64,000 nucleotides of DNA from Pelagovum pacificum. GTDB lineage: Bacteria; Pseudomonadota; Alphaproteobacteria; Rhodobacterales; Rhodobacteraceae. The stretch spans positions 3,976,867 through 4,040,866 of the forward strand of contig NZ_CP065915.1 of NCBI RefSeq assembly GCF_016134045.1, given 5' to 3'. The notes below the pieces were generated by a model. It saw only the letters and a list, made by a program, of their open reading frames with translations. It was not told the origin of the DNA and did no database searches. The position numbers and the translations under genes are program-made. Of this stretch, positions 1-64,000 are shown piece by piece (positions within the stretch are counted from its first letter, which is position 1; each line of letters starts with the position of its first letter).

Positions 1-3000
1 CTCGATTCTCGCCCGCAGCGCGTCCGTCTCCGACACGTCCGAGCGCAACCGCATCCGCGACCGCGCGGTGCCCGCCGCGATCAACGGCTACCTTCGCGCC
101 TCTGGTGCAGCGCAGCAGGCCACCGCCCTCGTCGCCCTTGCCGAGGCGCTCGAGGATGACGACCGGGGCCGTCTGATGATCGACGCGCTTCGCGCCGCGC
201 AGGAGGCCGACTTCCGCCGCGACACCGAAACGCTGCTCGAGGATGCGATCGGCAAGTACGGCTTCAGGGTCACCGACACAGACGTCGAAAGCGACAGCGC
301 CGAGCCCCGCCTCTGCGCGATCTTCAACGAACCGCTGGTCCCCGCCGGGGTCGACTACGCGCCCTACGTCCAGTTGCCGGACGAGAGCCTGACGGTTCAG
401 GCCAGCGGCGAGCAGCTTTGCGTCGACGGTGTCGTGCACGGCTCCCGCTACCGGATCGTCCTGCGCGAGGGGCTCCCGGCGGAAAGCGGAGAGACGCTGA
501 TCCGCCCGATCGAGCTGACGATGTATGTCCGCGACCGCGCTCCGCAGGTCCGCTTCGCGGGCCGTGGCTATGTCCTGCCCCGTACCGGCGAGGCCGCGCT
601 CCCGGTGGAAAGCGTGAACGTCGAAACGGTCGACCTGACGCTGTCGACCGTCACCGACCGCAACATCGTGCGCGCGATGCAGGAGGATCTCTTCGCCCGT
701 CCGCTCTACGCCTACGATCAGGATTACTTCGAGACCTATATCGGCAACGAGGTCTGGACCGGCGAGGCCGACGTCCAGATGGAGCTCAACGCCGACATGA
801 CCACGCGGATCCCGCTGGCCGAGGCGATCGCCGACCAGCCGCCGGGCGTCTACGTGCTGCGCGCCAGCGTGCCGGGTCAGGACCCGTACGACGATCCGCC
901 CGCAACCCAGTGGTTCGTGCTCTCAGACCTCGGCATCGCGACGATGATGGGGATCGACGGACTGACGGTCGTGGTGCGCTCGCTCGCCGACGCCTCCGCA
1001 ACGGAAGGGGCGACGATCACGCTGATCTCCAACGCCAACGAAGTGCTTGAGACGGCGACCACCGATGCCACCGGCGTCGCGACCTTCGCCCCCGGCCTGA
1101 CGCGGGGCACGGGCGCAGCCGCGCCCGCGCTGGTGACGGTGGAGCAGGGCGACGACATGGCCTTCCTGTCGCTGACCGGGCCGGCGTTCGACCTGTCCGA
1201 CCGTGGCGTCGAGGGGCGGGAGCCGGCGCCGCCGGTCGACGTGTTCCTCGCCACCGATCGCGGCGCCTACCGCGCGGGGGAGACGATCCACGTCACTGCA
1301 CTGATGCGCGACCAGACCGCGCTGGCGGAGGTGGGCCTGCCTCTCACCGCGATCCTGACCCGGCCCGACGGCGTCGAATATTCCCGCCACTACTCGGAAA
1401 CGGACGCCGCCGGCGGCCATGTCTTCGCGCTGCCCGTCGCCGGCAACGCACCCCGCGGCGTGTGGGAGGTCGGGCTCTACCTCGATGTCGACGAGGCGCC
1501 GCTTGCCTCCGACACAGTGCTGGTCGAGGACTTCCTGCCCGAACGGATCGACGTCGCGCTCGACCTGCCCGAAACGGTCTCGCAGACCGATACGCCGCCG
1601 CTGAAGGTGCAGGCCGACTACCTGTTCGGTGCCCCTGCCGCTGGCCTCGACATCGTGGGCGACGTCATCATCCGCGCCGCCTCCTCCGTATCCGAATGGC
1701 CGGGCTATAGCTTCGGCCGTTACGACGAACCGCTCAGCCCGCGCGCCGTCTCGCTCGGCTCCGACTGGCAGACGGCGGAAGACGGCTCCGCCCTTGTCGA
1801 TGTGAAGATCCCCGAGATCGAAAGCGGCGGCCGCCCGATGGAGTTGCTGGTCAACGCGTCCGTCAACGAACTGTCCGGTCGCCCGGTGGAGCGTCAGGCC
1901 ACCGCGCAGGTGCTGCCCGACTCCGCGATGATCGGCATCCGGCCGGAGTTCGACGGAGTCGTCGGCGAAGGCACCTCTGCCGCCTTCTCTCTCATCGGCC
2001 TCGCCAGCGACCTGTCGGCACAGCCGATGGACGTCTCCTGGACCGTCAACCGCGTGACCACGACTTACCAATGGTATCGCGTGAACGGCCGCTGGAACTG
2101 GGAGCCGGTCACCCGGCGCGAGGAAGTCGCCTCCGACACCGCCACCCTCGGCGAGGACTCGGTCGAAGTCTCCGTTCCCGTCGACTGGGGGCGCTACGAG
2201 ATCGTCGTCGAACGGACCGACGGCGCCTACCTTGCCTCTTCGCAGAGCTTCTATGCCGGCTGGTATGCCCCGGCGGACACCGGCGACACGCCCGACATGC
2301 TGGAAGCCTCGCTCGACGCCGAAAGCTACCTGCCGGGCGAGACGGCCGAGTTCCGCATCGTCCCGCGCTATGCGGGCACCGCGCTGGTCACCGTCATGTC
2401 CAACCGCGTGATCCGCATGGAAGCGGTCGACGTGACGGAGGGCGAGAATATCATCCCGCTCGAGGTCACGGAGGAGTGGGGCGCGGGCGCCTATGTCACC
2501 GCCAGCGTTATCCGTCCGATGGACGTCTCTGAAAGCCGCAATCCGGCCCGCGCGCTCGGCCTGTCCTACGCGCAGGTCGATCCCGGCGACAAGGCGCTCT
2601 CCGTCTCCATCGAGGCCCCCGAAAGCGCGACCCCACGCGACACGATGGAGGTCGGCGTGCAGGTCGACGGCATCGCCGAAGGGGAACAGGCTTACGTGAC
2701 GCTCGCCGCCGTTGATGTCGGCATCCTCAACATCACCGGTTTCGAGAGCCCCGATCCGCAAGGCCACTACTTCGGTCAGCGAAAGCTCGGCATCGAGATG
2801 CGCGACATCTACGGCCGCCTGCTCGACGGGATGACCGGCGCGATGGGGCAGGTCCGCTCCGGCGGCGATGCCGGTGGCGTCGGCGCCATGCAGTCTCCGC
2901 CTCCGACGGAGGAACTGGTCGCCTACTTCACCGGCCCGGTTGAGGTCGGCCCGGACGGCCGCGCGGAGGCCAGCTTCGAGATCCCGGCCTTCAACGGCAC

Positions 3001-4891
3001 CGTTCGATTGATGGCGATCGCGTGGTCCGGAACGGGCGTCGGACAGGCGGACGCCGACGTGCTGATCCGCGATCCGGTCGTGGTCAACGTCACCGTCCCC
3101 CGCTTCCTCGCCCCCGGCGACCGGAGCCGGATGCTGATCGAGGTGACTCATGCCTATGGGCCCACTGGCCCGGTCGAACTTGACGTGACCTCTGCGGGGC
3201 TGAACCTTGTCGCCCCTGACGGGTTCCTCGACGGCTCCGTGCAGGATCAGACCGGCTTCGTCCGCTCCGTCCCGATCGTCGCGGAGGGGGCCGGCGTGCA
3301 TGACATCACCCTCACCGTCACCGGCCCAGACGGTGATGAACTGGTGAAGACGGTGACGATCCCGGTGCAGGTCAACGATCCGGAGGTCTCCCGCACCCAT
3401 CGCTTCACACTCGCGGCGGGCGAGAGCTTCACCTTCGACGACCAGGTCTTCGCGGGCTTCGTTCCCGCCTCGTCGAGCGCCACGCTCTCCGTCGGGCCGC
3501 TGGCGCGGTTCGATGCGCCCGGCCTGCTCGCCATGCTGGACCGCTATCCCTACGGCTGCACCGAGCAGATCACGTCGCAGGCGCTGCCGCTGCTCTACTT
3601 CGATCAGGTCGCCACTGCGATGGGGCTGGAACAGGCGGGCGAAGTCGGTGAGCGGATCGACGACGCCATCACTGCCGTCCTCGCCAACCAGTCACGGAAC
3701 GGGGCGTTCGGCCTCTGGGGGCCCTATTCCGGCGACCTCTGGCTCGATGCCTATGTCACGGACTTCCTGAGCCGGGCGAAAGCGCGCGGCCACGATGTGC
3801 CGGACGTCGCCTTCGAGATGGCGATCGACAACCTGCGCAACCGGGTGAACTACTATCCCGATTTCGACAGCGGCGGTCATGACCTTGCCTATGCGCTGAT
3901 GGTGCTCGCCCGGGAGGGCGCGGCGGCCATCGGCGACCTGCGCTACTACGCCGACGAGAAGGCGGAGGATTTCACCGCCCCGCTCGCCGCCGCGCAGCTG
4001 GGCGCCGCCCTCGCGCAATACGGCGAACAGCGACGCGCCGACGCGATGTTCTCCCGCGCTGCGTCGCTTCTGAACGAGCGTCTGAAATCGGACACCGAGG
4101 CCTCCGTCTGGCGGGCCGACTATGGCACCGACACGCGTGACGCGGCGGCCGTGCTCGCCCTCGCCGTCGAGGCCGGGTCGGGGGCCGTCGACCGCGAGCG
4201 CCTGTCCGAGGTGATCGCCCGCCCCGGCCGTCCCTCCACGCAGGAGGCGACGTGGACCCTGCTCGCCGCCAACGCGCTGATCGACGACCTGCGCGAGACC
4301 GGCGTGACGGTCGACGGCGCCGCGCCTGCAGGACCGATCGTCCACATGCGCGAGGACGCGGTGAACTCTGCCCCCGTCGTGTTCTCCAACGAGAGCGACA
4401 CGGACACCGAGCTGACCCTGACCACCTTCGGCGTGCCGGAACTGGCGGAGCCGGCGGGCGGCAACGGCTACCAGATCCAGCGCGAGTACTTCACGATGGA
4501 AGGTGAGGCCGTCGATCCGACCGGCATCACCACCGGCACGAGGCTCGTCACCGTTCTGACCGTCCGGCCCTTCGGGCGGCAGGAGGCGCGGCTGATGGTG
4601 AATGACCCGCTGCCGGCGGGCTTCGAGATCGACAACCCGAACCTGTTGCGGGGCGGTGATATCTCCGCGCTCGACTGGCTCGACCCGGTGCAGGGCGAGA
4701 ATGCGGAGTTCCGGCAGGACCGCTTCCTTGCCGCCGTCGACTGGCGCGACGACGAGGTGTTCCGCCTCGCCTACATCGTCCGCGCCGTATCGCCGGGCGA
4801 GTATCATCACCCCGCCGCCAGCGTCGAGGATATGTATCGCCCGCAGATGCGTGCCAACACGGACACGGGCCGGGTGACGATCGTCGAATGA
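1..4891 (+). CDS. Bacterial alpha-2-macroglobulin family lipoprotein/protein, 5' end outside window
   Basis: This is a large periplasmic protease trap of the bacterial alpha-2-macroglobulin type (YfhM-like). The reading frame is already open at base 2, so the gene begins upstream and its signal peptide is not visible; at least 1,629 residues are in the window. The thioester motif CTEQ, preceded by Tyr-Gly, is intact at 3551-3568, inside the helical thioester domain, so covalent trapping is expected to work. The N-terminal half consists of beta-rich macroglobulin-like repeats with a bait region. The stop codon overlaps the start of pbpC in an ATGA. That pairing is typical of this family and suggests joint periplasmic defence and wall repair. 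The family call is secure; the substrate is unknown. Confidence 0.93.
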   Translation, partial: SILARSASVSDTSERNRIRDRAVPAAINGYLRASGAAQQATALVALAEALEDDDRGRLMIDALRAAQEADFRRDTETLLEDAIGKYGFRVTDTDVESDSAEPRLCAIFNEPLVPAGVDYAPYVQLPDESLTVQASGEQLCVDGVVHGSRYRIVLREGLPAESGETLIRPIELTMYVRDRAPQVRFAGRGYVLPRTGEAALPVESVNVETVDLTLSTVTDRNIVRAMQEDLFARPLYAYDQDYFETYIGNEVWTGEADVQMELNADMTTRIPLAEAIADQPPGVYVLRASVPGQDPYDDPPATQWFVLSDLGIATMMGIDGLTVVVRSLADASATEGATITLISNANEVLETATTDATGVATFAPGLTRGTGAAAPALVTVEQGDDMAFLSLTGPAFDLSDRGVEGREPAPPVDVFLATDRGAYRAGETIHVTALMRDQTALAEVGLPLTAILTRPDGVEYSRHYSETDAAGGHVFALPVAGNAPRGVWEVGLYLDVDEAPLASDTVLVEDFLPERIDVALDLPETVSQTDTPPLKVQADYLFGAPAAGLDIVGDVIIRAASSVSEWPGYSFGRYDEPLSPRAVSLGSDWQTAEDGSALVDVKIPEIESGGRPMELLVNASVNELSGRPVERQATAQVLPDSAMIGIRPEFDGVVGEGTSAAFSLIGLASDLSAQPMDVSWTVNRVTTTYQWYRVNGRWNWEPVTRREEVASDTATLGEDSVEVSVPVDWGRYEIVVERTDGAYLASSQSFYAGWYAPADTGDTPDMLEASLDAESYLPGETAEFRIVPRYAGTALVTVMSNRVIRMEAVDVTEGENIIPLEVTEEWGAGAYVTASVIRPMDVSESRNPARALGLSYAQVDPGDKALSVSIEAPESATPRDTMEVGVQVDGIAEGEQAYVTLAAVDVGILNITGFESPDPQGHYFGQRKLGIEMRDIYGRLLDGMTGAMGQVRSGGDAGGVGAMQSPPPTEELVAYFTGPVEVGPDGRAEASFEIPAFNGTVRLMAIAWSGTGVGQADADVLIRDPVVVNVTVPRFLAPGDRSRMLIEVTHAYGPTGPVELDVTSAGLNLVAPDGFLDGSVQDQTGFVRSVPIVAEGAGVHDITLTVTGPDGDELVKTVTIPVQVNDPEVSRTHRFTLAAGESFTFDDQVFAGFVPASSSATLSVGPLARFDAPGLLAMLDRYPYGCTEQITSQALPLLYFDQVATAMGLEQAGEVGERIDDAITAVLANQSRNGAFGLWGPYSGDLWLDAYVTDFLSRAKARGHDVPDVAFEMAIDNLRNRVNYYPDFDSGGHDLAYALMVLAREGAAAIGDLRYYADEKAEDFTAPLAAAQLGAALAQYGEQRRADAMFSRAASLLNERLKSDTEASVWRADYGTDTRDAAAVLALAVEAGSGAVDRERLSEVIARPGRPSTQEATWTLLAANALIDDLRETGVTVDGAAPAGPIVHMREDAVNSAPVVFSNESDTDTELTLTTFGVPELAEPAGGNGYQIQREYFTMEGEAVDPTGITTGTRLVTVLTVRPFGRQEARLMVNDPLPAGFEIDNPNLLRGGDISALDWLDPVQGENAEFRQDRFLAAVDWRDDEVFRLAYIVRAVSPGEYHHPAASVEDMYRPQMRANTDTGRVTIVE

Positions 4892-6921
4892 GCCGGCGCT
4901 GGGCATGGGTGCTGTTTGTCGCCGCAGTGGCGATGGGCGCGCTCGCCCACGGGCGGGATCGCTTCGATGACTGGGTCGACGCGACGGTCCTGCCGCCGCT
5001 GACGGTCGAGACCTCGGTCGAGGTTCTGGACCGGAACGGCGAACTGCTGCGTCCCTTCCTCGTCGCGGACGGGCGCTGGCGGCTCGCTGTTGGGTTCGAC
5101 GGGGTGGACCGCGATTACATCGACATGCTGATCCGCTACGAGGACAAGCGCTTCTGGGATCACCACGGCATCGACCCGGTCGCGATGACCCGCGCCGTCT
5201 ACCAGGCGGTGCGCTACGGGCGGGTGATCTCCGGCGGCTCGACCCTGACGATGCAGGTCGCGCGGATCATCGAGGACGGGACCACCGGACAGATGTCCGG
5301 AAAGCTGCGGCAGATGCGCGTCGCGCTCGCGCTCGAGCGCCGGCTGTCGAAGGAGGAGATCCTGACGATCTACCTCAACCGTGCGCCGTTCGGGGGGAAC
5401 CTCGAAGGCGTGCGGGCCGCGACCTTCGCCTACTTCCGCAAACCGCCGAACCGGCTAACCCCGGCGCAGGCCGCGCTGCTGGTCGCCCTGCCGCAATCGC
5501 CCGAGGCCCGCAGGCCCGACCGTGACCCGGCGGCGGCACGCGCGTCGCGGGACCGGGTGCTGGCCCGTATGGCGCGGGACGGCATCCTCGATCCGGCAGA
5601 GGCGGAGGCCGCGATCACCGAGGCCGCGCCGCGGGGACGTCACGATTTCCCGGCGCTCGCCGCGCACCTTGCCGAACGAATGACCGAAACCGATCCGGTG
5701 GCCGGTATCCACCAGACGACGCTGAACGCCGGCCTTCAGGCCGAGCTCGAGGATCTCGCTGCCGGCGCAGTGCGCGACGCGGGGGACCGGATGCAGGTGG
5801 CGATCCTCGTCGCCGACCACACGACGGGAGAGGTGCTCGCCTCCGTCGGCTCCGCCGCTTACACCGCCGACGCGCGGCAGGGCTTCGTCGACATGACGCA
5901 GGCGCTTCGGTCTCCCGGATCCACGCTGAAGCCGCTGGTCTACGGGCTCGCCTTCGACCGGGGGCTGGTCCATCCCGAAACGCTGATCGCCGACCGGCCC
6001 GTCGGCTTCGACGGCTATGCCCCGCAGAATTTCGATGGCATGTTCCGGGGGGAACTGCCCGTCCGCCGCGCGCTGCAACTGTCGCTGAACGTGCCGGTGG
6101 TGAGCCTGCTCGACGCGCTCGGCCCGCAGCATTTGCTGACCGGCCTGCGCCGCGCCGGGGCGGAGCCCGCGTTGCCCGGCGGTCGTCCTGGCCTTGCCGT
6201 CGCGCTCGGCGGGATCGGCGTGACGCTCGAGGACCTGACACGGCTCTATGCCGCCTTCGCCAACGATGGTGTCGCCGTCGACCTGCGCACCCGCCCCGAC
6301 CCGACCGAGGGCTTCGTGCCGCATCACCTGATGAACCGCGCCGCCGCGTGGGAGCTTGGCGATATCCTCCGCGACACGCCGCGCCCCGCCGGCGTGATGG
6401 GCGAGGGGATCGCCTACAAGACCGGCACGTCCTACGGATACCGGGATGCCTGGGCGATGGGCTATGACGGGCGGCATGTGATCGGCGTGTGGATGGGCCG
6501 CGCCGACGGCACACCGGTGCCGGGCATCTTCGGGGCGGGCCTCGCCGCGCCGGTGCTTTTCTCCGCTTTCGACCGGCTGAAGCCGGAGGCGGACTCGCTG
6601 CCGCCCCCGCCACCCGAGACGCTGCTGGTGAGCAATGCCTCCCTGCCGCAGGCGCTTCAGCGGTTCCGCCCGCGCGGCGAGCTGGTCGCGGACGGCCCGC
6701 GCATCGCGTTCCCGCCACAGGGCGCCGTGGTCGAAGGAGACCTGCTGGTGGTGAAGGTCCGCGACGGGGCCGCGCCTTTCACGTGGCTCGCCAACGGCGC
6801 GCCGGTGGGGCAGGGGCACCGCCGCGAAATCCAGATCGACGGGCTCGGACCCGGCTTTTCCGATCTTACCGTCATCGACGCCGAGGGGCGGGCGGCGCGC
6901 GTGTCGGTCGAAATGCGCTGA
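4888..6921 (+). CDS. pbpC: Penicillin-binding protein 1C
   Basis: This is a bifunctional peptidoglycan synthase of 677 residues, the usual size. An N-terminal membrane anchor covers about residues 5-20. The GT51 transglycosylase domain has its catalytic Glu85 in EDKRFWDHHGID and the GGSTLTMQ motif near 116-123. The transpeptidase domain has SxxK at 345-348 (STLK), SxN at 398-400 (SLN) and KTG at 510-512. A C-terminal beta domain of the PBP1C type covers roughly 590-677. All catalytic motifs are intact. The start overlaps the upstream macroglobulin stop by 4 bases, so the two are probably translationally coupled. E. coli has the same gene pair. Confidence 0.95.
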   Translation: MSRRWAWVLFVAAVAMGALAHGRDRFDDWVDATVLPPLTVETSVEVLDRNGELLRPFLVADGRWRLAVGFDGVDRDYIDMLIRYEDKRFWDHHGIDPVAMTRAVYQAVRYGRVISGGSTLTMQVARIIEDGTTGQMSGKLRQMRVALALERRLSKEEILTIYLNRAPFGGNLEGVRAATFAYFRKPPNRLTPAQAALLVALPQSPEARRPDRDPAAARASRDRVLARMARDGILDPAEAEAAITEAAPRGRHDFPALAAHLAERMTETDPVAGIHQTTLNAGLQAELEDLAAGAVRDAGDRMQVAILVADHTTGEVLASVGSAAYTADARQGFVDMTQALRSPGSTLKPLVYGLAFDRGLVHPETLIADRPVGFDGYAPQNFDGMFRGELPVRRALQLSLNVPVVSLLDALGPQHLLTGLRRAGAEPALPGGRPGLAVALGGIGVTLEDLTRLYAAFANDGVAVDLRTRPDPTEGFVPHHLMNRAAAWELGDILRDTPRPAGVMGEGIAYKTGTSYGYRDAWAMGYDGRHVIGVWMGRADGTPVPGIFGAGLAAPVLFSAFDRLKPEADSLPPPPPETLLVSNASLPQALQRFRPRGELVADGPRIAFPPQGAVVEGDLLVVKVRDGAAPFTWLANGAPVGQGHRREIQIDGLGPGFSDLTVIDAEGRAARVSVEMR

Positions 6922-6924
6922 GGG

Positions 6925-8091
6925 TCAGACGCTCTCGATCGCCAGCGCGATGCCCTGACCGCCGCCGATGCACATGGTGACGATCGCGCGGCCGCCACCG
7001 ATGCGCTTCAGCTCGTAGAGCGCCTTCACCGTCAGGATCGCCCCCGTCGCCCCGACCGGATGGCCAAGCGCGATGGCGCCGCCGTTCGGGTTCACCCGGT
7101 CCGGGTCGATGCCGAGCTCGCGACTCACCGCGACGGCCTGCGCCGCGAACGCCTCGTTCGACTCGATGACGGCGAAGTCGCCGATAGACAGGCCCGTCCG
7201 CTCCAGGAGCTTCCGCACGGCAGGGACCGGGCCGATGCCCATCACTTCGGGCCGGACCCCGGAGACGGCGTAGCCGAGCACTCGCGCCAGCGGCGTGCCA
7301 GCGTCCGCGTCCGCCCGCGCCAGGATCAGCGCCGCCGCGCCGTCGTTGATACCGCTGGCGTTGCCTGCGGTGACGCTGCCGTCCTTGCGGAAGGCCGCGC
7401 GCAGACCGGCGAGCGCCTCGGCCGTCGTTTCCCTCGGGTGTTCGTCGGTGGCGAAGCTGATCGAGCCCTTCCGGGTCTGCATCTCCACCGGGACGATCTG
7501 ATCCTTGAAACGGCCTTCGGCGATGGCCCGCGCGGCCCGGGTTTGGCTGTCCAGCGCGAAGGCATCCTGATCCTCGCGGCTGACGCCATGTTCGTCCGCA
7601 ACGTTCTCCGCCGTCACGCCCATGTGGCCGGTGCCGAACGGGCAGTTGAGCGCGCCGAGCATCATGTCGAGCGAGGCGACATCCCCCATCTTCGCGCCCC
7701 ACCGCTGCTGGGGGACGATGAAAGGCGCGCGGCTCATCGACTCCGCGCCACCTGCAAGCGCGACGTCCGCGTCGCCGAGCATCAGCGACTGTACCGCGCT
7801 GACGATCGCCTGCGCACCCGAACCGCACAGTCGGTTCACGTTCATCGCCGGAACCGTCTCGGGAACCCCGGCCTCCATCGCGGCGACGCGGGACAGGTAC
7901 ATATCCCGCGGCTCCGTGTTGATGACGTGCCCGAACACGACGGTGCCGACCCGGTCGGGCGCGATGCCCGCCCGCTCGATCGCGGCCGAGGCGACCGTCG
8001 CGCCGAGCGTGATCGGCGGCACGGCGGCGAGGGATCCGCCGAAGGTGCCGATGGCAGTGCGCGCGGCGGACAGAATCACGATGTCGGACAT
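6925..8091 (-). CDS. Thiolase (acetyl-CoA C-acetyltransferase)
   Basis: This is a biosynthetic-type thiolase of 388 residues that condenses two acetyl-CoA to acetoacetyl-CoA or runs the reverse. Cys89 in NRLCGSG is the acyl-accepting nucleophile, the NEAFAAQ and GGAIALGHPVGATGA blocks are present, and the second active-site cysteine lies in CIGGGQG near the C-terminus. A GAGGGGA ribosome-binding site sits 8 bases before the ATG. It converges on pbpC with a 3-base gap. No phaB or other polyhydroxybutyrate gene is adjacent, so PHB synthesis, ketone metabolism and beta-oxidation cannot be told apart from context. Confidence 0.95.
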   Translation of the reverse strand: MSDIVILSAARTAIGTFGGSLAAVPPITLGATVASAAIERAGIAPDRVGTVVFGHVINTEPRDMYLSRVAAMEAGVPETVPAMNVNRLCGSGAQAIVSAVQSLMLGDADVALAGGAESMSRAPFIVPQQRWGAKMGDVASLDMMLGALNCPFGTGHMGVTAENVADEHGVSREDQDAFALDSQTRAARAIAEGRFKDQIVPVEMQTRKGSISFATDEHPRETTAEALAGLRAAFRKDGSVTAGNASGINDGAAALILARADADAGTPLARVLGYAVSGVRPEVMGIGPVPAVRKLLERTGLSIGDFAVIESNEAFAAQAVAVSRELGIDPDRVNPNGGAIALGHPVGATGAILTVKALYELKRIGGGRAIVTMCIGGGQGIALAIESV

Positions 8092-8287
8092 GGACGGCTT
8101 CCCCTCATTCTTTGTTCGGAGAGCTTAACCGGCTGCAATCGCGCGGTCATTCGGGACGGCGCGTCACGAACCTGCGGCGCAAAGGCCGCAGTTGCGATGC
8201 AAAACTCACACACCTCATGGGGCGACGTTGACCACGGCGTCAGGAGCGACTTCGCTCGACTCCGGGCACTGTGGGGGCTGCCCTTGT

Positions 8288-8401
8288 ATGAATAGATTGC
8301 TTTGCGAGGCATTGAGGTTCGTGCGCGTGGTCGCGGTGTCTTACGCGATCGGTTCGACCCTGCCGATAATGATACTGCTCGTCATGGAGGCCATCGGTTG
8401 A
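8288..8401 (+). CDS. Small hydrophobic peptide (37 aa)
   Basis: This short frame runs from an ATG at 8288 and encodes 37 residues that are largely hydrophobic after an Arg-containing start (MNRLLCEALRFVRVV...), consistent with one membrane helix. Its TGA lies inside the TTG start of the next gene, which suggests coupling. The frame stays open upstream to an ATG at 8192, but that extension is polar and looks non-coding. The ribosome-binding site is weak. I do not recognise a family. It may simply be leader sequence for the next gene. Confidence 0.35.
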   Translation: MNRLLCEALRFVRVVAVSYAIGSTLPIMILLVMEAIG

Positions 8402-8655
8402 TCTGGCCGGTCGTCCTGTTCCTTGCCCTTCAGGCTTTCGTGTTCCTCGTGTGGGCGGCGCTCGCGTTCCAGACGCTGTTCCGGTTGAGGGCGCGGGCCG
8501 TCGACCGGACCGGGCGGCAGTTCCCCGGCCCCGTGACCTTCATCAACACGACGAGCGAATGGATGCGCGACCCGGCCGAGGCGCGGCAGCGGCGTATCCT
8601 GCTCGCGGCCACGCTGCTGATGATCTCGCTGACGCTGATCTCCGCCTACCGTTGA
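8398..8655 (+). CDS. Small membrane protein with two helices (85 aa, TTG start)
   Basis: The frame from TTG 8398 begins with IWPVVLFLALQAFVFLVWAA, a clear transmembrane segment. A positively charged loop of about 35 residues follows, then a second hydrophobic helix at the C-terminus (ILLAATLLMISLTLI). Upstream in-frame codons to 8302 are Arg-rich and look non-coding, so the TTG overlapping the previous stop is preferred. No family was recognised. The ABC ATPase gene starts 55 bases downstream, but nothing ties the two functionally. Confidence 0.6.
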   Translation: MIWPVVLFLALQAFVFLVWAALAFQTLFRLRARAVDRTGRQFPGPVTFINTTSEWMRDPAEARQRRILLAATLLMISLTLISAYR

Positions 8656-8710
8656 GCCTTTTCCTTTGCCGGCCCACGGCCTAGGTCGTTTGCGGTCAAA
8701 AGGGACGGGC

Positions 8711-9367
8711 ATGCTTCTTACAATCGCGGACGTTCACAAATCCTTCCCCGGCGCGGATGAGCCCGTGCCGGTGCTGCGCGGTGTGTCGCTGACGTTGGAC
8801 GCCGGCGGCACGCTCGCGCTGACCGGCGAATCCGGCAGCGGCAAGAGCACGCTGCTTCATATCGCCGGAGGACTGGACCGCGCCGACAGCGGCAAGGTCC
8901 TGCTTCTTGGCGAGGATGTCGCGCAGATGGACGAGCGCGGCCGCGCCCGCGTGCGGCGCGGGACGGTTGGCGTGGTGTTCCAGCAGTTCAACCTGATCCC
9001 GTCGCTCGACGTTGCCGCCAACATCGCCTTCCAGGCGCGGATCGCGGGGCGGCATGACGAAGGCTGGTGCAGGACACTGGCCGAAAGGATGGGGCTTTCC
9101 GGACATCTGTCGCGCTACCCGGAGGAACTTTCCGGCGGGCAACAGCAGAGGGTCGCGATCGCCCGCACGCTCGCCGCGAAGCCGAAGCTGGTGCTGGCGG
9201 ACGAGCCGACCGGCAACCTCGACGAGACGACGGCGGAGCAGGTCCTGTCCCTGATGCTCGACCTCGTGACCGAGACGGGAGCGGGGCTGTTGATGGTCAC
9301 CCACTCCGACCGCCTCGCCAGCCGAATGGAGCGTCGCCTGCACCTCGCGCTTGGGGCGGTGACGTGA
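8711..9367 (+). CDS. ABC transporter ATP-binding protein (LolD/MacB type)
   Basis: This is a 218-residue ABC ATPase. Walker A (GESGSGKST) lies at about residues 39-47, followed by the Q-loop VFQQFNLIPS, the signature LSGGQQQRVAIARTL and Walker B with the LADEPTGNLDE block typical of ATPases that serve FtsX-type permeases (LolD, MacB, YbbA). The ATG at 8711 follows AGGGA; an upstream in-frame ATG is less well placed. The stop overlaps the GTG of the permease gene. With that permease it should form a mechanotransmission-type ABC system moving lipids, peptides or lipoproteins across the periplasmic face of the inner membrane. Confidence 0.93.
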   Translation: MLLTIADVHKSFPGADEPVPVLRGVSLTLDAGGTLALTGESGSGKSTLLHIAGGLDRADSGKVLLLGEDVAQMDERGRARVRRGTVGVVFQQFNLIPSLDVAANIAFQARIAGRHDEGWCRTLAERMGLSGHLSRYPEELSGGQQQRVAIARTLAAKPKLVLADEPTGNLDETTAEQVLSLMLDLVTETGAGLLMVTHSDRLASRMERRLHLALGAVT

Positions 9368-11739
9368 ACCGTGCGGCACTCGCCGCGCTGCTGAGCCACT
9401 GGCGGCGCAATCCGTTGCAGCTGTTCACCCTGATCGCCGGCCTGTCGCTGGCCACCGCGCTCTGGTCCGGGGTTCAGGCCGTGAACGCCGAGGCGCGCGC
9501 CAGCTACGACGCCGCTGCCGCGACGCTTGGCGAGGGGCAGTATGCGCAACTCCTGCCGCCGGAAGGCGAAGAGGTCGGGATGGACCAATATGCCGCGCTG
9601 CGACGCGCCGGCTGGCGTGTCAGCCCGGTGATCGAGGCACGGGTTAACGGCGTGCGCATCGTCGGGCTCGACCCGCTGACCGCTCCGGGCGGGCTGGGGC
9701 CGGTGGACCTGTCCGCTTCGCCCGATGTCGGGACCTTCCTCGGTGGTGACGGACAGCTGTTCGGCACGGCGGAGGCGCTCGACGCGCTGGGCGAGGTCGC
9801 ACCGGAAAAGGTGCTGGCCGACGATGTCGCGCCGATGACCGTTATCACCGACCTGTCCGTTGCCGAACGGCTGACCGGGAACGGGCCAGCGCGCCTCTTG
9901 GTGTCGCCCGAGCAGCCGCTTGGCCGTCCGGCGCTGGAGGACATCGCGCCCGGCCTGTCGCTGCGGCCGGCGCAGGGCGGGTCGGATGTCGGACGGTTGA
10001 CCGATTCCTTCCATTTGAACCTGACGGCCTTCGGCCTGCTCAGCTTCGCCGTCGGACTGTTCATCGTGCACGGCGCGATCGGCCTCGCGTTCGAGCAGCG
10101 GCGGCCGATGGTGCGCACGCTCCGTGCGCTGGGGGTGCCGCTCGACCGGCTGGTCTGGCTGATGGGGGCGGAGCTGATCCTGATCGCGCTCGCCTCCGGG
10201 ATCGTGGGCGTCGTGCTCGGCTACGTGATCGCGGCGGCGTTGCTGCCCGACGTGGCCGCAACCCTACGGGGGCTCTACGGCGCGTCGGTCGGCGGCACGC
10301 TGGAGCTTCGCCCGGTCTGGTGGCTCTCGGGCCTCGCCATCGCGGTGCTCGGCACGATGGCGGCGGCGGCGAGTTCACTGGCGCGGATCGCGCGGATGCC
10401 GCTGCTCGCCTCCGCCCGGCCGAGGGCGTGGGCAATGGGCGCCACGAAGGGACGGCTCGTGCAGGGCGGCGCGGCGGGGCTGTTGCTGGCGGCGTCGGTC
10501 GTGCTGCTGTTCATCAACGGGATGGTCGCCGCCTTCGCCGCGCTCGGCGCGTTGCTGATCGGGGCGGCGCTGCTGCTGCCGCTGCTGCTCGACACCGTGT
10601 TGCGGCTCGCGCAGCGCCCGGCCCGCCGCCCGGTGGCGGAGTGGTTCTGGGCCGACAGTCGCCAGCAGATGCCCGGCCTCTCGCTGGCCCTGATGGCGCT
10701 GCTTCTCGCGATGGCGACGAATGTCGGCGTGACGACGATGGTGTCGTCCTTCCGTCTGACCTTCGTCGGCTTCCTGGACCAGCGGCTTGCGTCGCCGCTC
10801 TATGTCTACGCGACGGGCGACGAGGAGGCCGAACAGCTGGAGGCGTTCCTCCAGGACCGCGCCGACTCCGTCCTGCCGGTGATCTGGGTCGATGGCGACG
10901 TCGCGGGCGTGCCGACCGAGATCTATGGCGTGCGCGAGGATGCGAACTACCCGGACAACTGGCAGTTTCTGGACTCCCGTCCGGATGCATGGGCGCGGAC
11001 CTTCGCGGGTGAGGCGGTCATCGTGAACGAACAGCTCTACCGCCGAGCGGAGCTGTCGCTCGGCGACGAGATCGACGTCGGGGGAGAGACCCTGCCGGTG
11101 GTCGGCTTCGTCGGGGACTACGGCAACCCGGGTGGGCAGGCGATCATCGGCGAAGCCCTGTTTGCCGCGCAGAACCCCGACGCGATCCCTGAGCGCTTCG
11201 CAGTGAACACCGCCGATCCAGAGGCCCTGTCCCGGGCGCTGGTCGACGAGCTGGGGTTGCCGCAAGCGCAGATCGTCGATCAGCGGGCGCTCAAGGACTT
11301 CTCGCTGTCGATCTTCGAGCGGACCTTCACCGTGACCGGCGCGCTGAACGTGCTGACCTTGGCCGTCGCCGGCTTCGCCATCCTGATGAGCCTGCTGACG
11401 CTGGCGGGGATGCGGCTGCCGCAGCTCTCACCGGTCTGGGCGATGGGGCTGACGCGGCGCAGCCTTGGCTGGCTGGAACTGGGGCGTGCGGTGCTGCTCG
11501 CGGCGCTGACCGCCGTGGCCGCGCTGCCGCTGGGGCTGGCACTGGCGTGGGTGCTGCTGGCGAAGGTGAACGTCGCGGCCTTCGGGTGGCGGCTGCCGAT
11601 GTTCCTGTTCCCCGGCGACTACGCGCTGCTCGGCCTGTTCGCGCTGCTCGCGGCGGGGGTGGCCGCGCTGTGGCCCGCGCGGCGGCTGGCGACGGTACCG
11701 CCGTCGCAACTGCTCAAGGTGTTCTCCAATGAACGGTAA
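9364..11739 (+). CDS. ABC transporter permease, FtsX family
   Basis: This 791-residue inner-membrane permease starts at a GTG overlapping the ATPase stop by 4 bases. A first helix lies near residue 20, followed by a large periplasmic domain of about 200 residues. Three FtsX helices follow, then two further helices, a helix starting a second half near residue 440, another periplasmic domain and three C-terminal helices. That duplicated layout matches YbbP/AttG-like permeases rather than the shorter LolC or LolE. The 3' end overlaps the lipocalin gene by 11 bases, so that secreted protein is the likely partner. The substrate is not known. Confidence 0.88.
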   Translation: MNRAALAALLSHWRRNPLQLFTLIAGLSLATALWSGVQAVNAEARASYDAAAATLGEGQYAQLLPPEGEEVGMDQYAALRRAGWRVSPVIEARVNGVRIVGLDPLTAPGGLGPVDLSASPDVGTFLGGDGQLFGTAEALDALGEVAPEKVLADDVAPMTVITDLSVAERLTGNGPARLLVSPEQPLGRPALEDIAPGLSLRPAQGGSDVGRLTDSFHLNLTAFGLLSFAVGLFIVHGAIGLAFEQRRPMVRTLRALGVPLDRLVWLMGAELILIALASGIVGVVLGYVIAAALLPDVAATLRGLYGASVGGTLELRPVWWLSGLAIAVLGTMAAAASSLARIARMPLLASARPRAWAMGATKGRLVQGGAAGLLLAASVVLLFINGMVAAFAALGALLIGAALLLPLLLDTVLRLAQRPARRPVAEWFWADSRQQMPGLSLALMALLLAMATNVGVTTMVSSFRLTFVGFLDQRLASPLYVYATGDEEAEQLEAFLQDRADSVLPVIWVDGDVAGVPTEIYGVREDANYPDNWQFLDSRPDAWARTFAGEAVIVNEQLYRRAELSLGDEIDVGGETLPVVGFVGDYGNPGGQAIIGEALFAAQNPDAIPERFAVNTADPEALSRALVDELGLPQAQIVDQRALKDFSLSIFERTFTVTGALNVLTLAVAGFAILMSLLTLAGMRLPQLSPVWAMGLTRRSLGWLELGRAVLLAALTAVAALPLGLALAWVLLAKVNVAAFGWRLPMFLFPGDYALLGLFALLAAGVAALWPARRLATVPPSQLLKVFSNER

Positions 11740-12766
11740 GATCGCGCTCCTTTGCATGCTGCCGGTCTGCGCGTCGGCGCAGGGGTTCGCCGGGCTCGGC
11801 ACAGAGGCGGAGGATTTCCTGTCGCCCGAACGCGGCACCGCGTTGACCTTTCCCGAGGACCACGGCCCGCATCCCGGTTACCGGATCGAATGGTGGTACG
11901 TCACCGCCAACATGACCGGGCCGGACGGTACGCCCTACGGGCTGCAATGGACGCTGTTCCGCTCCGCACTTTCCCCCGACCGCGAGGACGGATGGGAGGC
12001 CTCGCAGCTCTGGATGGGTCACGCCGCCCTGACCACGCCGGACGCGCATTATTCCGAGGAACGCCTGTCGCGCGGCGGGATCGGAACGGCGGGGGTCACG
12101 GCTGACCCGTTCGAAGCATGGATCGACGAGTGGCAACTGGCCGGCGAGACTTTCGACGAGATCGGCATGACCGCCTCCGGGACCGATTTCGCCTACGATG
12201 TCGACCTCGTCGCGCAGGGGCCGCTCGTGCTGCACGGGGACGCTGGTTACTCCGTCAAGTCGGCGGAGGGGCAGGCGAGCTACTACTACTCGCAACCGGC
12301 CTATGCGCTCGAGGGCACGATCACCCTGCCGGACGGCGAGGTCGAGGTGACGGGCGAGGCCTGGCTCGACCGGGAATGGTCGTCTCAACCATTGTCGGAG
12401 ACCCAGTCGGGCTGGGACTGGTTTTCGCTCTCGTTCGACGATGGCGAACGGCTGATGGGCTTCCGGCTGCGGGACGAGGCGGGCGGGGACTATACCTCCG
12501 CGACTTGGATCGGCGCGGACGGCACGCCGGAGGCCTACAGGGACGGTGCGCTTACCACCGAACCGCTGGACGACGCAGAGGTCGAAGGACGCGACATCCC
12601 CGTGCGCTGGCACCTGACCCTGCCCGACCGGGGGCTCGACGTGACGGTTGGGGCGATCAACCCGCAAAGCTGGATGCACACGTCCTTTGCCTACTGGGAA
12701 GGGCCTGTCACTGTGACCGGCAGCCATGACGGACGCGGATACCTCGAGATGACGGGATACGAATGA
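11729..12766 (+). CDS. Secreted lipocalin-like protein (AttH/CrtC family)
   Basis: This 345-residue protein has a signal peptide (about 18 residues, likely cleaved after ASA). It is related to AttH of Agrobacterium and to hydroxyneurosporene hydratase CrtC, a two-lipocalin fold. The block YRIEWWYVTANM and the later WLDREWSSQP are hallmarks of the family. Databases often label such proteins carotenoid 1,2-hydratase, but export and linkage to an ABC system argue against carotenoid work. The attEFGH arrangement in Agrobacterium likewise combines ATPase, permease and AttH. A periplasmic lipid-binding or lipid-extracting partner of the permease is my inference. Confidence 0.82.
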   Translation: MNGKIALLCMLPVCASAQGFAGLGTEAEDFLSPERGTALTFPEDHGPHPGYRIEWWYVTANMTGPDGTPYGLQWTLFRSALSPDREDGWEASQLWMGHAALTTPDAHYSEERLSRGGIGTAGVTADPFEAWIDEWQLAGETFDEIGMTASGTDFAYDVDLVAQGPLVLHGDAGYSVKSAEGQASYYYSQPAYALEGTITLPDGEVEVTGEAWLDREWSSQPLSETQSGWDWFSLSFDDGERLMGFRLRDEAGGDYTSATWIGADGTPEAYRDGALTTEPLDDAEVEGRDIPVRWHLTLPDRGLDVTVGAINPQSWMHTSFAYWEGPVTVTGSHDGRGYLEMTGYE

Positions 12767-13287
12767 GCGACATCGATAGCTTGCCCGGCCTGCTCGCCAG
12801 CGGCTGGAGCGTTCTGCAAAAAGGCCGGCAGGTCGCCTTCGCCAACGTCTCGAACGGGCCGGACGTGCGCACCGTCGTGCTGCGCGGCGTACGACCGGAA
12901 TTGGGAGAGGTGGACGTTCACACCGATATCGGCTCGTCCAAGGTGGCCGCGCTGCGGGCCGATCCGGCCTGCGCCATCCTGTTCTGGGACGAGGCGGCGG
13001 CGATACAGGTGCGTCTCTATGCCGAGGCCACGATCCTCGCGGGCGACGCGGTGCGCGACGCGTGGGATAAGGTGCCCGACGCCTCGCAGACCGCCTACGG
13101 CAAGGTGCCGCCGCCGGGGACGCCGATCGACGGATCGCTCGACTACCGGCTGACGCCGGGGCCGGAGAACTTCGTGATCCTTCTGTGCCGGGCCAGCCGG
13201 ATCGACCTGGTGCATCTTGGCGAGGATCACCGCCGCGCGGTCTACGAGAGGGCCGACGGTTGGGCCGGTCGGTGGCTGAGCCCATGA
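12763..13287 (+). CDS. Pyridoxamine 5'-phosphate oxidase-like FMN-binding protein
   Basis: This 174-residue split-barrel flavoprotein resembles the Alr4036/PNPOx family: an N-terminal barrel strand (RQVAFANVS), the TVVLRGV strand, the DIGSSKVAAL helix region that contacts FMN phosphate in relatives, and a C-terminal RLTPGPENFVILLC segment. It lacks the full PdxH C-terminal signature, so true vitamin B6 synthesis is doubtful. Both ends overlap neighbouring genes by 4 bases (ATGA), which places it firmly in the run between the lipocalin and the SelD fusion. The redox role is unknown. Confidence 0.75.
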   Translation: MSDIDSLPGLLASGWSVLQKGRQVAFANVSNGPDVRTVVLRGVRPELGEVDVHTDIGSSKVAALRADPACAILFWDEAAAIQVRLYAEATILAGDAVRDAWDKVPDASQTAYGKVPPPGTPIDGSLDYRLTPGPENFVILLCRASRIDLVHLGEDHRRAVYERADGWAGRWLSP

Positions 13288-15425
13288 GGGCCGACGTCCC
13301 GCTGACCCGCGACCTTGTGCTGATCGGCGGCGGGCACACCCATGCCCTGGTCCTGCGGAAATGGGGGATGCAGCCGTTGCCGGGCGTGCGGCTGACATTG
13401 ATCGACCCGAACCCGGCAGCGGCCTATTCGGGGATGCTGCCGGGCATGGTGGCGGGTCATTACGAGCCGGATGAGCTGCAGATCGACTTGGGCCGGCTGG
13501 CGCGGTTCGCCGGGGCGCGGCTGGTGACGGGTGCAGTCGACGGGATCGACCCGGACGCGCGGACAGTGCATGTGCCCGGTCGGCCCGCCATCGCCTATGA
13601 CATCTGCTCGGTCGATGTCGGCATCACCTCGGGGATGCCTGACCTGCCCGGCTTCGACCGCTTCGCCGTGCCGGCAAAGCCGCTGGCCGCGTTCGCCGAC
13701 CGCTGGACGGCGTTCCGCGCGGGCACCTCGCAGCCGCGCGTCGCGGTGATCGGCGGTGGCGTCGCCGGGGCGGAGCTGTCAATGGCCATGGCGCACGCGC
13801 TGCGCGACCGGGATGCCAGCGTGACGCTGATCGACCGGGGGGAGGCGCTCGACGGGTTCACCGACGACGTGCGGGACAGGCTGATGGCCGCCGTGACCGC
13901 GACCGGTGTCACGGTGCGCGAGAACGTGGACGTGTCGGAGGTCGAGGAGGGGGCGCTGCTCACGTCCGAAGGCCGGATCGAGGCCGATCTGATCGTCGGA
14001 GCCGCCGGCGCGCGACCGCCTGCCTGGCTTACCCAGACCGGACTGGACCTGCACGACGGTTTCATCGCGGTGGACAGCCGGCTGCGCTCCTCCGTCCCCG
14101 AGGTCTTCGCCGCCGGGGACTGCGCCCATCTCAGTCATGCGCCGCGTCCGAAGGCCGGGGTCTTCGCGGTGCGCGAGGCGCCGGTGCTTTACGACAACCT
14201 CCGCGCAGCGCTGTCGGGCGGGCGGCTGCGGGTCTACCGGCCGCAGAAGGATTACCTCAAGCTCATCTCGCTCGGCGGGAGATCGGCGGCGGCGGAGAAG
14301 CGCGGCCGCCTGTTCGCGGGGCCGTTGATGTGGCGCTGGAAGGACTGGATCGACCGGCGCTTCATGCGGAAGTTCGCGGATCTGCCGTCGATGGCCGAGC
14401 CGCCGCCGCTGGTCGCCGCGGACGGCGTGCGAGAGGCGCTCGGGGATGCGCCGATGTGCGGCGGTTGTGGCGCGAAGCTCGGCAAGGGCGCGCTGGGCGA
14501 TGTTCTGACCGCGCTGCCGCACGGGCGCGACGACGTGGAGACGCGGCCGGGCGATGACGCCGCCGTGCTGCGCTTCGGCGACACGCGGCAAGTGGTGACC
14601 GTCGATCACCTGCGTGCCGTCACCGACGACCCGGTGCTGATGACGCGGATCGCGGCGATCCATGCGCTCGGCGACATCTGGGCGATGGGGGCGACGCCGC
14701 AGGCCGCCCTGCCGAGCCTGATCCTGCCGCGGATGGCCCCGGCCCTGCAGGTGCGGACGCTGCGCGAGATCATGGAGACCGCGACGGAGGTCTTCTCGTC
14801 GGAAGGGGCGGAGATCGTCGGCGGGCACTCCTCGATGGGGTCGGAGATGACCCTCGGCTTCACGCTGACCGGCCTGCTGGAGCGGCCGGCGATCACGCTG
14901 GCCGGGGCGCGGCCCGGCGACGCGCTGATCCTGACGAAGCCGATCGGGTCGGGCGTGATCCTCGCCGCCAAGATGAGGGGGCTCGCGAAGGGTCGCTGGG
15001 TTGTCGGGACGTTCGAACAGATGACCCGTCCGCAGGGCGACGCCGCGCGGCTGCTGTCCGGGGCGCATGCGATGACGGACGTGACGGGTTTCGGGCTTGC
15101 CGGACACCTGCTCGGTATCTGTCAGGCGTCCGGTGTTGCGGCGGAGCTGGACCTCCACGCGATCCCGTTGATGGAGGGCGCGGCGGAGCTGGCGCGGACA
15201 GGTGTCCGATCGACGATCTGGGCCGAGAACCGGGCGCTGGTGCCCGCGCTCGGCGCGGGGGACGTCGCGGATCTGCTCTATGATCCGCAGACGTGCGGCG
15301 GGCTGCTCGCTGCTGTCGCCGACCCGGATGCTGTGCTGCCGGGTCTGCGCGCTGCGGGCGTGGAGGCGGCTGTCATCGGACGGATCGTCGAGGGCGCGCC
15401 GGGGATCCGGCGCTCCGGTCAGTAG
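13284..15425 (+). CDS. selD: NAD(P)/FAD oxidoreductase fused to selenide, water dikinase (SelD)
   Basis: This is a 713-residue two-domain protein. Residues about 8-375 form an NDH-2-like flavoprotein with an FAD motif LIGGGHTH, an NAD motif VAVIGGGVAGAEL near 155 and a closing AAGDCAH. Residues from about 390 are SelD, which makes selenophosphate from selenide and ATP. Its catalytic pair is Cys395 and Lys398 in MCGGCGAK, so the protein uses Cys rather than selenocysteine. The flavoprotein may reduce the selenium substrate; that is inference, although NDH-SelD fusions are known in marine bacteria and cyanobacteria. The ATG at 13284 overlaps the previous stop, and the end overlaps the convergent mnmH by 7 bases. 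Confidence 0.93.
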   Translation: MRADVPLTRDLVLIGGGHTHALVLRKWGMQPLPGVRLTLIDPNPAAAYSGMLPGMVAGHYEPDELQIDLGRLARFAGARLVTGAVDGIDPDARTVHVPGRPAIAYDICSVDVGITSGMPDLPGFDRFAVPAKPLAAFADRWTAFRAGTSQPRVAVIGGGVAGAELSMAMAHALRDRDASVTLIDRGEALDGFTDDVRDRLMAAVTATGVTVRENVDVSEVEEGALLTSEGRIEADLIVGAAGARPPAWLTQTGLDLHDGFIAVDSRLRSSVPEVFAAGDCAHLSHAPRPKAGVFAVREAPVLYDNLRAALSGGRLRVYRPQKDYLKLISLGGRSAAAEKRGRLFAGPLMWRWKDWIDRRFMRKFADLPSMAEPPPLVAADGVREALGDAPMCGGCGAKLGKGALGDVLTALPHGRDDVETRPGDDAAVLRFGDTRQVVTVDHLRAVTDDPVLMTRIAAIHALGDIWAMGATPQAALPSLILPRMAPALQVRTLREIMETATEVFSSEGAEIVGGHSSMGSEMTLGFTLTGLLERPAITLAGARPGDALILTKPIGSGVILAAKMRGLAKGRWVVGTFEQMTRPQGDAARLLSGAHAMTDVTGFGLAGHLLGICQASGVAAELDLHAIPLMEGAAELARTGVRSTIWAENRALVPALGAGDVADLLYDPQTCGGLLAAVADPDAVLPGLRAAGVEAAVIGRIVEGAPGIRRSGQ

Positions 15426-16471
15426 CGGGCGAGGACCTTTTCGATCTCGTCCGCCGTGCGGTTCAGGCCGTCAGGGTCGAGGGTCTCGGACTCGATGGTC
15501 GCCAGGATCGTCGGCGCGTAGGACTTGCGCGATTTGGCGTAGGCGAGGTCGTAGTGCTGCTCCATCAGCGCACGGGTCAGCGCAGGCTTGTCGCCCTCGG
15601 CCAGCAGGGTGAGCCAGCCCTCCACGACGTCCCGTCCCCGATGCTGAACGAGCGGGCGCAGTTTTTCGGTCAGCCGTCCGGCATCGGACAGAATGTCGTC
15701 GTAGGCGCGGGTCAGGTAGGCTGTGCGGGCCGCGATCGGGGCGGTGACTTCGATCCTCGGCGCGGCCTTCATGGCGGCCCAGAGGGCAGGCGGCACGAGC
15801 AGTTCGCCGACCTTGTTGCTCTCGGCCTCGACGATGACGGGCTTTTCGGGATCGAACGGGTCGAGCACGCCGGCGATCCGGCTCTCGAAGCCTTTCTGAA
15901 GTGGCTGGCCGCCCGGCATGCCGCCAAGCAAAGAGCCTCGGTGGTTCGCCAGCCCCTCGAGGTCGAGAACCTGGTGTCCGCGTTCGGTCAGCAGGTGCAG
16001 CAGGTCGGTCTTCGCGGTGCCGGTGTAGCCGTCGATCAGCACGATCCGGTGCGGCAGGGCGGGACCATAAAGCGCGTCGTGAACGAGCCGGCGGTAGGTG
16101 CGATAGCCGCCATCGACGGAGTCCGCCCGCCAGCCGATCTGATTCAGCATCCACGTGAAGCTGCCCGACCGCTGACCGCCGCGCCAGCAATAGACCAGCG
16201 GCCGCCAGCCGCCGTCATGGTGCGCGAGGGGGCCCGCGATGTGGTTGGCGGCGTTGTGGAACACCTTCGCCGCGCCGAGCTTGCGGGCAAGGAACGGGCT
16301 CTGCTGGACATAGATCGTCCCGACCTCGGCACGTTCCTCGTTGTCGAGCACGGGCAGATTGATCGCGCCGGGGACGTGATCCTCGGCGAATTCCGCAGGG
16401 CTGCGGACGTCGATCACGGTGTCGAACCCGTGGGAGAGGAGGCTGTCGAGCGTGGGAAAGGTCAGGGCCAT
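15419..16471 (-). CDS. mnmH: tRNA 2-selenouridine synthase
   Basis: MnmH (SelU/YbbB) uses selenophosphate to turn 2-thiouridine at tRNA position 34 into 2-selenouridine. The protein has 350 residues. The N-terminal rhodanese domain carries Cys95 in YCWRGGQRSG, equivalent to the essential Cys97 of E. coli YbbB. A P-loop GYTGTAKT lies at about 148-155. The gene converges on selD with a 7-base overlap, so producer and consumer of selenophosphate are adjacent. No selA, selB or selC is in the window, which fits an organism using selenium at least for tRNA. Confidence 0.95.
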   Translation of the reverse strand: MALTFPTLDSLLSHGFDTVIDVRSPAEFAEDHVPGAINLPVLDNEERAEVGTIYVQQSPFLARKLGAAKVFHNAANHIAGPLAHHDGGWRPLVYCWRGGQRSGSFTWMLNQIGWRADSVDGGYRTYRRLVHDALYGPALPHRIVLIDGYTGTAKTDLLHLLTERGHQVLDLEGLANHRGSLLGGMPGGQPLQKGFESRIAGVLDPFDPEKPVIVEAESNKVGELLVPPALWAAMKAAPRIEVTAPIAARTAYLTRAYDDILSDAGRLTEKLRPLVQHRGRDVVEGWLTLLAEGDKPALTRALMEQHYDLAYAKSRKSYAPTILATIESETLDPDGLNRTADEIEKVLARY

Positions 16472-16561
16472 GACAACGGGTTTATCCCGCCCGGAGGGAG
16501 GGCGGAAGGGCCGGTGGCAAGCGCTCTTGCCCGCCCCGCGTCCGCGTGACAGCGTTCGGCC

Positions 16562-18124
16562 ATGGCGGACGAAGATTTTCGAACACCTTCCACCCCCGCG
16601 GAAGAGGCGCTGCTCGCGGCGGTGACGGAGAACGGGCGGGCCCTCCTGTCCGAGGCGCTTCCGGATGAGGCGGTGCCGAAGGTGACGGTCCGGGCCGGCT
16701 ACATCCGCCACCTGCTGATGGCCGAGGACAGTCCGCTGCGCGGGCGGGGCCTGCGCCTGCGCGGAGCGTGGATCAGCGGCATGATCGACCTGCACGGCGT
16801 CGATTGCCCGCGCGACATCACGCTGCGCGACTGCGTGCTGGACGAACCTCTCGACCTCGTCAATGCGTCGCTGCGGGGCCTGCACCTGACCAATGTCCGG
16901 CTGCGCGGACTGGCGGCGGACAACGCGAAATTCTCCGGCTCGGTCTATCTGCGGGACGGCACCGCGAGCGATCGGGAGATCAGCCTCGCCGGGGCGCGGA
17001 TCGGCGGGGACCTCCAGCTGTGCGGGGCGGAATTCCGCAGCGAGAGCCAGGACGCGGTATTCGCCCCGTCGCTGCAGGTCGAGGGGTCGATCTACCTTGG
17101 CAACTACCCGTTCTCAGAGGGGGTCACGACGCTGGTCGCGCAGGGCACCCTGTTCTTCGCGAGCGCGATTGCCGGGCACGACATCTTTGTCACCAACACC
17201 TCGGTTTCGGTGAACGAGGGGATTGTCGGCAGCGTCTTCGGCGCGACGGAAGAGCATGGGCCGGGTATCGCGATCAGTCTCGGGCGGGCGCGGATCGGCG
17301 GCATCCTCTATTTCGACGACAACCAGATCGGGCAGGGGATCGTGAACCTCGCCGGGGCCACCTGTGCACGGTTCAAGGACGAGCCGACGGGGCCGGGCGC
17401 GAACTACCCGATCCGGCTGGACGGGTTCCGCTATGGCGATTTTTCCCGGCACGCGGAGACGGATGTGCAGCAGCGGCTCGACTGGCTGAAGCGTCGTCCG
17501 GAAGAGACTCCCTTTACCGCGCAACCCTACGAGCATCTCGCCAACGTGCTGCGCGGCCTCGGCCACCGGGACGACGCAAACCGCGTACTGATCGAGAAGG
17601 AGCGGCTGATGCGCCGCGCCGACCTCGAGTTGATCCGGCGCGAGCGGGGGCATTCGCTGGAATGGGGACTTACGGGGTTCTGGAACGGGTTCCTGCGTAT
17701 GACGGTCGGCTATGGCTATCACCCGGCGCGGGCGGTGGTCATCGCGCTCTTGCTGATCGCGGGCCTCGGCCTGTTTTTCGAGAAGACCTGGGATGCCGGT
17801 GACATGGCGCCGAACCTCGCGCCCATCCTCGTGTCCGCCAACTGGGTCGCCGCGACCGAGAGCCATCCCGAGAACCCGGCCGCCTACTGGTCGCAACCCG
17901 GTCAGGCAGGGCAGGATTACGAGACGTTCAACGGGCTGGCCTATGCCGCTGACCTCGTGCTGCCGGTCATCAACCTCGGGCAGGAAAATGCCTGGGCGCC
18001 ATCGACGTCCCGGTCAGACTGGGGCCGGGCCGGCTGGTGGATCCGCTGGTTCGCCAAGGGGATCGGCTGGGTGGTCGCGGCACTCGTCGCGGCGGCGATC
18101 ACCGGGGTGATCCGCAAGGAGTGA
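16562..18124 (+). CDS. Beta-solenoid-like protein with C-terminal membrane helices
   Basis: This 520-residue protein has irregular repeats rich in Leu, Gly and Asn between about 45 and 290 (units such as LRLRGAWISGMIDLHGV, then LRDCVLDEPLDL). They look like a right-handed beta-solenoid or pentapeptide-like fold. A charged helical part follows near 300-370. The first hydrophobic helix lies near 390-410 (AVVIALLLIAGLGLFF), and a final one ends the protein (IGWVVAALVAAAITGVI). Similar proteins are often labelled membrane-associated oxidoreductase, but no cofactor motif is visible here. It diverges from mnmH with a 90-base gap and converges on the LuxR gene. The function is unknown. Confidence 0.8.
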   Translation: MADEDFRTPSTPAEEALLAAVTENGRALLSEALPDEAVPKVTVRAGYIRHLLMAEDSPLRGRGLRLRGAWISGMIDLHGVDCPRDITLRDCVLDEPLDLVNASLRGLHLTNVRLRGLAADNAKFSGSVYLRDGTASDREISLAGARIGGDLQLCGAEFRSESQDAVFAPSLQVEGSIYLGNYPFSEGVTTLVAQGTLFFASAIAGHDIFVTNTSVSVNEGIVGSVFGATEEHGPGIAISLGRARIGGILYFDDNQIGQGIVNLAGATCARFKDEPTGPGANYPIRLDGFRYGDFSRHAETDVQQRLDWLKRRPEETPFTAQPYEHLANVLRGLGHRDDANRVLIEKERLMRRADLELIRRERGHSLEWGLTGFWNGFLRMTVGYGYHPARAVVIALLLIAGLGLFFEKTWDAGDMAPNLAPILVSANWVAATESHPENPAAYWSQPGQAGQDYETFNGLAYAADLVLPVINLGQENAWAPSTSRSDWGRAGWWIRWFAKGIGWVVAALVAAAITGVIRKE

Positions 18125-18128
18125 CGCC

Positions 18129-18878
18129 TCAGACCGAGAGCAGGCCGCGCGTGAGCGCCAGCGAGAGCGCCTGGTCCGTCGTTTCCGCCCGCATCCGGCG
18201 CGAGGCAGAGCGGATCAGGCGGACCACGTCCGGCTCTGTCAGGGAGAGCGTTTCGGCGATCAGCGCAACATTGTAGCCGTTCACGAGGTAGGAGAGCACG
18301 TCGCGCTCCGCCGGGTCGAGGTCGCTCCACCCCGATCCGAAGGCGAGACCGTCACGCGCCGACCCGTCCGGTGGGGTGAGGCTGTGGGTCAGCATCGCGG
18401 ACACAGCGCTCAGCGCCCGTTCGGTGCCGGGGCCGAACATGTCCGTGGGATCGTCGCGGCAACTGAAGACGAGGCACTTGCCGGCGGTGCCTTCGAACCA
18501 GCTTCGGGTGATCATGTAGTTATAGCCGTGGGACATCATGCCGTCGTGCAGGGCGCCGTGCGTCCGATCCGGACCTGCGGCTGCCTCGAGCCCGGCAACA
18601 TCGTAGGTCCGCGGCGCGGTGCCAGCCATCGCGGCCCGCAACAGGGGGTCGGTCTGGTGGAAACCTTGCGCTCCGTAATCCTCGAGCCACCTGCTGTTCA
18701 TCGAACTTCGCATCCACGCGATCTGCTGGTCGGACCTGAGGAAGGCGCCCGCATTGACGGCGATTGCCCCGATCCGGTTCGCGACACGGTTGATGGCCGC
18801 CCAGGTATCGCCCTCTTGCTCGGCAACGGCGAGCACGTCGGCCGTGTCGATCAGCAAATTGGCGAAACGTGTCGTCAT
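18129..18878 (-). CDS. LuxR-family regulator with autoinducer-binding domain (LuxR solo)
   Basis: This is a 249-residue transcription factor. The N-terminal domain has Trp64, Tyr68 and Asp77 with exactly the spacing of the ligand-contacting Trp57, Tyr61 and Asp70 of TraR; the TraR Trp85 position is Tyr92 here. A LuxR helix-turn-helix occupies about 190-249 (LDPAERDVLSYLVNGYN...). The start at 18878 is chosen because the upstream in-frame part is Arg- and Pro-rich and looks non-coding. No luxI synthase is in the window, so it is a solo. It may respond to exogenous acyl-homoserine lactones or other ligands. Confidence 0.85.
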   Translation of the reverse strand: MTTRFANLLIDTADVLAVAEQEGDTWAAINRVANRIGAIAVNAGAFLRSDQQIAWMRSSMNSRWLEDYGAQGFHQTDPLLRAAMAGTAPRTYDVAGLEAAAGPDRTHGALHDGMMSHGYNYMITRSWFEGTAGKCLVFSCRDDPTDMFGPGTERALSAVSAMLTHSLTPPDGSARDGLAFGSGWSDLDPAERDVLSYLVNGYNVALIAETLSLTEPDVVRLIRSASRRMRAETTDQALSLALTRGLLSV

Positions 18879-19009
18879 CCTCGGGGTCGCAATTCTCACG
18901 TCGGGCCTGCGCGGGCCGGAGTGTGCTAAATCGTTGCCAAGGTGTCCAGAATTGCCCCGGAGGTCGCCTTTCCGGCGGGCGGGCTGTGAGGAAACGGCAA
19001 CGCGTCGGG

Positions 19010-19360
19010 TCAGCGCTGGAGGAATTCCACGCGATTGCCGAACGGGTCGGCGACGAAAAAGCGGCGCACATGGGGCAGGGACTCGTCCCATTGCGGCTCC
19101 ACCTCCGCCGCCAGCAGCCGGTCCGCGAGTTCATCGAGGGCATCGACGGCAAAGCAGGGATGCGCCTTGCGGGCGGGTAGGAACGGGTCCTCCACCCCGA
19201 GATGCAGTTGCGCCTCGCCGGAGCGGAACCAGACGCCGCCACGCGCGCGGAGCGGTTCGGGCTTCTCCATCTCCTCCATGCCGACGGCGCCGATCCAGAA
19301 AACGCGCGCCGTGTCCTCCTGCCCCTCGGGCATGGCGAGCTGAACGTGGTCGATGCGCAT
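19010..19360 (-). CDS. VOC family (glyoxalase-like) protein
   Basis: This small 116-residue protein has one vicinal-oxygen-chelate module, opening with the first metal-ligand block MRIDHVQLAMP and closing with FVADPFGNRVEFLQ. A His in the opening block and a Glu near the end are the likely metal ligands. It follows the hydrolase-like gene by 3 bases and is probably cotranscribed with it. Such proteins include glyoxalases, dioxygenases and antibiotic-binding proteins; the substrate cannot be read from sequence. Confidence 0.85.
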   Translation of the reverse strand: MRIDHVQLAMPEGQEDTARVFWIGAVGMEEMEKPEPLRARGGVWFRSGEAQLHLGVEDPFLPARKAHPCFAVDALDELADRLLAAEVEPQWDESLPHVRRFFVADPFGNRVEFLQR

Positions 19361-19363
19361 CTG

Positions 19364-20296
19364 TCAGCTGTCCTGCAGGAAGGTCATCACGCGCTGAACG
19401 ATCCTGTCGTGGTGTTCGGGGCGGGCGGACGGATCCTCACCGCAGATGGCGGCGGTGCTGCCGTCCTCCTCGAGGATCTGCGGTGCTTGCTCGGTGCAGG
19501 CGGGGAACGCGTCGACGGGGGAGAGGTCCGGCATCGCCTCGGTCCCGATCAGCTCGGGTGCGGGGCGCGGCCCGAGAGTCAGTACCAGCGCGGGGATTTC
19601 GGGCGTTCCGGCGAACATGTCGAGGTATTCGGCGCCAAGCGCGACGACGCTGCCGATGCGCTCATCCCGACGTGGCTCTGTCAGGGGGCCGCTGTCGATC
19701 TCGGCGAGGCTTGCGCCTTCCGCCTCGAACCAGAAGCAGTCGGGTGGGGGCAGGTCCGCATCGCAGGCTGCTCCGACCGAGGCGGCGTCGAGCGTCGCGC
19801 CGGCCAGTGACAGCACGGCGGTACCGCCGAGCGCAAAGCCGACTGCCGAGATGTCGTCCCGAAGTATGTCTTCGGACCAGTCTTCGTCCGCCAGAAGCGT
19901 GTCGAGTGCCGCGGTCAGGTCCTGCGGTCGGCGCCAGAGCTCGTCCAGTGCCGCGGCGGCCGAATCGGGCCGCGGCGCGTTCACTTCGACCGCGAGGTAT
20001 CCGGCATCGGCCAGCGCGGCGGCCAGCCAGGCGCCGGAATCATCCGCCGACCGCAGGCCACCGTGAGACAGCAGGACGAGCTCCACCGGACCGCCCGAAA
20101 GCGGCGCGTCGGGGATCGCCTCGTTTCCCTCGAAAACGGCATTCCCGCCGATCATCTCGGGCTCACCTTCGGTCGCGGGATACCAGAGAGACAGCGCAAG
20201 TGGCCGGTCGGAGTCGCCGGCGTCGAGCCTCGTGTGCCCGACCTGGGCGAACGCGGGCAGCGGCAGGAGAAGGGCGATGACGAGCAGGGTCTTCAT
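19364..20296 (-). CDS. Secreted alpha/beta-hydrolase-fold protein, dienelactone hydrolase-like, nucleophile replaced
   Basis: This 310-residue exported protein has a signal peptide of about 17 residues ending in AFA. The fold is that of predicted dienelactone hydrolases (the COG4188 type): LLSHGG near 76-80 for the oxyanion hole, then the nucleophile elbow, normally GHSFGG, which reads GFALGG at 153-158 here. Ala155 (codon at 19832-19834) replaces the catalytic Ser. A C-terminal HHDR still offers a candidate His. It is therefore either inactive, a binding protein, or uses a different chemistry. It lies between the phosphatase and the VOC gene on the same strand with short gaps. Confidence 0.75.
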   Translation of the reverse strand: MKTLLVIALLLPLPAFAQVGHTRLDAGDSDRPLALSLWYPATEGEPEMIGGNAVFEGNEAIPDAPLSGGPVELVLLSHGGLRSADDSGAWLAAALADAGYLAVEVNAPRPDSAAAALDELWRRPQDLTAALDTLLADEDWSEDILRDDISAVGFALGGTAVLSLAGATLDAASVGAACDADLPPPDCFWFEAEGASLAEIDSGPLTEPRRDERIGSVVALGAEYLDMFAGTPEIPALVLTLGPRPAPELIGTEAMPDLSPVDAFPACTEQAPQILEEDGSTAAICGEDPSARPEHHDRIVQRVMTFLQDS

Positions 20297-20312
20297 CGGT
20301 CGGTGTCCGTCG

Positions 20313-21086
20313 TCAGGCGTGGGGTGGTCGCAGCGGCTGGCGTCCGTCCTCGGTCAGGGTGAACCACTCGGAGCCGTCGAATACGCCGGGCACGAGGGGC
20401 CGTCCGTAGCCGGCGCCACCGTCGAAATCGATGCGGTTCCCGAAGTGTTCCGGCGTGTCGAGCGCGGTGTGGCCGTGGACCACGAGCTTCGGGAAGGGCG
20501 CGTCGTAGTCGAGGAAGCCATCGCGAATCCAGACGAGGTCTTCCTCGTCCTGCTCGTCGAGCGCGACGCCGGGCCGGATGCCGGCATGGACGAAGATATG
20601 CTCGTCCGTCTCGATCAGGCGGGGCCGGTCGGTCAGAAACTCGAGGTGTTCCGGCGGGACGGAGAGCCGGGCCGCCTGAACCAGCCGGTCGAGGTCGGGT
20701 TGCGGCACCGGGTCGAGCCCGTCGTCGAGCAAATGCTCAAGCGCCGCGTCGTCGATGTAGGAGGCCAGCGTGCGATTGCCGCCGAGGGCCGGGTGGAGCC
20801 AGCCCTTGCCGGAGCTGATCTGGCTGTCATGGACCTTCCCCTCGGTGACGAACTTGAGGAACATCCGGTCATGGTTTCCCAGCAGGAACTGCCAGTTGCG
20901 CCCCTCACGGTGCCCCTCGAACAGGCGCTGGATCACTGCACGGCTGTCAGGACCCCGGTCGACGTAATCGCCGAGGAAGATGATCTGCGCGTCCGGGCCG
21001 CCGTCGGCCTCGATCAGGGAAAGTGCGGTTTCGAGGGAAGAATTAAAGCCGTGGATGTCACCAACGGTATAGATGGGATCGGTCAA
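20313..21086 (-). CDS. Serine/threonine phosphatase-type metallophosphoesterase
   Basis: The protein carries the three phosphoesterase signatures in order: GDIHG, GDYVDRG and GNHD, followed by later His blocks (FVHAG and VHGHT). This is the PPP-type layout of bacterial PrpA/ApaH-like phosphatases, about 257 residues long. The start is uncertain. The frame is open for another 76 codons upstream, but conservation-like sequence begins at TDPIYTVGDIHG, so I chose the TTG at 21086, preceded by a weak AGGAC. The substrate could be phosphoproteins or dinucleotides such as Ap4A. Confidence 0.85.
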   Translation of the reverse strand: MTDPIYTVGDIHGFNSSLETALSLIEADGGPDAQIIFLGDYVDRGPDSRAVIQRLFEGHREGRNWQFLLGNHDRMFLKFVTEGKVHDSQISSGKGWLHPALGGNRTLASYIDDAALEHLLDDGLDPVPQPDLDRLVQAARLSVPPEHLEFLTDRPRLIETDEHIFVHAGIRPGVALDEQDEEDLVWIRDGFLDYDAPFPKLVVHGHTALDTPEHFGNRIDFDGGAGYGRPLVPGVFDGSEWFTLTEDGRQPLRPPHA

Positions 21087-21165
21087 TTCGGAACGGGTCC
21101 TGTTGTCAGTAGCGGGCTCGTGCCTCCCCAAGGCAAAGACTAGGGCGTAACGGGGAGGAGTCGAC

Positions 21166-21309
21166 GTGGCATCGGACAGAAGCATCGTGGACCACATCGT
21201 CACGCAGGCCGCAAGCGGCGGGGAGATGCGTGCGAACGCGATGTCGGGGGAATACGGGCTCTGTTGCGATGGGCGGATGGTAGCGCTGTTCTGTGACAAC
21301 CGCTTGTAG
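21166..21309 (+). pseudogene. Remnant of a TfoX N-terminal domain gene
   Basis: In a gap between two minus-strand genes, a GTG at 21166 with a good GGGAGGAG site 5 bases upstream opens a 47-codon frame ending ...GEYGLCCDGRMVALFCDNRL and then TAG at 21307. This closely follows the TfoX N-terminal pattern (MFGxYGL, then DGxMxAL, then DxxLYLK). The stop falls where the family has its Tyr or Phe, and the frame continues afterwards with LTP and AAGR, as if the TAG arose from a Tyr codon. The rest of the domain is missing because the DMT transporter's 3' end begins at 21354. I read it as a decayed gene; a short functional peptide is less likely. Confidence 0.55.
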
Positions 21310-21353
21310 CTCACGCCGAGGAGCTCGGCGGCCGGGCGCAGGAGGAAAGGGCG

Positions 21354-22241
21354 TCAGGACGGCCGGCGTGTCGTGGGCCAGACTTCGAGGATACCCGCGA
21401 TCAGGACCAATGCACCGCCGGCGATCTCGAGCGGGTGCAGGTGCTCTGCGGCGAGTACGGCGGCAGACACCGCGCCGACCAGAACTTCGGCCATGAGCAG
21501 GATACCGACGCGGGCAGGCTCCAGCCGGACGGTCGCCCACATCAGGCCACCGATCGACAGCGCCCACCACGCGATGCCGGTGCCGATGGCGATGGCGGCG
21601 AGGGCCGCCGCGTCGCGCGGCGGCTCGACCGGCAACGGCTCGAGCAAAGGCGCCATGAGCAGCGTCGCGAGGACCGCACCGACGACGAAGACAAAGGCCG
21701 AGGGCACGGGATCGAGGCTGGACCGAGTGCGGATACCGGTCGTCGCGACGGACCAGAGGATGCCGGAGACCAGCCCCATCCACTCGCCCGCGCTGCGTGG
21801 GATCGGCGCGTTGCCCTCCGCGCCAAGCATCACCAGCAGCCCGAGAAGGCCGACGACGATCGCGAGCAGGCGCATCCGCGTCGTCCGCCAGCCCATCAGG
21901 TAGCGCCCGATCAGGGTGCTCCAGACCGGCGTGAGGAAGTAGAGGAGGATCACGATCGCCACGCGCCCGTAGACGAAAGCGACGGAGTAGAGAGCGAAGG
22001 CCGCCCCGCCGAGCGCGATGGAAGCCAGCGCCACTGGCCCGGCCCGTCGGATGGCGGTCCGGTGGCGCAGCGCGAGCGGCAGCAGCGCGAGCGCAGCAGC
22101 GGCGGTGATGGCGAGCGTGCCCCATGCCCCGGGCAGGCCGGCGTCGGTCAGGTGGCGCACCGGCAGCCAGTAGAACCCCCAGAAGGTGCCCGTCACGAAG
22201 ACGATGAGGGTGGCGAGGCGCGTGGTCCGGTCGGTCTGCAT
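21354..22241 (-). CDS. DMT family transporter (two EamA domains)
   Basis: This 295-residue inner-membrane protein has ten predicted helices in two EamA halves. The first half opens at LATLIVFVTGTFWGFYWLPV and the second begins after a loop near residue 150 (GEWMGLVSGILWSVAT). It belongs to the drug/metabolite exporter superfamily; the substrate is unknown. The frame also has an ATG at 22292, but the 22241 ATG places the first helix nearer the N-terminus. It lies downstream of the serA terminator, so it is probably transcribed separately from the ser operon. Confidence 0.85.
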   Translation of the reverse strand: MQTDRTTRLATLIVFVTGTFWGFYWLPVRHLTDAGLPGAWGTLAITAAAALALLPLALRHRTAIRRAGPVALASIALGGAAFALYSVAFVYGRVAIVILLYFLTPVWSTLIGRYLMGWRTTRMRLLAIVVGLLGLLVMLGAEGNAPIPRSAGEWMGLVSGILWSVATTGIRTRSSLDPVPSAFVFVVGAVLATLLMAPLLEPLPVEPPRDAAALAAIAIGTGIAWWALSIGGLMWATVRLEPARVGILLMAEVLVGAVSAAVLAAEHLHPLEIAGGALVLIAGILEVWPTTRRPS

Positions 22242-22302
22242 GAACCGCGAATATCCTGCCGCGAAATCGGCATCAACGGCGCTCTGAAGCATGGGGGAGA
22301 CA

Positions 22303-22334
22303 AGAAAAAAGACCGGACCCTCGCGGGCCCGGCC
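22303..22334 (-). terminator. Rho-independent terminator of the serC-serA operon
   Basis: Read on the minus strand, a 10-bp stem GGCCGGGCCC / GGGTCCGGTC (with two G-T pairs) closes a GCGA tetraloop and is followed by TTTTTTCTT. It lies 31 bases after the serA stop. This is a textbook intrinsic terminator. Confidence 0.85.
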
Positions 22335-22364
22335 TTCCTTCGCCGTCTGAAAAAGGGAGGAGGA

Positions 22365-23957
22365 TCAGACGTCGAAGACGAGGGGGCGCACCTGCTGGAA
22401 CTTGCCGGTGGCCTTGAGCTCTTCGACCGCTTTCGCGGGTACGACGTCATCGACATAGAGAAGCGCGATCGCCTCGCCCTTCTCCGCGGAGCGGCCGAGG
22501 GTGAAGTTGGCGATGTTCACGCCGTTGCTGCCGAGCGTGGTGCCGAGCGTCCCGATGATGCCGGGAAGGTCGGTGTTGGTGGTGTAGATCATGTGGCGGC
22601 CCACCTCCGCGTCGAGGTTGATGCCCTTGATCTGGATAAAGCGCGGCTTGCCGTCACTGAACACGGTGCCGCCGATGGAGCGTTCGCGCTGCGTCGTGAC
22701 GACCGTCACCTTGATGTAGCCCTCGAACGCGCCGGACTGGTCCTGCTTGGTCGTCGAGATGCGCACGCCGCGCTCTTTGGCGATGACCGGGGCGGAGACC
22801 ATGTTCACGTCGGGGTTAGTCACCTTCATGATGCCGGACACGACGGAAGACGTCAGCGCCGAGAGGTTCATCTCGGATGCCTGACCGTCGAACAGGATGT
22901 TGATCGCCTTGATCGGCTCGTCCGTCATCTGGCCGATGAAGTTGCCGAGGTGGCCGGCGAGCTTGATCCAAGGGCCCATGACCTTCGCCTCTTCCGCGGT
23001 GACGGAGGGCATGTTGAGCGCGTTCTGCACCGCGCCGGTGAGCAGGTAGTCGGACATCTGTTCGGCGACCTGCAGGGCGACGTTTTCCTGCGCTTCGGAC
23101 GTCGCGGCGCCGAGGTGCGGCGTGCAGACGACGTTGGGCAGGTTGAAGAGCGGGTTTTCCTTCGCCGGTTCCTCGGCGAAGACGTCGAAGGCCGCGCCGG
23201 CGACGTGGCCGTCCTTGAGCGCCTCGGCAAGCGCTGCCTCGTCCACCAGGCCGCCGCGTGCGCAGTTGATGATCCGCACGCCTTTCTTGGTCTTGGCGAT
23301 GTTTTCCTTGCTCAGGATGTTCTTGGTCTGGTCGGTCAGCGGCACGTGCAGCGTGATGAAGTCGGCGCGCTTGAGCAGGTCCTCGAGCTCGACCTTCTCG
23401 ACGCCGAGTTCGGCGGCGCGATCGTCCGACAGGAACGGGTCGTAGGCGACGACCTTCATCCGCAGGCCGACGCCGCGGGTGCAGACGATGCCGCCGATGT
23501 TGCCGGCCCCGATCACGCCGAGCGTCTTGCCGGTCAGCTCGACACCCATGAACTTGGACTTCTCCCACTTGCCGGCGTGGGTGGAGGCGGAGGCCTCGGG
23601 GATCTGGCGGGCGACGGCGAACATCATCGCGATGGCGTGCTCCGCCGTCGTGATCATGTTCCCGAAGGGCGTGTTCATCACGATGATGCCCTTGCGGGAC
23701 GCCTCGGGGATGTCGACGTTGTCGACGCCGATGCCGGCGCGGCCGATGACCTTGAGGTTGTCGGCGGCGGCGATGATCTTTTCCGTGACCTTGGTCGCGG
23801 AGCGGATGGCGAGGCCGTCATACTGGCCGATCACCTCGAGGAGCTTGTCCTTGTCCTTGCCGAGGTCGGGCTGGAAGTCGACGTCGATGCCCCGATCCTT
23901 GAAGATCTGAACGGCGGCGTCGGAGAGTTTGTCGGAGATGAGAACGCGGGGGGCCAT
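22365..23957 (-). CDS. serA: D-3-phosphoglycerate dehydrogenase
   Basis: SerA oxidises 3-phosphoglycerate to 3-phosphohydroxypyruvate, the first step of serine synthesis. The protein has 530 residues, the long form with an intervening domain and a C-terminal ACT domain (from about 455, beginning GRHMIYTTNTDLPGIIGTLG). The nucleotide-binding motif is GVIGAGNIGG near 150, and the catalytic Arg, Glu and His lie in the CARGGLVDE to TPHLGA stretch. The ATG at 23957 follows AAGGACC; an upstream ATG is less likely. It is downstream of serC in the same operon. Confidence 0.96.
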   Translation of the reverse strand: MAPRVLISDKLSDAAVQIFKDRGIDVDFQPDLGKDKDKLLEVIGQYDGLAIRSATKVTEKIIAAADNLKVIGRAGIGVDNVDIPEASRKGIIVMNTPFGNMITTAEHAIAMMFAVARQIPEASASTHAGKWEKSKFMGVELTGKTLGVIGAGNIGGIVCTRGVGLRMKVVAYDPFLSDDRAAELGVEKVELEDLLKRADFITLHVPLTDQTKNILSKENIAKTKKGVRIINCARGGLVDEAALAEALKDGHVAGAAFDVFAEEPAKENPLFNLPNVVCTPHLGAATSEAQENVALQVAEQMSDYLLTGAVQNALNMPSVTAEEAKVMGPWIKLAGHLGNFIGQMTDEPIKAINILFDGQASEMNLSALTSSVVSGIMKVTNPDVNMVSAPVIAKERGVRISTTKQDQSGAFEGYIKVTVVTTQRERSIGGTVFSDGKPRFIQIKGINLDAEVGRHMIYTTNTDLPGIIGTLGTTLGSNGVNIANFTLGRSAEKGEAIALLYVDDVVPAKAVEELKATGKFQQVRPLVFDV

Positions 23958-23998
23958 GATGGTGGTCCTTTGATATGGGGGGCCGGTGCGCACCAAGG

Positions 23999-24020
23999 GC
24001 GCACCCTACGTAGGGTGCGC
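23999..24020. repeat. Perfect 22-bp palindrome between serC and serA
   Basis: The sequence GCGCACCCTAC followed by its exact reverse complement forms a 22-bp palindrome. It is flanked by further GGTGCGCACC (23985-23994) and TGCGCACC units. It sits in the 92-base gap between serC and serA. It could be a dispersed REP-like element, common between genes in Rhodobacterales, or an mRNA hairpin that sets the serA to serC ratio. No T-run follows, so it is not a standard terminator. Confidence 0.7.
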
Positions 24021-24049
24021 GTTCAATGCGCACCCCGGGGCTGGAAAGA

Positions 24050-25204
<1,155 letters not shown>

Positions 25205-25250
25205 TATCTGATACCCTCTCAGATATACGCCCCTCGTTGGGGAGGGGTGT
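25205..25250 (-). promoter_or_regulatory. Structured serC leader (serC RNA motif) with the RBS in a hairpin loop
   Basis: On the minus strand, two hairpins precede serC. The distal one is CCCCTC-CCCAAC-GAGGGG (25230-25247). The proximal one is TATCTGA-GAGGGTA-TCAGATA (25205-25225); its loop carries the likely ribosome-binding site GAGGG and its base touches the ATG. The CCCTC of the distal hairpin could instead pair with the GAGGG loop, giving two exclusive states. A serC leader motif at this position has been described by comparative genomics in Alphaproteobacteria (the Rfam serC family, from memory). The ligand or trigger is unknown to me. Confidence 0.7.
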
Positions 25251-25260
25251 CCCACGGACG

Positions 25261-25289
25261 CAGATACGGGCCCTCGGATCGCCTTACAA
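25261..25289 (-). promoter_or_regulatory. Candidate serC promoter
   Basis: On the minus strand, TTGTAA (25284-25289) and TATCTG (25261-25266) are separated by 17 bases. They match the sigma-70 -35 and -10 consensus at 4 and 3 of 6 positions. Transcription from here would start just before the distal leader hairpin, which fits a short structured 5' UTR. Confidence 0.35.
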
Positions 25290-25462
25290 GGACTAATCCC
25301 GCGAGAGGCGGCACTTTGACGGCTGACTGCGGCGCGTCGCTGGCGCCTATCGGAAACTTGTGCACTCTGCCGCTCGCTCGGTCTTAATTTCAGTCAGGCG
25401 CGGCAGGTGGGCTTGCGATTCCCCCGGTCATCGCGCTTTGAGGAGGGCAGGAGGATGCGCCG

Positions 25463-26332
25463 ATGCAGACCGTAACCCTGATCTCCCGTCCCGGCGGACT
25501 GAGTGCGCCGCTTGTCGAGTCCCTGCGCAACGCGTGGGGCGGCGGTGATGCCGTCTGGCTGTCGCCCGACGAGGCGGCGGAGTTCCCGGTTCTGCGACTT
25601 GCCGACAACTTCTGGCAGGTCTGGGAGGATCTTCAGGGCGAGGGCGTCGACCTTTGCGCACAGACCACGGGGCACCGGCGCCGCAAGCTGCTGATCGCCG
25701 ACATGGACAGCACCATGATCGCGCAGGAATGTATCGACGAACTGGCCGACGCGGCCGGTGTCGGCGACCAGGTGAAAGAGATCACGGCCCGCGCGATGAA
25801 CGGCGAGCTCGACTTCGAAGGGGCGTTGATCGAACGGGTCGCACTGCTGGAGGGGCTGCCGGAGACCGTGATCGACGACGTGCTCGACTCGCGCATCACC
25901 GATGCGCCGGGCGGCGTGACGCTGCTCTCCACCATGCGGGCCAAGGGGGCGTTCAGCCTGCTCGTGTCGGGCGGGTTCACCGCCTTCGCCGGGCCGGTGG
26001 CCGAGCGGATCGGTTTTGACGACCATCAGGCGAACGAGCTTCTGGCCCGGGAAGGCAAGCTGACGGGCGACGTGGCGCGACCGATCCTGGGCCGGGAGGC
26101 GAAGGTCGAGGCGCTGCGCACCGCGGCCCGCCGGCACGGGATCGGGCCGGAGGACGTGCTCGCCGTCGGCGACGGGGCCAACGACCTCGGCATGTTGTCG
26201 GTCGCCGGGACCGGGGTCGCGATGCATGCCAAGCCGGCCGTGCAGGCGGAGTGCGATCTGCGGATCAACCATGGCGACCTGACGTCACTTTTGTTTTTGC
26301 AGGGCTACGCGCGCTCCGAGTTCCTTGGATGA
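25463..26332 (+). CDS. serB: Phosphoserine phosphatase
   Basis: SerB hydrolyses O-phosphoserine to serine, the last step of the pathway. The protein has 289 residues: an N-terminal domain of about 70 residues, then a HAD phosphatase domain with nucleophile Asp80 and Asp82 in ADMDST, the SGGF motif with its Ser, a lysine in the LGREAK segment, and GDGANDLGML as the closing metal-binding motif. It diverges from serC-serA with a shared 258-base control region, so the whole serine route is in one place. Confidence 0.95.
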   Translation: MQTVTLISRPGGLSAPLVESLRNAWGGGDAVWLSPDEAAEFPVLRLADNFWQVWEDLQGEGVDLCAQTTGHRRRKLLIADMDSTMIAQECIDELADAAGVGDQVKEITARAMNGELDFEGALIERVALLEGLPETVIDDVLDSRITDAPGGVTLLSTMRAKGAFSLLVSGGFTAFAGPVAERIGFDDHQANELLAREGKLTGDVARPILGREAKVEALRTAARRHGIGPEDVLAVGDGANDLGMLSVAGTGVAMHAKPAVQAECDLRINHGDLTSLLFLQGYARSEFLG

Positions 26333-26396
26333 CACCCATCTGCAACCCACATGAGAACTGTGGGACCGTGATGTGTCGCCACGCTTGTCGGAACTG

Positions 26397-26425
26397 AACT
26401 GTCCAGTTTAAGGTTATCGGACAGT
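26397..26425. promoter_or_regulatory. Candidate operator for the adjacent TetR regulator
   Basis: Two dyads overlap just upstream of the TetR gene: AACTG-TC-CAGTT (26397-26408), and ACTGTCC (26398-26404) paired with GGACAGT (26419-26425) at a 14-base gap. TetR-family repressors usually bind such palindromes in their own promoters, so autoregulation is likely. The binding site has not been tested. Confidence 0.45.
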
Positions 26426-26437
26426 ATGGAGGTCGCG

Positions 26438-27058
26438 ATGCCGGACGGCAGCAGCTCTACGATCAAGAAGGGACGGAAGTTCGACCAGGTGCTCGAGGGC
26501 GCCCGGGAGGTCTTTACCGCCGACGGATTCGAGGGCGCGAGCGTGGACGATATCGCGCGGGCGGCCAACGTCTCCAAGGCGACGCTCTATTCCTACTTCC
26601 CGGACAAGCGTCTGCTGTTCCTTGAAGTCGTGAAGCGCGAATGTTCGCGGCAGGCCTGCATGGCCGAGACCGAGATCGACGTGAAACAGCCGATCGCCGG
26701 CGTGCTGACAGAACTTGCGCACATGATGGTCGGCATGGTCGTATCGAATTTCGGTCAGGGCGTGTTCCGGATCTGCGTTGCCGAAAGCGAACGCTTCCCG
26801 CAGCTCGGCCAGGAATTCTACGAGAGCGGCCCGGCCATGGGGCGGCGCAAGCTGTGCGACCTGCTGGAACTCGGCATCTCGCGCGGGGAGCTCGCGATCG
26901 ACGACATCGAACTTGCCGCCGATCAGTTTCAGGAACTCTGCAAGGCAGACCTCTTCGCGCGGATGATCTTTACCGGGCAACGGTCTTTCGCGCCCGACCG
27001 GATCGAGCGCGTGGTGAATGGCGCAGTGACGACCTTCATGGCGCGCTACGGCGCCTAG
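26438..27058 (+). CDS. TetR/AcrR family transcriptional regulator
   Basis: This 206-residue regulator has the N-terminal TetR helix-turn-helix at about 15-60 (FTADGFEGASVDDIARAANVSKATLYSYFPDK), followed by an all-helical ligand domain with a C-terminal part typical of AefR-like members. The ATG at 26438 is preferred over that at 26426 because GGAGG lies 5 bases before it. It converges with the NYN gene (4-base overlap). No efflux or enzyme gene is directly adjacent, so its target is not evident beyond itself. Confidence 0.9.
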   Translation: MPDGSSSTIKKGRKFDQVLEGAREVFTADGFEGASVDDIARAANVSKATLYSYFPDKRLLFLEVVKRECSRQACMAETEIDVKQPIAGVLTELAHMMVGMVVSNFGQGVFRICVAESERFPQLGQEFYESGPAMGRRKLCDLLELGISRGELAIDDIELAADQFQELCKADLFARMIFTGQRSFAPDRIERVVNGAVTTFMARYGA

Positions 27059-27780
27059 TCGATCCGCCGCACGAGAAGCTGGTTGTCCGGGCCGCGCTTC
27101 GTTTCGAACACTTTCAGGTCCTTGACGAGATCGGACAGCTTCTTGCGCCCGTAAGTGCGGGTGTCGAAGTCCGGGTCGGCCGCGGTGATGTACTGGCCGA
27201 GCGGACCGAGGCCGTACCATTCGTCTTCCTGATCGATCGCGTCCATCGCGCGAAGGATGATGTCGCGGGCCTCATGGACGGAGCGGGCGTCACTGGCGGG
27301 CGCGGCGCTTTCCGGCCCTTTCTGAGCGGGCTGTTCGGCCGCGCCTCCGAGGTTCTCGAGGAAGATGAATCGGCGGCAGGCCTTGCGGAACGCGTCCGGC
27401 GTCTTCTTCTGGCCGATCCCGTAGACTTCGAGCCCCTGTTCGCGGATCCGGCTGGCGAGCCGGGTGAAGTCGCTGTCGGAGCTGACCAGCACGAAACCGT
27501 CGAAGCGGTTGGTGTGCATCAGGTCCATCGCGTCGATCACGAGGCTGATGTCGGACGAGTTCTTGCCGACCGTGTTGGCGGGTGAGTGGTGCGGCACGAT
27601 CCCGTGCTCGGCCTGCACGCGGTTCCAGCCGGACATCTGCTGGCTGGAGAAGTCACCGTAGCAGCGGCGCACGGAGGCTTCGCCGAGCGAGGCGATCTCG
27701 TCAAAGATCGCGGCGGCGTGTCGGGGCGAGGTGTTGTCGGCGTCGATCAGGACGGCGAGCAGGGGGCGGTCATCAGCCAT
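27055..27780 (-). CDS. NYN domain protein with C-terminal LOTUS-like domain
   Basis: This 241-residue protein has an N-terminal LabA-type NYN (PIN-fold) nuclease domain: acidic motif LIDADN near residue 10, then SDISLVIDAMDLM and the VSSDSDF motif, giving the conserved Asp set of the metal-dependent RNase fold. The last 70 residues (residues ~165-241, DIILRAMDAIDQEDEW...) look like an OST-HTH/LOTUS RNA-binding domain. The ATG at 27780 is used because the upstream extension is not protein-like. RNA cleavage or binding is likely; the target is unknown. Confidence 0.87.
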   Translation of the reverse strand: MADDRPLLAVLIDADNTSPRHAAAIFDEIASLGEASVRRCYGDFSSQQMSGWNRVQAEHGIVPHHSPANTVGKNSSDISLVIDAMDLMHTNRFDGFVLVSSDSDFTRLASRIREQGLEVYGIGQKKTPDAFRKACRRFIFLENLGGAAEQPAQKGPESAAPASDARSVHEARDIILRAMDAIDQEDEWYGLGPLGQYITAADPDFDTRTYGRKKLSDLVKDLKVFETKRGPDNQLLVRRID

Positions 27781-27820
27781 TGGGACCTTCCGGTATTCAT
27801 TACCTCCTCTCCCTAACCGA

Positions 27821-27870
27821 GTTGGGCAGGCTTGCCCAACGGCCATTTCCGGCACAGGCTTTCCGGCACA
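27821..27870. repeat. Inverted repeat and 11-bp direct repeat in a divergent promoter gap
   Basis: Between the NYN gene and the DUF3137 gene lie an 8-bp inverted repeat, GTTGGGCA-GGCT-TGCCCAAC (27821-27840), and two copies of TTTCCGGCACA (27846-27856 and 27860-27870). The position fits operators for either divergent gene. The inverted repeat could also be a dispersed intergenic element. Confidence 0.5.
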
Positions 27871-27904
27871 AAAACGGATCATTTTCAGATCAGGAGTTGG
27901 AAGG

Positions 27905-28891
27905 ATGGCATTTACCGAGAAGAGCCCGATCGAGGCGGGTTTCGCCGCCGTCTATAACGAACGGATCGCGCCGAAGCTGGACGCGCTCGAGGCGGAGCGG
28001 CTGAACCACACGGCGACGGCGGGCAAGTGGCGCAACATCGGGTTTGGCGTCGCCCTGGTCGTGCTGGCCGCCGTCGGACTGTTGTCCGGCAACTGGGTGG
28101 CGGCGGTGATCGCTGCGCTGGTCGTGGCGGCCATCGGGGCGATGGTCAGCTATTCCAGCCAGTCCGGAAGCTGGAAGGAGAAGATCTACGGCACGGTCAT
28201 GCCGCCGGTCTGCGATTTCCTCGGCGACTGCAGCTACGATCGCAAAGCCTCCGCCGGGTTTTCGACCTCGCGAATGCGGGATCTGAAGATGCTGCCGGGC
28301 TACAACCAGTCGGCGTTTTCCGACCGGATCGAGGGGACCTATCGGGACACCGCCTTCGAGATGGTCGAGGCGCACCTGATGCGAACGCAAGGGTCGGGCA
28401 GCGACCGCAAGACGACGACGCTGTTCCGCGGGCTGCTGTTCCGGATCGGGATGCCGATGACGGCGCCGACACCGATCGTCGTGCTTCGGGACCGGGGTGG
28501 CGTGGGCAACCGTCTGGCGAGCATGTTCACCGGCGAGAAGGGGCGCGGGATGCCGAAGGTCGACGTCGATCATCCCGGCTTCGAAGAGGTGTTCGAGGTC
28601 CATGCCGAGGACCCGGCGGCGGCGCGCGCGTTCCTGCCGCCGCTGTTCCTCGACAACCTGCTGACCATCGCCCGCGAAGAGGGCGGGTCGAAGGGCGAGG
28701 ACGGAATGCGCGCCGGGTTCGACGAGAGCGACTTCTACCTCGCGCTCGACCGGCGGGAGCCGTTTCTGGAGTTCGGAGGGATGGGCAGCACGGTCTATGA
28801 GATCGAGCCGCAGTTGCACGAGGTCTTCGACGACATGGCGCTCGTGCGGCGGATCATCGACCGGCTTCATGGCGACGCCGCCAGCCGGTAG
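27905..28891 (+). CDS. DUF3137 domain membrane protein
   Basis: This 328-residue protein begins with a short cytoplasmic stretch, then two closely spaced membrane helices at about 43-80 (IGFGVALVVLAAVGLLSGNW, then AAVIAALVVAAIGAMV). The rest is a soluble DUF3137 domain with the features LFRGLLF and FEEVFEVHAEDPAAAR. The ATG at 27905 has AGGAGTTGGAAGG upstream. The family is widespread in bacteria but has no known function. The gene is divergent from the NYN gene. Confidence 0.85.
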   Translation: MAFTEKSPIEAGFAAVYNERIAPKLDALEAERLNHTATAGKWRNIGFGVALVVLAAVGLLSGNWVAAVIAALVVAAIGAMVSYSSQSGSWKEKIYGTVMPPVCDFLGDCSYDRKASAGFSTSRMRDLKMLPGYNQSAFSDRIEGTYRDTAFEMVEAHLMRTQGSGSDRKTTTLFRGLLFRIGMPMTAPTPIVVLRDRGGVGNRLASMFTGEKGRGMPKVDVDHPGFEEVFEVHAEDPAAARAFLPPLFLDNLLTIAREEGGSKGEDGMRAGFDESDFYLALDRREPFLEFGGMGSTVYEIEPQLHEVFDDMALVRRIIDRLHGDAASR

Positions 28892-28910
28892 CGCGGCTGG
28901 CGAGGGCGGA

Positions 28911-28994
28911 CCGGGGGCGCTTCGCCCCCCGGACCCCCAGAGAATATTTCAGGCCCGAAGAATTCTGGGGCGCGCGTTAACATTAACGCGCCCC
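28911..28994. terminator. Two strong hairpins between convergent genes
   Basis: The first hairpin (28911-28932) pairs GGGGGCG with CGCCCCC around a short loop and is followed by GGACCCCCAGAGAATATTT, a pattern often seen after genes in Rhodobacterales. The second (28967-28994) pairs GGGGCG..CGTTAA with TTAACGCGCCCC. They probably stop transcription from both sides (DUF3137 and frmA), although neither has a long T-run. Confidence 0.5.
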
Positions 28995-29001
28995 TGCCGG
29001 G

Positions 29002-30114
29002 TCAGTAGAGGACGACCGAGCGGATCGACTCGCCCTTGTGCATCAGGTCGAAGCCCTCGTTGATCTGGTCGAGGCCCATCGTGTGGGTGATCATCGGGTC
29101 GATCTCGATCTTCCCTTCCATGTACCAGTCGACGATCTTCGGAACGTCCGTCCGGCCCCGTGCGCCGCCGAAGGCAGTGCCGCGCCAGCTGCGCCCGGTG
29201 ACGAGCTGGAAGGGGCGGGTGCTGATCTCGGCGCCTGCCGGAGCGACGCCGATGATGATGCTTTCGCCCCAGCCTTTGTGAGCGGACTCGAGCGCGGTGC
29301 GCATGACGTTCACGTTGCCGGTCGCATCGAAGGTGTAGTCCGCGCCGCCCTTCGTGAGGTTCACGAGGTAGGGAACGAGATCCTCGCCGACCTCGGTCGG
29401 GTTCACGAAGTCTGTCATGCCGAAGCGTTCGGCCATTTCCTTCTTCGAGTTGTTCAGGTCGACACCGACGATCTGGTCGGCCCCGGCCAGGCGCAGGCCC
29501 TGGATCACGTTGAGGCCGATGCCGCCCAGGCCGAAGACGATCGCGCGGCTGCCGATCTCGACCTTGGCGGTGTTGATGACAGCGCCGACACCGGTGGTGA
29601 CACCGCAGCCGATGTAGCAGATCTTGTCGAAGGGCGCGTCCTCGCGGACCTTGGCGAGCGCGATCTCGGGCAGGACCGTGTGGTTGGAGAAGGTCGAGCA
29701 GCCCATGTAGTGCAGGATCTCTTCTCCATCGAGCGTGGTGAAGCGCGAGGTGCCGTCGGGCATCTTGCCCGCGCCCTGCGTCGTACGGATCGACTGGCAG
29801 AGGTTCGTCTTGGGGTTGAGGCAATATTCGCACTCACGGCACTCGGGCGTGTAGAGCGGGATGACGTGATCGCCGGGCTTCAGCGAGGTCACACCCTCGC
29901 CGACTTCCATCACGACACCCGCGCCCTCGTGGCCGAGAATCGCGGGAAACAGGCCCTCCGGATCGGCACCCGACAGGGTGAACTCGTCAGTGTGGCAGAT
30001 GCCGGTCGCCTTCACCTCGATCAGGACCTCTCCGGCGCGCGGGCCGTCGAGGTTTACATCCATGATTTCAAGAGGTTTTCCGGCGGCGGTTGCGACTGCG
30101 GCCTTGGTGCGCAT
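29002..30114 (-). CDS. frmA: S-(hydroxymethyl)glutathione dehydrogenase (class III alcohol dehydrogenase)
   Basis: This glutathione-dependent formaldehyde dehydrogenase has 370 residues and oxidises S-hydroxymethylglutathione with NAD. Catalytic zinc ligands are Cys40, His62 and the later Cys in YIGCGVTTG. Structural zinc ligands are Cys92, Cys95, Cys98 and Cys106. The Rossmann motif is [12 protein letters not shown] near 195. S-nitrosoglutathione reductase activity is common in this class. In Rhodobacterales it often sits beside an S-formylglutathione hydrolase gene, which is not seen here; two I78 inhibitor genes diverge from it instead. Confidence 0.95.
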
Positions 30115-30215
30115 CTGGGCTTCCTTATTCGGGCATGTCTTTCAGGCAACGCTGGTCGATGGATGGGAAAAGATCAACCTTGCACCGGCCCAAGCTGCAT
30201 GGCCTTACTCTCGCC

Positions 30216-30545
30216 ATGAAAATCAAAGCTCTTACCCTGCTTCTCGCGCTTGTCGCCTGTGAAGAAATCCCCGTGGCCGTGAGCGGCGACGAGGAGAACG
30301 CAGTGCCGGTCGTCGCGCCCTTCGTGCCGCGCGAGCCGGAAGTCAACGACTCGTCCGATCCCTGTTTCGCCGGGTCCTACCTCGGCCTGCTGGGACGGCA
30401 GATCGACAACGTCCAGATCGCTCCGGCCGGCGGCCTTCGCGTGGTCCGCCCCGGCGAGATCCCGACCGCCGAGGAACGGCTGGTTCAGCGTCTGTCCGTG
30501 CGGGTCAACGGGTCCGGCACGGTCGAGCAGGTCTACTGCGGATGA
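30216..30545 (+). CDS. I78-like peptidase inhibitor lipoprotein (first copy)
   Basis: This 109-residue protein has a lipoprotein signal (MKIKALTLLLALVAC, lipobox LVAC with Cys15). An acidic linker leads into a C-terminal I78-type module: Cys in SDPCFAG, then LLGRQID, RVVRPG and a closing VEQVYCG. I78 inhibitors block serine proteases. The ATG at 30216 is chosen for the signal peptide; the longer frame upstream is not protein-like. It overlaps the next gene, a second inhibitor, by 4 bases. Confidence 0.75.
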   Translation: MKIKALTLLLALVACEEIPVAVSGDEENAVPVVAPFVPREPEVNDSSDPCFAGSYLGLLGRQIDNVQIAPAGGLRVVRPGEIPTAEERLVQRLSVRVNGSGTVEQVYCG

Positions 30546-30859
30546 TGCGCTTCGCGCCCGGCCTCTTGTGCCTGGCGCTCGCGGCCTGCGGCGGCGTGCC
30601 CGTGTCGGAGGTCCCGACACCGGGGGCGCCAGCGGCGGGCACCGGCCCTGCCGTGCCTGCGCCCGAAGATGACAGCTGCGGTGCGGCGCCTTACGCGCGC
30701 CTTGTCGGGCAGCCAGCGACGGCGCTCGAACGGGAGCTCATCATGGACGAGGTCCGGGTCATCCGGCCCGGCATGGCCGTGACGATGGATTACCGCGCAA
30801 ATCGCATCAATTTCGAGATCGGCGAGACCGGCGGCATCGTTCGCATCTACTGTGGATAA
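30542..30859 (+). CDS. I78 family peptidase inhibitor (second copy)
   Basis: This 105-residue protein has a lipoprotein-type signal (LLCLALAAC; Cys18). The I78 module is clear: CGAAPYARLVGQPATAL, VRVIRPGMAVTMDYRANRIN and a closing IVRIYCG. It is the better match of the tandem pair to the known inhibitor family. Translation is probably coupled to the first copy through the ATGA overlap. Both should act in the periplasm or at the outer membrane on serine proteases. Confidence 0.87.
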   Translation: MMRFAPGLLCLALAACGGVPVSEVPTPGAPAAGTGPAVPAPEDDSCGAAPYARLVGQPATALERELIMDEVRVIRPGMAVTMDYRANRINFEIGETGGIVRIYCG

Positions 30860-30904
30860 GCACCGCCTCTTGATTTGAGCGGGGAAGGGCGCAAGTCTGG
30901 GGGC

Positions 30905-31246
30905 ATGACGATGCAGCCCCCCGTGCCGTTCCCCCGTTCCATCGACAGCCAGGTGAACTTCCACCGGACCGAGCTTTCGCTGATCCTGTCCGTCTATGGT
31001 CGGATGGTCGCCGCCGGGGAGTGGCGGGACTACGGAATCTCCGCGCTCCGCGACGTCGCGATCTTCTCCGTCTTCCGGCGCACGGCGGAGCATCCGCTCT
31101 ACCGGATCGAGAAGCGGCCCAAGCTGCGGATGCGGCAGGGGCAATATTCGGTCATCGGGATGGAAGGCCAGATCCTGAAGCGCGGCGACGACCTGAAGCA
31201 GGTCCTGCGCGTGCTCGAGCGCAAGCTGATCCGGGTCGTCGAGTAG
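30905..31246 (+). CDS. DUF2794 family protein
   Basis: This 113-residue cytoplasmic protein belongs to a family restricted to Alphaproteobacteria, recognised by FHRTELSLILSVYGRMVAAGEWRDY, by the following IFSVFRR, and by the basic LRMRQGQY stretch. It has no known function. The start at 30905 follows CTGGGGGC; another ATG lies two codons further on. It converges on the NlpC/P60 gene with a 6-base gap. Confidence 0.88.
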   Translation: MTMQPPVPFPRSIDSQVNFHRTELSLILSVYGRMVAAGEWRDYGISALRDVAIFSVFRRTAEHPLYRIEKRPKLRMRQGQYSVIGMEGQILKRGDDLKQVLRVLERKLIRVVE

Positions 31247-31252
31247 CGCGTC

Positions 31253-32089
31253 CTAGAGCCTCCGGCGCGAGGTGACCGGCCCGTCGCCCTGCGTCTCGAT
31301 CCGCTCGATCGCATCCTTCAGCGGTTCGAAAGCGACGGCCATCGCGTAGGCGTTCGCGTGCAGGATCGTGTCGGGGTCGGCAACCCAGGCGACGTGGCCC
31401 TTCCAGAACAGCAGATCCCCCCGACGCAACGGATCATCGGCGAGCAGGGCGCGGCCGAGCCGTTCCTCCTGCTGGTCGCTGTCGCCCGGACAGTCGATGC
31501 CCGTCAGGCGGCAGCCGATCTGCACAAGCCCGGAACAGTCGATCCCGTCGGCAGAATTTCCACCCCAGGCATAGGGCGTCCCGAGCAGCCGTTCGGCGAC
31601 GCTGACCGGGTCCGTAGCCAGTTCCCCGAGCGGGGCGAGGTGCGCGGTGGGCAGGAAGGCGGTGCCCTGCCCGAGCGTGATTTCCGACCAGCGGCCAGAG
31701 TCGCCGGTTACGCTGACGAGCGCGCCGAGGCCGAGGCCCGTGGCCGGTCCCTGCACCTTGATGTCCGGCGCGGAGAGGGCGCGCGTGGCGCGGACGTCGA
31801 TCCGGTGGGTCGGCTCCGGCAGATCGGCGAGCGTCTCGGCGGCGATGTAGCCGACATAGCCGTCCGGCTCCGAAAAGCCGAACGCGGTACCATCCCGATC
31901 TTCGAGCACGCGGAACGGTTGGCCGAAGACGAGCTCCCGCTCTTTCCGGCCGCCGGGCTCGTCGAGGATCGCGGTGACCGGGCTAGTCACGCGGCGGACG
32001 GTTCCTTCGATGAAGGACTCGGCCTCCACCTGACCTTCGAGCGAAACATGCGCCACGCGGCCGTTCGATGCGGTATCGCGCCTGTCCAT
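31253..32089 (-). CDS. NlpC/P60 family peptidase with SH3-like domains
   Basis: This 278-residue protein probably cleaves murein peptides between gamma-D-Glu and diamino acid. Two SH3-like segments (about 30-155) precede the NlpC/P60 domain. The catalytic residues are Cys185 in GIDCSGL, His232 in GHVAWV and a third polar residue, His244. There is no signal peptide, which suits a cytoplasmic muropeptide-recycling dipeptidyl peptidase. Its ATG shares one base with the stop of the upstream aminopeptidase gene, so the two are coupled; joint turnover of cell-wall peptides is plausible. Confidence 0.9.
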   Translation of the reverse strand: MDRRDTASNGRVAHVSLEGQVEAESFIEGTVRRVTSPVTAILDEPGGRKERELVFGQPFRVLEDRDGTAFGFSEPDGYVGYIAAETLADLPEPTHRIDVRATRALSAPDIKVQGPATGLGLGALVSVTGDSGRWSEITLGQGTAFLPTAHLAPLGELATDPVSVAERLLGTPYAWGGNSADGIDCSGLVQIGCRLTGIDCPGDSDQQEERLGRALLADDPLRRGDLLFWKGHVAWVADPDTILHANAYAMAVAFEPLKDAIERIETQGDGPVTSRRRL

Positions 32090-33480
32090 CAGAGGTCCAA
32101 CATCTGCGGCAGGGCCTCGAACAGCGCCCGGGCGCCCTGACCCACGCCGCCTTTGGGACGGCCTGGCGCGGTGGCTGGGTTCCACCCGTAGATATCGAAG
32201 TGCATGTAGCGCGGCGTCTCCGTCACGAAGCGGCGCAGGAAAAGCGCGGCGGTGATGGAGCCGGCCATGCCGCCCTTCGGCGCGTTGTCGAGGTCGGCGA
32301 TGCCCGGTTCGATCATCGCTTCGTAGGGCGCATGGTAGGGCAGGCGCCAGACCGGATCGGCGGCTGCGACCGCCCCGATGGCCAGCGCCGAGGCGTCGCT
32401 GTCGGTCGTCGCGTAGAAGGGCGCGAGGTCGGGGCCGACGGCCACGCGGGCGGCGCCGGTGAGTGTCGCCATCGAAACCATCAGGTCCGGCGGAGTCTCG
32501 TCCGCAAGCGCCAGCGCGTCGGCCAGAACGAGCCGGCCTTCGGCGTCGGTGTTGTTGATCTCGACCGTCAGCCCCTTGCGCGACGGCAGGATGTCGCCGG
32601 GGCGGAAGGCGTCGCTGGCGATCGCGTTCTCCACCGCGGGGATCAGGACGCGCAGCCGGACCTTGGTGCCGGTCTGCATGATCATCCGCGCAAGGCCGAG
32701 CACGGTCGCCGCGCCGCCCATGTCCTTCTTCATCAGGCCCATCGACGCGGCGGGCTTGATGTCGAGGCCGCCGGTGTCGAAGCAGACGCCTTTGCCTACG
32801 AGAGTGAGGGTCGGCCCGCTGTCACCCCAGCTCATGTCGATCAGGCGCGGGCCACGTGCCTCGGTCGCGGCGCGGCCGACGGTGTGGATCAGGGGAAAGT
32901 TGTTCTCGAGCAGATCGTCAGCGCCGGTGACGGTCATCGTCGCGCCGAATTCGACGGCGAGCGCGTTGGCGGCGCTTTCAAGTTCCGCCGGGCCCATGTC
33001 GTTGGCGGGGATGTTGATAAGGTCGCGGGTCAGGCATTCGCCCGCCGCGATCGCCTCCACCCGCGCGGCATCCACGCCCTCGGGCGCGACGAGGCTGGCG
33101 AGCGGCACCGATTGCGTGCGGTAGCGGTCGAAGCGATAGGATTCGAGCAGCCAGCCTAGCGCGGCCTCCATCGTCGCCGCGTCATCCAGGTCGCCTTCGA
33201 GGCGCCACGGACCTTCGGGCAGGCGCGGCACGACGGCGGCCAGCGTGAAGCGCTGACGCTCGCGCAGGTTCTCCGGCCCCAGCCCGGCGAGCGCGCCGGC
33301 CACCTTGCCGTCCTCGCCCGGCAGCATCAGCAACTCCCCCGGACCCGCGCCAAAGGGCTGTGACCGCGCGAACGCGGCGGCGATCGGGGTCAGCCTGTCG
33401 AGAACCGACGGAAGCGTTGCGGGCGACACGGCATAGAGCGGCAGGGCGTTGTCTGCGGACTCGGAGAAACGGGGGGACAT
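32089..33480 (-). CDS. M17 leucyl aminopeptidase family protein
   Basis: This 463-residue cytosolic metallopeptidase has the M17 metal-binding and catalytic blocks GKGVCFDTGGLDIKP (Lys, Asp), MKKDMGGAA (Asp) and NTDAEGRLVLAD (Asp, Glu, Arg). It removes N-terminal residues from peptides. The ATG at 33480 is used since the upstream extension is Arg-rich and not protein-like. The downstream NlpC/P60 gene overlaps its stop by one base. PepA-type regulators share the fold, but no DNA-binding evidence is visible here. Confidence 0.93.
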   Translation of the reverse strand: MSPRFSESADNALPLYAVSPATLPSVLDRLTPIAAAFARSQPFGAGPGELLMLPGEDGKVAGALAGLGPENLRERQRFTLAAVVPRLPEGPWRLEGDLDDAATMEAALGWLLESYRFDRYRTQSVPLASLVAPEGVDAARVEAIAAGECLTRDLINIPANDMGPAELESAANALAVEFGATMTVTGADDLLENNFPLIHTVGRAATEARGPRLIDMSWGDSGPTLTLVGKGVCFDTGGLDIKPAASMGLMKKDMGGAATVLGLARMIMQTGTKVRLRVLIPAVENAIASDAFRPGDILPSRKGLTVEINNTDAEGRLVLADALALADETPPDLMVSMATLTGAARVAVGPDLAPFYATTDSDASALAIGAVAAADPVWRLPYHAPYEAMIEPGIADLDNAPKGGMAGSITAALFLRRFVTETPRYMHFDIYGWNPATAPGRPKGGVGQGARALFEALPQMLDL

Positions 33481-33563
33481 GGCGGGCCTTCCATTTGTTC
33501 GGATGGCGACACTACGCCTCGTCCCGCCGGACGCAAGCCGCTGTGTCCCGCAGGCCCGCTGCC

Positions 33564-33980
33564 TCAGGTCCCCGAGATGTCCCAGATCTCGTAGATCGAG
33601 CGGTCGCAGTGACGCGTCAGCCGGGCAAGCGTTGACGCGACTGCGGCCGGGTCGCGCCGGATCGCGGTCTCCTCCACCATGGGGGCGATGCGGGCGACGC
33701 TGCGAAACCCGATCGACGCGCCGAGCCGACTGATCTGCCGCGCGTAGGTCGATACTTCGGCGAGCCGCCCGTCGGCGATCGCGCGATCGGCCCCGGCGAG
33801 CGCACCTTCGAGCGCGGTGATCGTCCGGCATATCTGGCGTTCGGCGCCGGTATCCCCGTGATCCAGCCAGAGCTGCCGGATCACGCCGCGATCATACTCC
33901 GACGGTTCGGAAGGCGTGATGGTGCTGGGCACATCGCGCGCGTCGAAAGTCGGAGTCGGATCAGGCGTCATCGGTCTCAT
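33564..33980 (-). CDS. Small helical protein resembling a degenerate HPt domain
   Basis: This roughly 138-residue protein starts at 33980 or 33971. The last 90 residues look like a helical histidine-phosphotransfer bundle: the stretch YARQISRLGASIGF sits where HPt domains have AHxLKGxAxxxGF. The phosphorylated His and the Lys are absent, so phosphotransfer would not work as usual. No partner kinase is adjacent. It lies between the aminopeptidase gene and the divergent carbonic anhydrase gene. The assignment is tentative. Confidence 0.5.
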   Translation of the reverse strand: MRPMTPDPTPTFDARDVPSTITPSEPSEYDRGVIRQLWLDHGDTGAERQICRTITALEGALAGADRAIADGRLAEVSTYARQISRLGASIGFRSVARIAPMVEETAIRRDPAAVASTLARLTRHCDRSIYEIWDISGT

Positions 33981-34088
33981 GAGGATTGGCCTAAGGCAAA
34001 GGGGTTGTCCCTTAGTGAAGCCCCGATGCAAAAATCTCTCGAAACTTCGGCCAATTGGACGTAACCATCCCGTGCCCCGTCCGGAAAC

Positions 34089-34748
34089 ATGGAAGACCAC
34101 ATGGATTTCGCCCGTCCCCTCCCCGAATACCTGATCAAGAGATACCAAGGGTGGCGTGCCACCACCTATTCCGAAAACAAGGGTTGGTATCGCCGCCTTG
34201 CCGACGAGGGGCAGAGACCCCGGGCGATGGTGATTTCCTGTTGCGACAGCCGGGTCCACGTGACCGCGATCTTTGGCGCGGATTCGGGTGAGTTCTTCAT
34301 TCACCGCAATGTCGCCAACCTCGTCCCGCCGTACGAGCCGGACGGCGATCACCACGGGACCTCCGCGGCGGTCGAATATGCGGTCTGCTCGCTGAAGGTT
34401 TCGCACGTCATCGTGCTGGGTCATTCCGGCTGTGGCGGCGTTCAGGGTTGCTACGACATGTGCGAAGGCAAGGCGCCGGAGCTCGAGGAAAAGACCAGCT
34501 TCGTCGGACGCTGGATGGACATTCTCCGCCCCGGTTACGAAGCGCTCGACACGGGGGACGATTCCGTCCGCGTTGCCGAGCTGGAGAAGCGCGCCGTGCT
34601 CGTTTCGCTCGAGAACCTCTGGACATTCCCCTTCGTTCGCGAGGCGGTGGAGGGCGGCACACTCTCGTTGCACGGTCTCTGGACCCACATCGGCGAAGGC
34701 GGGCTAGAGGCCTTCGATCCGGCGTCGAAGCGGTTCATGCCGGTCTAG
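34089..34748 (+). CDS. Beta-type carbonic anhydrase
   Basis: This 219-residue enzyme interconverts CO2 and bicarbonate. Zinc ligands are Cys51 and the Asp53-Arg55 dyad in CCDSRV, plus His112 and Cys115 in GHSGCGG. These match type I beta-carbonic anhydrases. The start is 34089 or 34101; GGAAG before the second ATG makes it also credible. It converges on fliP with a 26-base gap, so it marks the boundary of the flagellar cluster rather than being part of it. Confidence 0.94.
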   Translation: MEDHMDFARPLPEYLIKRYQGWRATTYSENKGWYRRLADEGQRPRAMVISCCDSRVHVTAIFGADSGEFFIHRNVANLVPPYEPDGDHHGTSAAVEYAVCSLKVSHVIVLGHSGCGGVQGCYDMCEGKAPELEEKTSFVGRWMDILRPGYEALDTGDDSVRVAELEKRAVLVSLENLWTFPFVREAVEGGTLSLHGLWTHIGEGGLEAFDPASKRFMPV

Positions 34749-34774
34749 GCCGGGTTGGTCCAGAACGGGCCTGC

Positions 34775-35503
34775 CTAGAAGTAGCCGCGCACGAGACTTT
34801 CCGCGAGGAGCGACCACCCGTCGGCGATCACGAAGAACGACAGCTTGAACGGCAGCGATACGATCGCCGGCGGCACCATCATCATGCCCATCGACATGAG
34901 CACGGCCGCGACGACGAGGTCGATGATTAAGAACGGGATGAACACGAGAAATCCCACCTGGAAGGCGCGCGCGATCTCGCTCAGCAGGAAGGACGGTACG
35001 AGGATCGACAACTGCGTGTCCTCAATGTTGTCCGGCACCACGATGTCGGGTCGCAACCCGGCGAGGCGGTCGAAGGTCTCCGGGTCGAGCCGCGCCGACA
35101 TGAAGGACCGGAACGGCACCATCGCGGCGTTGAACGCCTCCTCCGGAGTCGCCTCACCCGCCGCGAACGGGGCGCCCCCGGCCTCCCAGGCGGCGCGGAA
35201 GGTCGGCTCCATCACGAACCACGTCAGGAACAGGGCGAGCGTGACGAGCAGCATGTTCGGCGGCGATTGCTGAAGGCCGAGCGCCTGTCGCAGGATCGCC
35301 AGAACGGTGACGATGAACGGAAAACAGGTCACCATGATCGCAAGGCCGGGCGCGAGGCTCAGCAGCGTGATCAGAACGATCAACTGAACTGACCGGATGG
35401 CGAGCGATCCGCCCGCGCCATCGTCGATGGTCACCGACATGCCCTGCGCCACGGCATCGTCAGCCAGCAGAATCACCAGCAGGACAGACAGGATCAGGCG
35501 CAT
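34775..35503 (-). CDS. fliP: Flagellar type III export gate protein FliP
   Basis: FliP builds the core of the flagellar export gate in the inner membrane together with FliQ and FliR. The protein has 242 residues: a cleavable signal of about 19 residues, then four helices. The block ILRQALGLQQSPPNMLLVTLALFLTWFVM and the C-terminal FQVGFLVFIPFLIIDLVVAAVLMSMGMMMVPP region are diagnostic. It is the last gene of the minus-strand unit fliF-fliH-fliN-fliP, 3 bases after fliN. Confidence 0.96.
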   Translation of the reverse strand: MRLILSVLLVILLADDAVAQGMSVTIDDGAGGSLAIRSVQLIVLITLLSLAPGLAIMVTCFPFIVTVLAILRQALGLQQSPPNMLLVTLALFLTWFVMEPTFRAAWEAGGAPFAAGEATPEEAFNAAMVPFRSFMSARLDPETFDRLAGLRPDIVVPDNIEDTQLSILVPSFLLSEIARAFQVGFLVFIPFLIIDLVVAAVLMSMGMMMVPPAIVSLPFKLSFFVIADGWSLLAESLVRGYF

Positions 35504-35506
35504 CTA

Positions 35507-35794
35507 TCAGGTCTGACCGACGGCGGCGCCGACCACTTCGGTCAGGCGGATGGCGAGCTGACCCGGCTCCCCGCCTTCCATCTCCTGCAGTTCGCCGCGG
35601 GCGATCAGGCGGTCCCCGACATAGAGATCGACAGGATCGTCGATCGTCTTGTCGAGCGGCAGCACCGCATTCTCCGTCAGGGCGAGCAGTTCGCCGACCG
35701 AGGGCCGCGCCCGGCCAACCGCGACGGTGACTTCGATCGGCACGTCGCGGAGCGGGCCGCCCTCTGTCGGTTCGGTCCAGCTTTCGTCATTCAT
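35507..35794 (-). CDS. fliN: Flagellar motor switch protein FliN
   Basis: FliN forms the lower C-ring of the motor switch. At 95 residues it is short, essentially the SpoA domain: DVPIEVTVAVGRARPSVGELLALTENAVLPLDK followed by VDLYVGDRLIARGEL. It overlaps the end of fliH by 8 bases. No fliM or fliG is in the window, so the rest of the C-ring is encoded elsewhere. Confidence 0.93.
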   Translation of the reverse strand: MNDESWTEPTEGGPLRDVPIEVTVAVGRARPSVGELLALTENAVLPLDKTIDDPVDLYVGDRLIARGELQEMEGGEPGQLAIRLTEVVGAAVGQT

Positions 35795-36365
35795 TGGCGA
35801 CCCTCGTCGTCGGTTCGGTGAACAGGTTCTGAAGCGCCTCGCCGATCTCCGTCACGAGGCGGTCGAGATCGAGCATCGTCTCGCGTTCGGGGGTGCGGAT
35901 CAGCACCTCTCCCCCGCCGAGCGTCGCAGTGGCATCCACGGAAATGCGCAGGCCCTTCTGCTGCTCCGCGATGGCGGACAGCGCTGCGTGGGCCTCTTCC
36001 GAGACCAGCAAGGCGATGGGCGCGCGGGAATCGGCGCGCGCTGCGTCCATGATTGCCTCGACCACCCAGGGGGAGAGGCTGGCGCGCGCCAGCTCCGGTA
36101 CCAGGGTGTCGACGAGCCCACGCAACATTGGTTCGAGCGAGGCGAGGACGCCGGACCGCGCCTCCTCCAGCGTGAAGGCGAGTTCCGAGAATTTGAGGGC
36201 GACGTCTTCGGTCAGGCGGGCCTGTTCCTCTTGCGCCTCGGCCAATCCGGCTTCCCGACCCGTGGCGAACCCGTCTTCGTAGCCGAGAGCCGGCGATGCT
36301 GGCGGCTCTGGCGCCGGTTCTGCCGTGTGGCGGTCGAAACATTCCAGACGCAGGGCCTGTGCCAT
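35787..36365 (-). CDS. fliH: FliH-like flagellar assembly protein
   Basis: This 192-residue protein is identified as FliH, regulator of the export ATPase FliI, mainly from position. It has a Gly- and acid-rich N-terminus (YEDGFATGREAGLAEAQEEQARL, with the GxxxG type spacing of FliH), a helical middle and a C-terminal alpha/beta part (VLIRTPERETMLDLDRLV). Sequence conservation in FliH is weak, so this is a moderate call. It starts 1 base after the fliF stop and overlaps fliN. Confidence 0.8.
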   Translation of the reverse strand: MAQALRLECFDRHTAEPAPEPPASPALGYEDGFATGREAGLAEAQEEQARLTEDVALKFSELAFTLEEARSGVLASLEPMLRGLVDTLVPELARASLSPWVVEAIMDAARADSRAPIALLVSEEAHAALSAIAEQQKGLRISVDATATLGGGEVLIRTPERETMLDLDRLVTEIGEALQNLFTEPTTRVANE

Positions 36366-36366
36366 G

Positions 36367-38010
36367 TCACGCCGCCTCCTGTTCGGTGTCTTCAAGCCAG
36401 TTTCGCAGGATCTGGAGCGACTCGTCCTGCCGTTCCTCGATCAGCCTGCGAAGCCGCGCGACCGGGTCGAGGCCGGAGAGATCCTCCTGTGGTCCGCTCG
36501 GCTGGGGGTCGTCGTCGTACATCGCCATGTCGAACGTCGGCAGCGCATCGAGATCGAGCTCCGCCTGTGGCAACTGATTGCCTCCGGGCAGTGCGGGCAG
36601 CGACGCGGTGCCTGGCGCGCTCGCGTCACCGATCGCCGGTAGCGCCGCAGGTTCAGCCTTGGCAACGCGCCCGCCGGCGAGGATGGGTCGGACGACGAAA
36701 AGCCCGAGGATCAGCGCGACGAGTGCCAGAACGCCGATCTGCACCAGCTGCATGATGTCGAGCGGCGTACCGGCGGCCGCAGCATCCAGTGCCTCCGTCC
36801 CGAGCGGGACTGTCGGTTCGAACGGCATGGAGCGCAGAGTAATGACGTCACCGCGACCCTCGCTGAAGCCCACAGCCGACGATACGAGCTCCTTCAGCGC
36901 GTCGAGCTCCTCCGGCGTTCGCGGCACGATGGTGGCGGTGCCGTTGGCATCCGTTTCAACCGTGTCGTTGATCAGGACAGCGACGGTCATCCGGGTCACC
37001 GCGCCGGGCGCGCGACTGACCTCGCGCTGCGTCTCGGACACTTCGTAGTTGGTCAGCTGCCGGGATTCGGTCGAGTTGCTGCTGGATTGATCGCCGCCGC
37101 CTGCCGCGTCGCCGTCCGGCAGGTTCGACGCAACCGTCACATCGCCGCTGCCGGTGTCGGAAGCGCTTTCATTTCGCTCCTCCACTTCGGTCGAGATGGC
37201 GACCCGAGTTTCGGGATCGAATGTGCGCTCGAAGATCTGTTCGGTCTCCGTGGCGGTTTCGATGGAGAGCTCTACCACCGCGTTGCCGGGCCCGACCCGC
37301 GCTTCGAGCAGGCGCTCGAGCCGGTCGCGCATCTCGGCTTCACGGTCCGTCTGGTTGGCCATCGCGGCGGCGTCGTCCGTGACACTGACAAGCCCCCCTT
37401 CGCTGTCGATCACTGCGACATCTTCGGGGCGCAGGTTCTGGACGGCCGAGGCCACGAGGTAGCGCAGCGCCCGCGCGCGGGCCTGAGACAGCGCGCCATC
37501 GACACTGGTCACGGTCACGGCGGCGGTCGCGATCCGGTCCCGCTCGAAACCGCGAGTTGCCGGGGTCGAGAGGTGCACGCGGGCGAGCCGGATGTCGGGG
37601 CTCGCCTGGATCGTCCGGGCGAGCTCACCCTCCTTCGCGCGCCAATAGGCGGCATCGAACATCTGGGAGGTGGTCCCGAATCCGGTGAGCGAATCAAGCA
37701 GTTCGTAGCCCTGCGCGCCGTTCGCTGGCAGGCCTTCGCCGGCAAGCGACATGCGCAGAAGATCGCGTTGCGCCGCCTCGACATAGATCGCGCCGCCGCG
37801 CACTTCGTACATCGCGCCGCGCCCGTCGAGTGCGGTCAGGACCTCCCCCGCCGCCGCGCCGTCGAGCCCGCCGTAGAGCAGCGCCATCTCGCGTGAACCG
37901 CCGCCGCGGCCCAGCATCAGCACTGCGCCGAACACGGCAAGCGTCGCGACGATGACGATGACCTTCCGCCGCGAATCGAGCCTGGACCAGACGGAACCGA
38001 GACCTTCCAA
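36367..38010 (-). CDS. fliF: Flagellar MS-ring protein FliF
   Basis: FliF forms the membrane-embedded MS-ring. The protein has 547 residues, with helices at about 15-35 (VIVIVATLAVFGAVLMLG) and 415-440 (IGVLALVALILGLFVVRPIL) flanking a large periplasmic domain. That domain contains the typical LARTIQASPDIRLARVHLSTP and the MTVAVLIN strand. The C-terminus carries the FliG-binding tail (LIEERQDESLQILRNWLED). The promoter region is shared with fliL and holds a CtrA-type box. Confidence 0.96.
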   Translation of the reverse strand: MEGLGSVWSRLDSRRKVIVIVATLAVFGAVLMLGRGGGSREMALLYGGLDGAAAGEVLTALDGRGAMYEVRGGAIYVEAAQRDLLRMSLAGEGLPANGAQGYELLDSLTGFGTTSQMFDAAYWRAKEGELARTIQASPDIRLARVHLSTPATRGFERDRIATAAVTVTSVDGALSQARARALRYLVASAVQNLRPEDVAVIDSEGGLVSVTDDAAAMANQTDREAEMRDRLERLLEARVGPGNAVVELSIETATETEQIFERTFDPETRVAISTEVEERNESASDTGSGDVTVASNLPDGDAAGGGDQSSSNSTESRQLTNYEVSETQREVSRAPGAVTRMTVAVLINDTVETDANGTATIVPRTPEELDALKELVSSAVGFSEGRGDVITLRSMPFEPTVPLGTEALDAAAAGTPLDIMQLVQIGVLALVALILGLFVVRPILAGGRVAKAEPAALPAIGDASAPGTASLPALPGGNQLPQAELDLDALPTFDMAMYDDDPQPSGPQEDLSGLDPVARLRRLIEERQDESLQILRNWLEDTEQEAA

Positions 38011-38070
38011 AACTGCTACCTCCGATCGTTGGGGCTTTCTGCCCTCCGACCCCGTTCTGACCCATCCGGC

Positions 38071-38085
38071 TTAAGAAACGGTTAG
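38071..38085. promoter_or_regulatory. CtrA-type binding site between fliF and fliL
   Basis: TTAA-GAAACGG-TTAG matches the CtrA consensus TTAA-N7-TTAA with a single mismatch. It lies 60 bases upstream of fliF and 43 bases upstream of fliL in their divergent promoter. CtrA controls flagellar genes across Alphaproteobacteria, so direct control of both operons is likely. Confidence 0.6.
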
Positions 38086-38127
38086 CTGTTGGTCGGTTAT
38101 GAGGGGGCTCGGAAGAAGGGAGCCGCC

Positions 38128-38619
38128 ATGACCGATGCGACGGTTGATCCGGGCGAAGCGGGTGATGACCCGAAGCCCGCGAAAAAATCGAAACTGCCGC
38201 TGATCCTCGGCATTGTCCTCGCCCTCGCGGGGGGCGGCGGCGGCTTTTTCGTCGTGAGTTCCGGCATGCTTGGCGGTTCTGCCGAGGGGGGGCATGACGC
38301 GCCCCCGCCACCTGACCCGTTGGACCCGGTCGCTTTCGTCCCGCTCGACCCGATCGTTATCGGTCTGCCCGACGGGGCCGGTCACCTGCGATTTACGGCG
38401 CAGCTCGAGGTGCCGCCGGACATGGCGGGCGATGTCGAATCTATCAAGCCGCGGATCGTCGACGTCCTGAACGACTACCTTCGCGCCGTCGACATTGCCG
38501 AGTTCGAGGACCGGACGTCCCTGCTTCGGCTGCGGGCGCAGATGATGCACCGGATAAGGATCGTCGCCGGCCCGGGCCGCGTGAACGATCTGCTCATCAT
38601 GGAAATGGTGGTCAACTGA
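38128..38619 (+). CDS. fliL: Flagellar basal-body protein FliL (first copy)
   Basis: FliL surrounds the stator and stabilises it under load. The protein has 163 residues: a cytoplasmic lysine-rich tail, one helix (LPLILGIVLALAGGGGGFFVV), a Pro-rich linker and a periplasmic stomatin-like domain (FVPLDPIVIGLP ... LRFTAQLEVPP). The ATG at 38128 has AAGGGAG upstream; the ORF can be extended 13 codons without merit. A second FliL-like gene occurs at 46887-47420. Confidence 0.93.
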   Translation: MTDATVDPGEAGDDPKPAKKSKLPLILGIVLALAGGGGGFFVVSSGMLGGSAEGGHDAPPPPDPLDPVAFVPLDPIVIGLPDGAGHLRFTAQLEVPPDMAGDVESIKPRIVDVLNDYLRAVDIAEFEDRTSLLRLRAQMMHRIRIVAGPGRVNDLLIMEMVVN

Positions 38620-38629
38620 AGGGACCGAA

Positions 38630-38983
38630 ATGGCTATGATCGCTGACATTCTGCTTGCTGCCGGGGCGCTTGGTGCTGGCATCTACTGCTTTGTCCTGTC
38701 GCAGAGGCTGAGGCGTTTCACCGACCTCGAGAAGGGCGTCGGCGGCGCCGTTGCCGTTTTTTCGGCACAGGTGGATGACTTGTCGCGGGCGATCTCCAAG
38801 GCGCAGGCACAGGCGCGAGAGCAGGGAAAGGCGCTCGCAGTGCAGACGGACCGGGCAGAGGCCGCGGGCAAGCGTCTGGAATTGCTGGTGGCCTCGCTTC
38901 ACGACCTCCCTGCGGAGGCTGAGCCGACGCCGCGAAACAGCTTCTTCGTCCGGCACCCGAACCGGCAGGGGGCGGAGGCATGA
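38630..38983 (+). CDS. Small membrane-anchored coiled-coil protein of the flagellar cluster
   Basis: This 117-residue protein has an N-terminal helix (ADILLAAGALGAGIYCFVL) followed by an amphipathic, Ala- and Gln-rich coiled coil (about 30-85). It resembles the DUF6468-type proteins found in alphaproteobacterial flagellar operons, though I am unsure of the exact family. It lies between fliL and motE, overlapping motE by 4 bases, so a stator- or MS-ring-related role is plausible. Confidence 0.7.
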   Translation: MAMIADILLAAGALGAGIYCFVLSQRLRRFTDLEKGVGGAVAVFSAQVDDLSRAISKAQAQAREQGKALAVQTDRAEAAGKRLELLVASLHDLPAEAEPTPRNSFFVRHPNRQGAEA

Positions 38984-39522
38984 CGCGACGCGGGGCGCTT
39001 CATGTCATCATCGCGCTTCTGCTGGCATCCGGTGTGATCCGGCTCGGCGCCAACACGGGAGCGGCCTTCGCCAATGAGGACCCGACCCCTTCCGTGCCTG
39101 AAGTTTGCGAGGCGGACAGCCCGCCGGCCCTGCTCGAAGCGCTCGACGCGCGTGAGGCGCGGATCGAAGAGCGGGAACTCAGACTGGTCGACCGGATGCA
39201 GGCGCTTCGTGTCGCCGAGGTCGAAATAGAGACGCGCCTGCAGGAGCTGACCGCCGCGGAAGAGCGTCTCTCCGCCACCATAACCCGCGTGGAAACCGCG
39301 TCGGAGGAGGATCTGGTGAGGCTTGTTGCTGTCTACGAGAACATGAAGCCCGGTGACGCTGCGGCCCTGTTCCAGACGATGGCACCGGAATTCGCGGCCG
39401 GTTTTATCGCCCGCATGGCACCGGAATCAGCCGCCGCCATCCTGACTGGTCTGGAGCCGGAAACCGCATACTCGATCAGCGCGATCCTGGCGGGCCGGAA
39501 CGCGAATGCACCCACGGAATGA
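38980..39522 (+). CDS. motE: MotE-like flagellar motor chaperone
   Basis: This 180-residue exported protein has an N-terminal signal or anchor, a long coiled coil (about 55-105) and a C-terminal MgtE-N-like domain (YENMKPGDAAALFQTMAPEFAAGFIARMAPESAAAILTGL). In Rhizobium, MotE is a periplasmic chaperone that stabilises MotC. Here the gene lies two genes upstream of a large periplasmic protein that may be the MotC counterpart, so the pair could be functional equivalents. Confidence 0.85.
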   Translation: MTRRGALHVIIALLLASGVIRLGANTGAAFANEDPTPSVPEVCEADSPPALLEALDAREARIEERELRLVDRMQALRVAEVEIETRLQELTAAEERLSATITRVETASEEDLVRLVAVYENMKPGDAAALFQTMAPEFAAGFIARMAPESAAAILTGLEPETAYSISAILAGRNANAPTE

Positions 39523-39589
39523 GGCCCTTTGACCGCTTCTTAACCCGTCGCCGCTAAGCAGGGGCGAAGGGTGTTCGGGACGGAAGAAC

Positions 39590-40459
39590 ATGATCGGTAT
39601 TGTCGGCATCGTCATCATCTTCCTGATGGTTTTCGGGGGCTATATCCTCGCCGGCGGCAAGATGGGCATCATCCTGAAATCCCTGCCTTTCGAGATGATC
39701 ATGATCGGTGGGGCAGCTGTCGGCGCCTTCGTCATTTCCAACGATCTCGCCTCGATCAAACACACGCTGAAGGACATCGGGAAGGTCTTCAAAGGACCGA
39801 AATGGAAGGCCGACGACTACCGCGATCTGCTGTGTCTCCTGTTTGAGCTCATCCGCGTCGCGCGTAACAACCCGGTCGAGATCGAGGAGCACATCGAGTC
39901 CCCAGACACCTCCTCGATTTTCGAACGCTATCCCCGCATCGTCGCCGACAAGGAGGCTCTCGCGCTGATCTGCGATACCCTGCGGTCGGCCTCGATGAAT
40001 TACGATGATCCGCACCAGGTAGAAGAGATCCTGGAAAAGCGGATCGAGGCGACGTTGCATCACAACATGCACTCGTCCCATGCGCTTCAGACCGTCGCCG
40101 ATGGTTTGCCAGCCCTCGGGATCGTGGCGGCGGTGCTTGGCGTGATCAAGACGATGGGGTCGATCGACCAGCCGCCAGAGGTGCTTGGCAAGCTGATCGG
40201 CGGTGCGCTTGTGGGAACGTTCCTGGGGGTCTTCCTCGCCTACGGACTCGTCGGGCCGTTTGCCGCGCGCGTGAAAACGGTCATCGAGGACGACATGCAC
40301 TTCTACCGGTTGATCCGTGAAGTGCTGGTCGCGAACCTCTATCAGCACGCAACCAACATCTGCATCGAGGTCGGGCGACAGAACACGCCCAGCCACTGCC
40401 GGCCCAGCTTTTCCGATCTCGAAGATGCGCTGAAAGCCGTCAAGCAGGGCGCAGCCTGA
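39590..40459 (+). CDS. motA: Flagellar stator protein MotA
   Basis: MotA is the proton-channel stator subunit that pushes on FliG. The protein has 289 residues, four helices (two near the start, two at about 180-235) and the large cytoplasmic loop with the conserved LLFELIRVAR stretch. The ADGLPALGIVAAVLGVIKTMGSIDQPPEVLG block is characteristic of MotA. An upstream TTAACC half-site (39540) is present. MotB, its partner, is not encoded in the window. The stop overlaps the next gene by one base. Confidence 0.96.
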   Translation: MIGIVGIVIIFLMVFGGYILAGGKMGIILKSLPFEMIMIGGAAVGAFVISNDLASIKHTLKDIGKVFKGPKWKADDYRDLLCLLFELIRVARNNPVEIEEHIESPDTSSIFERYPRIVADKEALALICDTLRSASMNYDDPHQVEEILEKRIEATLHHNMHSSHALQTVADGLPALGIVAAVLGVIKTMGSIDQPPEVLGKLIGGALVGTFLGVFLAYGLVGPFAARVKTVIEDDMHFYRLIREVLVANLYQHATNICIEVGRQNTPSHCRPSFSDLEDALKAVKQGAA

Positions 40460-42609
40460 TGTGGAGGCTGGCTGCTACCCTCCTGCTCCTCCCAAGCCTG
40501 CCGAGCGCGCAGCCGGTCAGCATTCGCAGCGGCTGGCATGAGGGCTTCACGAGACTTGTTCTGACGATTCCCGTCGGGACGGAGTGGGTCGTGGCGCCAG
40601 AGGAAACCGGGTACCTCGTCACGCTGGACGACGGGCTGGAGATCGACGTCGCTGGCGTTTTCGACCGCATTCCGCGCACACGTATTGAAGATCTGGAGGC
40701 AGAGGCGAACCGTCTTCGGATCGTGTCGACCTGCGTCTGTCGGGTGGAGGCATTTCTCTGGCAACCCGACCGGCTTGTGGTCGATGTCATCGACGGGCTG
40801 CCACAGGAGCCCGAGGGGACGGAAGAGGTCGTCGAAGACATCGCAACCGACGTTGTCCGCCTGCCGCTGGTTACCGAGCGTTCTCCCTCGCCGCCGTCTC
40901 CTCTGATGCCCGACGCTTTCGTCGCGCGGGCCGAAAACGACGAGAGGCTCTCAGACGCCGAGTCGGCGCTGTTGCGCAACGTGGCCCGGGCGGCTGGCCA
41001 GGGACTCCTGGCGTTGTCTGTGGACCCGATCCAAGACCGCCCGGACGACGAACCCGACGAGCCGGTGGAGGTCGCAGCGCCTCCGACGATCGTGCAACGA
41101 CCGGGTATCGCTGCCCACACGAGCATCGATCGGGATCTCGCCGACATCGACCTGGGCCAGGAACTTCTCGGGGACATCGACTGCCTCCCAAGTGAGTTCT
41201 TTGCCATGAGGGAGTGGGGTGGCGATGCGCCCTTCGGTCCGGCGATATCGGGACGGCGCGACAGCATTCTGCGCGACAGCGGCGAAATAGATGAAGATGC
41301 GGTGATGGAGCTTGCCCAAGGCTATCTTGCGTATGGCTTCGGAGCAGAAGCGTCGTGGGTGCTCGCACAGCTCGACCGGGGAGGCAGACGGATCGGCAGC
41401 CTGAGGGCGATCGCCGCCGTGCTGAACGGTCAAGTCGCGCCAGAGATTCTGAATGGTCAGCTGCATTGCGACAATGATGCCGCGTTGTGGACGCTGCTCG
41501 GCACATCGGCCGGGAGTGAAATCCAGATCGACAGTCGAACGCTTCTCGTCTCGTTCGAGCGACTTCCATCGCCGGTCAAGCAGCTCATCGCACCACGCCT
41601 TGTCGCCCGATTCCTGGAGATGGACGACAAGGATTCAGCCACGATAGTCGGGCGCAGCATCGGCATAGAAGAGGACCCTTCGCCGGAGGCTATGGTGTCC
41701 TCTATTGAATTGGAATCGGCCCTCGGTGGGCAGGACAATTCGCTTGATGCGGTTCTCGATCTTCTGGCCGACACGCAGCAGGCCGATCCTGCACTTGTGT
41801 TGCGAGCGTTTGAACTGGCCCATCAGCAGGACCGGCACTTGCCCCCGGAGATCATGGATCTCGCGGAGACCTTGCAATTCCAACATCGCGACAGCGCTAC
41901 AGCGCAGGACCTGCTACGTGCGAGGGTCATCGCGGAACTGGACCTCGGCCATTACGATAAGGCTGCCGCGATTGCGGTCAGAGAAGGCGATGACATCGAG
42001 CTGAATTCGACGGCCTACGGGGCGCTCGCCGCGAGCGCGCCGGACGGGGTCTTCCTCGACGTCGTCCTCGGAGAGCATGTGCCCCAGCTGCGCCCTGCTG
42101 TCGAAAACGAGATCGCCGAACGTCTCCTGTCTCTTGGATTGGCCGATGCTGCGGAGGAACGGTTGATCGCGACACCTTCCGGCCACGACGCACGCGACCG
42201 ACGGTACCTGCGGGCACGTGCGGCCCTGATGCAGGGCGACGTCGACAGGGTCAGGGAGCTCTTGGTCGGCTTGACAGATGAACAAGCTGAGAACCTGAGG
42301 CGACGGGCAGCGATCGAGGCAGGGGACTTCGAAACGGCGCTGTCAGATGCGGGGGCACAGCCCGATGAGCCGACCGCGCCCGAGCTGGCCTGGCGTGCCG
42401 GTAACTGGAACCGGCTCGCGTCATCGCCGGACGTGCAGCTGCGAGAAAGGGCGGACGTCATGCTGGCGTCGGACACTCGCCCGCTAACCGATGTCCTTGA
42501 GGAACCGTCGCTAAGGGAGGGGCGGGACGCCTTGTCCCGCGCCGGATCAAGCCGTGATTCGATTGCCTCGATGCTGGACCGCTTTTCATTGCCGGAACAG
42601 ACGGAGTGA
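40459..42609 (+). CDS. Large periplasmic protein linked to motA (MotC-like?), AMIN-like N-terminus
   Basis: This 716-residue exported protein has a signal peptide (about 17 residues, cut after PSA). Residues about 20-125 form an AMIN-like beta domain (VSIRSGWHEGFTRLVLTIPV ... RLVVDVIDG), usually a peptidoglycan-targeting fold. A Pro- and Glu-rich linker (125-215) follows, then about 450 residues of helical repeats. It sits between motA and flhA, starting 1 base within the motA stop. By size, location and repeat content it may be the counterpart of rhizobial MotC; sequence alone does not prove this. Confidence 0.75.
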   Translation: MWRLAATLLLLPSLPSAQPVSIRSGWHEGFTRLVLTIPVGTEWVVAPEETGYLVTLDDGLEIDVAGVFDRIPRTRIEDLEAEANRLRIVSTCVCRVEAFLWQPDRLVVDVIDGLPQEPEGTEEVVEDIATDVVRLPLVTERSPSPPSPLMPDAFVARAENDERLSDAESALLRNVARAAGQGLLALSVDPIQDRPDDEPDEPVEVAAPPTIVQRPGIAAHTSIDRDLADIDLGQELLGDIDCLPSEFFAMREWGGDAPFGPAISGRRDSILRDSGEIDEDAVMELAQGYLAYGFGAEASWVLAQLDRGGRRIGSLRAIAAVLNGQVAPEILNGQLHCDNDAALWTLLGTSAGSEIQIDSRTLLVSFERLPSPVKQLIAPRLVARFLEMDDKDSATIVGRSIGIEEDPSPEAMVSSIELESALGGQDNSLDAVLDLLADTQQADPALVLRAFELAHQQDRHLPPEIMDLAETLQFQHRDSATAQDLLRARVIAELDLGHYDKAAAIAVREGDDIELNSTAYGALAASAPDGVFLDVVLGEHVPQLRPAVENEIAERLLSLGLADAAEERLIATPSGHDARDRRYLRARAALMQGDVDRVRELLVGLTDEQAENLRRRAAIEAGDFETALSDAGAQPDEPTAPELAWRAGNWNRLASSPDVQLRERADVMLASDTRPLTDVLEEPSLREGRDALSRAGSSRDSIASMLDRFSLPEQTE

Positions 42610-42633
42610 CCCTGGTCTGATGGGACAGGACAT

Positions 42634-44721
42634 ATGACGACGACGCCCCGAACCGGCTGGCCCAGCCTTATGCAGCCGACGGTGCTGCTGGCGCTCGCGC
42701 TGATGGCGATCATCGTGATGATGATCCTGCCGGTCCCGGCTTTCATTCTGGACCTCGGCCTCGCCGCGTCCTTCGGGCTCGCGATCCTTATCTTCACCGT
42801 CACGCTGTTCATTGAGCGGCCCTTGGACTTTTCGGCCTTTCCGACTGTGCTGCTGGCGTCGCTGATGTTGCGCCTTTCGTTGAACGTCTCCTCCACCAAG
42901 CTGATTATCGGCAACGGCCACACCGGAACCCGCGCCGCCGGCGACGTGATCGAAGGTTTCGCGAATTTCGTCATGGGCGGCAGCGTGTTCCTGGGCCTCG
43001 TCGTGTTCGGCGTCCTGCTGATCGTCAATTTCATGGTAATCAACAAAGGCGCGACCCGGATGGCCGAGGTCGGGGCCCGTTTCGCGCTCGACGGAATGCC
43101 GGGCAAACAGCTGGCCATCGACAGCGACATGAGCGCGGGCGCCATCGACCACGCCGAAGCTCGCCGCCGTCGTGAGGTCGAACAGGCGGAAACGACCTTC
43201 TTCGGGTCGCTCGATGGTGCGTCCAAGTTCGTGAAGGGCGATGCGATCGCCGGCTTGCTCATCACCCTTCTCAATATCGTCGTCGGTCTTCTCATGGGAA
43301 CGGCGGTTCATGGCATGCCGATGGCTCAGGCCTTTGAAACTTATGCGATTCTCACCGTCGGTGATGGGCTCGTCAGCCAGATCCCGGCGGTCATCATATC
43401 GATTGCGTCCGCGCTTCTGCTGGCTCGCGGCGGGGCCACTGGGGCCACAGATCTTGCGATCGTCGCGCAACTCGGGCGGCATCCGGCCGCGCTTTTTGCC
43501 GTCGGCTTTCTGATGGTCCTTTTCGGGCTGGTCCCGGGGCTTCCATTCGTGCCGTTCCTTCTCGGCGGCGCGATCCTGTGCGCGTGCGGCCTGATGACAA
43601 TGCGTCGGAAGCCGGAGCAGATCGCGGGAGAGGAAGGCAAGAGCGAGATGACGAGGCCGGTCACATCGCTCGGAGACATACTCGACGTTGACGAGATCCA
43701 CGTGCAGTTCGCGGGCGATCTGGTGGAAATGGTGCTTGATCCCGGTATCGGCCTCGACGCGCGCATCTCGAACATGCGCAATCACATCGCGTCGACCTAC
43801 GGCCTTCTCATCCCGGACATCCGGCTGACTGACGATACCGGGCTCGCAGATGGTGAATACGTTATCCGGATCCAGGGCGCCGAGCAGGCTCGTGCGTCCC
43901 TACGGCCAAACCGGATGCTCGCCTTGTTGGGGGCTGAGCAGCGCAGCGAAATTCCGGGCGATGATGTTGATGAACCGGTATACGGCGCGCCGGCGCGGTG
44001 GATTGATGTGGAGGCGACCGAGGACGCGGCCATCGAGGGTCTTACCGTTGTCAGCCCTCCGGAGATCATAGCGACGCACCTGCTCGAAGTGATCCGGTCA
44101 AATCTTGGCCGTCTGATGACACATCGCACTCTGCGCAGGTTGCTGGACGAGATGGTTAACCTTTCGGATCAAACCAGGGCGGCCTCCAACCGACGGATGC
44201 TGGATGAGCTGGTGCCAGACAAGGTGCCATTCGATCTGCTGCTCGCAACGCTTCGAAATCTGCTCGATGAACGGGTTTCCATTCGGAATTTACCGCTGAT
44301 CCTGGAAGCCGTTGCCGAGGCAAGGCCGATGTATCCGACGATCGACGGCATCGCGGAGCACGTTCGCCAGCGCCTTGGTTTCCAGCTCGTCGCGGAACTG
44401 CGACGTGAAGACGGAACATTGCCGTTGATACAGCTCGCGCCGGAGTGGGAGCAAACTTTCGGAAACTACCAGATAGGCGGAGACAAGGGTGGCGACGTGG
44501 CTCTGCCACCGGACGAGTTCAATCGGCTCGCCAATGCCATCGCGGAGAAGGTTTCAGACGCGGCGAGCACGGGTGTTCATCCCGCTGTCATCACGAGTGT
44601 GAAGCGTCGCCGGTTCCTCAGCACCGTTCTGGCGGCCAAGAAAATACAAAATCCGGTGCTCTCTTTCGAGGAAATCGGCATCGATGCCCGGCCCTCGTTG
44701 GTAGGATTGGTCCCTGCATGA
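42634..44721 (+). CDS. flhA: Flagellar export protein FlhA
   Basis: FlhA is the large gate component of the flagellar type III exporter and docks substrates and chaperones. The protein has 695 residues with eight N-terminal helices. It contains the conserved FHIPEP-like cytoplasmic loop (GARFALDGMPGKQLAIDSDMSAG) and a C-terminal cytoplasmic domain (from about 350) with the ILEAVAEARP block. The ATG at 42634 follows GGGACAGGA. The stop overlaps fliR. Confidence 0.97.
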   Translation: MTTTPRTGWPSLMQPTVLLALALMAIIVMMILPVPAFILDLGLAASFGLAILIFTVTLFIERPLDFSAFPTVLLASLMLRLSLNVSSTKLIIGNGHTGTRAAGDVIEGFANFVMGGSVFLGLVVFGVLLIVNFMVINKGATRMAEVGARFALDGMPGKQLAIDSDMSAGAIDHAEARRRREVEQAETTFFGSLDGASKFVKGDAIAGLLITLLNIVVGLLMGTAVHGMPMAQAFETYAILTVGDGLVSQIPAVIISIASALLLARGGATGATDLAIVAQLGRHPAALFAVGFLMVLFGLVPGLPFVPFLLGGAILCACGLMTMRRKPEQIAGEEGKSEMTRPVTSLGDILDVDEIHVQFAGDLVEMVLDPGIGLDARISNMRNHIASTYGLLIPDIRLTDDTGLADGEYVIRIQGAEQARASLRPNRMLALLGAEQRSEIPGDDVDEPVYGAPARWIDVEATEDAAIEGLTVVSPPEIIATHLLEVIRSNLGRLMTHRTLRRLLDEMVNLSDQTRAASNRRMLDELVPDKVPFDLLLATLRNLLDERVSIRNLPLILEAVAEARPMYPTIDGIAEHVRQRLGFQLVAELRREDGTLPLIQLAPEWEQTFGNYQIGGDKGGDVALPPDEFNRLANAIAEKVSDAASTGVHPAVITSVKRRRFLSTVLAAKKIQNPVLSFEEIGIDARPSLVGLVPA

Positions 44722-45482
44722 CGGACGTCCTCGCCGCCCTGCCAATTGCGACTGAAACCTACTGGGTCGCTTGGGCCGTCTTCCTCAGAATTGCGGGGCT
44801 GGTCGCGCTGCTTCCCGCATTCGGAGAGCAGTCCATCCCCGTCCGGGTCAGGTTTGCCTTGGCAAGTGCCTTTACACTGCTGACGTTTCCGCTCGTATCC
44901 TTCGAGGTCTCCCCGGCACCGAACCTGTTGGCGGTCCTGACAGAGCCGCTCGTGGGGCTCATCTTCGGCCTTTGGTTAAGGTTAATGGTGCATGCGATGC
45001 AGATCGCGGGAACGATCGCGGCTCAATCGACATCGCTCAGCCAGATATTCGGCGGATCGGCAGGTATCGATCCGATGCCGGCGATGGGCAACGTTCTGGT
45101 TTTGTCGGCCCTTACGCTCGCCGTGATATCCGGCCTCGGGCCGAGCTCCATCGAATACGTCCTGTTGAGCTACACCATCGTTCCATACGGAACTGTGCCG
45201 TCAGCCTCGGTGCTCGTGGAACTGGGTGCTTCCCGGATCGCCGACGCATTCGCGCTTGGTTTCGCGTTGGCGGCACCGTTCCTGATCGCCTCGATGCTCT
45301 ACAACGTCACGCTTGGGGTCATTAATCGGGCGATGCCGCAATTGATGGTGACCTTCGTCGGGGCGCCGGCGATCACGGCAGGTGGGCTCTCGATGCTGGC
45401 GCTGTCCTTTCCCTATCTGCTTTCGGTCTGGCTGACGCGGCTGGCGGGAGTCCTCGACGGTTCGGCGTTGCTTTCACCATGA
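44718..45482 (+). CDS. fliR: Flagellar export gate protein FliR
   Basis: FliR completes the FliP-FliQ-FliR export gate. The protein has 254 residues and several hydrophobic helices, with conserved LVGLIFGLWLRLMVHAMQIAGTIAAQSTSLSQ and NRAMPQLMVTFVGAPAITAGG. The ATG at 44718 overlaps the flhA stop by 4 bases, and the stop overlaps flhB by 4 bases, so all three are translationally coupled. Confidence 0.96.
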   Translation: MTDVLAALPIATETYWVAWAVFLRIAGLVALLPAFGEQSIPVRVRFALASAFTLLTFPLVSFEVSPAPNLLAVLTEPLVGLIFGLWLRLMVHAMQIAGTIAAQSTSLSQIFGGSAGIDPMPAMGNVLVLSALTLAVISGLGPSSIEYVLLSYTIVPYGTVPSASVLVELGASRIADAFALGFALAAPFLIASMLYNVTLGVINRAMPQLMVTFVGAPAITAGGLSMLALSFPYLLSVWLTRLAGVLDGSALLSP

Positions 45483-46525
45483 ACGATGACGTCGGCGACA
45501 AGAGTTACGAACCGACTCCGAAAAAACTGGATGACGCGCGAAAGAAGGGTGAAATTACTAGGTCGGCCGACCTGACGACTGCCGCGGGTTACCTCGGTTT
45601 TGCGATCGTCTGTCTGCTGTTCGGGGAGGCGATGGTGACCCGTCTTGGCGGGCGCCTCGCCTTGATTATCGACCAAGCTGGGTCGACGCGTGCTCCGCCG
45701 ATCGTAATCTCCAGCCTTGTCGGGCCGGTCGCTCCGATCATCTTTCTACCCGGCCTTGCCGCACTGATCTCGATCGTCGCCCGGAACGGTCTGCTGTTCA
45801 CAACCGACAAGCTGAAGCCGAAGCTCTCGCGAATTTCGCCAATCGCAACCGCGAAGCAGAAGTTCGGGCGGTCCGGTCTGTTCGAGTTTCTGAAGAGCTT
45901 CACCAAGCTGCTCGTCCATTCGGTCGTGCTTGGTTTCTTTCTGAACGCAAACATGCCGCGAATATTGACTGCGCTTACGCTCGAACCGTCTGCGGTGCCG
46001 GGCGAGCTCTGCACCCTGGCGCTCGACCTCATTCTTCTCGTTCTCATTGTAGCGGCGATTATTGGTGGCATCGATGCGATTTTCCAGGCTCAGGAGCATC
46101 GGCGCAAAAACATGATGAGCCGCAAGGAAATCATGGATGAAACGAAGGAGTCCGAGGGCGACCCTGCGATGAAGCAATCGAGGCGGCAGAAAGCGGTGGA
46201 AATTGCGACGCGCAAGATGGTCGCTGAAGTCCCGAACGCGAACGTTGTCATCGTAAATCCCACGCACTTTGCCGTCGCACTGAAATGGAGCCGGGAGGCC
46301 AAAGGCGCTCCCGTTTGCGTCGCCAAGGGTGTCGATGAGATCGCGCGCCGGATCCGTGAGATTGCTGAAGAAAATAACGTGCCGATACATTCCGATCCAC
46401 CGACTGCGCGTGCGCTTCATGAACTGGTAGATGTCGGCAAGGAAATTCCTCCGGACCATTACAAGGCGGTGGCCGCTGCGATCCGGTTCGCCGAACTTGT
46501 GCGGGAAAAAGCGAAATGGCGGTGA
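45479..46525 (+). CDS. flhB: Flagellar export protein FlhB
   Basis: FlhB is the autocleaving switch protein that changes export specificity. The protein has 348 residues with four helices in the first 210 residues. The self-cleavage motif NPTH lies in VIVNPTHFAVALKW near residue 260. KSYEPTPKKLDDARKKGEI at the N-terminus is the usual start block. It overlaps the FliJ-like gene by 10 bases. Confidence 0.97.
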   Translation: MNDDVGDKSYEPTPKKLDDARKKGEITRSADLTTAAGYLGFAIVCLLFGEAMVTRLGGRLALIIDQAGSTRAPPIVISSLVGPVAPIIFLPGLAALISIVARNGLLFTTDKLKPKLSRISPIATAKQKFGRSGLFEFLKSFTKLLVHSVVLGFFLNANMPRILTALTLEPSAVPGELCTLALDLILLVLIVAAIIGGIDAIFQAQEHRRKNMMSRKEIMDETKESEGDPAMKQSRRQKAVEIATRKMVAEVPNANVVIVNPTHFAVALKWSREAKGAPVCVAKGVDEIARRIREIAEENNVPIHSDPPTARALHELVDVGKEIPPDHYKAVAAAIRFAELVREKAKWR

Positions 46526-46881
46526 AAGCTCAGGTCGAAAATGCCGAACGGCTCTGCCAGTTAACGGATGCCGCCTATCTGGCGGAACAATCCGGCCTCG
46601 CCCGGATGAGTCGGGAGGCGGAAGCGCTTCGCGCTCACCTGGTCGGGCTCGAGGTCGGTCAGGTGCAACGCGCGAAGACACTCGCAACAACCGGGCCGGA
46701 CGAGGCACTTCTGTCCGGAAGCGATCCGCTGTGGGAGGCGTGGGTGGAGTCTCGACGCTCGGACCTTCGGACAGAACTCGCACAGCTTCGGGCGCGGATG
46801 GAGGCGCAGAAGGATCGTCTTCGCGTGGCTTTTGGCCGCCGTCAGGCTGCCGAGGCCATACTGGGTAAGCTTAAGGGATAA
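46516..46881 (+). CDS. Small coiled-coil protein downstream of flhB, FliJ-like
   Basis: This 121-residue, mostly helical, charged protein has no signal and no membrane segment, with Leu/Arg/Glu-rich heptads throughout. It overlaps flhB. FliJ is a coiled coil of about this size that links FliI and FlhA, and no other fliJ is apparent in the window, so it may fill that role. Sequence similarity is too weak to be certain. Confidence 0.55.
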   Translation: MAVKAQVENAERLCQLTDAAYLAEQSGLARMSREAEALRAHLVGLEVGQVQRAKTLATTGPDEALLSGSDPLWEAWVESRRSDLRTELAQLRARMEAQKDRLRVAFGRRQAAEAILGKLKG

Positions 46882-46886
46882 GATCG

Positions 46887-47420
46887 TTAGTCCTGAACGT
46901 CCTGCCGAACGATATCAATGATCAGGACGTCAACAACACGGTCACCAAGCGTCGCTTTTGCCGCTTGTCGAAGGCCCGAACGCAAGATCTGCATGTTCGA
47001 TGCGCTCGTGAAATTGCCGCTGAAGCCACCGATGTTCGCATGATCGAATAGAACCTGCAGGAACTGGTCCCGAAGGCGTGGTTCTCGGGAAAACACTTCT
47101 TCCGTGGCCCCGGGTGCAACCTCGAGGCTGATCGACAAAACAACGAGCGCGCCGACTTCTTCCTGCTCGACCACCGGGACGATGAATTGATTGTTCAGCC
47201 TGACGAATTCGCCGTCTTCGGTTGGTCCGTCATGGTCGTCTGAAATAGGCTCCTCCGCGTGCTCCTGTTCGGCATCCCCACAAGGCGGAAGCGCGCCATC
47301 GATGAGATCGGCGCCGGCAGGTTCGGCATCATCGTCGGACCCACCAAGGACAAGACCAGCACCCACCCCGGCACCAGTGCCAGCAATCAGCAGAATTATG
47401 GGTAGAATTAGCGCTTTCAT
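46887..47420 (-). CDS. fliL: FliL-like flagellar protein (second copy)
   Basis: This 177-residue protein starts with a membrane helix (LILPIILLIAGTGAGVGAGLVLG). It has a Cys-containing acidic linker and a periplasmic FliL domain (FVRLNNQFIVPVVEQ ... LRDQFLQVLFDHANIGGF ... VVDVLIIDIVRQDV). It is distinct from the FliL beside fliF. It lies downstream of flgH in the minus-strand rod/hook unit. The two copies may serve different stator complexes or basal-body stages. Confidence 0.85.
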   Translation of the reverse strand: MKALILPIILLIAGTGAGVGAGLVLGGSDDDAEPAGADLIDGALPPCGDAEQEHAEEPISDDHDGPTEDGEFVRLNNQFIVPVVEQEEVGALVVLSISLEVAPGATEEVFSREPRLRDQFLQVLFDHANIGGFSGNFTSASNMQILRSGLRQAAKATLGDRVVDVLIIDIVRQDVQD

Positions 47421-47429
47421 GGCGTGTCC

Positions 47430-48182
47430 TCAGAACGGCAGCATCGCGTCGACGGCCTGTTGCCCGTAGCGAGGCTGCTGAACATCTGAAATATCGCCCC
47501 GTCCACCATAGGAAATTCGGGCGGAGGCAATCTTGTCGTAGGTGATCTCGTTCTGGCGGGTGATATCCTCGGGCCGGACGAAGCCGGAGACGAGAAGTTC
47601 GCGCAATTCATTGTTAACCCGCACTTCCTGGCTGCCTGATATGGACAGAACACCGTTCGGCATGACGTCGAGGATCGTCGCGGCCACGCGCAACTCGAGC
47701 CGTTCGTTCCGGCGGACGGATCCGTCCCCGTCGGCGGAGCTCGACGAGGTGACCGAGACCGCGTTCTCGAAACTCGCACCCTCCGGCAGTTCGGGCGCCA
47801 GTCTTTGAGGGATGCCAAGGAGTTGTGGTAGCGCCAACGACTCCGCTCCCGACCGCGATCGAGATGTCGAGTTCGATATCTCCGCGCTGTCGTCGATTTC
47901 GATCACCACGGTCAGGATATCGCCGCGCTGCACGGCACGGCGGTCGCCGAGCAGGGAGCCCCGGTCGCCGGTCCAAAGCGATGCGCTGTCGAGCGGCGGC
48001 GTGACCGGCGCCGTTACTTCCACCAAGGGTAAACCGTACGTCATCATCGCGTTGTGCTCTGACGTCGCGCGGGCCGGAGATATGTCTGGCGCGCGGCCAA
48101 CGCGGCTCAATTGGTCGCAGCCGGCGAGGGCGAGGCACAAGACCAAGCCGACGCGTGCGGATAACACATTACTCAGAGACAT
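47430..48182 (-). CDS. flgH: Flagellar L-ring protein FlgH
   Basis: FlgH is the outer-membrane ring lipoprotein. The protein has 250 residues from the ATG at 48182 (another ATG at 48194 would lengthen it by 4). The lipobox LAGC ends the signal near Cys22. SLLGDRRAVQRGDILTVVIEIDDSA and the C-terminal ISYGGRGDISDVQQPRYGQQ are conserved. It overlaps flgA by 14 bases. The P-ring gene flgI is not in the window. Confidence 0.95.
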   Translation of the reverse strand: MSLSNVLSARVGLVLCLALAGCDQLSRVGRAPDISPARATSEHNAMMTYGLPLVEVTAPVTPPLDSASLWTGDRGSLLGDRRAVQRGDILTVVIEIDDSAEISNSTSRSRSGAESLALPQLLGIPQRLAPELPEGASFENAVSVTSSSSADGDGSVRRNERLELRVAATILDVMPNGVLSISGSQEVRVNNELRELLVSGFVRPEDITRQNEITYDKIASARISYGGRGDISDVQQPRYGQQAVDAMLPF

Positions 48183-48582
48183 AGGCGGACCCATCCGTTC
48201 CGATGCGGGCTGTCACGGTGTTCCGGGAGGAGAGGTTCATCACCCGGATCAGATCACCCTCAGAAGCGCGGTCGAGCGCCCGACCTTCGGTCGCGATGCG
48301 CAGACCCGAGCCGTCGTAAATGAGCGAAACCAGTTGGTTGCGCTCTACGATCGTCGGCGGCCCTACGTCCGCCGCGCGTACTGGGCGACCCGCATAGATT
48401 GCAACGCGGGCTTCCAGACCGATCAAGCTGGACGCATCGTCGGTACCGCCAGAATAGCTCCCCCCGTCGAGCGTGAGGTCACCGGGGGCGATCAGTTGGA
48501 ACGGCCTGATGGTCCGCGTCGCAACCAGGGTGTCTGCGCCGGCTGGCGGCGCCAGTAACAACAAGAGCGCCAATCTGCGCAT
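48169..48582 (-). CDS. flgA: Flagellar P-ring chaperone FlgA
   Basis: This 137-residue periplasmic protein has a signal peptide and an SAF-like domain (VATRTIRPFQLIAPGDLTL ... ARVAIYAGRPVRAADVGPP). It is shorter than the E. coli protein (about 219), as is usual in Rhodobacterales. It assists P-ring (FlgI) assembly; flgI must be elsewhere. The start overlaps the flgG stop by one base. Confidence 0.9.
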   Translation of the reverse strand: MRRLALLLLLAPPAGADTLVATRTIRPFQLIAPGDLTLDGGSYSGGTDDASSLIGLEARVAIYAGRPVRAADVGPPTIVERNQLVSLIYDGSGLRIATEGRALDRASEGDLIRVMNLSSRNTVTARIGTDGSAYVSE

Positions 48583-49367
48583 CAGCGCACCTGCACGGTC
48601 GCCGCAAGCATCTGATCTGCGGCTGTGATTACCTTGGAATTGAGTTCGTAACCACGTTGCGCCTCGATCAGGTCGGTCACTTCCTTCACCGGGTCTACCG
48701 AGCTGTCCTCAAGGAATCCCTGCTGCAACGTGCCGAGACCGTCTTCGCCGGGGACCGCGACCAGCGGGGGGCCGGACGCCTCGGTTTCGACGAACATGTT
48801 GGAACCGATCGCCTCCAGCCCCTTGGGATTCGTGAAGCCGCTCAGGTTCAGTTGACCAAGGCGCTCGGCCGCGACGCGATCGCCGAAGTAGGCGTAGACT
48901 TCACCCTCCGCGTTAACAGAGATGGAGCGCGCGTCCGCCGGGATCGTGATTTCGGGGATGACCGGAAATCCTTCGGAGTTGACGATCAGCCCGTCGCCCG
49001 TCCGCTTCAGTGCACCATCTCGCGTGTAGGCCGCGCGACCGTCCGGCAGGGTGACCTCAAAATAACCGCTACCCTCGATCGCAAGGTCAAGATCGCCGCC
49101 TGTCGCGGAAAGCGCGCCTTGAGCCAAAACCATGGACACGGATGCGGCCTGAACGCCGAGTCCAAGCTGAACACCCGTCGGTAGCACAGTGCCGTCCGAC
49201 GCGTTGATCGTTCCGGGACGCGCGGTTTGCTGATAATGAAGGTCCGCAAATTCCGCGCGTCGCGGGTTGTAACCGGTCGAGTTCATGTTCGCGAGGTTGT
49301 TGGAAATAACCTCGACCCGAGTCTGCTGAGCGGACATGCCCGTTGCGGCGATCTGAAGTGCTCGCAT
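48582..49367 (-). CDS. flgG: Flagellar distal rod protein FlgG
   Basis: FlgG forms the distal rod. The protein has 261 residues. The N-terminal rod/hook motif reads LQIAATGMSAQQTRVEVISNNLANMNSTGYN, and the C-terminal block EVTDLIEAQRGYELNSKVITAADQMLA is typical. An AGGAGGA site lies 7 bases before the ATG. It follows flgF after 11 bases. Confidence 0.97.
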   Translation of the reverse strand: MRALQIAATGMSAQQTRVEVISNNLANMNSTGYNPRRAEFADLHYQQTARPGTINASDGTVLPTGVQLGLGVQAASVSMVLAQGALSATGGDLDLAIEGSGYFEVTLPDGRAAYTRDGALKRTGDGLIVNSEGFPVIPEITIPADARSISVNAEGEVYAYFGDRVAAERLGQLNLSGFTNPKGLEAIGSNMFVETEASGPPLVAVPGEDGLGTLQQGFLEDSSVDPVKEVTDLIEAQRGYELNSKVITAADQMLAATVQVR

Positions 49368-49378
49368 GGTTAATCCTC

Positions 49379-50095
49379 CTATTTACCTAGTGTGCGGATC
49401 GCTTCGCGGACTCTTTCATCCTCTCGATCGAGGAAATTCTGCCCCAGTTCGTAAGCCCGCTGGACCTCGATCATCCGCGCGATCTGCAGAACCGGGTCGA
49501 CGTTGGAGCCTTCCAGAAATCCCTGGACCAGTCGTGATTCACCATCTGGCTCGAAACCACCGTCAGCCCGAAACCGAACGCCGTTCTCCCGAATTAGGTT
49601 GGTCGCATCGAGGGGGCGAACCACGCCAATCTGCCCGACGGGCTGTCCGTCGGCGGAGAGCGTTCCATCCGAAGAAATCGCAATGGTGCCAGCGCCTTGA
49701 GGGATGAAAACCGGCGCGCCTCCGGCGTCGAGAACGGGATAGCCGTCCGAGGTCACCAAGTCGCCCTGCGCATTTGGAGTGAAATTGCCGTTCCGGGTCA
49801 GCCGCTCGCCGTTCGGCGTAAGGACGAGAAAGAAACCCTCGCCCTCGATGGCGAGATCGAACGTACCACCGGTCCGGCTTAGTCCACCCTGCGACAGGTC
49901 ATTGACCCGAGTATTCGCGCGGGCCATCGACAGGCTTTCATGGTTACCGCCGAGACGAGACACCCATTCGGAAAAGGTCACGCCTTCGCTCCGAAAGCCG
50001 GTGGTTGAGCTGTTGGCGATGTTGTTCGCGACGACCCGCATCTCGTCGAGAAGTCCGGACTGCCGTGTCAGCGTGGTGTAGGTCGTGTTGGTCAT
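49379..50095 (-). CDS. flgF: Flagellar proximal rod protein FlgF
   Basis: FlgF is a proximal rod protein of 238 residues. LDEMRVVANNIANSSTTGFRSEGVTFSEW and IARMIEVQRAYELGQNFLDREDERVREAI identify the family. The ATG at 50095 is chosen because the in-frame extension upstream is not rod-like. It is 2 bases downstream of fliQ and precedes flgG. Confidence 0.95.
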   Translation of the reverse strand: MTNTTYTTLTRQSGLLDEMRVVANNIANSSTTGFRSEGVTFSEWVSRLGGNHESLSMARANTRVNDLSQGGLSRTGGTFDLAIEGEGFFLVLTPNGERLTRNGNFTPNAQGDLVTSDGYPVLDAGGAPVFIPQGAGTIAISSDGTLSADGQPVGQIGVVRPLDATNLIRENGVRFRADGGFEPDGESRLVQGFLEGSNVDPVLQIARMIEVQRAYELGQNFLDREDERVREAIRTLGK

Positions 50096-50097
50096 GG

Positions 50098-50367
50098 TTA
50101 ATAACCGATGATGAGCGGGATGAGCGAAGTGGCGAAGAAGTCGACGAGCGTGTCTGTCATGAACCCCATGGTCACCCAGAAGACGGCGACGATCGCCGCG
50201 AGTTTTGGCACGAAGGTCAGCGTCATTTCCTGGATCGAGGTCAGCGCCTGAAACAGGCCGACACATAAGCCGGCGACCAGCGCGACCGTGAGGATCGGAA
50301 GTGAGGTCGCCACCGCGATCCAAAGACCTTCGCGGACGACATCGTAGAACTCGCCCTGCCGCATCAT
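50098..50367 (-). CDS. fliQ: Flagellar export gate protein FliQ
   Basis: FliQ is an 89-residue export gate subunit with two long helices (IAVATSLPILTVALVAGLCVGLFQALTSIQEMTLTFVPK and a second near the C-terminus). Its start overlaps the fliE stop by one base. Together with fliP and fliR it gives the complete FliPQR gate in this window. Confidence 0.95.
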   Translation of the reverse strand: MMRQGEFYDVVREGLWIAVATSLPILTVALVAGLCVGLFQALTSIQEMTLTFVPKLAAIVAVFWVTMGFMTDTLVDFFATSLIPLIIGY

Positions 50368-50639
50368 CAGATCGGCATCCTCAGGATCTCTTGATACGCT
50401 TCGACGACCTTGTCGCGGACTGCCACCACGGTTTCGAGCGCCAGTTCGGTGCGGGCGAGCGCCTGAACCATGCTGTGCGGGTCGACTTTGCCGGCCATGC
50501 CGCCCATCGCCGCGTCTTCGCCGGCCTCAAGGGTCGCCATGAACTCATTGGCAGCCTGCCCAATCGGGGAGGATGTCGGCGCGGTGGCATCGCGGTTCTT
50601 GTCATAGCCGTGGGGGAGGAGGCTCGTTCTGAGGTCCAT
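50367..50639 (-). CDS. fliE: Flagellar hook-basal body protein FliE
   Basis: FliE joins the MS-ring to the rod. The protein has 90 residues, with the C-terminal VDPHSMVQALARTELALETVVAVRDKVVEAYQEILRMPI characteristic of the family. It lies between flgC and fliQ in the minus-strand rod unit. Confidence 0.93.
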   Translation of the reverse strand: MDLRTSLLPHGYDKNRDATAPTSSPIGQAANEFMATLEAGEDAAMGGMAGKVDPHSMVQALARTELALETVVAVRDKVVEAYQEILRMPI

Positions 50640-50649
50640 CTCTTTGCTC

Positions 50650-51042
50650 CTATCTGCGCAACAGTTCGAGCAGTGAGGATGACATCTGTCGGACCTGCTC
50701 GAATATCTTGAGGTTCGCCTCGTAGCTGCGTTGTGCTTCGCGGGCGTCTGCGATCTCGATCATCAGGTTGACGTTGGAGCCGTCGTAGTGGCCGGTTGCG
50801 TCGGCCAGCGGATGTTCTGGATCGTAGATGCGGGACAGCTGCGACAGATCCAGCCGAACCGGGCCGACCTGAACCGCGCCAGTCCGTTTTCCGCTTTGTA
50901 ACTCTTCCCGGAATGCTACGGTTTTACGGTGGTATCCGGGCGTGTCGGCGTTGGCGATATTTTCGGACGTGTGTCGGATCCGGGCCGCTTGCGCGCTCAT
51001 CCCGCTGGCCACGATGCCGAAGGTATCTGAGAAGCCAGCCAT
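50650..51042 (-). CDS. flgC: Flagellar proximal rod protein FlgC
   Basis: This proximal rod protein of 130 residues carries SGMSAQAARIRHTSENIANADTPGYHRK at the N-terminus and the C-terminal VNLMIEIADAREAQRSYEANLKIFEQ helix. The start at 51042 lies 1 base after the flgB stop. The downstream fliE follows after 10 bases. Confidence 0.95.
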   Translation of the reverse strand: MAGFSDTFGIVASGMSAQAARIRHTSENIANADTPGYHRKTVAFREELQSGKRTGAVQVGPVRLDLSQLSRIYDPEHPLADATGHYDGSNVNLMIEIADAREAQRSYEANLKIFEQVRQMSSSLLELLRR

Positions 51043-51043
51043 G

Positions 51044-51409
51044 TCATTTCCGCCCGATCGATAGACGGAGAACATCCATGGCGTGCTTGTAGATCGCCAA
51101 CGCCTGGACGTGCTCGCGCTGAATTTCGACGGCGTTCACCATCTCGACCTCGATCGAGACGGCATTGCCGTTCGGTGCAGGCTCTGCCCGGGTCGGCGTC
51201 GCTTCAGGCGCCTTCATGGCCTGGTGCCCGCTTCTACTGGCCCTCGGCGCGAGACCGCCTTCAGCGAAATCCCGGAACGGCGGGAGCTGCCGGGCGATGT
51301 ACCCGGGTGTGTCCGCGTTCGCGATGTTCTGCGCGGTCAGAGTTTGGCGTTGCGCCGCATGCTCGGCCATTGCGGCCGAGGTCCTCATTACAGTCAGGTT
51401 TTCGTACAT
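51044..51409 (-). CDS. flgB: Flagellar proximal rod protein FlgB
   Basis: This proximal rod protein of 121 residues starts MYENLTVMRTSAAMAEHAAQRQTLTAQNIANADTPGY and ends with a helix typical of FlgB. The ATG at 51409 follows a GGAGAAGCC site. It is the first gene of the minus-strand rod unit and diverges from fliI across a 90-base gap that contains two TTAA half-sites. Confidence 0.94.
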   Translation of the reverse strand: MYENLTVMRTSAAMAEHAAQRQTLTAQNIANADTPGYIARQLPPFRDFAEGGLAPRASRSGHQAMKAPEATPTRAEPAPNGNAVSIEVEMVNAVEIQREHVQALAIYKHAMDVLRLSIGRK

Positions 51410-51439
51410 CGGGGCTTCTCCCTCGATTGGCTTCAACCA

Positions 51440-51463
51440 AGCCTTAAGGGGCATTTCTTAAGG
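51440..51463. promoter_or_regulatory. Paired TTAAG half-sites between flgB and fliI
   Basis: CCTTAAGG (51442-51449) and a second CTTAAGG (51457-51463) put two TTAA cores 14 bases apart. The spacing is N10, not the N7 of a classical CtrA box. The place, in a divergent flagellar promoter, makes a regulator site likely, but CtrA binding is less certain than at fliF-fliL. Confidence 0.35.
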
Positions 51464-51499
51464 TCGGGTTGTCGCCATTGGGAAAAGGCATCGAATCTT

Positions 51500-52807
51500 A
51501 TGGAGTCTCTTCAGTTGGTCACCAATCGAATGCAGGACCTGCGCGCGCGCCACCTCATGGGTCGGGTGACGGAGGTTCGCGGCCCGACGCTGATGGTCTT
51601 GGGGTTCGGCACGGGCGTTCGACTGGGGGATCCGGTGTCGTTGCCGTCGCTGAACAATCGCCGTGGCGAGGTCATTGGCTTGGCGTCCGACGCGGCGATT
51701 GTTCTGCTGGAGGGCGGCACCGCAGGCATCAGCCTCCGGACACCTGTCCGGCTGGAACCTGCGCTTCGGTTTGCGCCAGGTAATCACTGGCTTGGTCGGG
51801 TCATTGATCCGGAGGGTCGGCCGCTGGATGGAAGGCCGTTGCTGCCTGGGATCGGTGCGACGCCGCTTTCGCCGGAGCCGCCGCCGCCACATGATCGGCG
51901 GGCTATGGGCCCACGCCTTTCAACGGGGTTTGCCGTATTTGATACATTGCTTCCCTTGGCTCGCGGACAACGGATCGGGCTGTTTGCGGGTTCTGGCGTC
52001 GGCAAGTCGACTTTGCTCGGCGACTTGGCGCGGAATGTTGAAGCGGACATCGTGGTGATCGGTCTGGTCGGCGAACGCGGACGCGAGCTGCGACAATTCG
52101 TTGAAGATGTGCTCGGCGATGCCGGGATGAAACGCTCGGTTGTGGTCACGGCCACATCGGACACATCCCCGCAATTGCGTTTGAAGTGCGCCTCCGCAGC
52201 AATGGCAACGGCCGAATATTTCCGAAATCAGGGTCGGCAAGTCCTGCTGCTGCTGGATAGCGTCACACGATTTGCCGAAGCTCAGCGAGAGGTCACGGCG
52301 GCGCGAGGCGAATCCACTGGCCTTCGCGGTTTTCCAGCCTCGACTGCGACCGCGATTGCGAACCTTTGTGAGCGAGCTGGTCCGGGTGTCGGAGCCTCTG
52401 GCGACATCACCGCGATTTTCACCGTTTTGGTTGCCGGATCTGACATGGAAGAACCGGTTGCAGACATGCTGCGGGGAGTACTGGACGGTCATGTGGTTCT
52501 GGATCGGAAGATCGCTGAACGCGGTCGGTTTCCGGCCGTCGATCTGTTACGTTCGACCTCCCGTTCGCTACCAGGCGTTGCGTCGGAGAGTGAGAATGCG
52601 CTGATCTCTGAAACGAGGCGCTTGCTCGCCACATACGAGCGCTCGGAAATGATGATCCAGGCTGGCCTGTACGTCTCAGGAACGGACAAGCAACTTGATC
52701 GGGCCGTGCGGTTGTATCCTGATTTGGACTCGTTCTTGGCAAGACGTACCAACCCCGGAATTCGCGACTATGATGTTCTTCGCCGTTTGCTTCTTGATCA
52801 AGGATGA
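51500..52807 (+). CDS. fliI: Flagellum-specific ATPase FliI
   Basis: FliI is the export ATPase. The protein has 435 residues with Walker A GSGVGKST at 164-171, Walker B LLLLDSV near 258, and the catalytic Glu in the GLVGERGREL block. An N-terminal beta-barrel covers residues 1-95. The ATG at 51500 is used; the long frame upstream is not ATPase-like. It is transcribed alone on the plus strand between flgB and the DUF1217 gene. Confidence 0.96.
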   Translation: MESLQLVTNRMQDLRARHLMGRVTEVRGPTLMVLGFGTGVRLGDPVSLPSLNNRRGEVIGLASDAAIVLLEGGTAGISLRTPVRLEPALRFAPGNHWLGRVIDPEGRPLDGRPLLPGIGATPLSPEPPPPHDRRAMGPRLSTGFAVFDTLLPLARGQRIGLFAGSGVGKSTLLGDLARNVEADIVVIGLVGERGRELRQFVEDVLGDAGMKRSVVVTATSDTSPQLRLKCASAAMATAEYFRNQGRQVLLLLDSVTRFAEAQREVTAARGESTGLRGFPASTATAIANLCERAGPGVGASGDITAIFTVLVAGSDMEEPVADMLRGVLDGHVVLDRKIAERGRFPAVDLLRSTSRSLPGVASESENALISETRRLLATYERSEMMIQAGLYVSGTDKQLDRAVRLYPDLDSFLARRTNPGIRDYDVLRRLLLDQG

Positions 52808-52813
52808 ACCTTC

Positions 52814-53635
52814 TCAGGAGAAGTAGGAGCGATAATTTTCTGCGGCTGATTGTACCAGTGCCAAGGCGGTATTCGCACCGCCATTGGCTGCGATCGCATT
52901 TGCCTCTGATCTGATCAGGAACAGACGGATGAGCTTCTCCTGAACTTCGGGTTTGCTGAAGTCGGCTGGCTCGTCCGTGCCGAGAACAGCCTTCGATCGA
53001 TCCATCAGCTGGTCTCGCTGTTGGTCAATGTCGATGCGTCCGAAGCTTGTGGAGAATCCCAGCGCCGTTTCAAACACCGATCTGAGAGGCGGGCTCCCCA
53101 TGATGCCGAACCATCTGGCGTTCGACGTTTGGTGCAAAGTCAGGACCTGGTCGATACCGTCCGAGAGGTTCAGCGCGAGCCGCATGTCTTCGTTCGTCTC
53201 ACCGACGGCCAATTCAAATTGACGGTCCTGATACTTGTTCAGGATCTCTTCGGGAAAGCCTTCGTACCACGTCCGACCTGCGCCGCCGACATCTCCAAAA
53301 CCCATAGCCTTGGACAAGCTGAGGTAGCGCTTGTCAGACAGCCTGTTGGCGAATGACCCGCTATCGATCGACCCCTCTTCCAGAACCTTTCGAATGAAGG
53401 CGGTCGAGTTGACGTCCTTGTCCAAACCGAACGCACCGAGGGCGACTTGGACAAGTTGCCGGTCTGCCATGAATTCATCAAGTGATGTAATATTTGCGAT
53501 ATTCTCCCGGAAGTAATTTGTCGCTCTGCTGATTGGGGCCGATGACTCGAATGCTTGTTTCTGGATCTCCAACGTTCTTTGCAAAAATTGCCAGCCAGCA
53601 TATCCAGACAGGGGAACCGCTGGACGGAATGTCAT
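52814..53635 (-). CDS. DUF1217 flagellar protein
   Basis: This 273-residue protein has the DUF1217 domain known from alphaproteobacterial flagellar clusters: FRENIANITSLDEFMADRQLVQVALGAFGLD and repeated helical units through GFPEEILNKYQDRQFE. No signal peptide or membrane helix is clear. It overlaps flbT by 4 bases. Its role is not known to me; its location suggests a filament or hook protein or an assembly factor. Confidence 0.82.
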   Translation of the reverse strand: MTFRPAVPLSGYAGWQFLQRTLEIQKQAFESSAPISRATNYFRENIANITSLDEFMADRQLVQVALGAFGLDKDVNSTAFIRKVLEEGSIDSGSFANRLSDKRYLSLSKAMGFGDVGGAGRTWYEGFPEEILNKYQDRQFELAVGETNEDMRLALNLSDGIDQVLTLHQTSNARWFGIMGSPPLRSVFETALGFSTSFGRIDIDQQRDQLMDRSKAVLGTDEPADFSKPEVQEKLIRLFLIRSEANAIAANGGANTALALVQSAAENYRSYFS

Positions 53636-54039
53636 GCGTCCCGTCCCATGGCGAGGAGCCGTGCCTCTCGCGGCAAAAGTGCTCTCAGGTGTTTAAGTGA
53701 CTTGTAAAACTCTCTCTCGGCAACCGCGTCCGTTGCTGCTGAGAGATGTGACACACTGTCTTCATCGCGCAATACGAGGCTCAGTTGTTCTATTCCACGC
53801 ATGAGTTGAAGCGCTGCGTCTTCTTCTTCGACGTCGCCGGAAAGCACCAGTTGCGCGATGTAACAGACCCTTCGGACTGGGCTGTTTACTTCAGTTGGTC
53901 GAATGGCGTCCCTCAGTCGCAAGATGTTCGCGTTCGGTGTCAGAATAGAAAGCCTCGAGCGACGGTCCCCATTCTCGATTACGGCGCCGTTCACCAGGAC
54001 ACGTTCCCTCGGGCCCAGCTTCAATACGAGGCAAGTCAT
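53632..54039 (-). CDS. flbT: Flagellin translation regulator FlbT
   Basis: FlbT is an mRNA-binding regulator that in Caulobacter destabilises flagellin mRNA through its 5' UTR. The protein has 135 residues with LKLGPRERVLVNGAVIENGDRRSRLSIL, typical of the family. It overlaps flaF upstream (4 bases) and the DUF1217 gene downstream. The nearby flagellin gene has a structured leader that may be its target. Confidence 0.9.
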   Translation of the reverse strand: MTCLVLKLGPRERVLVNGAVIENGDRRSRLSILTPNANILRLRDAIRPTEVNSPVRRVCYIAQLVLSGDVEEEDAALQLMRGIEQLSLVLRDEDSVSHLSAATDAVAEREFYKSLKHLRALLPREARLLAMGRDA

Positions 54040-54404
54040 CTGGCTGATCCCGAAGACAGACCGCGCATGACCGCTGTGTTTACTTCGATCAAGGTATCTA
54101 TCGTAGCCTCTCCTCGGAGAACCTTGCGGCTATGAGCGGCGACGAACTCGGCCAGATAGAAGATCCGCGCGCGCAGTTCTTCGGGCAGGCCGTTTTGCTC
54201 GTCCACGACTTCACCGGCCAGATGGTTCCATATACGGCGGTTGTCGAAGAGCGCTTCAGAAAGTCGAGGCATGTCTTGGCTCTGAGCTGCATTCCGGATG
54301 CGGGACGTCACTTGCCCCAAGAGTTGCAACTCCGTCGCCCGCTCCGTCCTCACGGCAGAGGTCTTGGGCGCGTAGCCTTGGCGGGCACGTTCAATGACGT
54401 TCAC
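54036..54404 (-). CDS. flaF: Flagellin regulator FlaF
   Basis: This 122-residue cytoplasmic protein is needed for flagellin synthesis or secretion in Alphaproteobacteria, often acting opposite to FlbT. GYAPKTSAVRTERATELQLLGQVTSRIRNAA and LAGEVVDEQNGLPEELRARIFYLAEFVAAHS match the family. It is the first of the flaF-flbT-DUF1217 genes downstream of flagellin on the minus strand. Confidence 0.9.
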   Translation of the reverse strand: MNVIERARQGYAPKTSAVRTERATELQLLGQVTSRIRNAAQSQDMPRLSEALFDNRRIWNHLAGEVVDEQNGLPEELRARIFYLAEFVAAHSRKVLRGEATIDTLIEVNTAVMRGLSSGSAR

Positions 54405-54461
54405 GTCGTCATCCTTTCGGGACTGAGTGTCGGCAACGCAATTTCATCGGGGAGCTGTGAA

Positions 54462-54485
54462 GGGGAGGCGCGATAACGCCTCCCC
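54462..54485 (-). terminator. Stem-loop after the flagellin gene
   Basis: GGGGAGGCG (54462-54470) pairs with CGCCTCCCC (54477-54485) around a 6-base loop, starting 8 bases after the flagellin stop. It lacks a T-run, so it could be a partial terminator, or a 3' stabiliser that keeps flagellin mRNA more abundant than flaF-flbT. Confidence 0.55.
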
Positions 54486-54492
54486 GACGCTC

Positions 54493-55761
54493 TTACCGGA
54501 AGAGCGAAAGGATCGACTGCGGCGCCTGGTTGGCGATGGACAGCGCTTGAGTGCCCAACTGTTGCTGGACCTGCAGCGCCTGGAGGCGGGCCGAAGTCTC
54601 TTCCATGTTCGCATCGACGAGGCTCCCGATGCCGGACTTCAAAGAGTCGGTCAGATCGGAAATGAAAGTCGCCTGCGTTTCGATACGGCCCTGAACCGAG
54701 CCGAACGAAGACGCTGCTTCCGTCGCAGCCTGGATCATGCCCTCGATCGCACCGAGCGCGGTCTGAGCGCCGCTCTGGGTGGAAACGTCGAGGGTTTCCA
54801 GCTGAGCAAGCGCACCGGTGCCGCGCTCTTGGGTGAGCGTGATGCCGATACCCGCTTCGCTGGTGAGGTTCTGAACATCGAGCGTGCCGGAGCCGAGCGT
54901 CAGCGAGAACTTCGTGTCGTCGAGTCCGGCAGCCATTAGCCCGTTCTTCAGGCCGGACAGAACGGCGTCCGCGTTGTCTCCTTCACGAACGACATAGCTG
55001 CCCTCCGTATTCCCCACTTTGAGCCGCATCACGTCACCTTCGACAAGGCCGGTCGTCACTGCCGTGTCAACGCCAGCGTCGCTGGACTTGAGCGCCGTGG
55101 AGCCGGCAGCGGCACCGGCTGCATCAAGGAAGGCGGCGCCGAGCGCGACCTGAGTGGTATCGTTGGCCCCGCCATTCTCGGTCAGGCTCGCCACCGAATT
55201 GGTGGCGGCGGTGAGCGCATCACCCGTCGTCGTCGAGAGGTTCTGAGCATCGATGCCGATGCTGGAAACAGCGACGCCACCATTGGAATCGCGGTCCAGC
55301 GACGACAGGATGTTGGTGCCGACGTTCCCGTTCGTGTTGAAGTCGGAGGCAGAGCCATCAACAAGGTTCAGACCATTGAACTGGGCTGCGCCCACGACTG
55401 ATTTGATCTGGTCGATGAAGGCATTGACGTCGTCCTGGATCTTCGAGCGATCGACGTTGTCCGCCTGTGCATCGACGATCTTGTTCTTCATCTCCGTCAG
55501 GAGGTCGGTCACGGCCTCGGAGGCCTGCCGGGCCACGGCGACAGTCGATTCACCGAGAGCGAGGCTGTTCGAGATCGCCTTGAACCCCTGAACGTCGGAC
55601 TCCATGACTTTGGAGATTGCCCAGACCGCCGAGTTGTCCTTTGCGGTGGCAACGGCCTTGCCGGTGGAGATCATCGACTGGGTCTTGCCGAGATCCTGAT
55701 TGATGGACTTCAGGGTCTGCAGCGCCACCATGGCGCCGTTGTTGGTCAGAATGCTGGACAT
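54493..55761 (-). CDS. fliC: Flagellin
   Basis: This filament protein has 422 residues. N- and C-terminal D0/D1 helices are clear: SSILTNNGAMVALQTLKSIN at the start and ARLQALQVQQQLGTQALSIANQAPQSILSLFR at the end. The variable middle (about 140-330) is rich in Ala, Gly and Thr. Only one flagellin is seen in the window. Export requires FlgN/FliS-like helpers; a FlgN-like gene is upstream. Confidence 0.95.
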   Translation of the reverse strand: MSSILTNNGAMVALQTLKSINQDLGKTQSMISTGKAVATAKDNSAVWAISKVMESDVQGFKAISNSLALGESTVAVARQASEAVTDLLTEMKNKIVDAQADNVDRSKIQDDVNAFIDQIKSVVGAAQFNGLNLVDGSASDFNTNGNVGTNILSSLDRDSNGGVAVSSIGIDAQNLSTTTGDALTAATNSVASLTENGGANDTTQVALGAAFLDAAGAAAGSTALKSSDAGVDTAVTTGLVEGDVMRLKVGNTEGSYVVREGDNADAVLSGLKNGLMAAGLDDTKFSLTLGSGTLDVQNLTSEAGIGITLTQERGTGALAQLETLDVSTQSGAQTALGAIEGMIQAATEAASSFGSVQGRIETQATFISDLTDSLKSGIGSLVDANMEETSARLQALQVQQQLGTQALSIANQAPQSILSLFR

Positions 55762-55798
55762 TTGGACTTTGGTCCCTTTCTTTCGGGCGCTTTGCGCC
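55762..55798 (-). promoter_or_regulatory. Structured flagellin 5' leader
   Basis: Just before the flagellin ATG the minus strand reads GGAC-CAAA-GTCC (55764-55775), then upstream the ribosome-binding AAAGGGA and a hairpin GGCGC-AAA-GCGCC (55786-55798). A hairpin between the ribosome site and the ATG is unusual. FlbT acts on flagellin 5' UTRs, so this is a candidate target. Confidence 0.45.
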
Positions 55799-55981
55799 TT
55801 TGGTCATAGAAACAAGAACCGCGGGATTTCCTGCGGCGTCGATCGTCATTCTGACTGAGATTAGACTGAACGTTTCTGTCCAGGTTTGCGCAGCCGTTCG
55901 ACTGCAGTGCCGAAACTGAACTTACTTCCTGAAGAAAGTTCTAACGGCGAGGCTCAGTATTACCAGACTTTGTGTCGATTC

Positions 55982-56323
55982 TTAGACTTTCTTTCTGAAA
56001 TGACTCGACGTGGTAAATCGTACCTCAGTATTGCCCGCCGGCGCGTAGAACAAAGGTCCATTACGCACCCTTCGCACCTCTTCGAGTCGTCGTTTCGCGG
56101 CAGAAACGCCATTCATCGCAGACCGCAGTAGGGTCGCGTTTTGTTCTGCCTTCTCCTCTAGTGCTGTAAGAGAAGATTCGGCGACCTGGTTTCTCGCGAG
56201 CCGCTCCAAATGGAGGCGCTTCTGTTCGGCAATCAGGGCAAGCTCGCTGAAATCACCTGAAAGGATAGCAGTCCGCTCTTTCCGAAGTAATTCAGTCAGC
56301 AGTGATATTGTATTGTCGGTCAA
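55982..56323 (-). CDS. FlgN-like flagellar chaperone
   Basis: This 113-residue, largely helical protein begins with the LLTELLRKERTAILSGDFSELALIAEQKRLHLERL pattern typical of FlgN chaperones (which escort FlgK and FlgL). FlgK and FlgL genes are outside this window. It overlaps the FlgJ-like gene by 4 bases. Confidence 0.72.
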   Translation of the reverse strand: MTDNTISLLTELLRKERTAILSGDFSELALIAEQKRLHLERLARNQVAESSLTALEEKAEQNATLLRSAMNGVSAAKRRLEEVRRVRNGPLFYAPAGNTEVRFTTSSHFRKKV

Positions 56324-56571
56324 GCTTGCAACAGAAGGTGTTGGTAAATTGCTTCTGAAAGCCCGAACCCTCCGTTCTCCACGATGATCGAAGAATGTGC
56401 CTCGACTAGCAGTGATGTGAATTGCTCCTCACCTATGCCGCCGCTGAAGCTTTCTGAAAATTCATGAAGCCCCGCCGACTTTAACATTTGAGATACAAGG
56501 GTCGTCTCGATCTGTTTCGCAGCAGTCCAGATAGATTTGTCTGGAAAACTTGAGGGATATGTGTGGGTCAT
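56320..56571 (-). CDS. flgJ: Rod-binding protein, FlgJ N-terminal type
   Basis: This 83-residue protein matches only the N-terminal rod-capping domain of FlgJ: AAKQIETTLVSQMLKSAGL and FTSLLVEAHSSIIVENGGFGLSEAIYQHL. The muramidase domain is absent, as in most Alphaproteobacteria, so a separate peptidoglycan hydrolase would be needed for rod penetration. It diverges from fliK. Confidence 0.87.
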   Translation of the reverse strand: MTHTYPSSFPDKSIWTAAKQIETTLVSQMLKSAGLHEFSESFSGGIGEEQFTSLLVEAHSSIIVENGGFGLSEAIYQHLLLQA

Positions 56572-56676
56572 GCTGCCTCCAAAGTGGGTCGGGCGGAATA
56601 TAAACTGCCGCGTATGAATATTCCGTTAGTAATTTTGCGCTATTAACTTGCGTGATCGTAGTAGCTGAATGAAATC

Positions 56677-58116
56677 ATGCAGAATATTTCGGCCCTTCGG
56701 GCAGACCAAACGGGCGTGTCATTCGAGATCGGCAACCTGTCGCCCAAGTACTCTTCGGCGGACTTTGCAGCGGTGCTCGCTGTTCTGAGCGACGGGGAAC
56801 TTACAGCCGCTAGCGAGTTCGGGCTGCCCACGGAGTCAGCGGTCGGAGAAAGCGCTTCCGATACTGAGGCGGCCGCAGACGTGCTTGATATTGGCAAGCT
56901 AGAAGAGGGCGCATTTCCTGCTGAGCAGCATCACGAATTGACTTCGTCCGCGGGTGCCGAGGTGCTATCGCCGCCGGTATCCGCGCCGAGTTCTACTGAG
57001 GTTGAGGGCGGATTTTTCAGTTCAGCGGATACCATCAACCTTGAAGACCCTCACGGTGATGAAGCAGCGGCTGACCGCAACCAAGCCCCAATCCAGACGC
57101 CTCATCAAGTCCTAGTCGAGTCTGCTTCGAACCGCAGTTTCGACGGTGAAACAGATCTGACGCGGATAGAAACGTCGGCCAGAACGGAGGGCGCTCTGAT
57201 ACCGGCTGACCGTCAAGGGTCGGAAACGAGCGCGGTTACTGCGCGTGCGCTTCAGGCGGCTGAGGAGGCGCCAATGCTGGAGAATCAGGAGCGCTCGGTC
57301 GAGATGCTTGAGCGCGAGGTGGTCGAGTCTCCAAGACAGGTGCCCGGTGAGTTGGTTTCCAGTTTCGGGCTGACAGGAAACGCGCTCGTCCAGAAAGATG
57401 CGTTTCTCAAGCTTGCTGAGCCAACGGACCATATAGATCGACTGTTCGTAGCTGTAACAGCCAGCCCCCGGTTGAACCGGCCGGAGGTCGATTTGACTGA
57501 AGTCGTGCCAGATCGGAAATCTGCCTTATTAGATTCCTCTGCTTCGATTCAAGTGGAGCCCAAGACTGAGCCTGCTACCCGAGGCACTTCTTCCGCTCTT
57601 CTCGCCTCTCAGGCCGAAGCCAAACTGGCGCAGGGCCGAGAGTTCGAACTGCCAGCCACAACTGCGCCAACAGATCGGCTCGCCCCAAACCCAACTCCAA
57701 ATGCTATGCCGCAGTCTCAGTTGGCCCATCAGGTCAATCGGCAACTGGTCGTCTCAATCCAGAACAACCCGACAGGGACCACGGAGATCCGGCTCGATCC
57801 GCCAGAGCTTGGGAACGTCAGGGTCAGCGTCAGTCACACCGAGAGTTCGTTGCTGATCACGCTTGTCGCCGATCGTGCGGACACGTCCGAGATGCTTCGC
57901 CGGCATGTCGCTGTTCTGAGCGAAAGCCTACGCAGCGCTGGTTTCGCGGAGGTTAACATTCAACTGCCAGAGCGAGGTCAGCAGTCATTCGACCGGCGGG
58001 GTCAGGGGCAGGCAGAAGGCGACTCGATCGAAGTCGACCCCGACGGAGTGCTCGAAATCGTCGAGCGGCCCACCACAAAACTTGTCAGCCTGACCGGTCT
58101 AGACCTGAGGCTTTGA
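56677..58116 (+). CDS. fliK: Flagellar hook-length control protein FliK
   Basis: FliK measures hook length and triggers the FlhB switch. The protein has 479 residues: a low-complexity, acidic and Ser/Thr-rich N-terminal ruler, and a C-terminal Flg_hook domain (about 345-430) with TGTTEIRLDPPELGNVRVSVSHTESSLLITLVADRADTSEMLRRHVAVLSESLR. Its codons are noticeably less GC-rich than those of neighbouring genes. flgD follows after 9 bases. Confidence 0.92.
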   Translation: MQNISALRADQTGVSFEIGNLSPKYSSADFAAVLAVLSDGELTAASEFGLPTESAVGESASDTEAAADVLDIGKLEEGAFPAEQHHELTSSAGAEVLSPPVSAPSSTEVEGGFFSSADTINLEDPHGDEAAADRNQAPIQTPHQVLVESASNRSFDGETDLTRIETSARTEGALIPADRQGSETSAVTARALQAAEEAPMLENQERSVEMLEREVVESPRQVPGELVSSFGLTGNALVQKDAFLKLAEPTDHIDRLFVAVTASPRLNRPEVDLTEVVPDRKSALLDSSASIQVEPKTEPATRGTSSALLASQAEAKLAQGREFELPATTAPTDRLAPNPTPNAMPQSQLAHQVNRQLVVSIQNNPTGTTEIRLDPPELGNVRVSVSHTESSLLITLVADRADTSEMLRRHVAVLSESLRSAGFAEVNIQLPERGQQSFDRRGQGQAEGDSIEVDPDGVLEIVERPTTKLVSLTGLDLRL

Positions 58117-58125
58117 GGAGGAATC

Positions 58126-58785
58126 ATGTCTGGAATTGAAGCGCTTCAGAATGGCACAGCGGCCCGGAACGCATTCGCGGGGGCGGCGACGGAGGAAAGC
58201 AGTTCGATCAGCTCGGATTTCGAGACGTTTCTCAAGATGCTGACGGTGCAGCTGGAAAACCAGGACCCCCTTAATCCAATGGACTCGGCGGAATATGCTC
58301 TTCAGCTTGCGACGTTTTCCGGGGTGGAGCAGCAGGTCCTGACCAATGATCTGCTGAAGGCGATGACCGTCCAGATGGGAGCAGCGGGTTTGGGCGAGTA
58401 CGCCTCCTGGGTTGGCCGTCAGGCGCGCGTCGAGTCGCCGGTTGCGTATGATGGCACCGCTATTCCGGTCGTGGTCGAGCCGCCGGACGGGGCCGAAGCG
58501 GCATTTCTGGTGGCTCGCGACGATACAGGCCGGGAGCTTGACCGCCGCTTGATCGATGTCGCCGACGGCGAGATCCAGTGGAGGCCGGACGTGGCCCTTA
58601 CTGAAGGGACGATAGTGTCGTTCAGTGTCGAATCGGTCGCCGAGGGAGAGGCACTCGACGCTGTGCCTGCGCAGGTTTACGCGCGGATTGAAGAAGTCAG
58701 GGTCGAGCCGCGGGGCACAGCTGCCGTCCTGCCCGGCGGCACAGTGGTCCCGGTCGATGAGATTACGGCGCTCAGGGATGGCTGA
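58126..58785 (+). CDS. flgD: Hook-assembly scaffold protein FlgD
   Basis: FlgD caps the growing hook. The protein has 219 residues with the N-terminal FETFLKMLTVQLENQDPLNPMDSAEYALQLATFSGVEQQ signature, then a FlgD Ig-like and tudor-like part. An AGGAGG site precedes the ATG. It is the last flagellar gene before ubiB. The hook gene flgE, normally close by, is not present. Confidence 0.95.
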   Translation: MSGIEALQNGTAARNAFAGAATEESSSISSDFETFLKMLTVQLENQDPLNPMDSAEYALQLATFSGVEQQVLTNDLLKAMTVQMGAAGLGEYASWVGRQARVESPVAYDGTAIPVVVEPPDGAEAAFLVARDDTGRELDRRLIDVADGEIQWRPDVALTEGTIVSFSVESVAEGEALDAVPAQVYARIEEVRVEPRGTAAVLPGGTVVPVDEITALRDG

Positions 58786-58874
58786 TGTCTTGGCGCCGGC
58801 CTGATATCGTTGCGCGTACGGTAAGGCTGCTGAAGCGTGCTGCCAATCCTAACGCCAGGCGCGGCGAACGAGGG

Positions 58875-60398
58875 TCACAGCCCGGCGCCGATCAGAACGC
58901 CGGCGGCCATCACGACGGCGCCGCCAAGTGCTGCCCACGGCCAGCTGACCGGATGAGACGTTGGTTTCGACGGCGTCGACTGCCGGATCAGCGCCGCTTC
59001 GGCGATGTGAGGCAGCTTCGGACCGAACCGGGCGAGAACCTCTGCCGTACGGGTCAGATCCTTGGCAAGCGCCGTGGGGCCAAGGCTCTTCTTGATGTAC
59101 TCTTCGACGACGGGTTGGGCGACTTCCCAGATGTTCATATGCGGGTCGAGCGATCGAGCGACGCCCTCGACAACGACCATGGTGCGTTGAAGGAGGATCA
59201 ACTCCGTCCTTGTCTCCATGCCGAATCGCTCGGTCACCTCGAAGAGATAGGCCAGCAGACGGCCCATCGAAATCCGGGAGGCGTCCATGCCGAATATCGG
59301 TTCCCCGACAGCGCGAAGGGCGCGGGCGAACTCGTCAACGTCGCGATCGGCGGGAACGTAGCCAGCCTCGAAGTGCACCTCGGCGACCCGGCGGTAATCG
59401 CGGCGGATGAACCCGAACAGGATCTGGGCATAGACCCGACGCGTGTATTCGTCGATGTGCCCCATGATTCCGAAGTCGTAGGCGATGATATCGCCGTTCG
59501 GCGCGACCTTCAGGTTTCCGTGGTGCATGTCGGCGTGAAACATGCCGTCCCGCAGCGCGTGGAGCAGAAACAGCTCCAATACACGTGCGGCGAGGCGTCG
59601 CGTATCGTGGCCGGCAGCTTCGAGCGCCGCGACATCTCCGAAACGCGTGCCGTCGGCCCATGTCTGGGTCATCACGCGGCGTGCGGACAGGTTCCAGAGG
59701 ATCGAAGGCAGGCGGAAGCCTTCGTCGCGCGCAGTGTTGGACGCGAATTCGGACGCGGCGGAACTCTCAAGCCGAAGATCGAGCTCACCAAGAACTACAC
59801 CTTCAAAATGCGTCACGACGTCGATCGGATGAAGGCGACGAGACGCGGGAGACAGGAACTCGATCACCCGGGCTGCGAAGTAGAAGGCGTCGATGTCCCG
59901 GCGGAAGGCGCGTTCGATGCCAGGGCGAAGGACTTTCACCGCGACATCCTCACCCGTTTCGGCAAGGCGGGCGCGGTGAACCTGCGCGATCGAGGCGGCG
60001 GCAACCGGTTCGGAGAACTCGCTGAAGGTCTCGTCGACCGAGATCTCAAGCTCCCGCTCGATCTCGGCCTTGGCGACCTCTCTCGGGAAAGGCGGGAGCT
60101 GATCCTGCAACACGCGCAGCTGCGAGGCGAGGTCCGTGCCGACGACATCCGGGCGGGTCGACAGGATTTGGCCGAACTTGATGTAGGCCGGGCCAAGCGC
60201 GTTGAGCGCCCGCGTCGTCGGACCCATGTCCGGATCGCCCTTGTAGCCAAGCCACTGGAACGGCCACATCAGGCAACGGATCACGATACGGACGAGCGGC
60301 GGCGCCTCGAACGCATTCATCACGAAGGTCATGGCTCCGGTCCGCTCGAGCGTCGCGCCGGTGCGGATCAGGCGAAAAATGTTATGCGGACCGCGCAC
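58875..60398 (-). CDS. ubiB: Ubiquinone biosynthesis protein kinase-like UbiB
   Basis: This ABC1/ADCK-type atypical kinase of 507 residues supports ubiquinone synthesis. The family's KxGQ motif (LGPAYIKFGQILSTRP) lies near 70 and the Ala-rich loop AAASIAQVH near 155. The catalytic lobe carries LLHALRDGMFHADMHHGN near 290 and the metal-binding YDFGIMG. A membrane anchor ends the protein (WAALGGAVVMAAGVLIGAG). The start is GTG at 60398, directly after the ubiE stop, with no gap. The two genes form an operon. Confidence 0.96.
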   Translation of the reverse strand: MRGPHNIFRLIRTGATLERTGAMTFVMNAFEAPPLVRIVIRCLMWPFQWLGYKGDPDMGPTTRALNALGPAYIKFGQILSTRPDVVGTDLASQLRVLQDQLPPFPREVAKAEIERELEISVDETFSEFSEPVAAASIAQVHRARLAETGEDVAVKVLRPGIERAFRRDIDAFYFAARVIEFLSPASRRLHPIDVVTHFEGVVLGELDLRLESSAASEFASNTARDEGFRLPSILWNLSARRVMTQTWADGTRFGDVAALEAAGHDTRRLAARVLELFLLHALRDGMFHADMHHGNLKVAPNGDIIAYDFGIMGHIDEYTRRVYAQILFGFIRRDYRRVAEVHFEAGYVPADRDVDEFARALRAVGEPIFGMDASRISMGRLLAYLFEVTERFGMETRTELILLQRTMVVVEGVARSLDPHMNIWEVAQPVVEEYIKKSLGPTALAKDLTRTAEVLARFGPKLPHIAEAALIRQSTPSKPTSHPVSWPWAALGGAVVMAAGVLIGAGL

Positions 60399-61151
60399 TT
60401 ACAGCTTCCAGCCGGAATGCAGGCAGGCGACGCCCATCGTCAGGTTCCGATAGGCGGCGTTTCCAAAGCCGGCATCGCGGATCATCGAAAGGAAGGTGTC
60501 CTGATCGGGGAACCGGCGGATCGACTCGACAAGGTACTGATAGCTGTCCCGGTCGTTGGCGATCATCTGACCCATTCGGGGAATGACGTTGAACGAGTAG
60601 AGATCGTAAAGCTGCCTAAGCCCCGGGTTCGGCACACGCGAGAATTCGAGCACCATGAGCCGGCCGCCGGGACGCAGGACTCGATAGGCCTCGACCAGCG
60701 CATCCGCGGGGCGGGTCACGTTCCGGATGCCGAAAGAGATCGTGTAGACGTCGAAGCTGTTGTCGTCGAAAGGCAGCGCCATCGCGTCGCCGACCACCCA
60801 GTCGAGCTGGTCGGACAGGCTCGCCGCCTCGGCGCGTTTGCGCCCTTCGACCAGCATCGGCTCCGTCAGGTCGAGAACGGTGGCGTGGCCCTGGCCCGCG
60901 CGTTTGAGGAACCGGAACGAGATGTCGCCGGTCCCGCCGGCGACATCCAGCAGGGCCTGCCCGGGACGCGGCGCAAGCCAGTCCATCATGGCATCCTTCC
61001 AGACCCGGTGGATACCGACGCTCATCACGTCGTTCATGACGTCGTAGCGGTTCGCGACCGAGGTGAAGACGCCCCGAACGCGACCGGATTTCTCGTCTTC
61101 GGGTACCTCCTGGTAGCCGAAGTGAGTGAACTTCTCTTTATCGTCTGTCAT
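60399..61151 (-). CDS. ubiE: Ubiquinone/menaquinone methyltransferase UbiE
   Basis: UbiE is a C-methyltransferase of ubiquinone synthesis, 250 residues, using S-adenosylmethionine. [34 protein letters not shown] is the conserved opening. The SAM-binding motif [12 protein letters not shown] is near 65, and [16 protein letters not shown] and the later SxxVIPxxG block (FNVIPRMG) are present. The ATG at 61151 is used because upstream sequence is not protein-like. It diverges from mutM with an 85-base gap. Confidence 0.97.
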
Positions 61152-61236
61152 CGGCTCTTGCGGTCCCTGGCACCCGCGCCTTTCTATAGGCGCTCCCCGG
61201 CGCAGACAACGCGCCGTGAAGAAAGGAAAGCGCGCG

Positions 61237-62088
61237 ATGCCCGAATTGCCAGAGGTCGAGACAGTCCGTCGCGGGCTGGCCCCGGCTATGGAGGGGGCGG
61301 TGATCGACCTCGCGCAGGTCAACCGCCCGGACCTGCGCTGGCCGTTTCCGGAGCAATTCGCGGACCGCCTGACCGGGCGCCGGGTGCTGCGGCTCGGCCG
61401 ACGATCGAAATACCTGCTGGCGGAACTGGACGGAGACGAAACCCTGATCGTGCATCTCGGCATGTCGGGGCGGATGACCGTCAGTGGCGACCCGCTTGGT
61501 CAGTTTCACCACGACCACCCGATGCCGGAGAAGCACGACCATGTCGTTCTGAACATGGGAAACGGGGCGCGGATCACATTCAACGACCCGCGTCGGTTCG
61601 GGGCGATGGATCTCTGGCCCAGTGCGGAAGTCGAACGGCACTGGCTGATCCGGAACCTCGGTCCGGAACCGCTCGGTAATGCGTTCAGCGAGGGATACTT
61701 CGTCGAGCGGTTGAAGACGCGCAATACGCCGATGAAGGCGGCCCTGCTGGATCAGCGCGTCGTCGCGGGACTCGGCAATATCTACGTGTGCGAAGTCCTC
61801 CACCGGGCCGGAATCGACCCGCGTCGCACGGCGCGGCGGGTGTCCGACCGTCGCCTTGCGGCAACGGTTCCGATCGTGCGCGACGTGCTGTCGGAGGCGA
61901 TCGAGGCGGGCGGTTCTTCCCTGCGCGACTATCGCCGGGCTGATGGCGAACTGGGCTATTTCCAGCATGTTTTCAGGGTCTACGACCGGGAAGGTCACCC
62001 CTGCCCAAGGGAAGGCTGCGGGGGTACGGTGACACGCATCGTACAATCGGGGCGTTCCACATTCTGGTGTCCCGCCTGCCAAAGATGA
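61237..62088 (+). CDS. mutM: Formamidopyrimidine-DNA glycosylase
   Basis: MutM removes 8-oxoguanine and other oxidised purines. The protein has 283 residues. The N-terminus [14 protein letters not shown] gives catalytic Pro2 and Glu3 after Met removal. A helix-two-turn-helix lies near 155-215, with the [18 protein letters not shown] block. The zinc finger at the C-terminus has four Cys (CPREGCGG and WCPAC). The start at 61237 follows AAAGGAAAG. The crotonase gene follows on the same strand after 64 bases. Confidence 0.97.
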
Positions 62089-62152
62089 TTTGACCCCGGT
62101 CGCGCCTTTGTTAAGCGTGGGGCCTCCGCCTTTGGCTACTGGGAACCGAGAC

Positions 62153-62929
<777 letters not shown>

Positions 62930-63103
62930 TCGGGGCACTGCCACAGATTACCGGTTTCCAACCGCGAAAATTGTCGTTATAGGGCCGCGCTACATGCGCG
63001 TGATGCCCGCTTTGGCAAGAGTCGCCGGGACAGATGGTCCCGGACCCGGGGATCCGTGCGCCGAATTTGAAACGTATCCGACCCCGGAAGAGGACCCAGA
63101 GAC

Positions 63104-63367
63104 ATGGCAAATACGCCCCAGTCCAAGAAGCGCGCCCGTCAGAACGAGCGCCGCAACGCAGTCAACAAAGCCCGCCGCTCGCGCATCCGCACCCAGCTCC
63201 GCAAGGTCGAAGAAGCGATCGCCTCCGGTGACAAGGACGCGGCGACCTCCGCCCTGCGCGCCGCCCAGCCCGAGCTGATGCGTGGCGTCACCAAAGGCGT
63301 TTTCCACAAGAACACTGCGTCCCGGAAGATCTCCCGCCTTTCGGCCCGGGTCAAAGCGCTCGGTTGA
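63104..63367 (+). CDS. rpsT: 30S ribosomal protein S20
   Basis: S20 binds 16S rRNA early in 30S assembly. The protein has 87 residues and is strongly basic: [29 protein letters not shown], then [23 protein letters not shown] at the C-terminus. The ATG at 63104 follows GGAAGAGGACCC. A strong terminator lies 30 bases after the stop. Confidence 0.97.
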
Positions 63368-63397
63368 CCTTACGGTAAAGGCCTTTTGCAGTTCCGA

Positions 63398-63432
63398 ACA
63401 AAGCGCGCCAACTCGGCGCGCTTTGTCATTTT
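63398..63432 (+). terminator. Rho-independent terminator of rpsT
   Basis: ACAAAGCGCGCC and GGCGCGCTTTGT form a perfect 12-bp stem around AACTC (63398-63426), followed by CATTTT. This would separate rpsT from the downstream region and any dnaA gene beyond the window. Confidence 0.88.
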
Positions 63433-64000
63433 GGCAACAGTGCGATTACAGCAATTCCTTCGAGTCATGTGGATTCAAGGCGCTCTCAGATTCTCTTCAC
63501 GGACCCGCGACGGAAAGCACTGAGTCAAGCGAGTTGTTCTGTTGTGGGGGCTCCGAACCCCTTGCTAGCTTGAGCAGGCGATTCACGAGCGCACACCTGG
63601 GGGAACATGGAGAGTCGTCCCGGGGGAAAGCGAAATGGCCGGAACCAGCTGCTTTGGTTCCTGTCTGCTGACCCTGACGCGACTCTGGCGAGACACCACG
63701 GGACGGCACAAAGCTGCCGTCGTCCCGGAGGGCGTCCTTTGCCCGCGGAAGGTCGATGGATTTATCCACACGGCCCGGTCCGAACCATGATCCAGAGTGA
63801 CCCGTGCCGGCGCTGCCGTCGATGGGCGGAGTGCCTGCACGGGCCACTCGAAAACTGGCCAAGTCGCCCTGCCATTAGGCGTGGCAGGGGACGTTGACGG
63901 CTTGCTTTCTCCCAGGCGTGCGACGCGGTCGCAGGTCGAAAGGGGCGCGGGGTCGGGACAGACCTCGTCCGGGCAAATCGAAAACAGGACAGGCTGGTCA
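63433..64000. other. Gene-free region with inverted repeats, likely upstream of dnaA
   Basis: No convincing gene fills this stretch. It holds several short dyads: GGAACCA/TGGTTCC (63641-63661), GACGGCA/TGCCGTC (63702-63721) and CCCTGCCA/TGGCAGGG (63867-63889), and a GGGG/CCCC pair near 63545-63560. It also holds one perfect DnaA box. The number of stems raises the option of a structured RNA gene as well as an origin or dnaA leader. It does not match RNase P RNA, tmRNA or SRP RNA as far as I can tell. Confidence 0.45.
63762..63770 (+). promoter_or_regulatory. Consensus DnaA box
   Basis: TTATCCACA is the exact high-affinity DnaA box. A weaker candidate (GAATCCACA on the minus strand, 7 of 9) lies at 63468-63476. 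The dnaA gene normally follows rpsT in Rhodobacterales, so this fits dnaA autoregulation or origin function. Only one perfect box is visible. Confidence 0.5.

Follow-up and report, generated by a model that had tools for sequence, protein, structure and literature searches.

What does the short leader in front of serC do, and through which structure would it act on the genes behind it? The window (the whole 64-kb stretch of DNA analysed) carries serC and serA on one strand and serB divergently (Table 1). The original prediction had drawn two hairpins in the serC leader, one of them around the ribosome site, and had proposed that they switch between mutually exclusive pairings.

Identity and layout of the leader

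The window element is an ordinary member of RF00517, the serC leader family of Rfam. A full-length match (cmscan; model positions 1-52 of 52) lies on the minus strand at 25257-25206 and scores 71.7 bits (cut-off 35; E-value 7.4e-14), which bears out the earlier suggestion that this is the serC RNA motif. It is the only RF00517 match in the 64-kb window, where no other Rfam family scores above its cut-off, and the 24-base leader core occurs just once there when up to three mismatches are allowed (0.00 expected). The element is located directly 5' of serC, with serA behind, and a near-consensus promoter stands immediately upstream. Both predicted hairpins are present at the sequence level on the minus strand, and the GAGGG ribosome site falls inside the leader as had been claimed. 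We number the motif such that position p is window base 25258-p of the minus strand.

Compared with shuffled sequences, the 76-nt leader folds with unremarkable energy (z -0.87, with 39 of 200 shuffles as low), and the case for the leader thus rests on homology rather than on stability. A longer SerC, extended through the leader from an in-frame GTG at 25255, was judged unlikely because the linker before hairpin 2 has 2, 3 or 4 bases in relatives.

Table 1. Positions of the leader features and neighbouring genes in the window, and of the second leader in other genomes.
Feature	Position	Strand	Evidence and remarks
-35 element TTGTAA	25284..25289	-	17 bases before the -10 element; read from sequence
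-10 element TATCTG	25261..25266	-	ends 7 bases before GGG; read from sequence
GGG, motif 5-7	25251..25253	-	putative 5' end of the mRNA; would form the 5' strand of the pseudoknot helix
Hairpin 1 (distal), motif 11-28	25230..25247	-	CCCCUC (25247-25242), loop CCCAAC, GAGGGG (25235-25230); RF00517
Loop CCC, motif 17-19	25239..25241	-	proposed partner of GGG
Outer bases A10 and C29, closing hairpin 1	25229..25248	-	pair composition in 190 leaders
Hairpin 2, Rfam form, motif 32-47	25211..25226	-	holds the ribosome site; predicted minor form in the window genome
Longer local hairpin (proximal), motif 33-53	25205..25225	-	UAUCUGA (25225-25219) with UCAGAUA (25211-25205), loop GAGGGUA, abuts ATG; predicted dominant form in the window genome
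Shine-Dalgarno GAGGG	25214..25218	-	read from sequence
serC, phosphoserine transaminase	24050..25204	-	TIGR01365, 620 bits vs 448; ATG at 25204-25202
serA, phosphoglycerate dehydrogenase, next after serC	22365..23957	-	TIGR01327, 672 bits vs 454
serB, phosphoserine phosphatase, divergent	25463..26332	+	TIGR00338, 203.5 bits vs 144; without such a leader
serC-II loci	L282-L293 and L310-L325, e.g. L312 1501-1574	+ (L312)	sequence model

Hairpin 2 and the ribosome site

Removal of second copies, of repeated entries for a locus and of identical 75-mers left 174 leaders for comparison; the folding statistics refer to 169 of these, five lacking the hairpin-2 anchor. The conserved form of hairpin 2 is that of Rfam, a stem of positions 32-37 and 42-47 with the Shine-Dalgarno sequence in its 3' side and in its GNRA loop. 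Its core, CUGNRAGG, is found in 169 of the 174 leaders, and the stem covaries.

The proximal hairpin of the original prediction, with GAGGG in the loop and its foot against the ATG, is a different structure. Folding predicts it for the window genome, where this 7-bp hairpin outweighs the Rfam form (mean pair probability 0.997 vs 0.001) even though the sequence permits the stem and GNRA loop of the latter. As a general description it fails, being a local variant: all seven pairs are possible in 1 of the 169 leaders, and at least five pairs in 21. Within the genus (five genomes), only the window's own genome has the full hairpin, and one more has 5 bp of it.

When the 169 standard leaders were folded without hairpin 1, the Shine-Dalgarno sequence was unpaired with a median probability of 0.52. 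Sequestration by hairpin 2 alone is therefore weak.

Promoter geometry and hairpin 1

The -35 and -10 elements lie at a constant distance from GGG (motif positions 5-7) in 202 leaders, and their 17-base spacing is the consensus one. A T stands at -35 in 194 of the 202, and GGG is preceded by a pyrimidine in every one. Given the fixed promoter distance and the pyrimidine before GGG, we infer that transcription starts at G25253 and that the mRNA begins with GGG. This position is upstream of 25250, beyond which a start would have spoken against the original prediction.

GGG and the CCC of the hairpin 1 loop (positions 17-19) are invariant in 190 of 190 leaders, comprising all 174 and another 16 of 16 found through R1, a 29-nt model of hairpin 1 alone, with the proviso that the leaders were all found with models rewarding GGG and CCC, which biases the set towards invariance. 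The original prediction had named covariation of the stems among relatives as a check, and hairpins 1 and 2 both covary. For hairpin 1, an alignment of 108 of the 127 distinct 29-mers has 99.8% of its helix cells paired and two-sided changes in five of six pairs, and the score of the whole structure exceeds those of 500 out of 500 shuffles and of every slid control. GGG and CCC are constant in these 108 rows, and the pairs 5-7/17-19 contribute nothing to the covariation. The adjacent pair 4-20 is U-A in 40 rows, C-G in one and unpaired in 67.

Positions 10 and 29 lie outside the Rfam helix and are A.C in 176, G.U in seven, G-C in six, A.G in one and A-U in none of the 190 leaders, the forms with G10 being clustered in few lineages. 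Since A.C and G.U wobbles share a shape, 10-29 looks like the real closing pair of hairpin 1. The size rule for H-type pseudoknots suits helices of 3 and 7 bp with loops of 2 and 3 bases, and the invariant GGG and CCC would fit such a pseudoknot at the very 5' end of the message. Reiterative addition of G, which occurs in pyrG, was considered and set aside: position 8 may be A, C or U, and a mechanism of this kind would therefore not respond to any one nucleotide.

Distribution and a changeable output part

RF00517 occurs in 128 of the 149 genomes sampled from the window's family, presumably Rhodobacteraceae, in 5 of 5 genomes of its genus and in 115 of 385 genomes of the class (111 above the cut-off). 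Among 14 control genomes, Caulobacter vibrioides alone gave a match. A serC signature follows within 270 bases in 173 of the 174 leaders, the exception being L127, and a search behind the leaders for other downstream genes that might point to the ligand found none.

R1 matched 131 of the 385 class genomes at E <=0.1, including 17 that RF00517 had not found. In 16 of these 17 the match precedes serC (for L202 this reading uses the bases that remain before the contig ends; G227 is the exception), and several of these leaders carry another or a reduced ribosome-site hairpin. The single match made by RF00517 and not by R1 (G153, 25.3 bits) is not at serC. Across the phylum, all 103 R1 matches among 398 genomes fall within the class. 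We take the hairpin 1 domain to be the sensor, which persists before serC in 16 genomes missed by Rfam.

A pattern search that required both a G at position 10 and a start of serC returned 29 records, which include Nisaea, Thalassobaculum, Tistrella mobilis, Oleispirillum naphthae and a Puniceispirillum MAG. By eye, seven of these have a different ribosome-site hairpin and 22 have no recurrent one, with predicted helices ranging from none to about 6 bp. The output part of the leader is thus changeable, a point that rests on the sequences because the openness of the Shine-Dalgarno sequence separates standard and variant leaders poorly: of 48 variant leaders, 31 were open, 16 paired and one unscored, against the median of 0.52 in the 169 standard leaders.

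Forty class genomes without the motif were also inspected. A serC gene was obtained from 26, and 24 of their leaders were read; no version of GGG/CCC with changed pairs was noticed among these 24, and R1 matched none of the leaders at E <=1. One of them, just before serC in genome G200 (L240), is a look-alike, GGGTCG...TCCTCCCACC...GGGCAC, which keeps GGG and CCC and is unreported by R1 at E <=1; on its sequence it is possibly a further divergent member.

A second leader before serC

Within the family, 21 genomes gave no RF00517 match. We obtained serC from 17 of them (one partial), and 12 carry a different leader before it, which we call serC-II. A SerA start lies behind serC in 11 of the 12 loci; at L284 it was not in frame in the three stretches viewed. 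A model, R2, was built from 11 of these leaders, L293 being left out and returning as L325 in the covariation alignment. R2 matched 18 of 256 family genomes. In 16 the match stands at serC, and these form the rows of the covariation alignment; the other two, L326 and L327, score 27-28 bits, lie away from serC and were excluded. Beyond the family, 0 of 195 class genomes matched at E <=0.001, an empty result that says little, though the model does find family copies. The 12 loci L282-L293 matched neither R1 nor any Rfam family, RF00517 included, at E <=1.

serC-II begins with GGG after a spaced promoter and has a ribosome site, GGAG, just behind it. Helix 1 pairs the first 12 bases with GGnGGC...CUC and has two-sided changes in six of 12 pairs, pair 7-37 being non-standard in 10 of 16 rows; a crossing helix of GGGYGAR with YUCRCCC has two-sided changes in two of seven pairs over the same 16 rows. 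Paired cells make up 89.8%, whereas shuffles give 83.8% (none of 500 equals the real alignment) and slid versions 40-51%, figures that ignore the kinship of the rows; a separate shuffle of the 11 distinct 8-base strands gave p 0.0018. The crossing helices are supported by covariation, which makes serC-II a candidate H-type pseudoknot. The CUC that partners GGG could also pair with GAG of the ribosome site, to which knot-free folding gives weight in only two of 16 leaders (0.48 and 0.42).

In a SerC tree of 102 rows, the SerC proteins behind serC-II branch apart from those that follow the usual leader in the same family. Given these separate branches, our guess is that the serC gene and its leader may have been exchanged together. 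Second copies of serC on plasmids of Azospirillum, Methylorubrum and Agrobacterium (L329, L330 and L331) have no adjoining serA, and neither leader model matches there at useful E-values.

Proposed mechanism and alternatives

We propose, giving the idea about an even chance, that the serC leader is a translational regulator of serC-serA whose sensor is its 5'-terminal domain. The sensor would be a compact H-type pseudoknot made from the first 25 bases of the mRNA, in which the initial GGG pairs over 3 bp with the CCC in the loop of hairpin 1. Hairpin 1, closed by A.C, G.U or G-C, would form the second helix of 7 bp, and the joining loops would be 2 and 3 bases long. The ribosome site would come directly behind the knot, inside hairpin 2 in most lineages. 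A metabolite of the serine pathway would hold the knot, the Shine-Dalgarno sequence would be kept from the 30S subunit, and serCA would be turned down. An RNA upstream of serCA has been reported from a Rhizobium etli tiling array.

A serious rival to direct sensing is that the hairpin 1 domain serves as the site of an RNA-binding protein which senses the metabolite and alters access to the ribosome site. The 2005 report gives serine, threonine, PLP, pyridoxal, pyridoxine, pyridoxamine and 4-pyridoxic acid as not binding to an Agrobacterium serC RNA, and its authors proposed a protein by analogy with PyrR after these seven metabolites had failed on naked RNA (PMC1273637). The RNA used spanned -46 to +11 of Agrobacterium serC. 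In Sinorhizobium meliloti pSymB, -46 coincides with G5; were the start codon a few bases further on, such a construct would lose GGG, and the negative binding results would then carry little weight. A domain so small and so strongly conserved in sequence would suit a protein site. The near-constant length of the helix and the restriction of its closing pair to A.C, G.U and G-C suggest constraints of shape instead, although a protein could impose the same; we regard this reading as possible, if less probable than a direct sensor. It is also conceivable, if rather improbable, that nothing in the serine pathway is sensed: GGG would be conserved as a start site for the initiating GTP, the hairpins would protect the 5' end of the mRNA, and the leader would set the level or stability of the message. 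A start-site constraint of this kind would fit the pyrimidine before GGG and the spacing of the promoter, and serC-II likewise starts with GGG. This explanation accounts neither for the loop CCC, invariant in 190 of 190 leaders, nor for the retention of a ribosome-site hairpin in 169 of the 174.

The switch of the original prediction, in which CCCCTC of the distal hairpin has GAGGGG of its own stem and GAGGG of the ribosome site as alternative partners, does not survive the comparison and we consider it highly improbable. The letters of the window genome do permit the second pairing, yet all five pairs are possible in only seven of 169 relatives, and in five of 71 within the window's family. 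Folding gives the pairing no weight: its probability is 0.0 in the window and exceeds 0.1 in none of the 169 relatives, and forcing it costs about 10 kcal/mol in the window (-14.7 vs -25.2).

To return to the direct sensor, serC-II allows a broader and more tentative reading, which we would not expect to hold but think worth stating: that Alphaproteobacteria possess at least two RNA sensors of differing sequence, RF00517 and serC-II, for one signal of the serine pathway, both being pseudoknots that start from the first transcribed GGG with the ribosome site just downstream. If so, the first GTPs of the message would be part of a binding fold, and one ligand should fold both RNAs.

Relation to known RNAs

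The window copy resembles RF00517 as described in 2005 (Corbino 2005, PMC1273637) in its sequence, both hairpins, the promoter directly before it and serC-serA behind; it differs in the hairpin around the ribosome site, for which folding predicts a longer, local register. Since that report (PMC1273637) the motif has counted as an orphan riboswitch candidate, and a 2020 review still treated it as one, in line with the original prediction, which knew of no established ligand.

SAM-II (the metA motif) is reported as another small alphaproteobacterial pseudoknot leader near its promoter, with other sequence and genes and with SAM as ligand. The SAM/SAH riboswitch is likewise described as an H-type pseudoknot; its ligand is a different one, and serC-II leaders did not match it in the Rfam scan. 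The preQ1-I (ykvJ) riboswitch is similarly compact: about 34 bases, in which one hairpin and a conserved tail form a proven pseudoknot. The tail of preQ1-I lies 3' of the hairpin, whereas the proposed partner in the serC leader is the first bases of the mRNA and not a 3' tail.

We met no description of serC-II, the 5'-terminal knot or use of the leader as an attachment site in the open-licence literature (Greenlee 2018 being outside its scope); serC-II and the output variants, all found outside the window, appear to be undescribed there. A proposed minimal domain starting at the first transcribed base, leaders that combine it with a different output, and another RNA in front of this operon lead to a direct ligand test, in which the true ligand should act on the serC leader and serC-II RNAs alike.

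Possible integration of phage-like elements at the leader

Four of the 128 motif-bearing family genomes (G050, G094, G123 and G056) contain a second, decayed copy of hairpin 1 (L169, L170, L171 and L173). Three genomes have both copies on one contig, separated by 7.7 to 11.3 kb. In three of the four, the second copy is flanked by the end of an integrase-like gene, two of these genes being confirmed by Pfam; none was seen beside the second copy in G123.

The leader core also occurs in 11 IMG/VR contigs (L265-L275), within about 260 bases of an end in the seven complete ones, and five of the 11 have an integrase-like gene (four confirmed). Hairpin 1 copies often adjoin a tyrosine integrase. The 10-kb contig L274 has two copies, at 69-99 and 9914-9944 (9.8 kb apart), together with genes for an integrase, portal, protease, connector, capsid and terminase; the 11 reading frames tested yielded no tail gene. 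A further set of terminase, portal and capsid genes lies in the island of G094. Capsid-forming phage satellites are a known class of elements, and judging by their gene content these islands and contigs look like such satellites using the leader DNA as attB.
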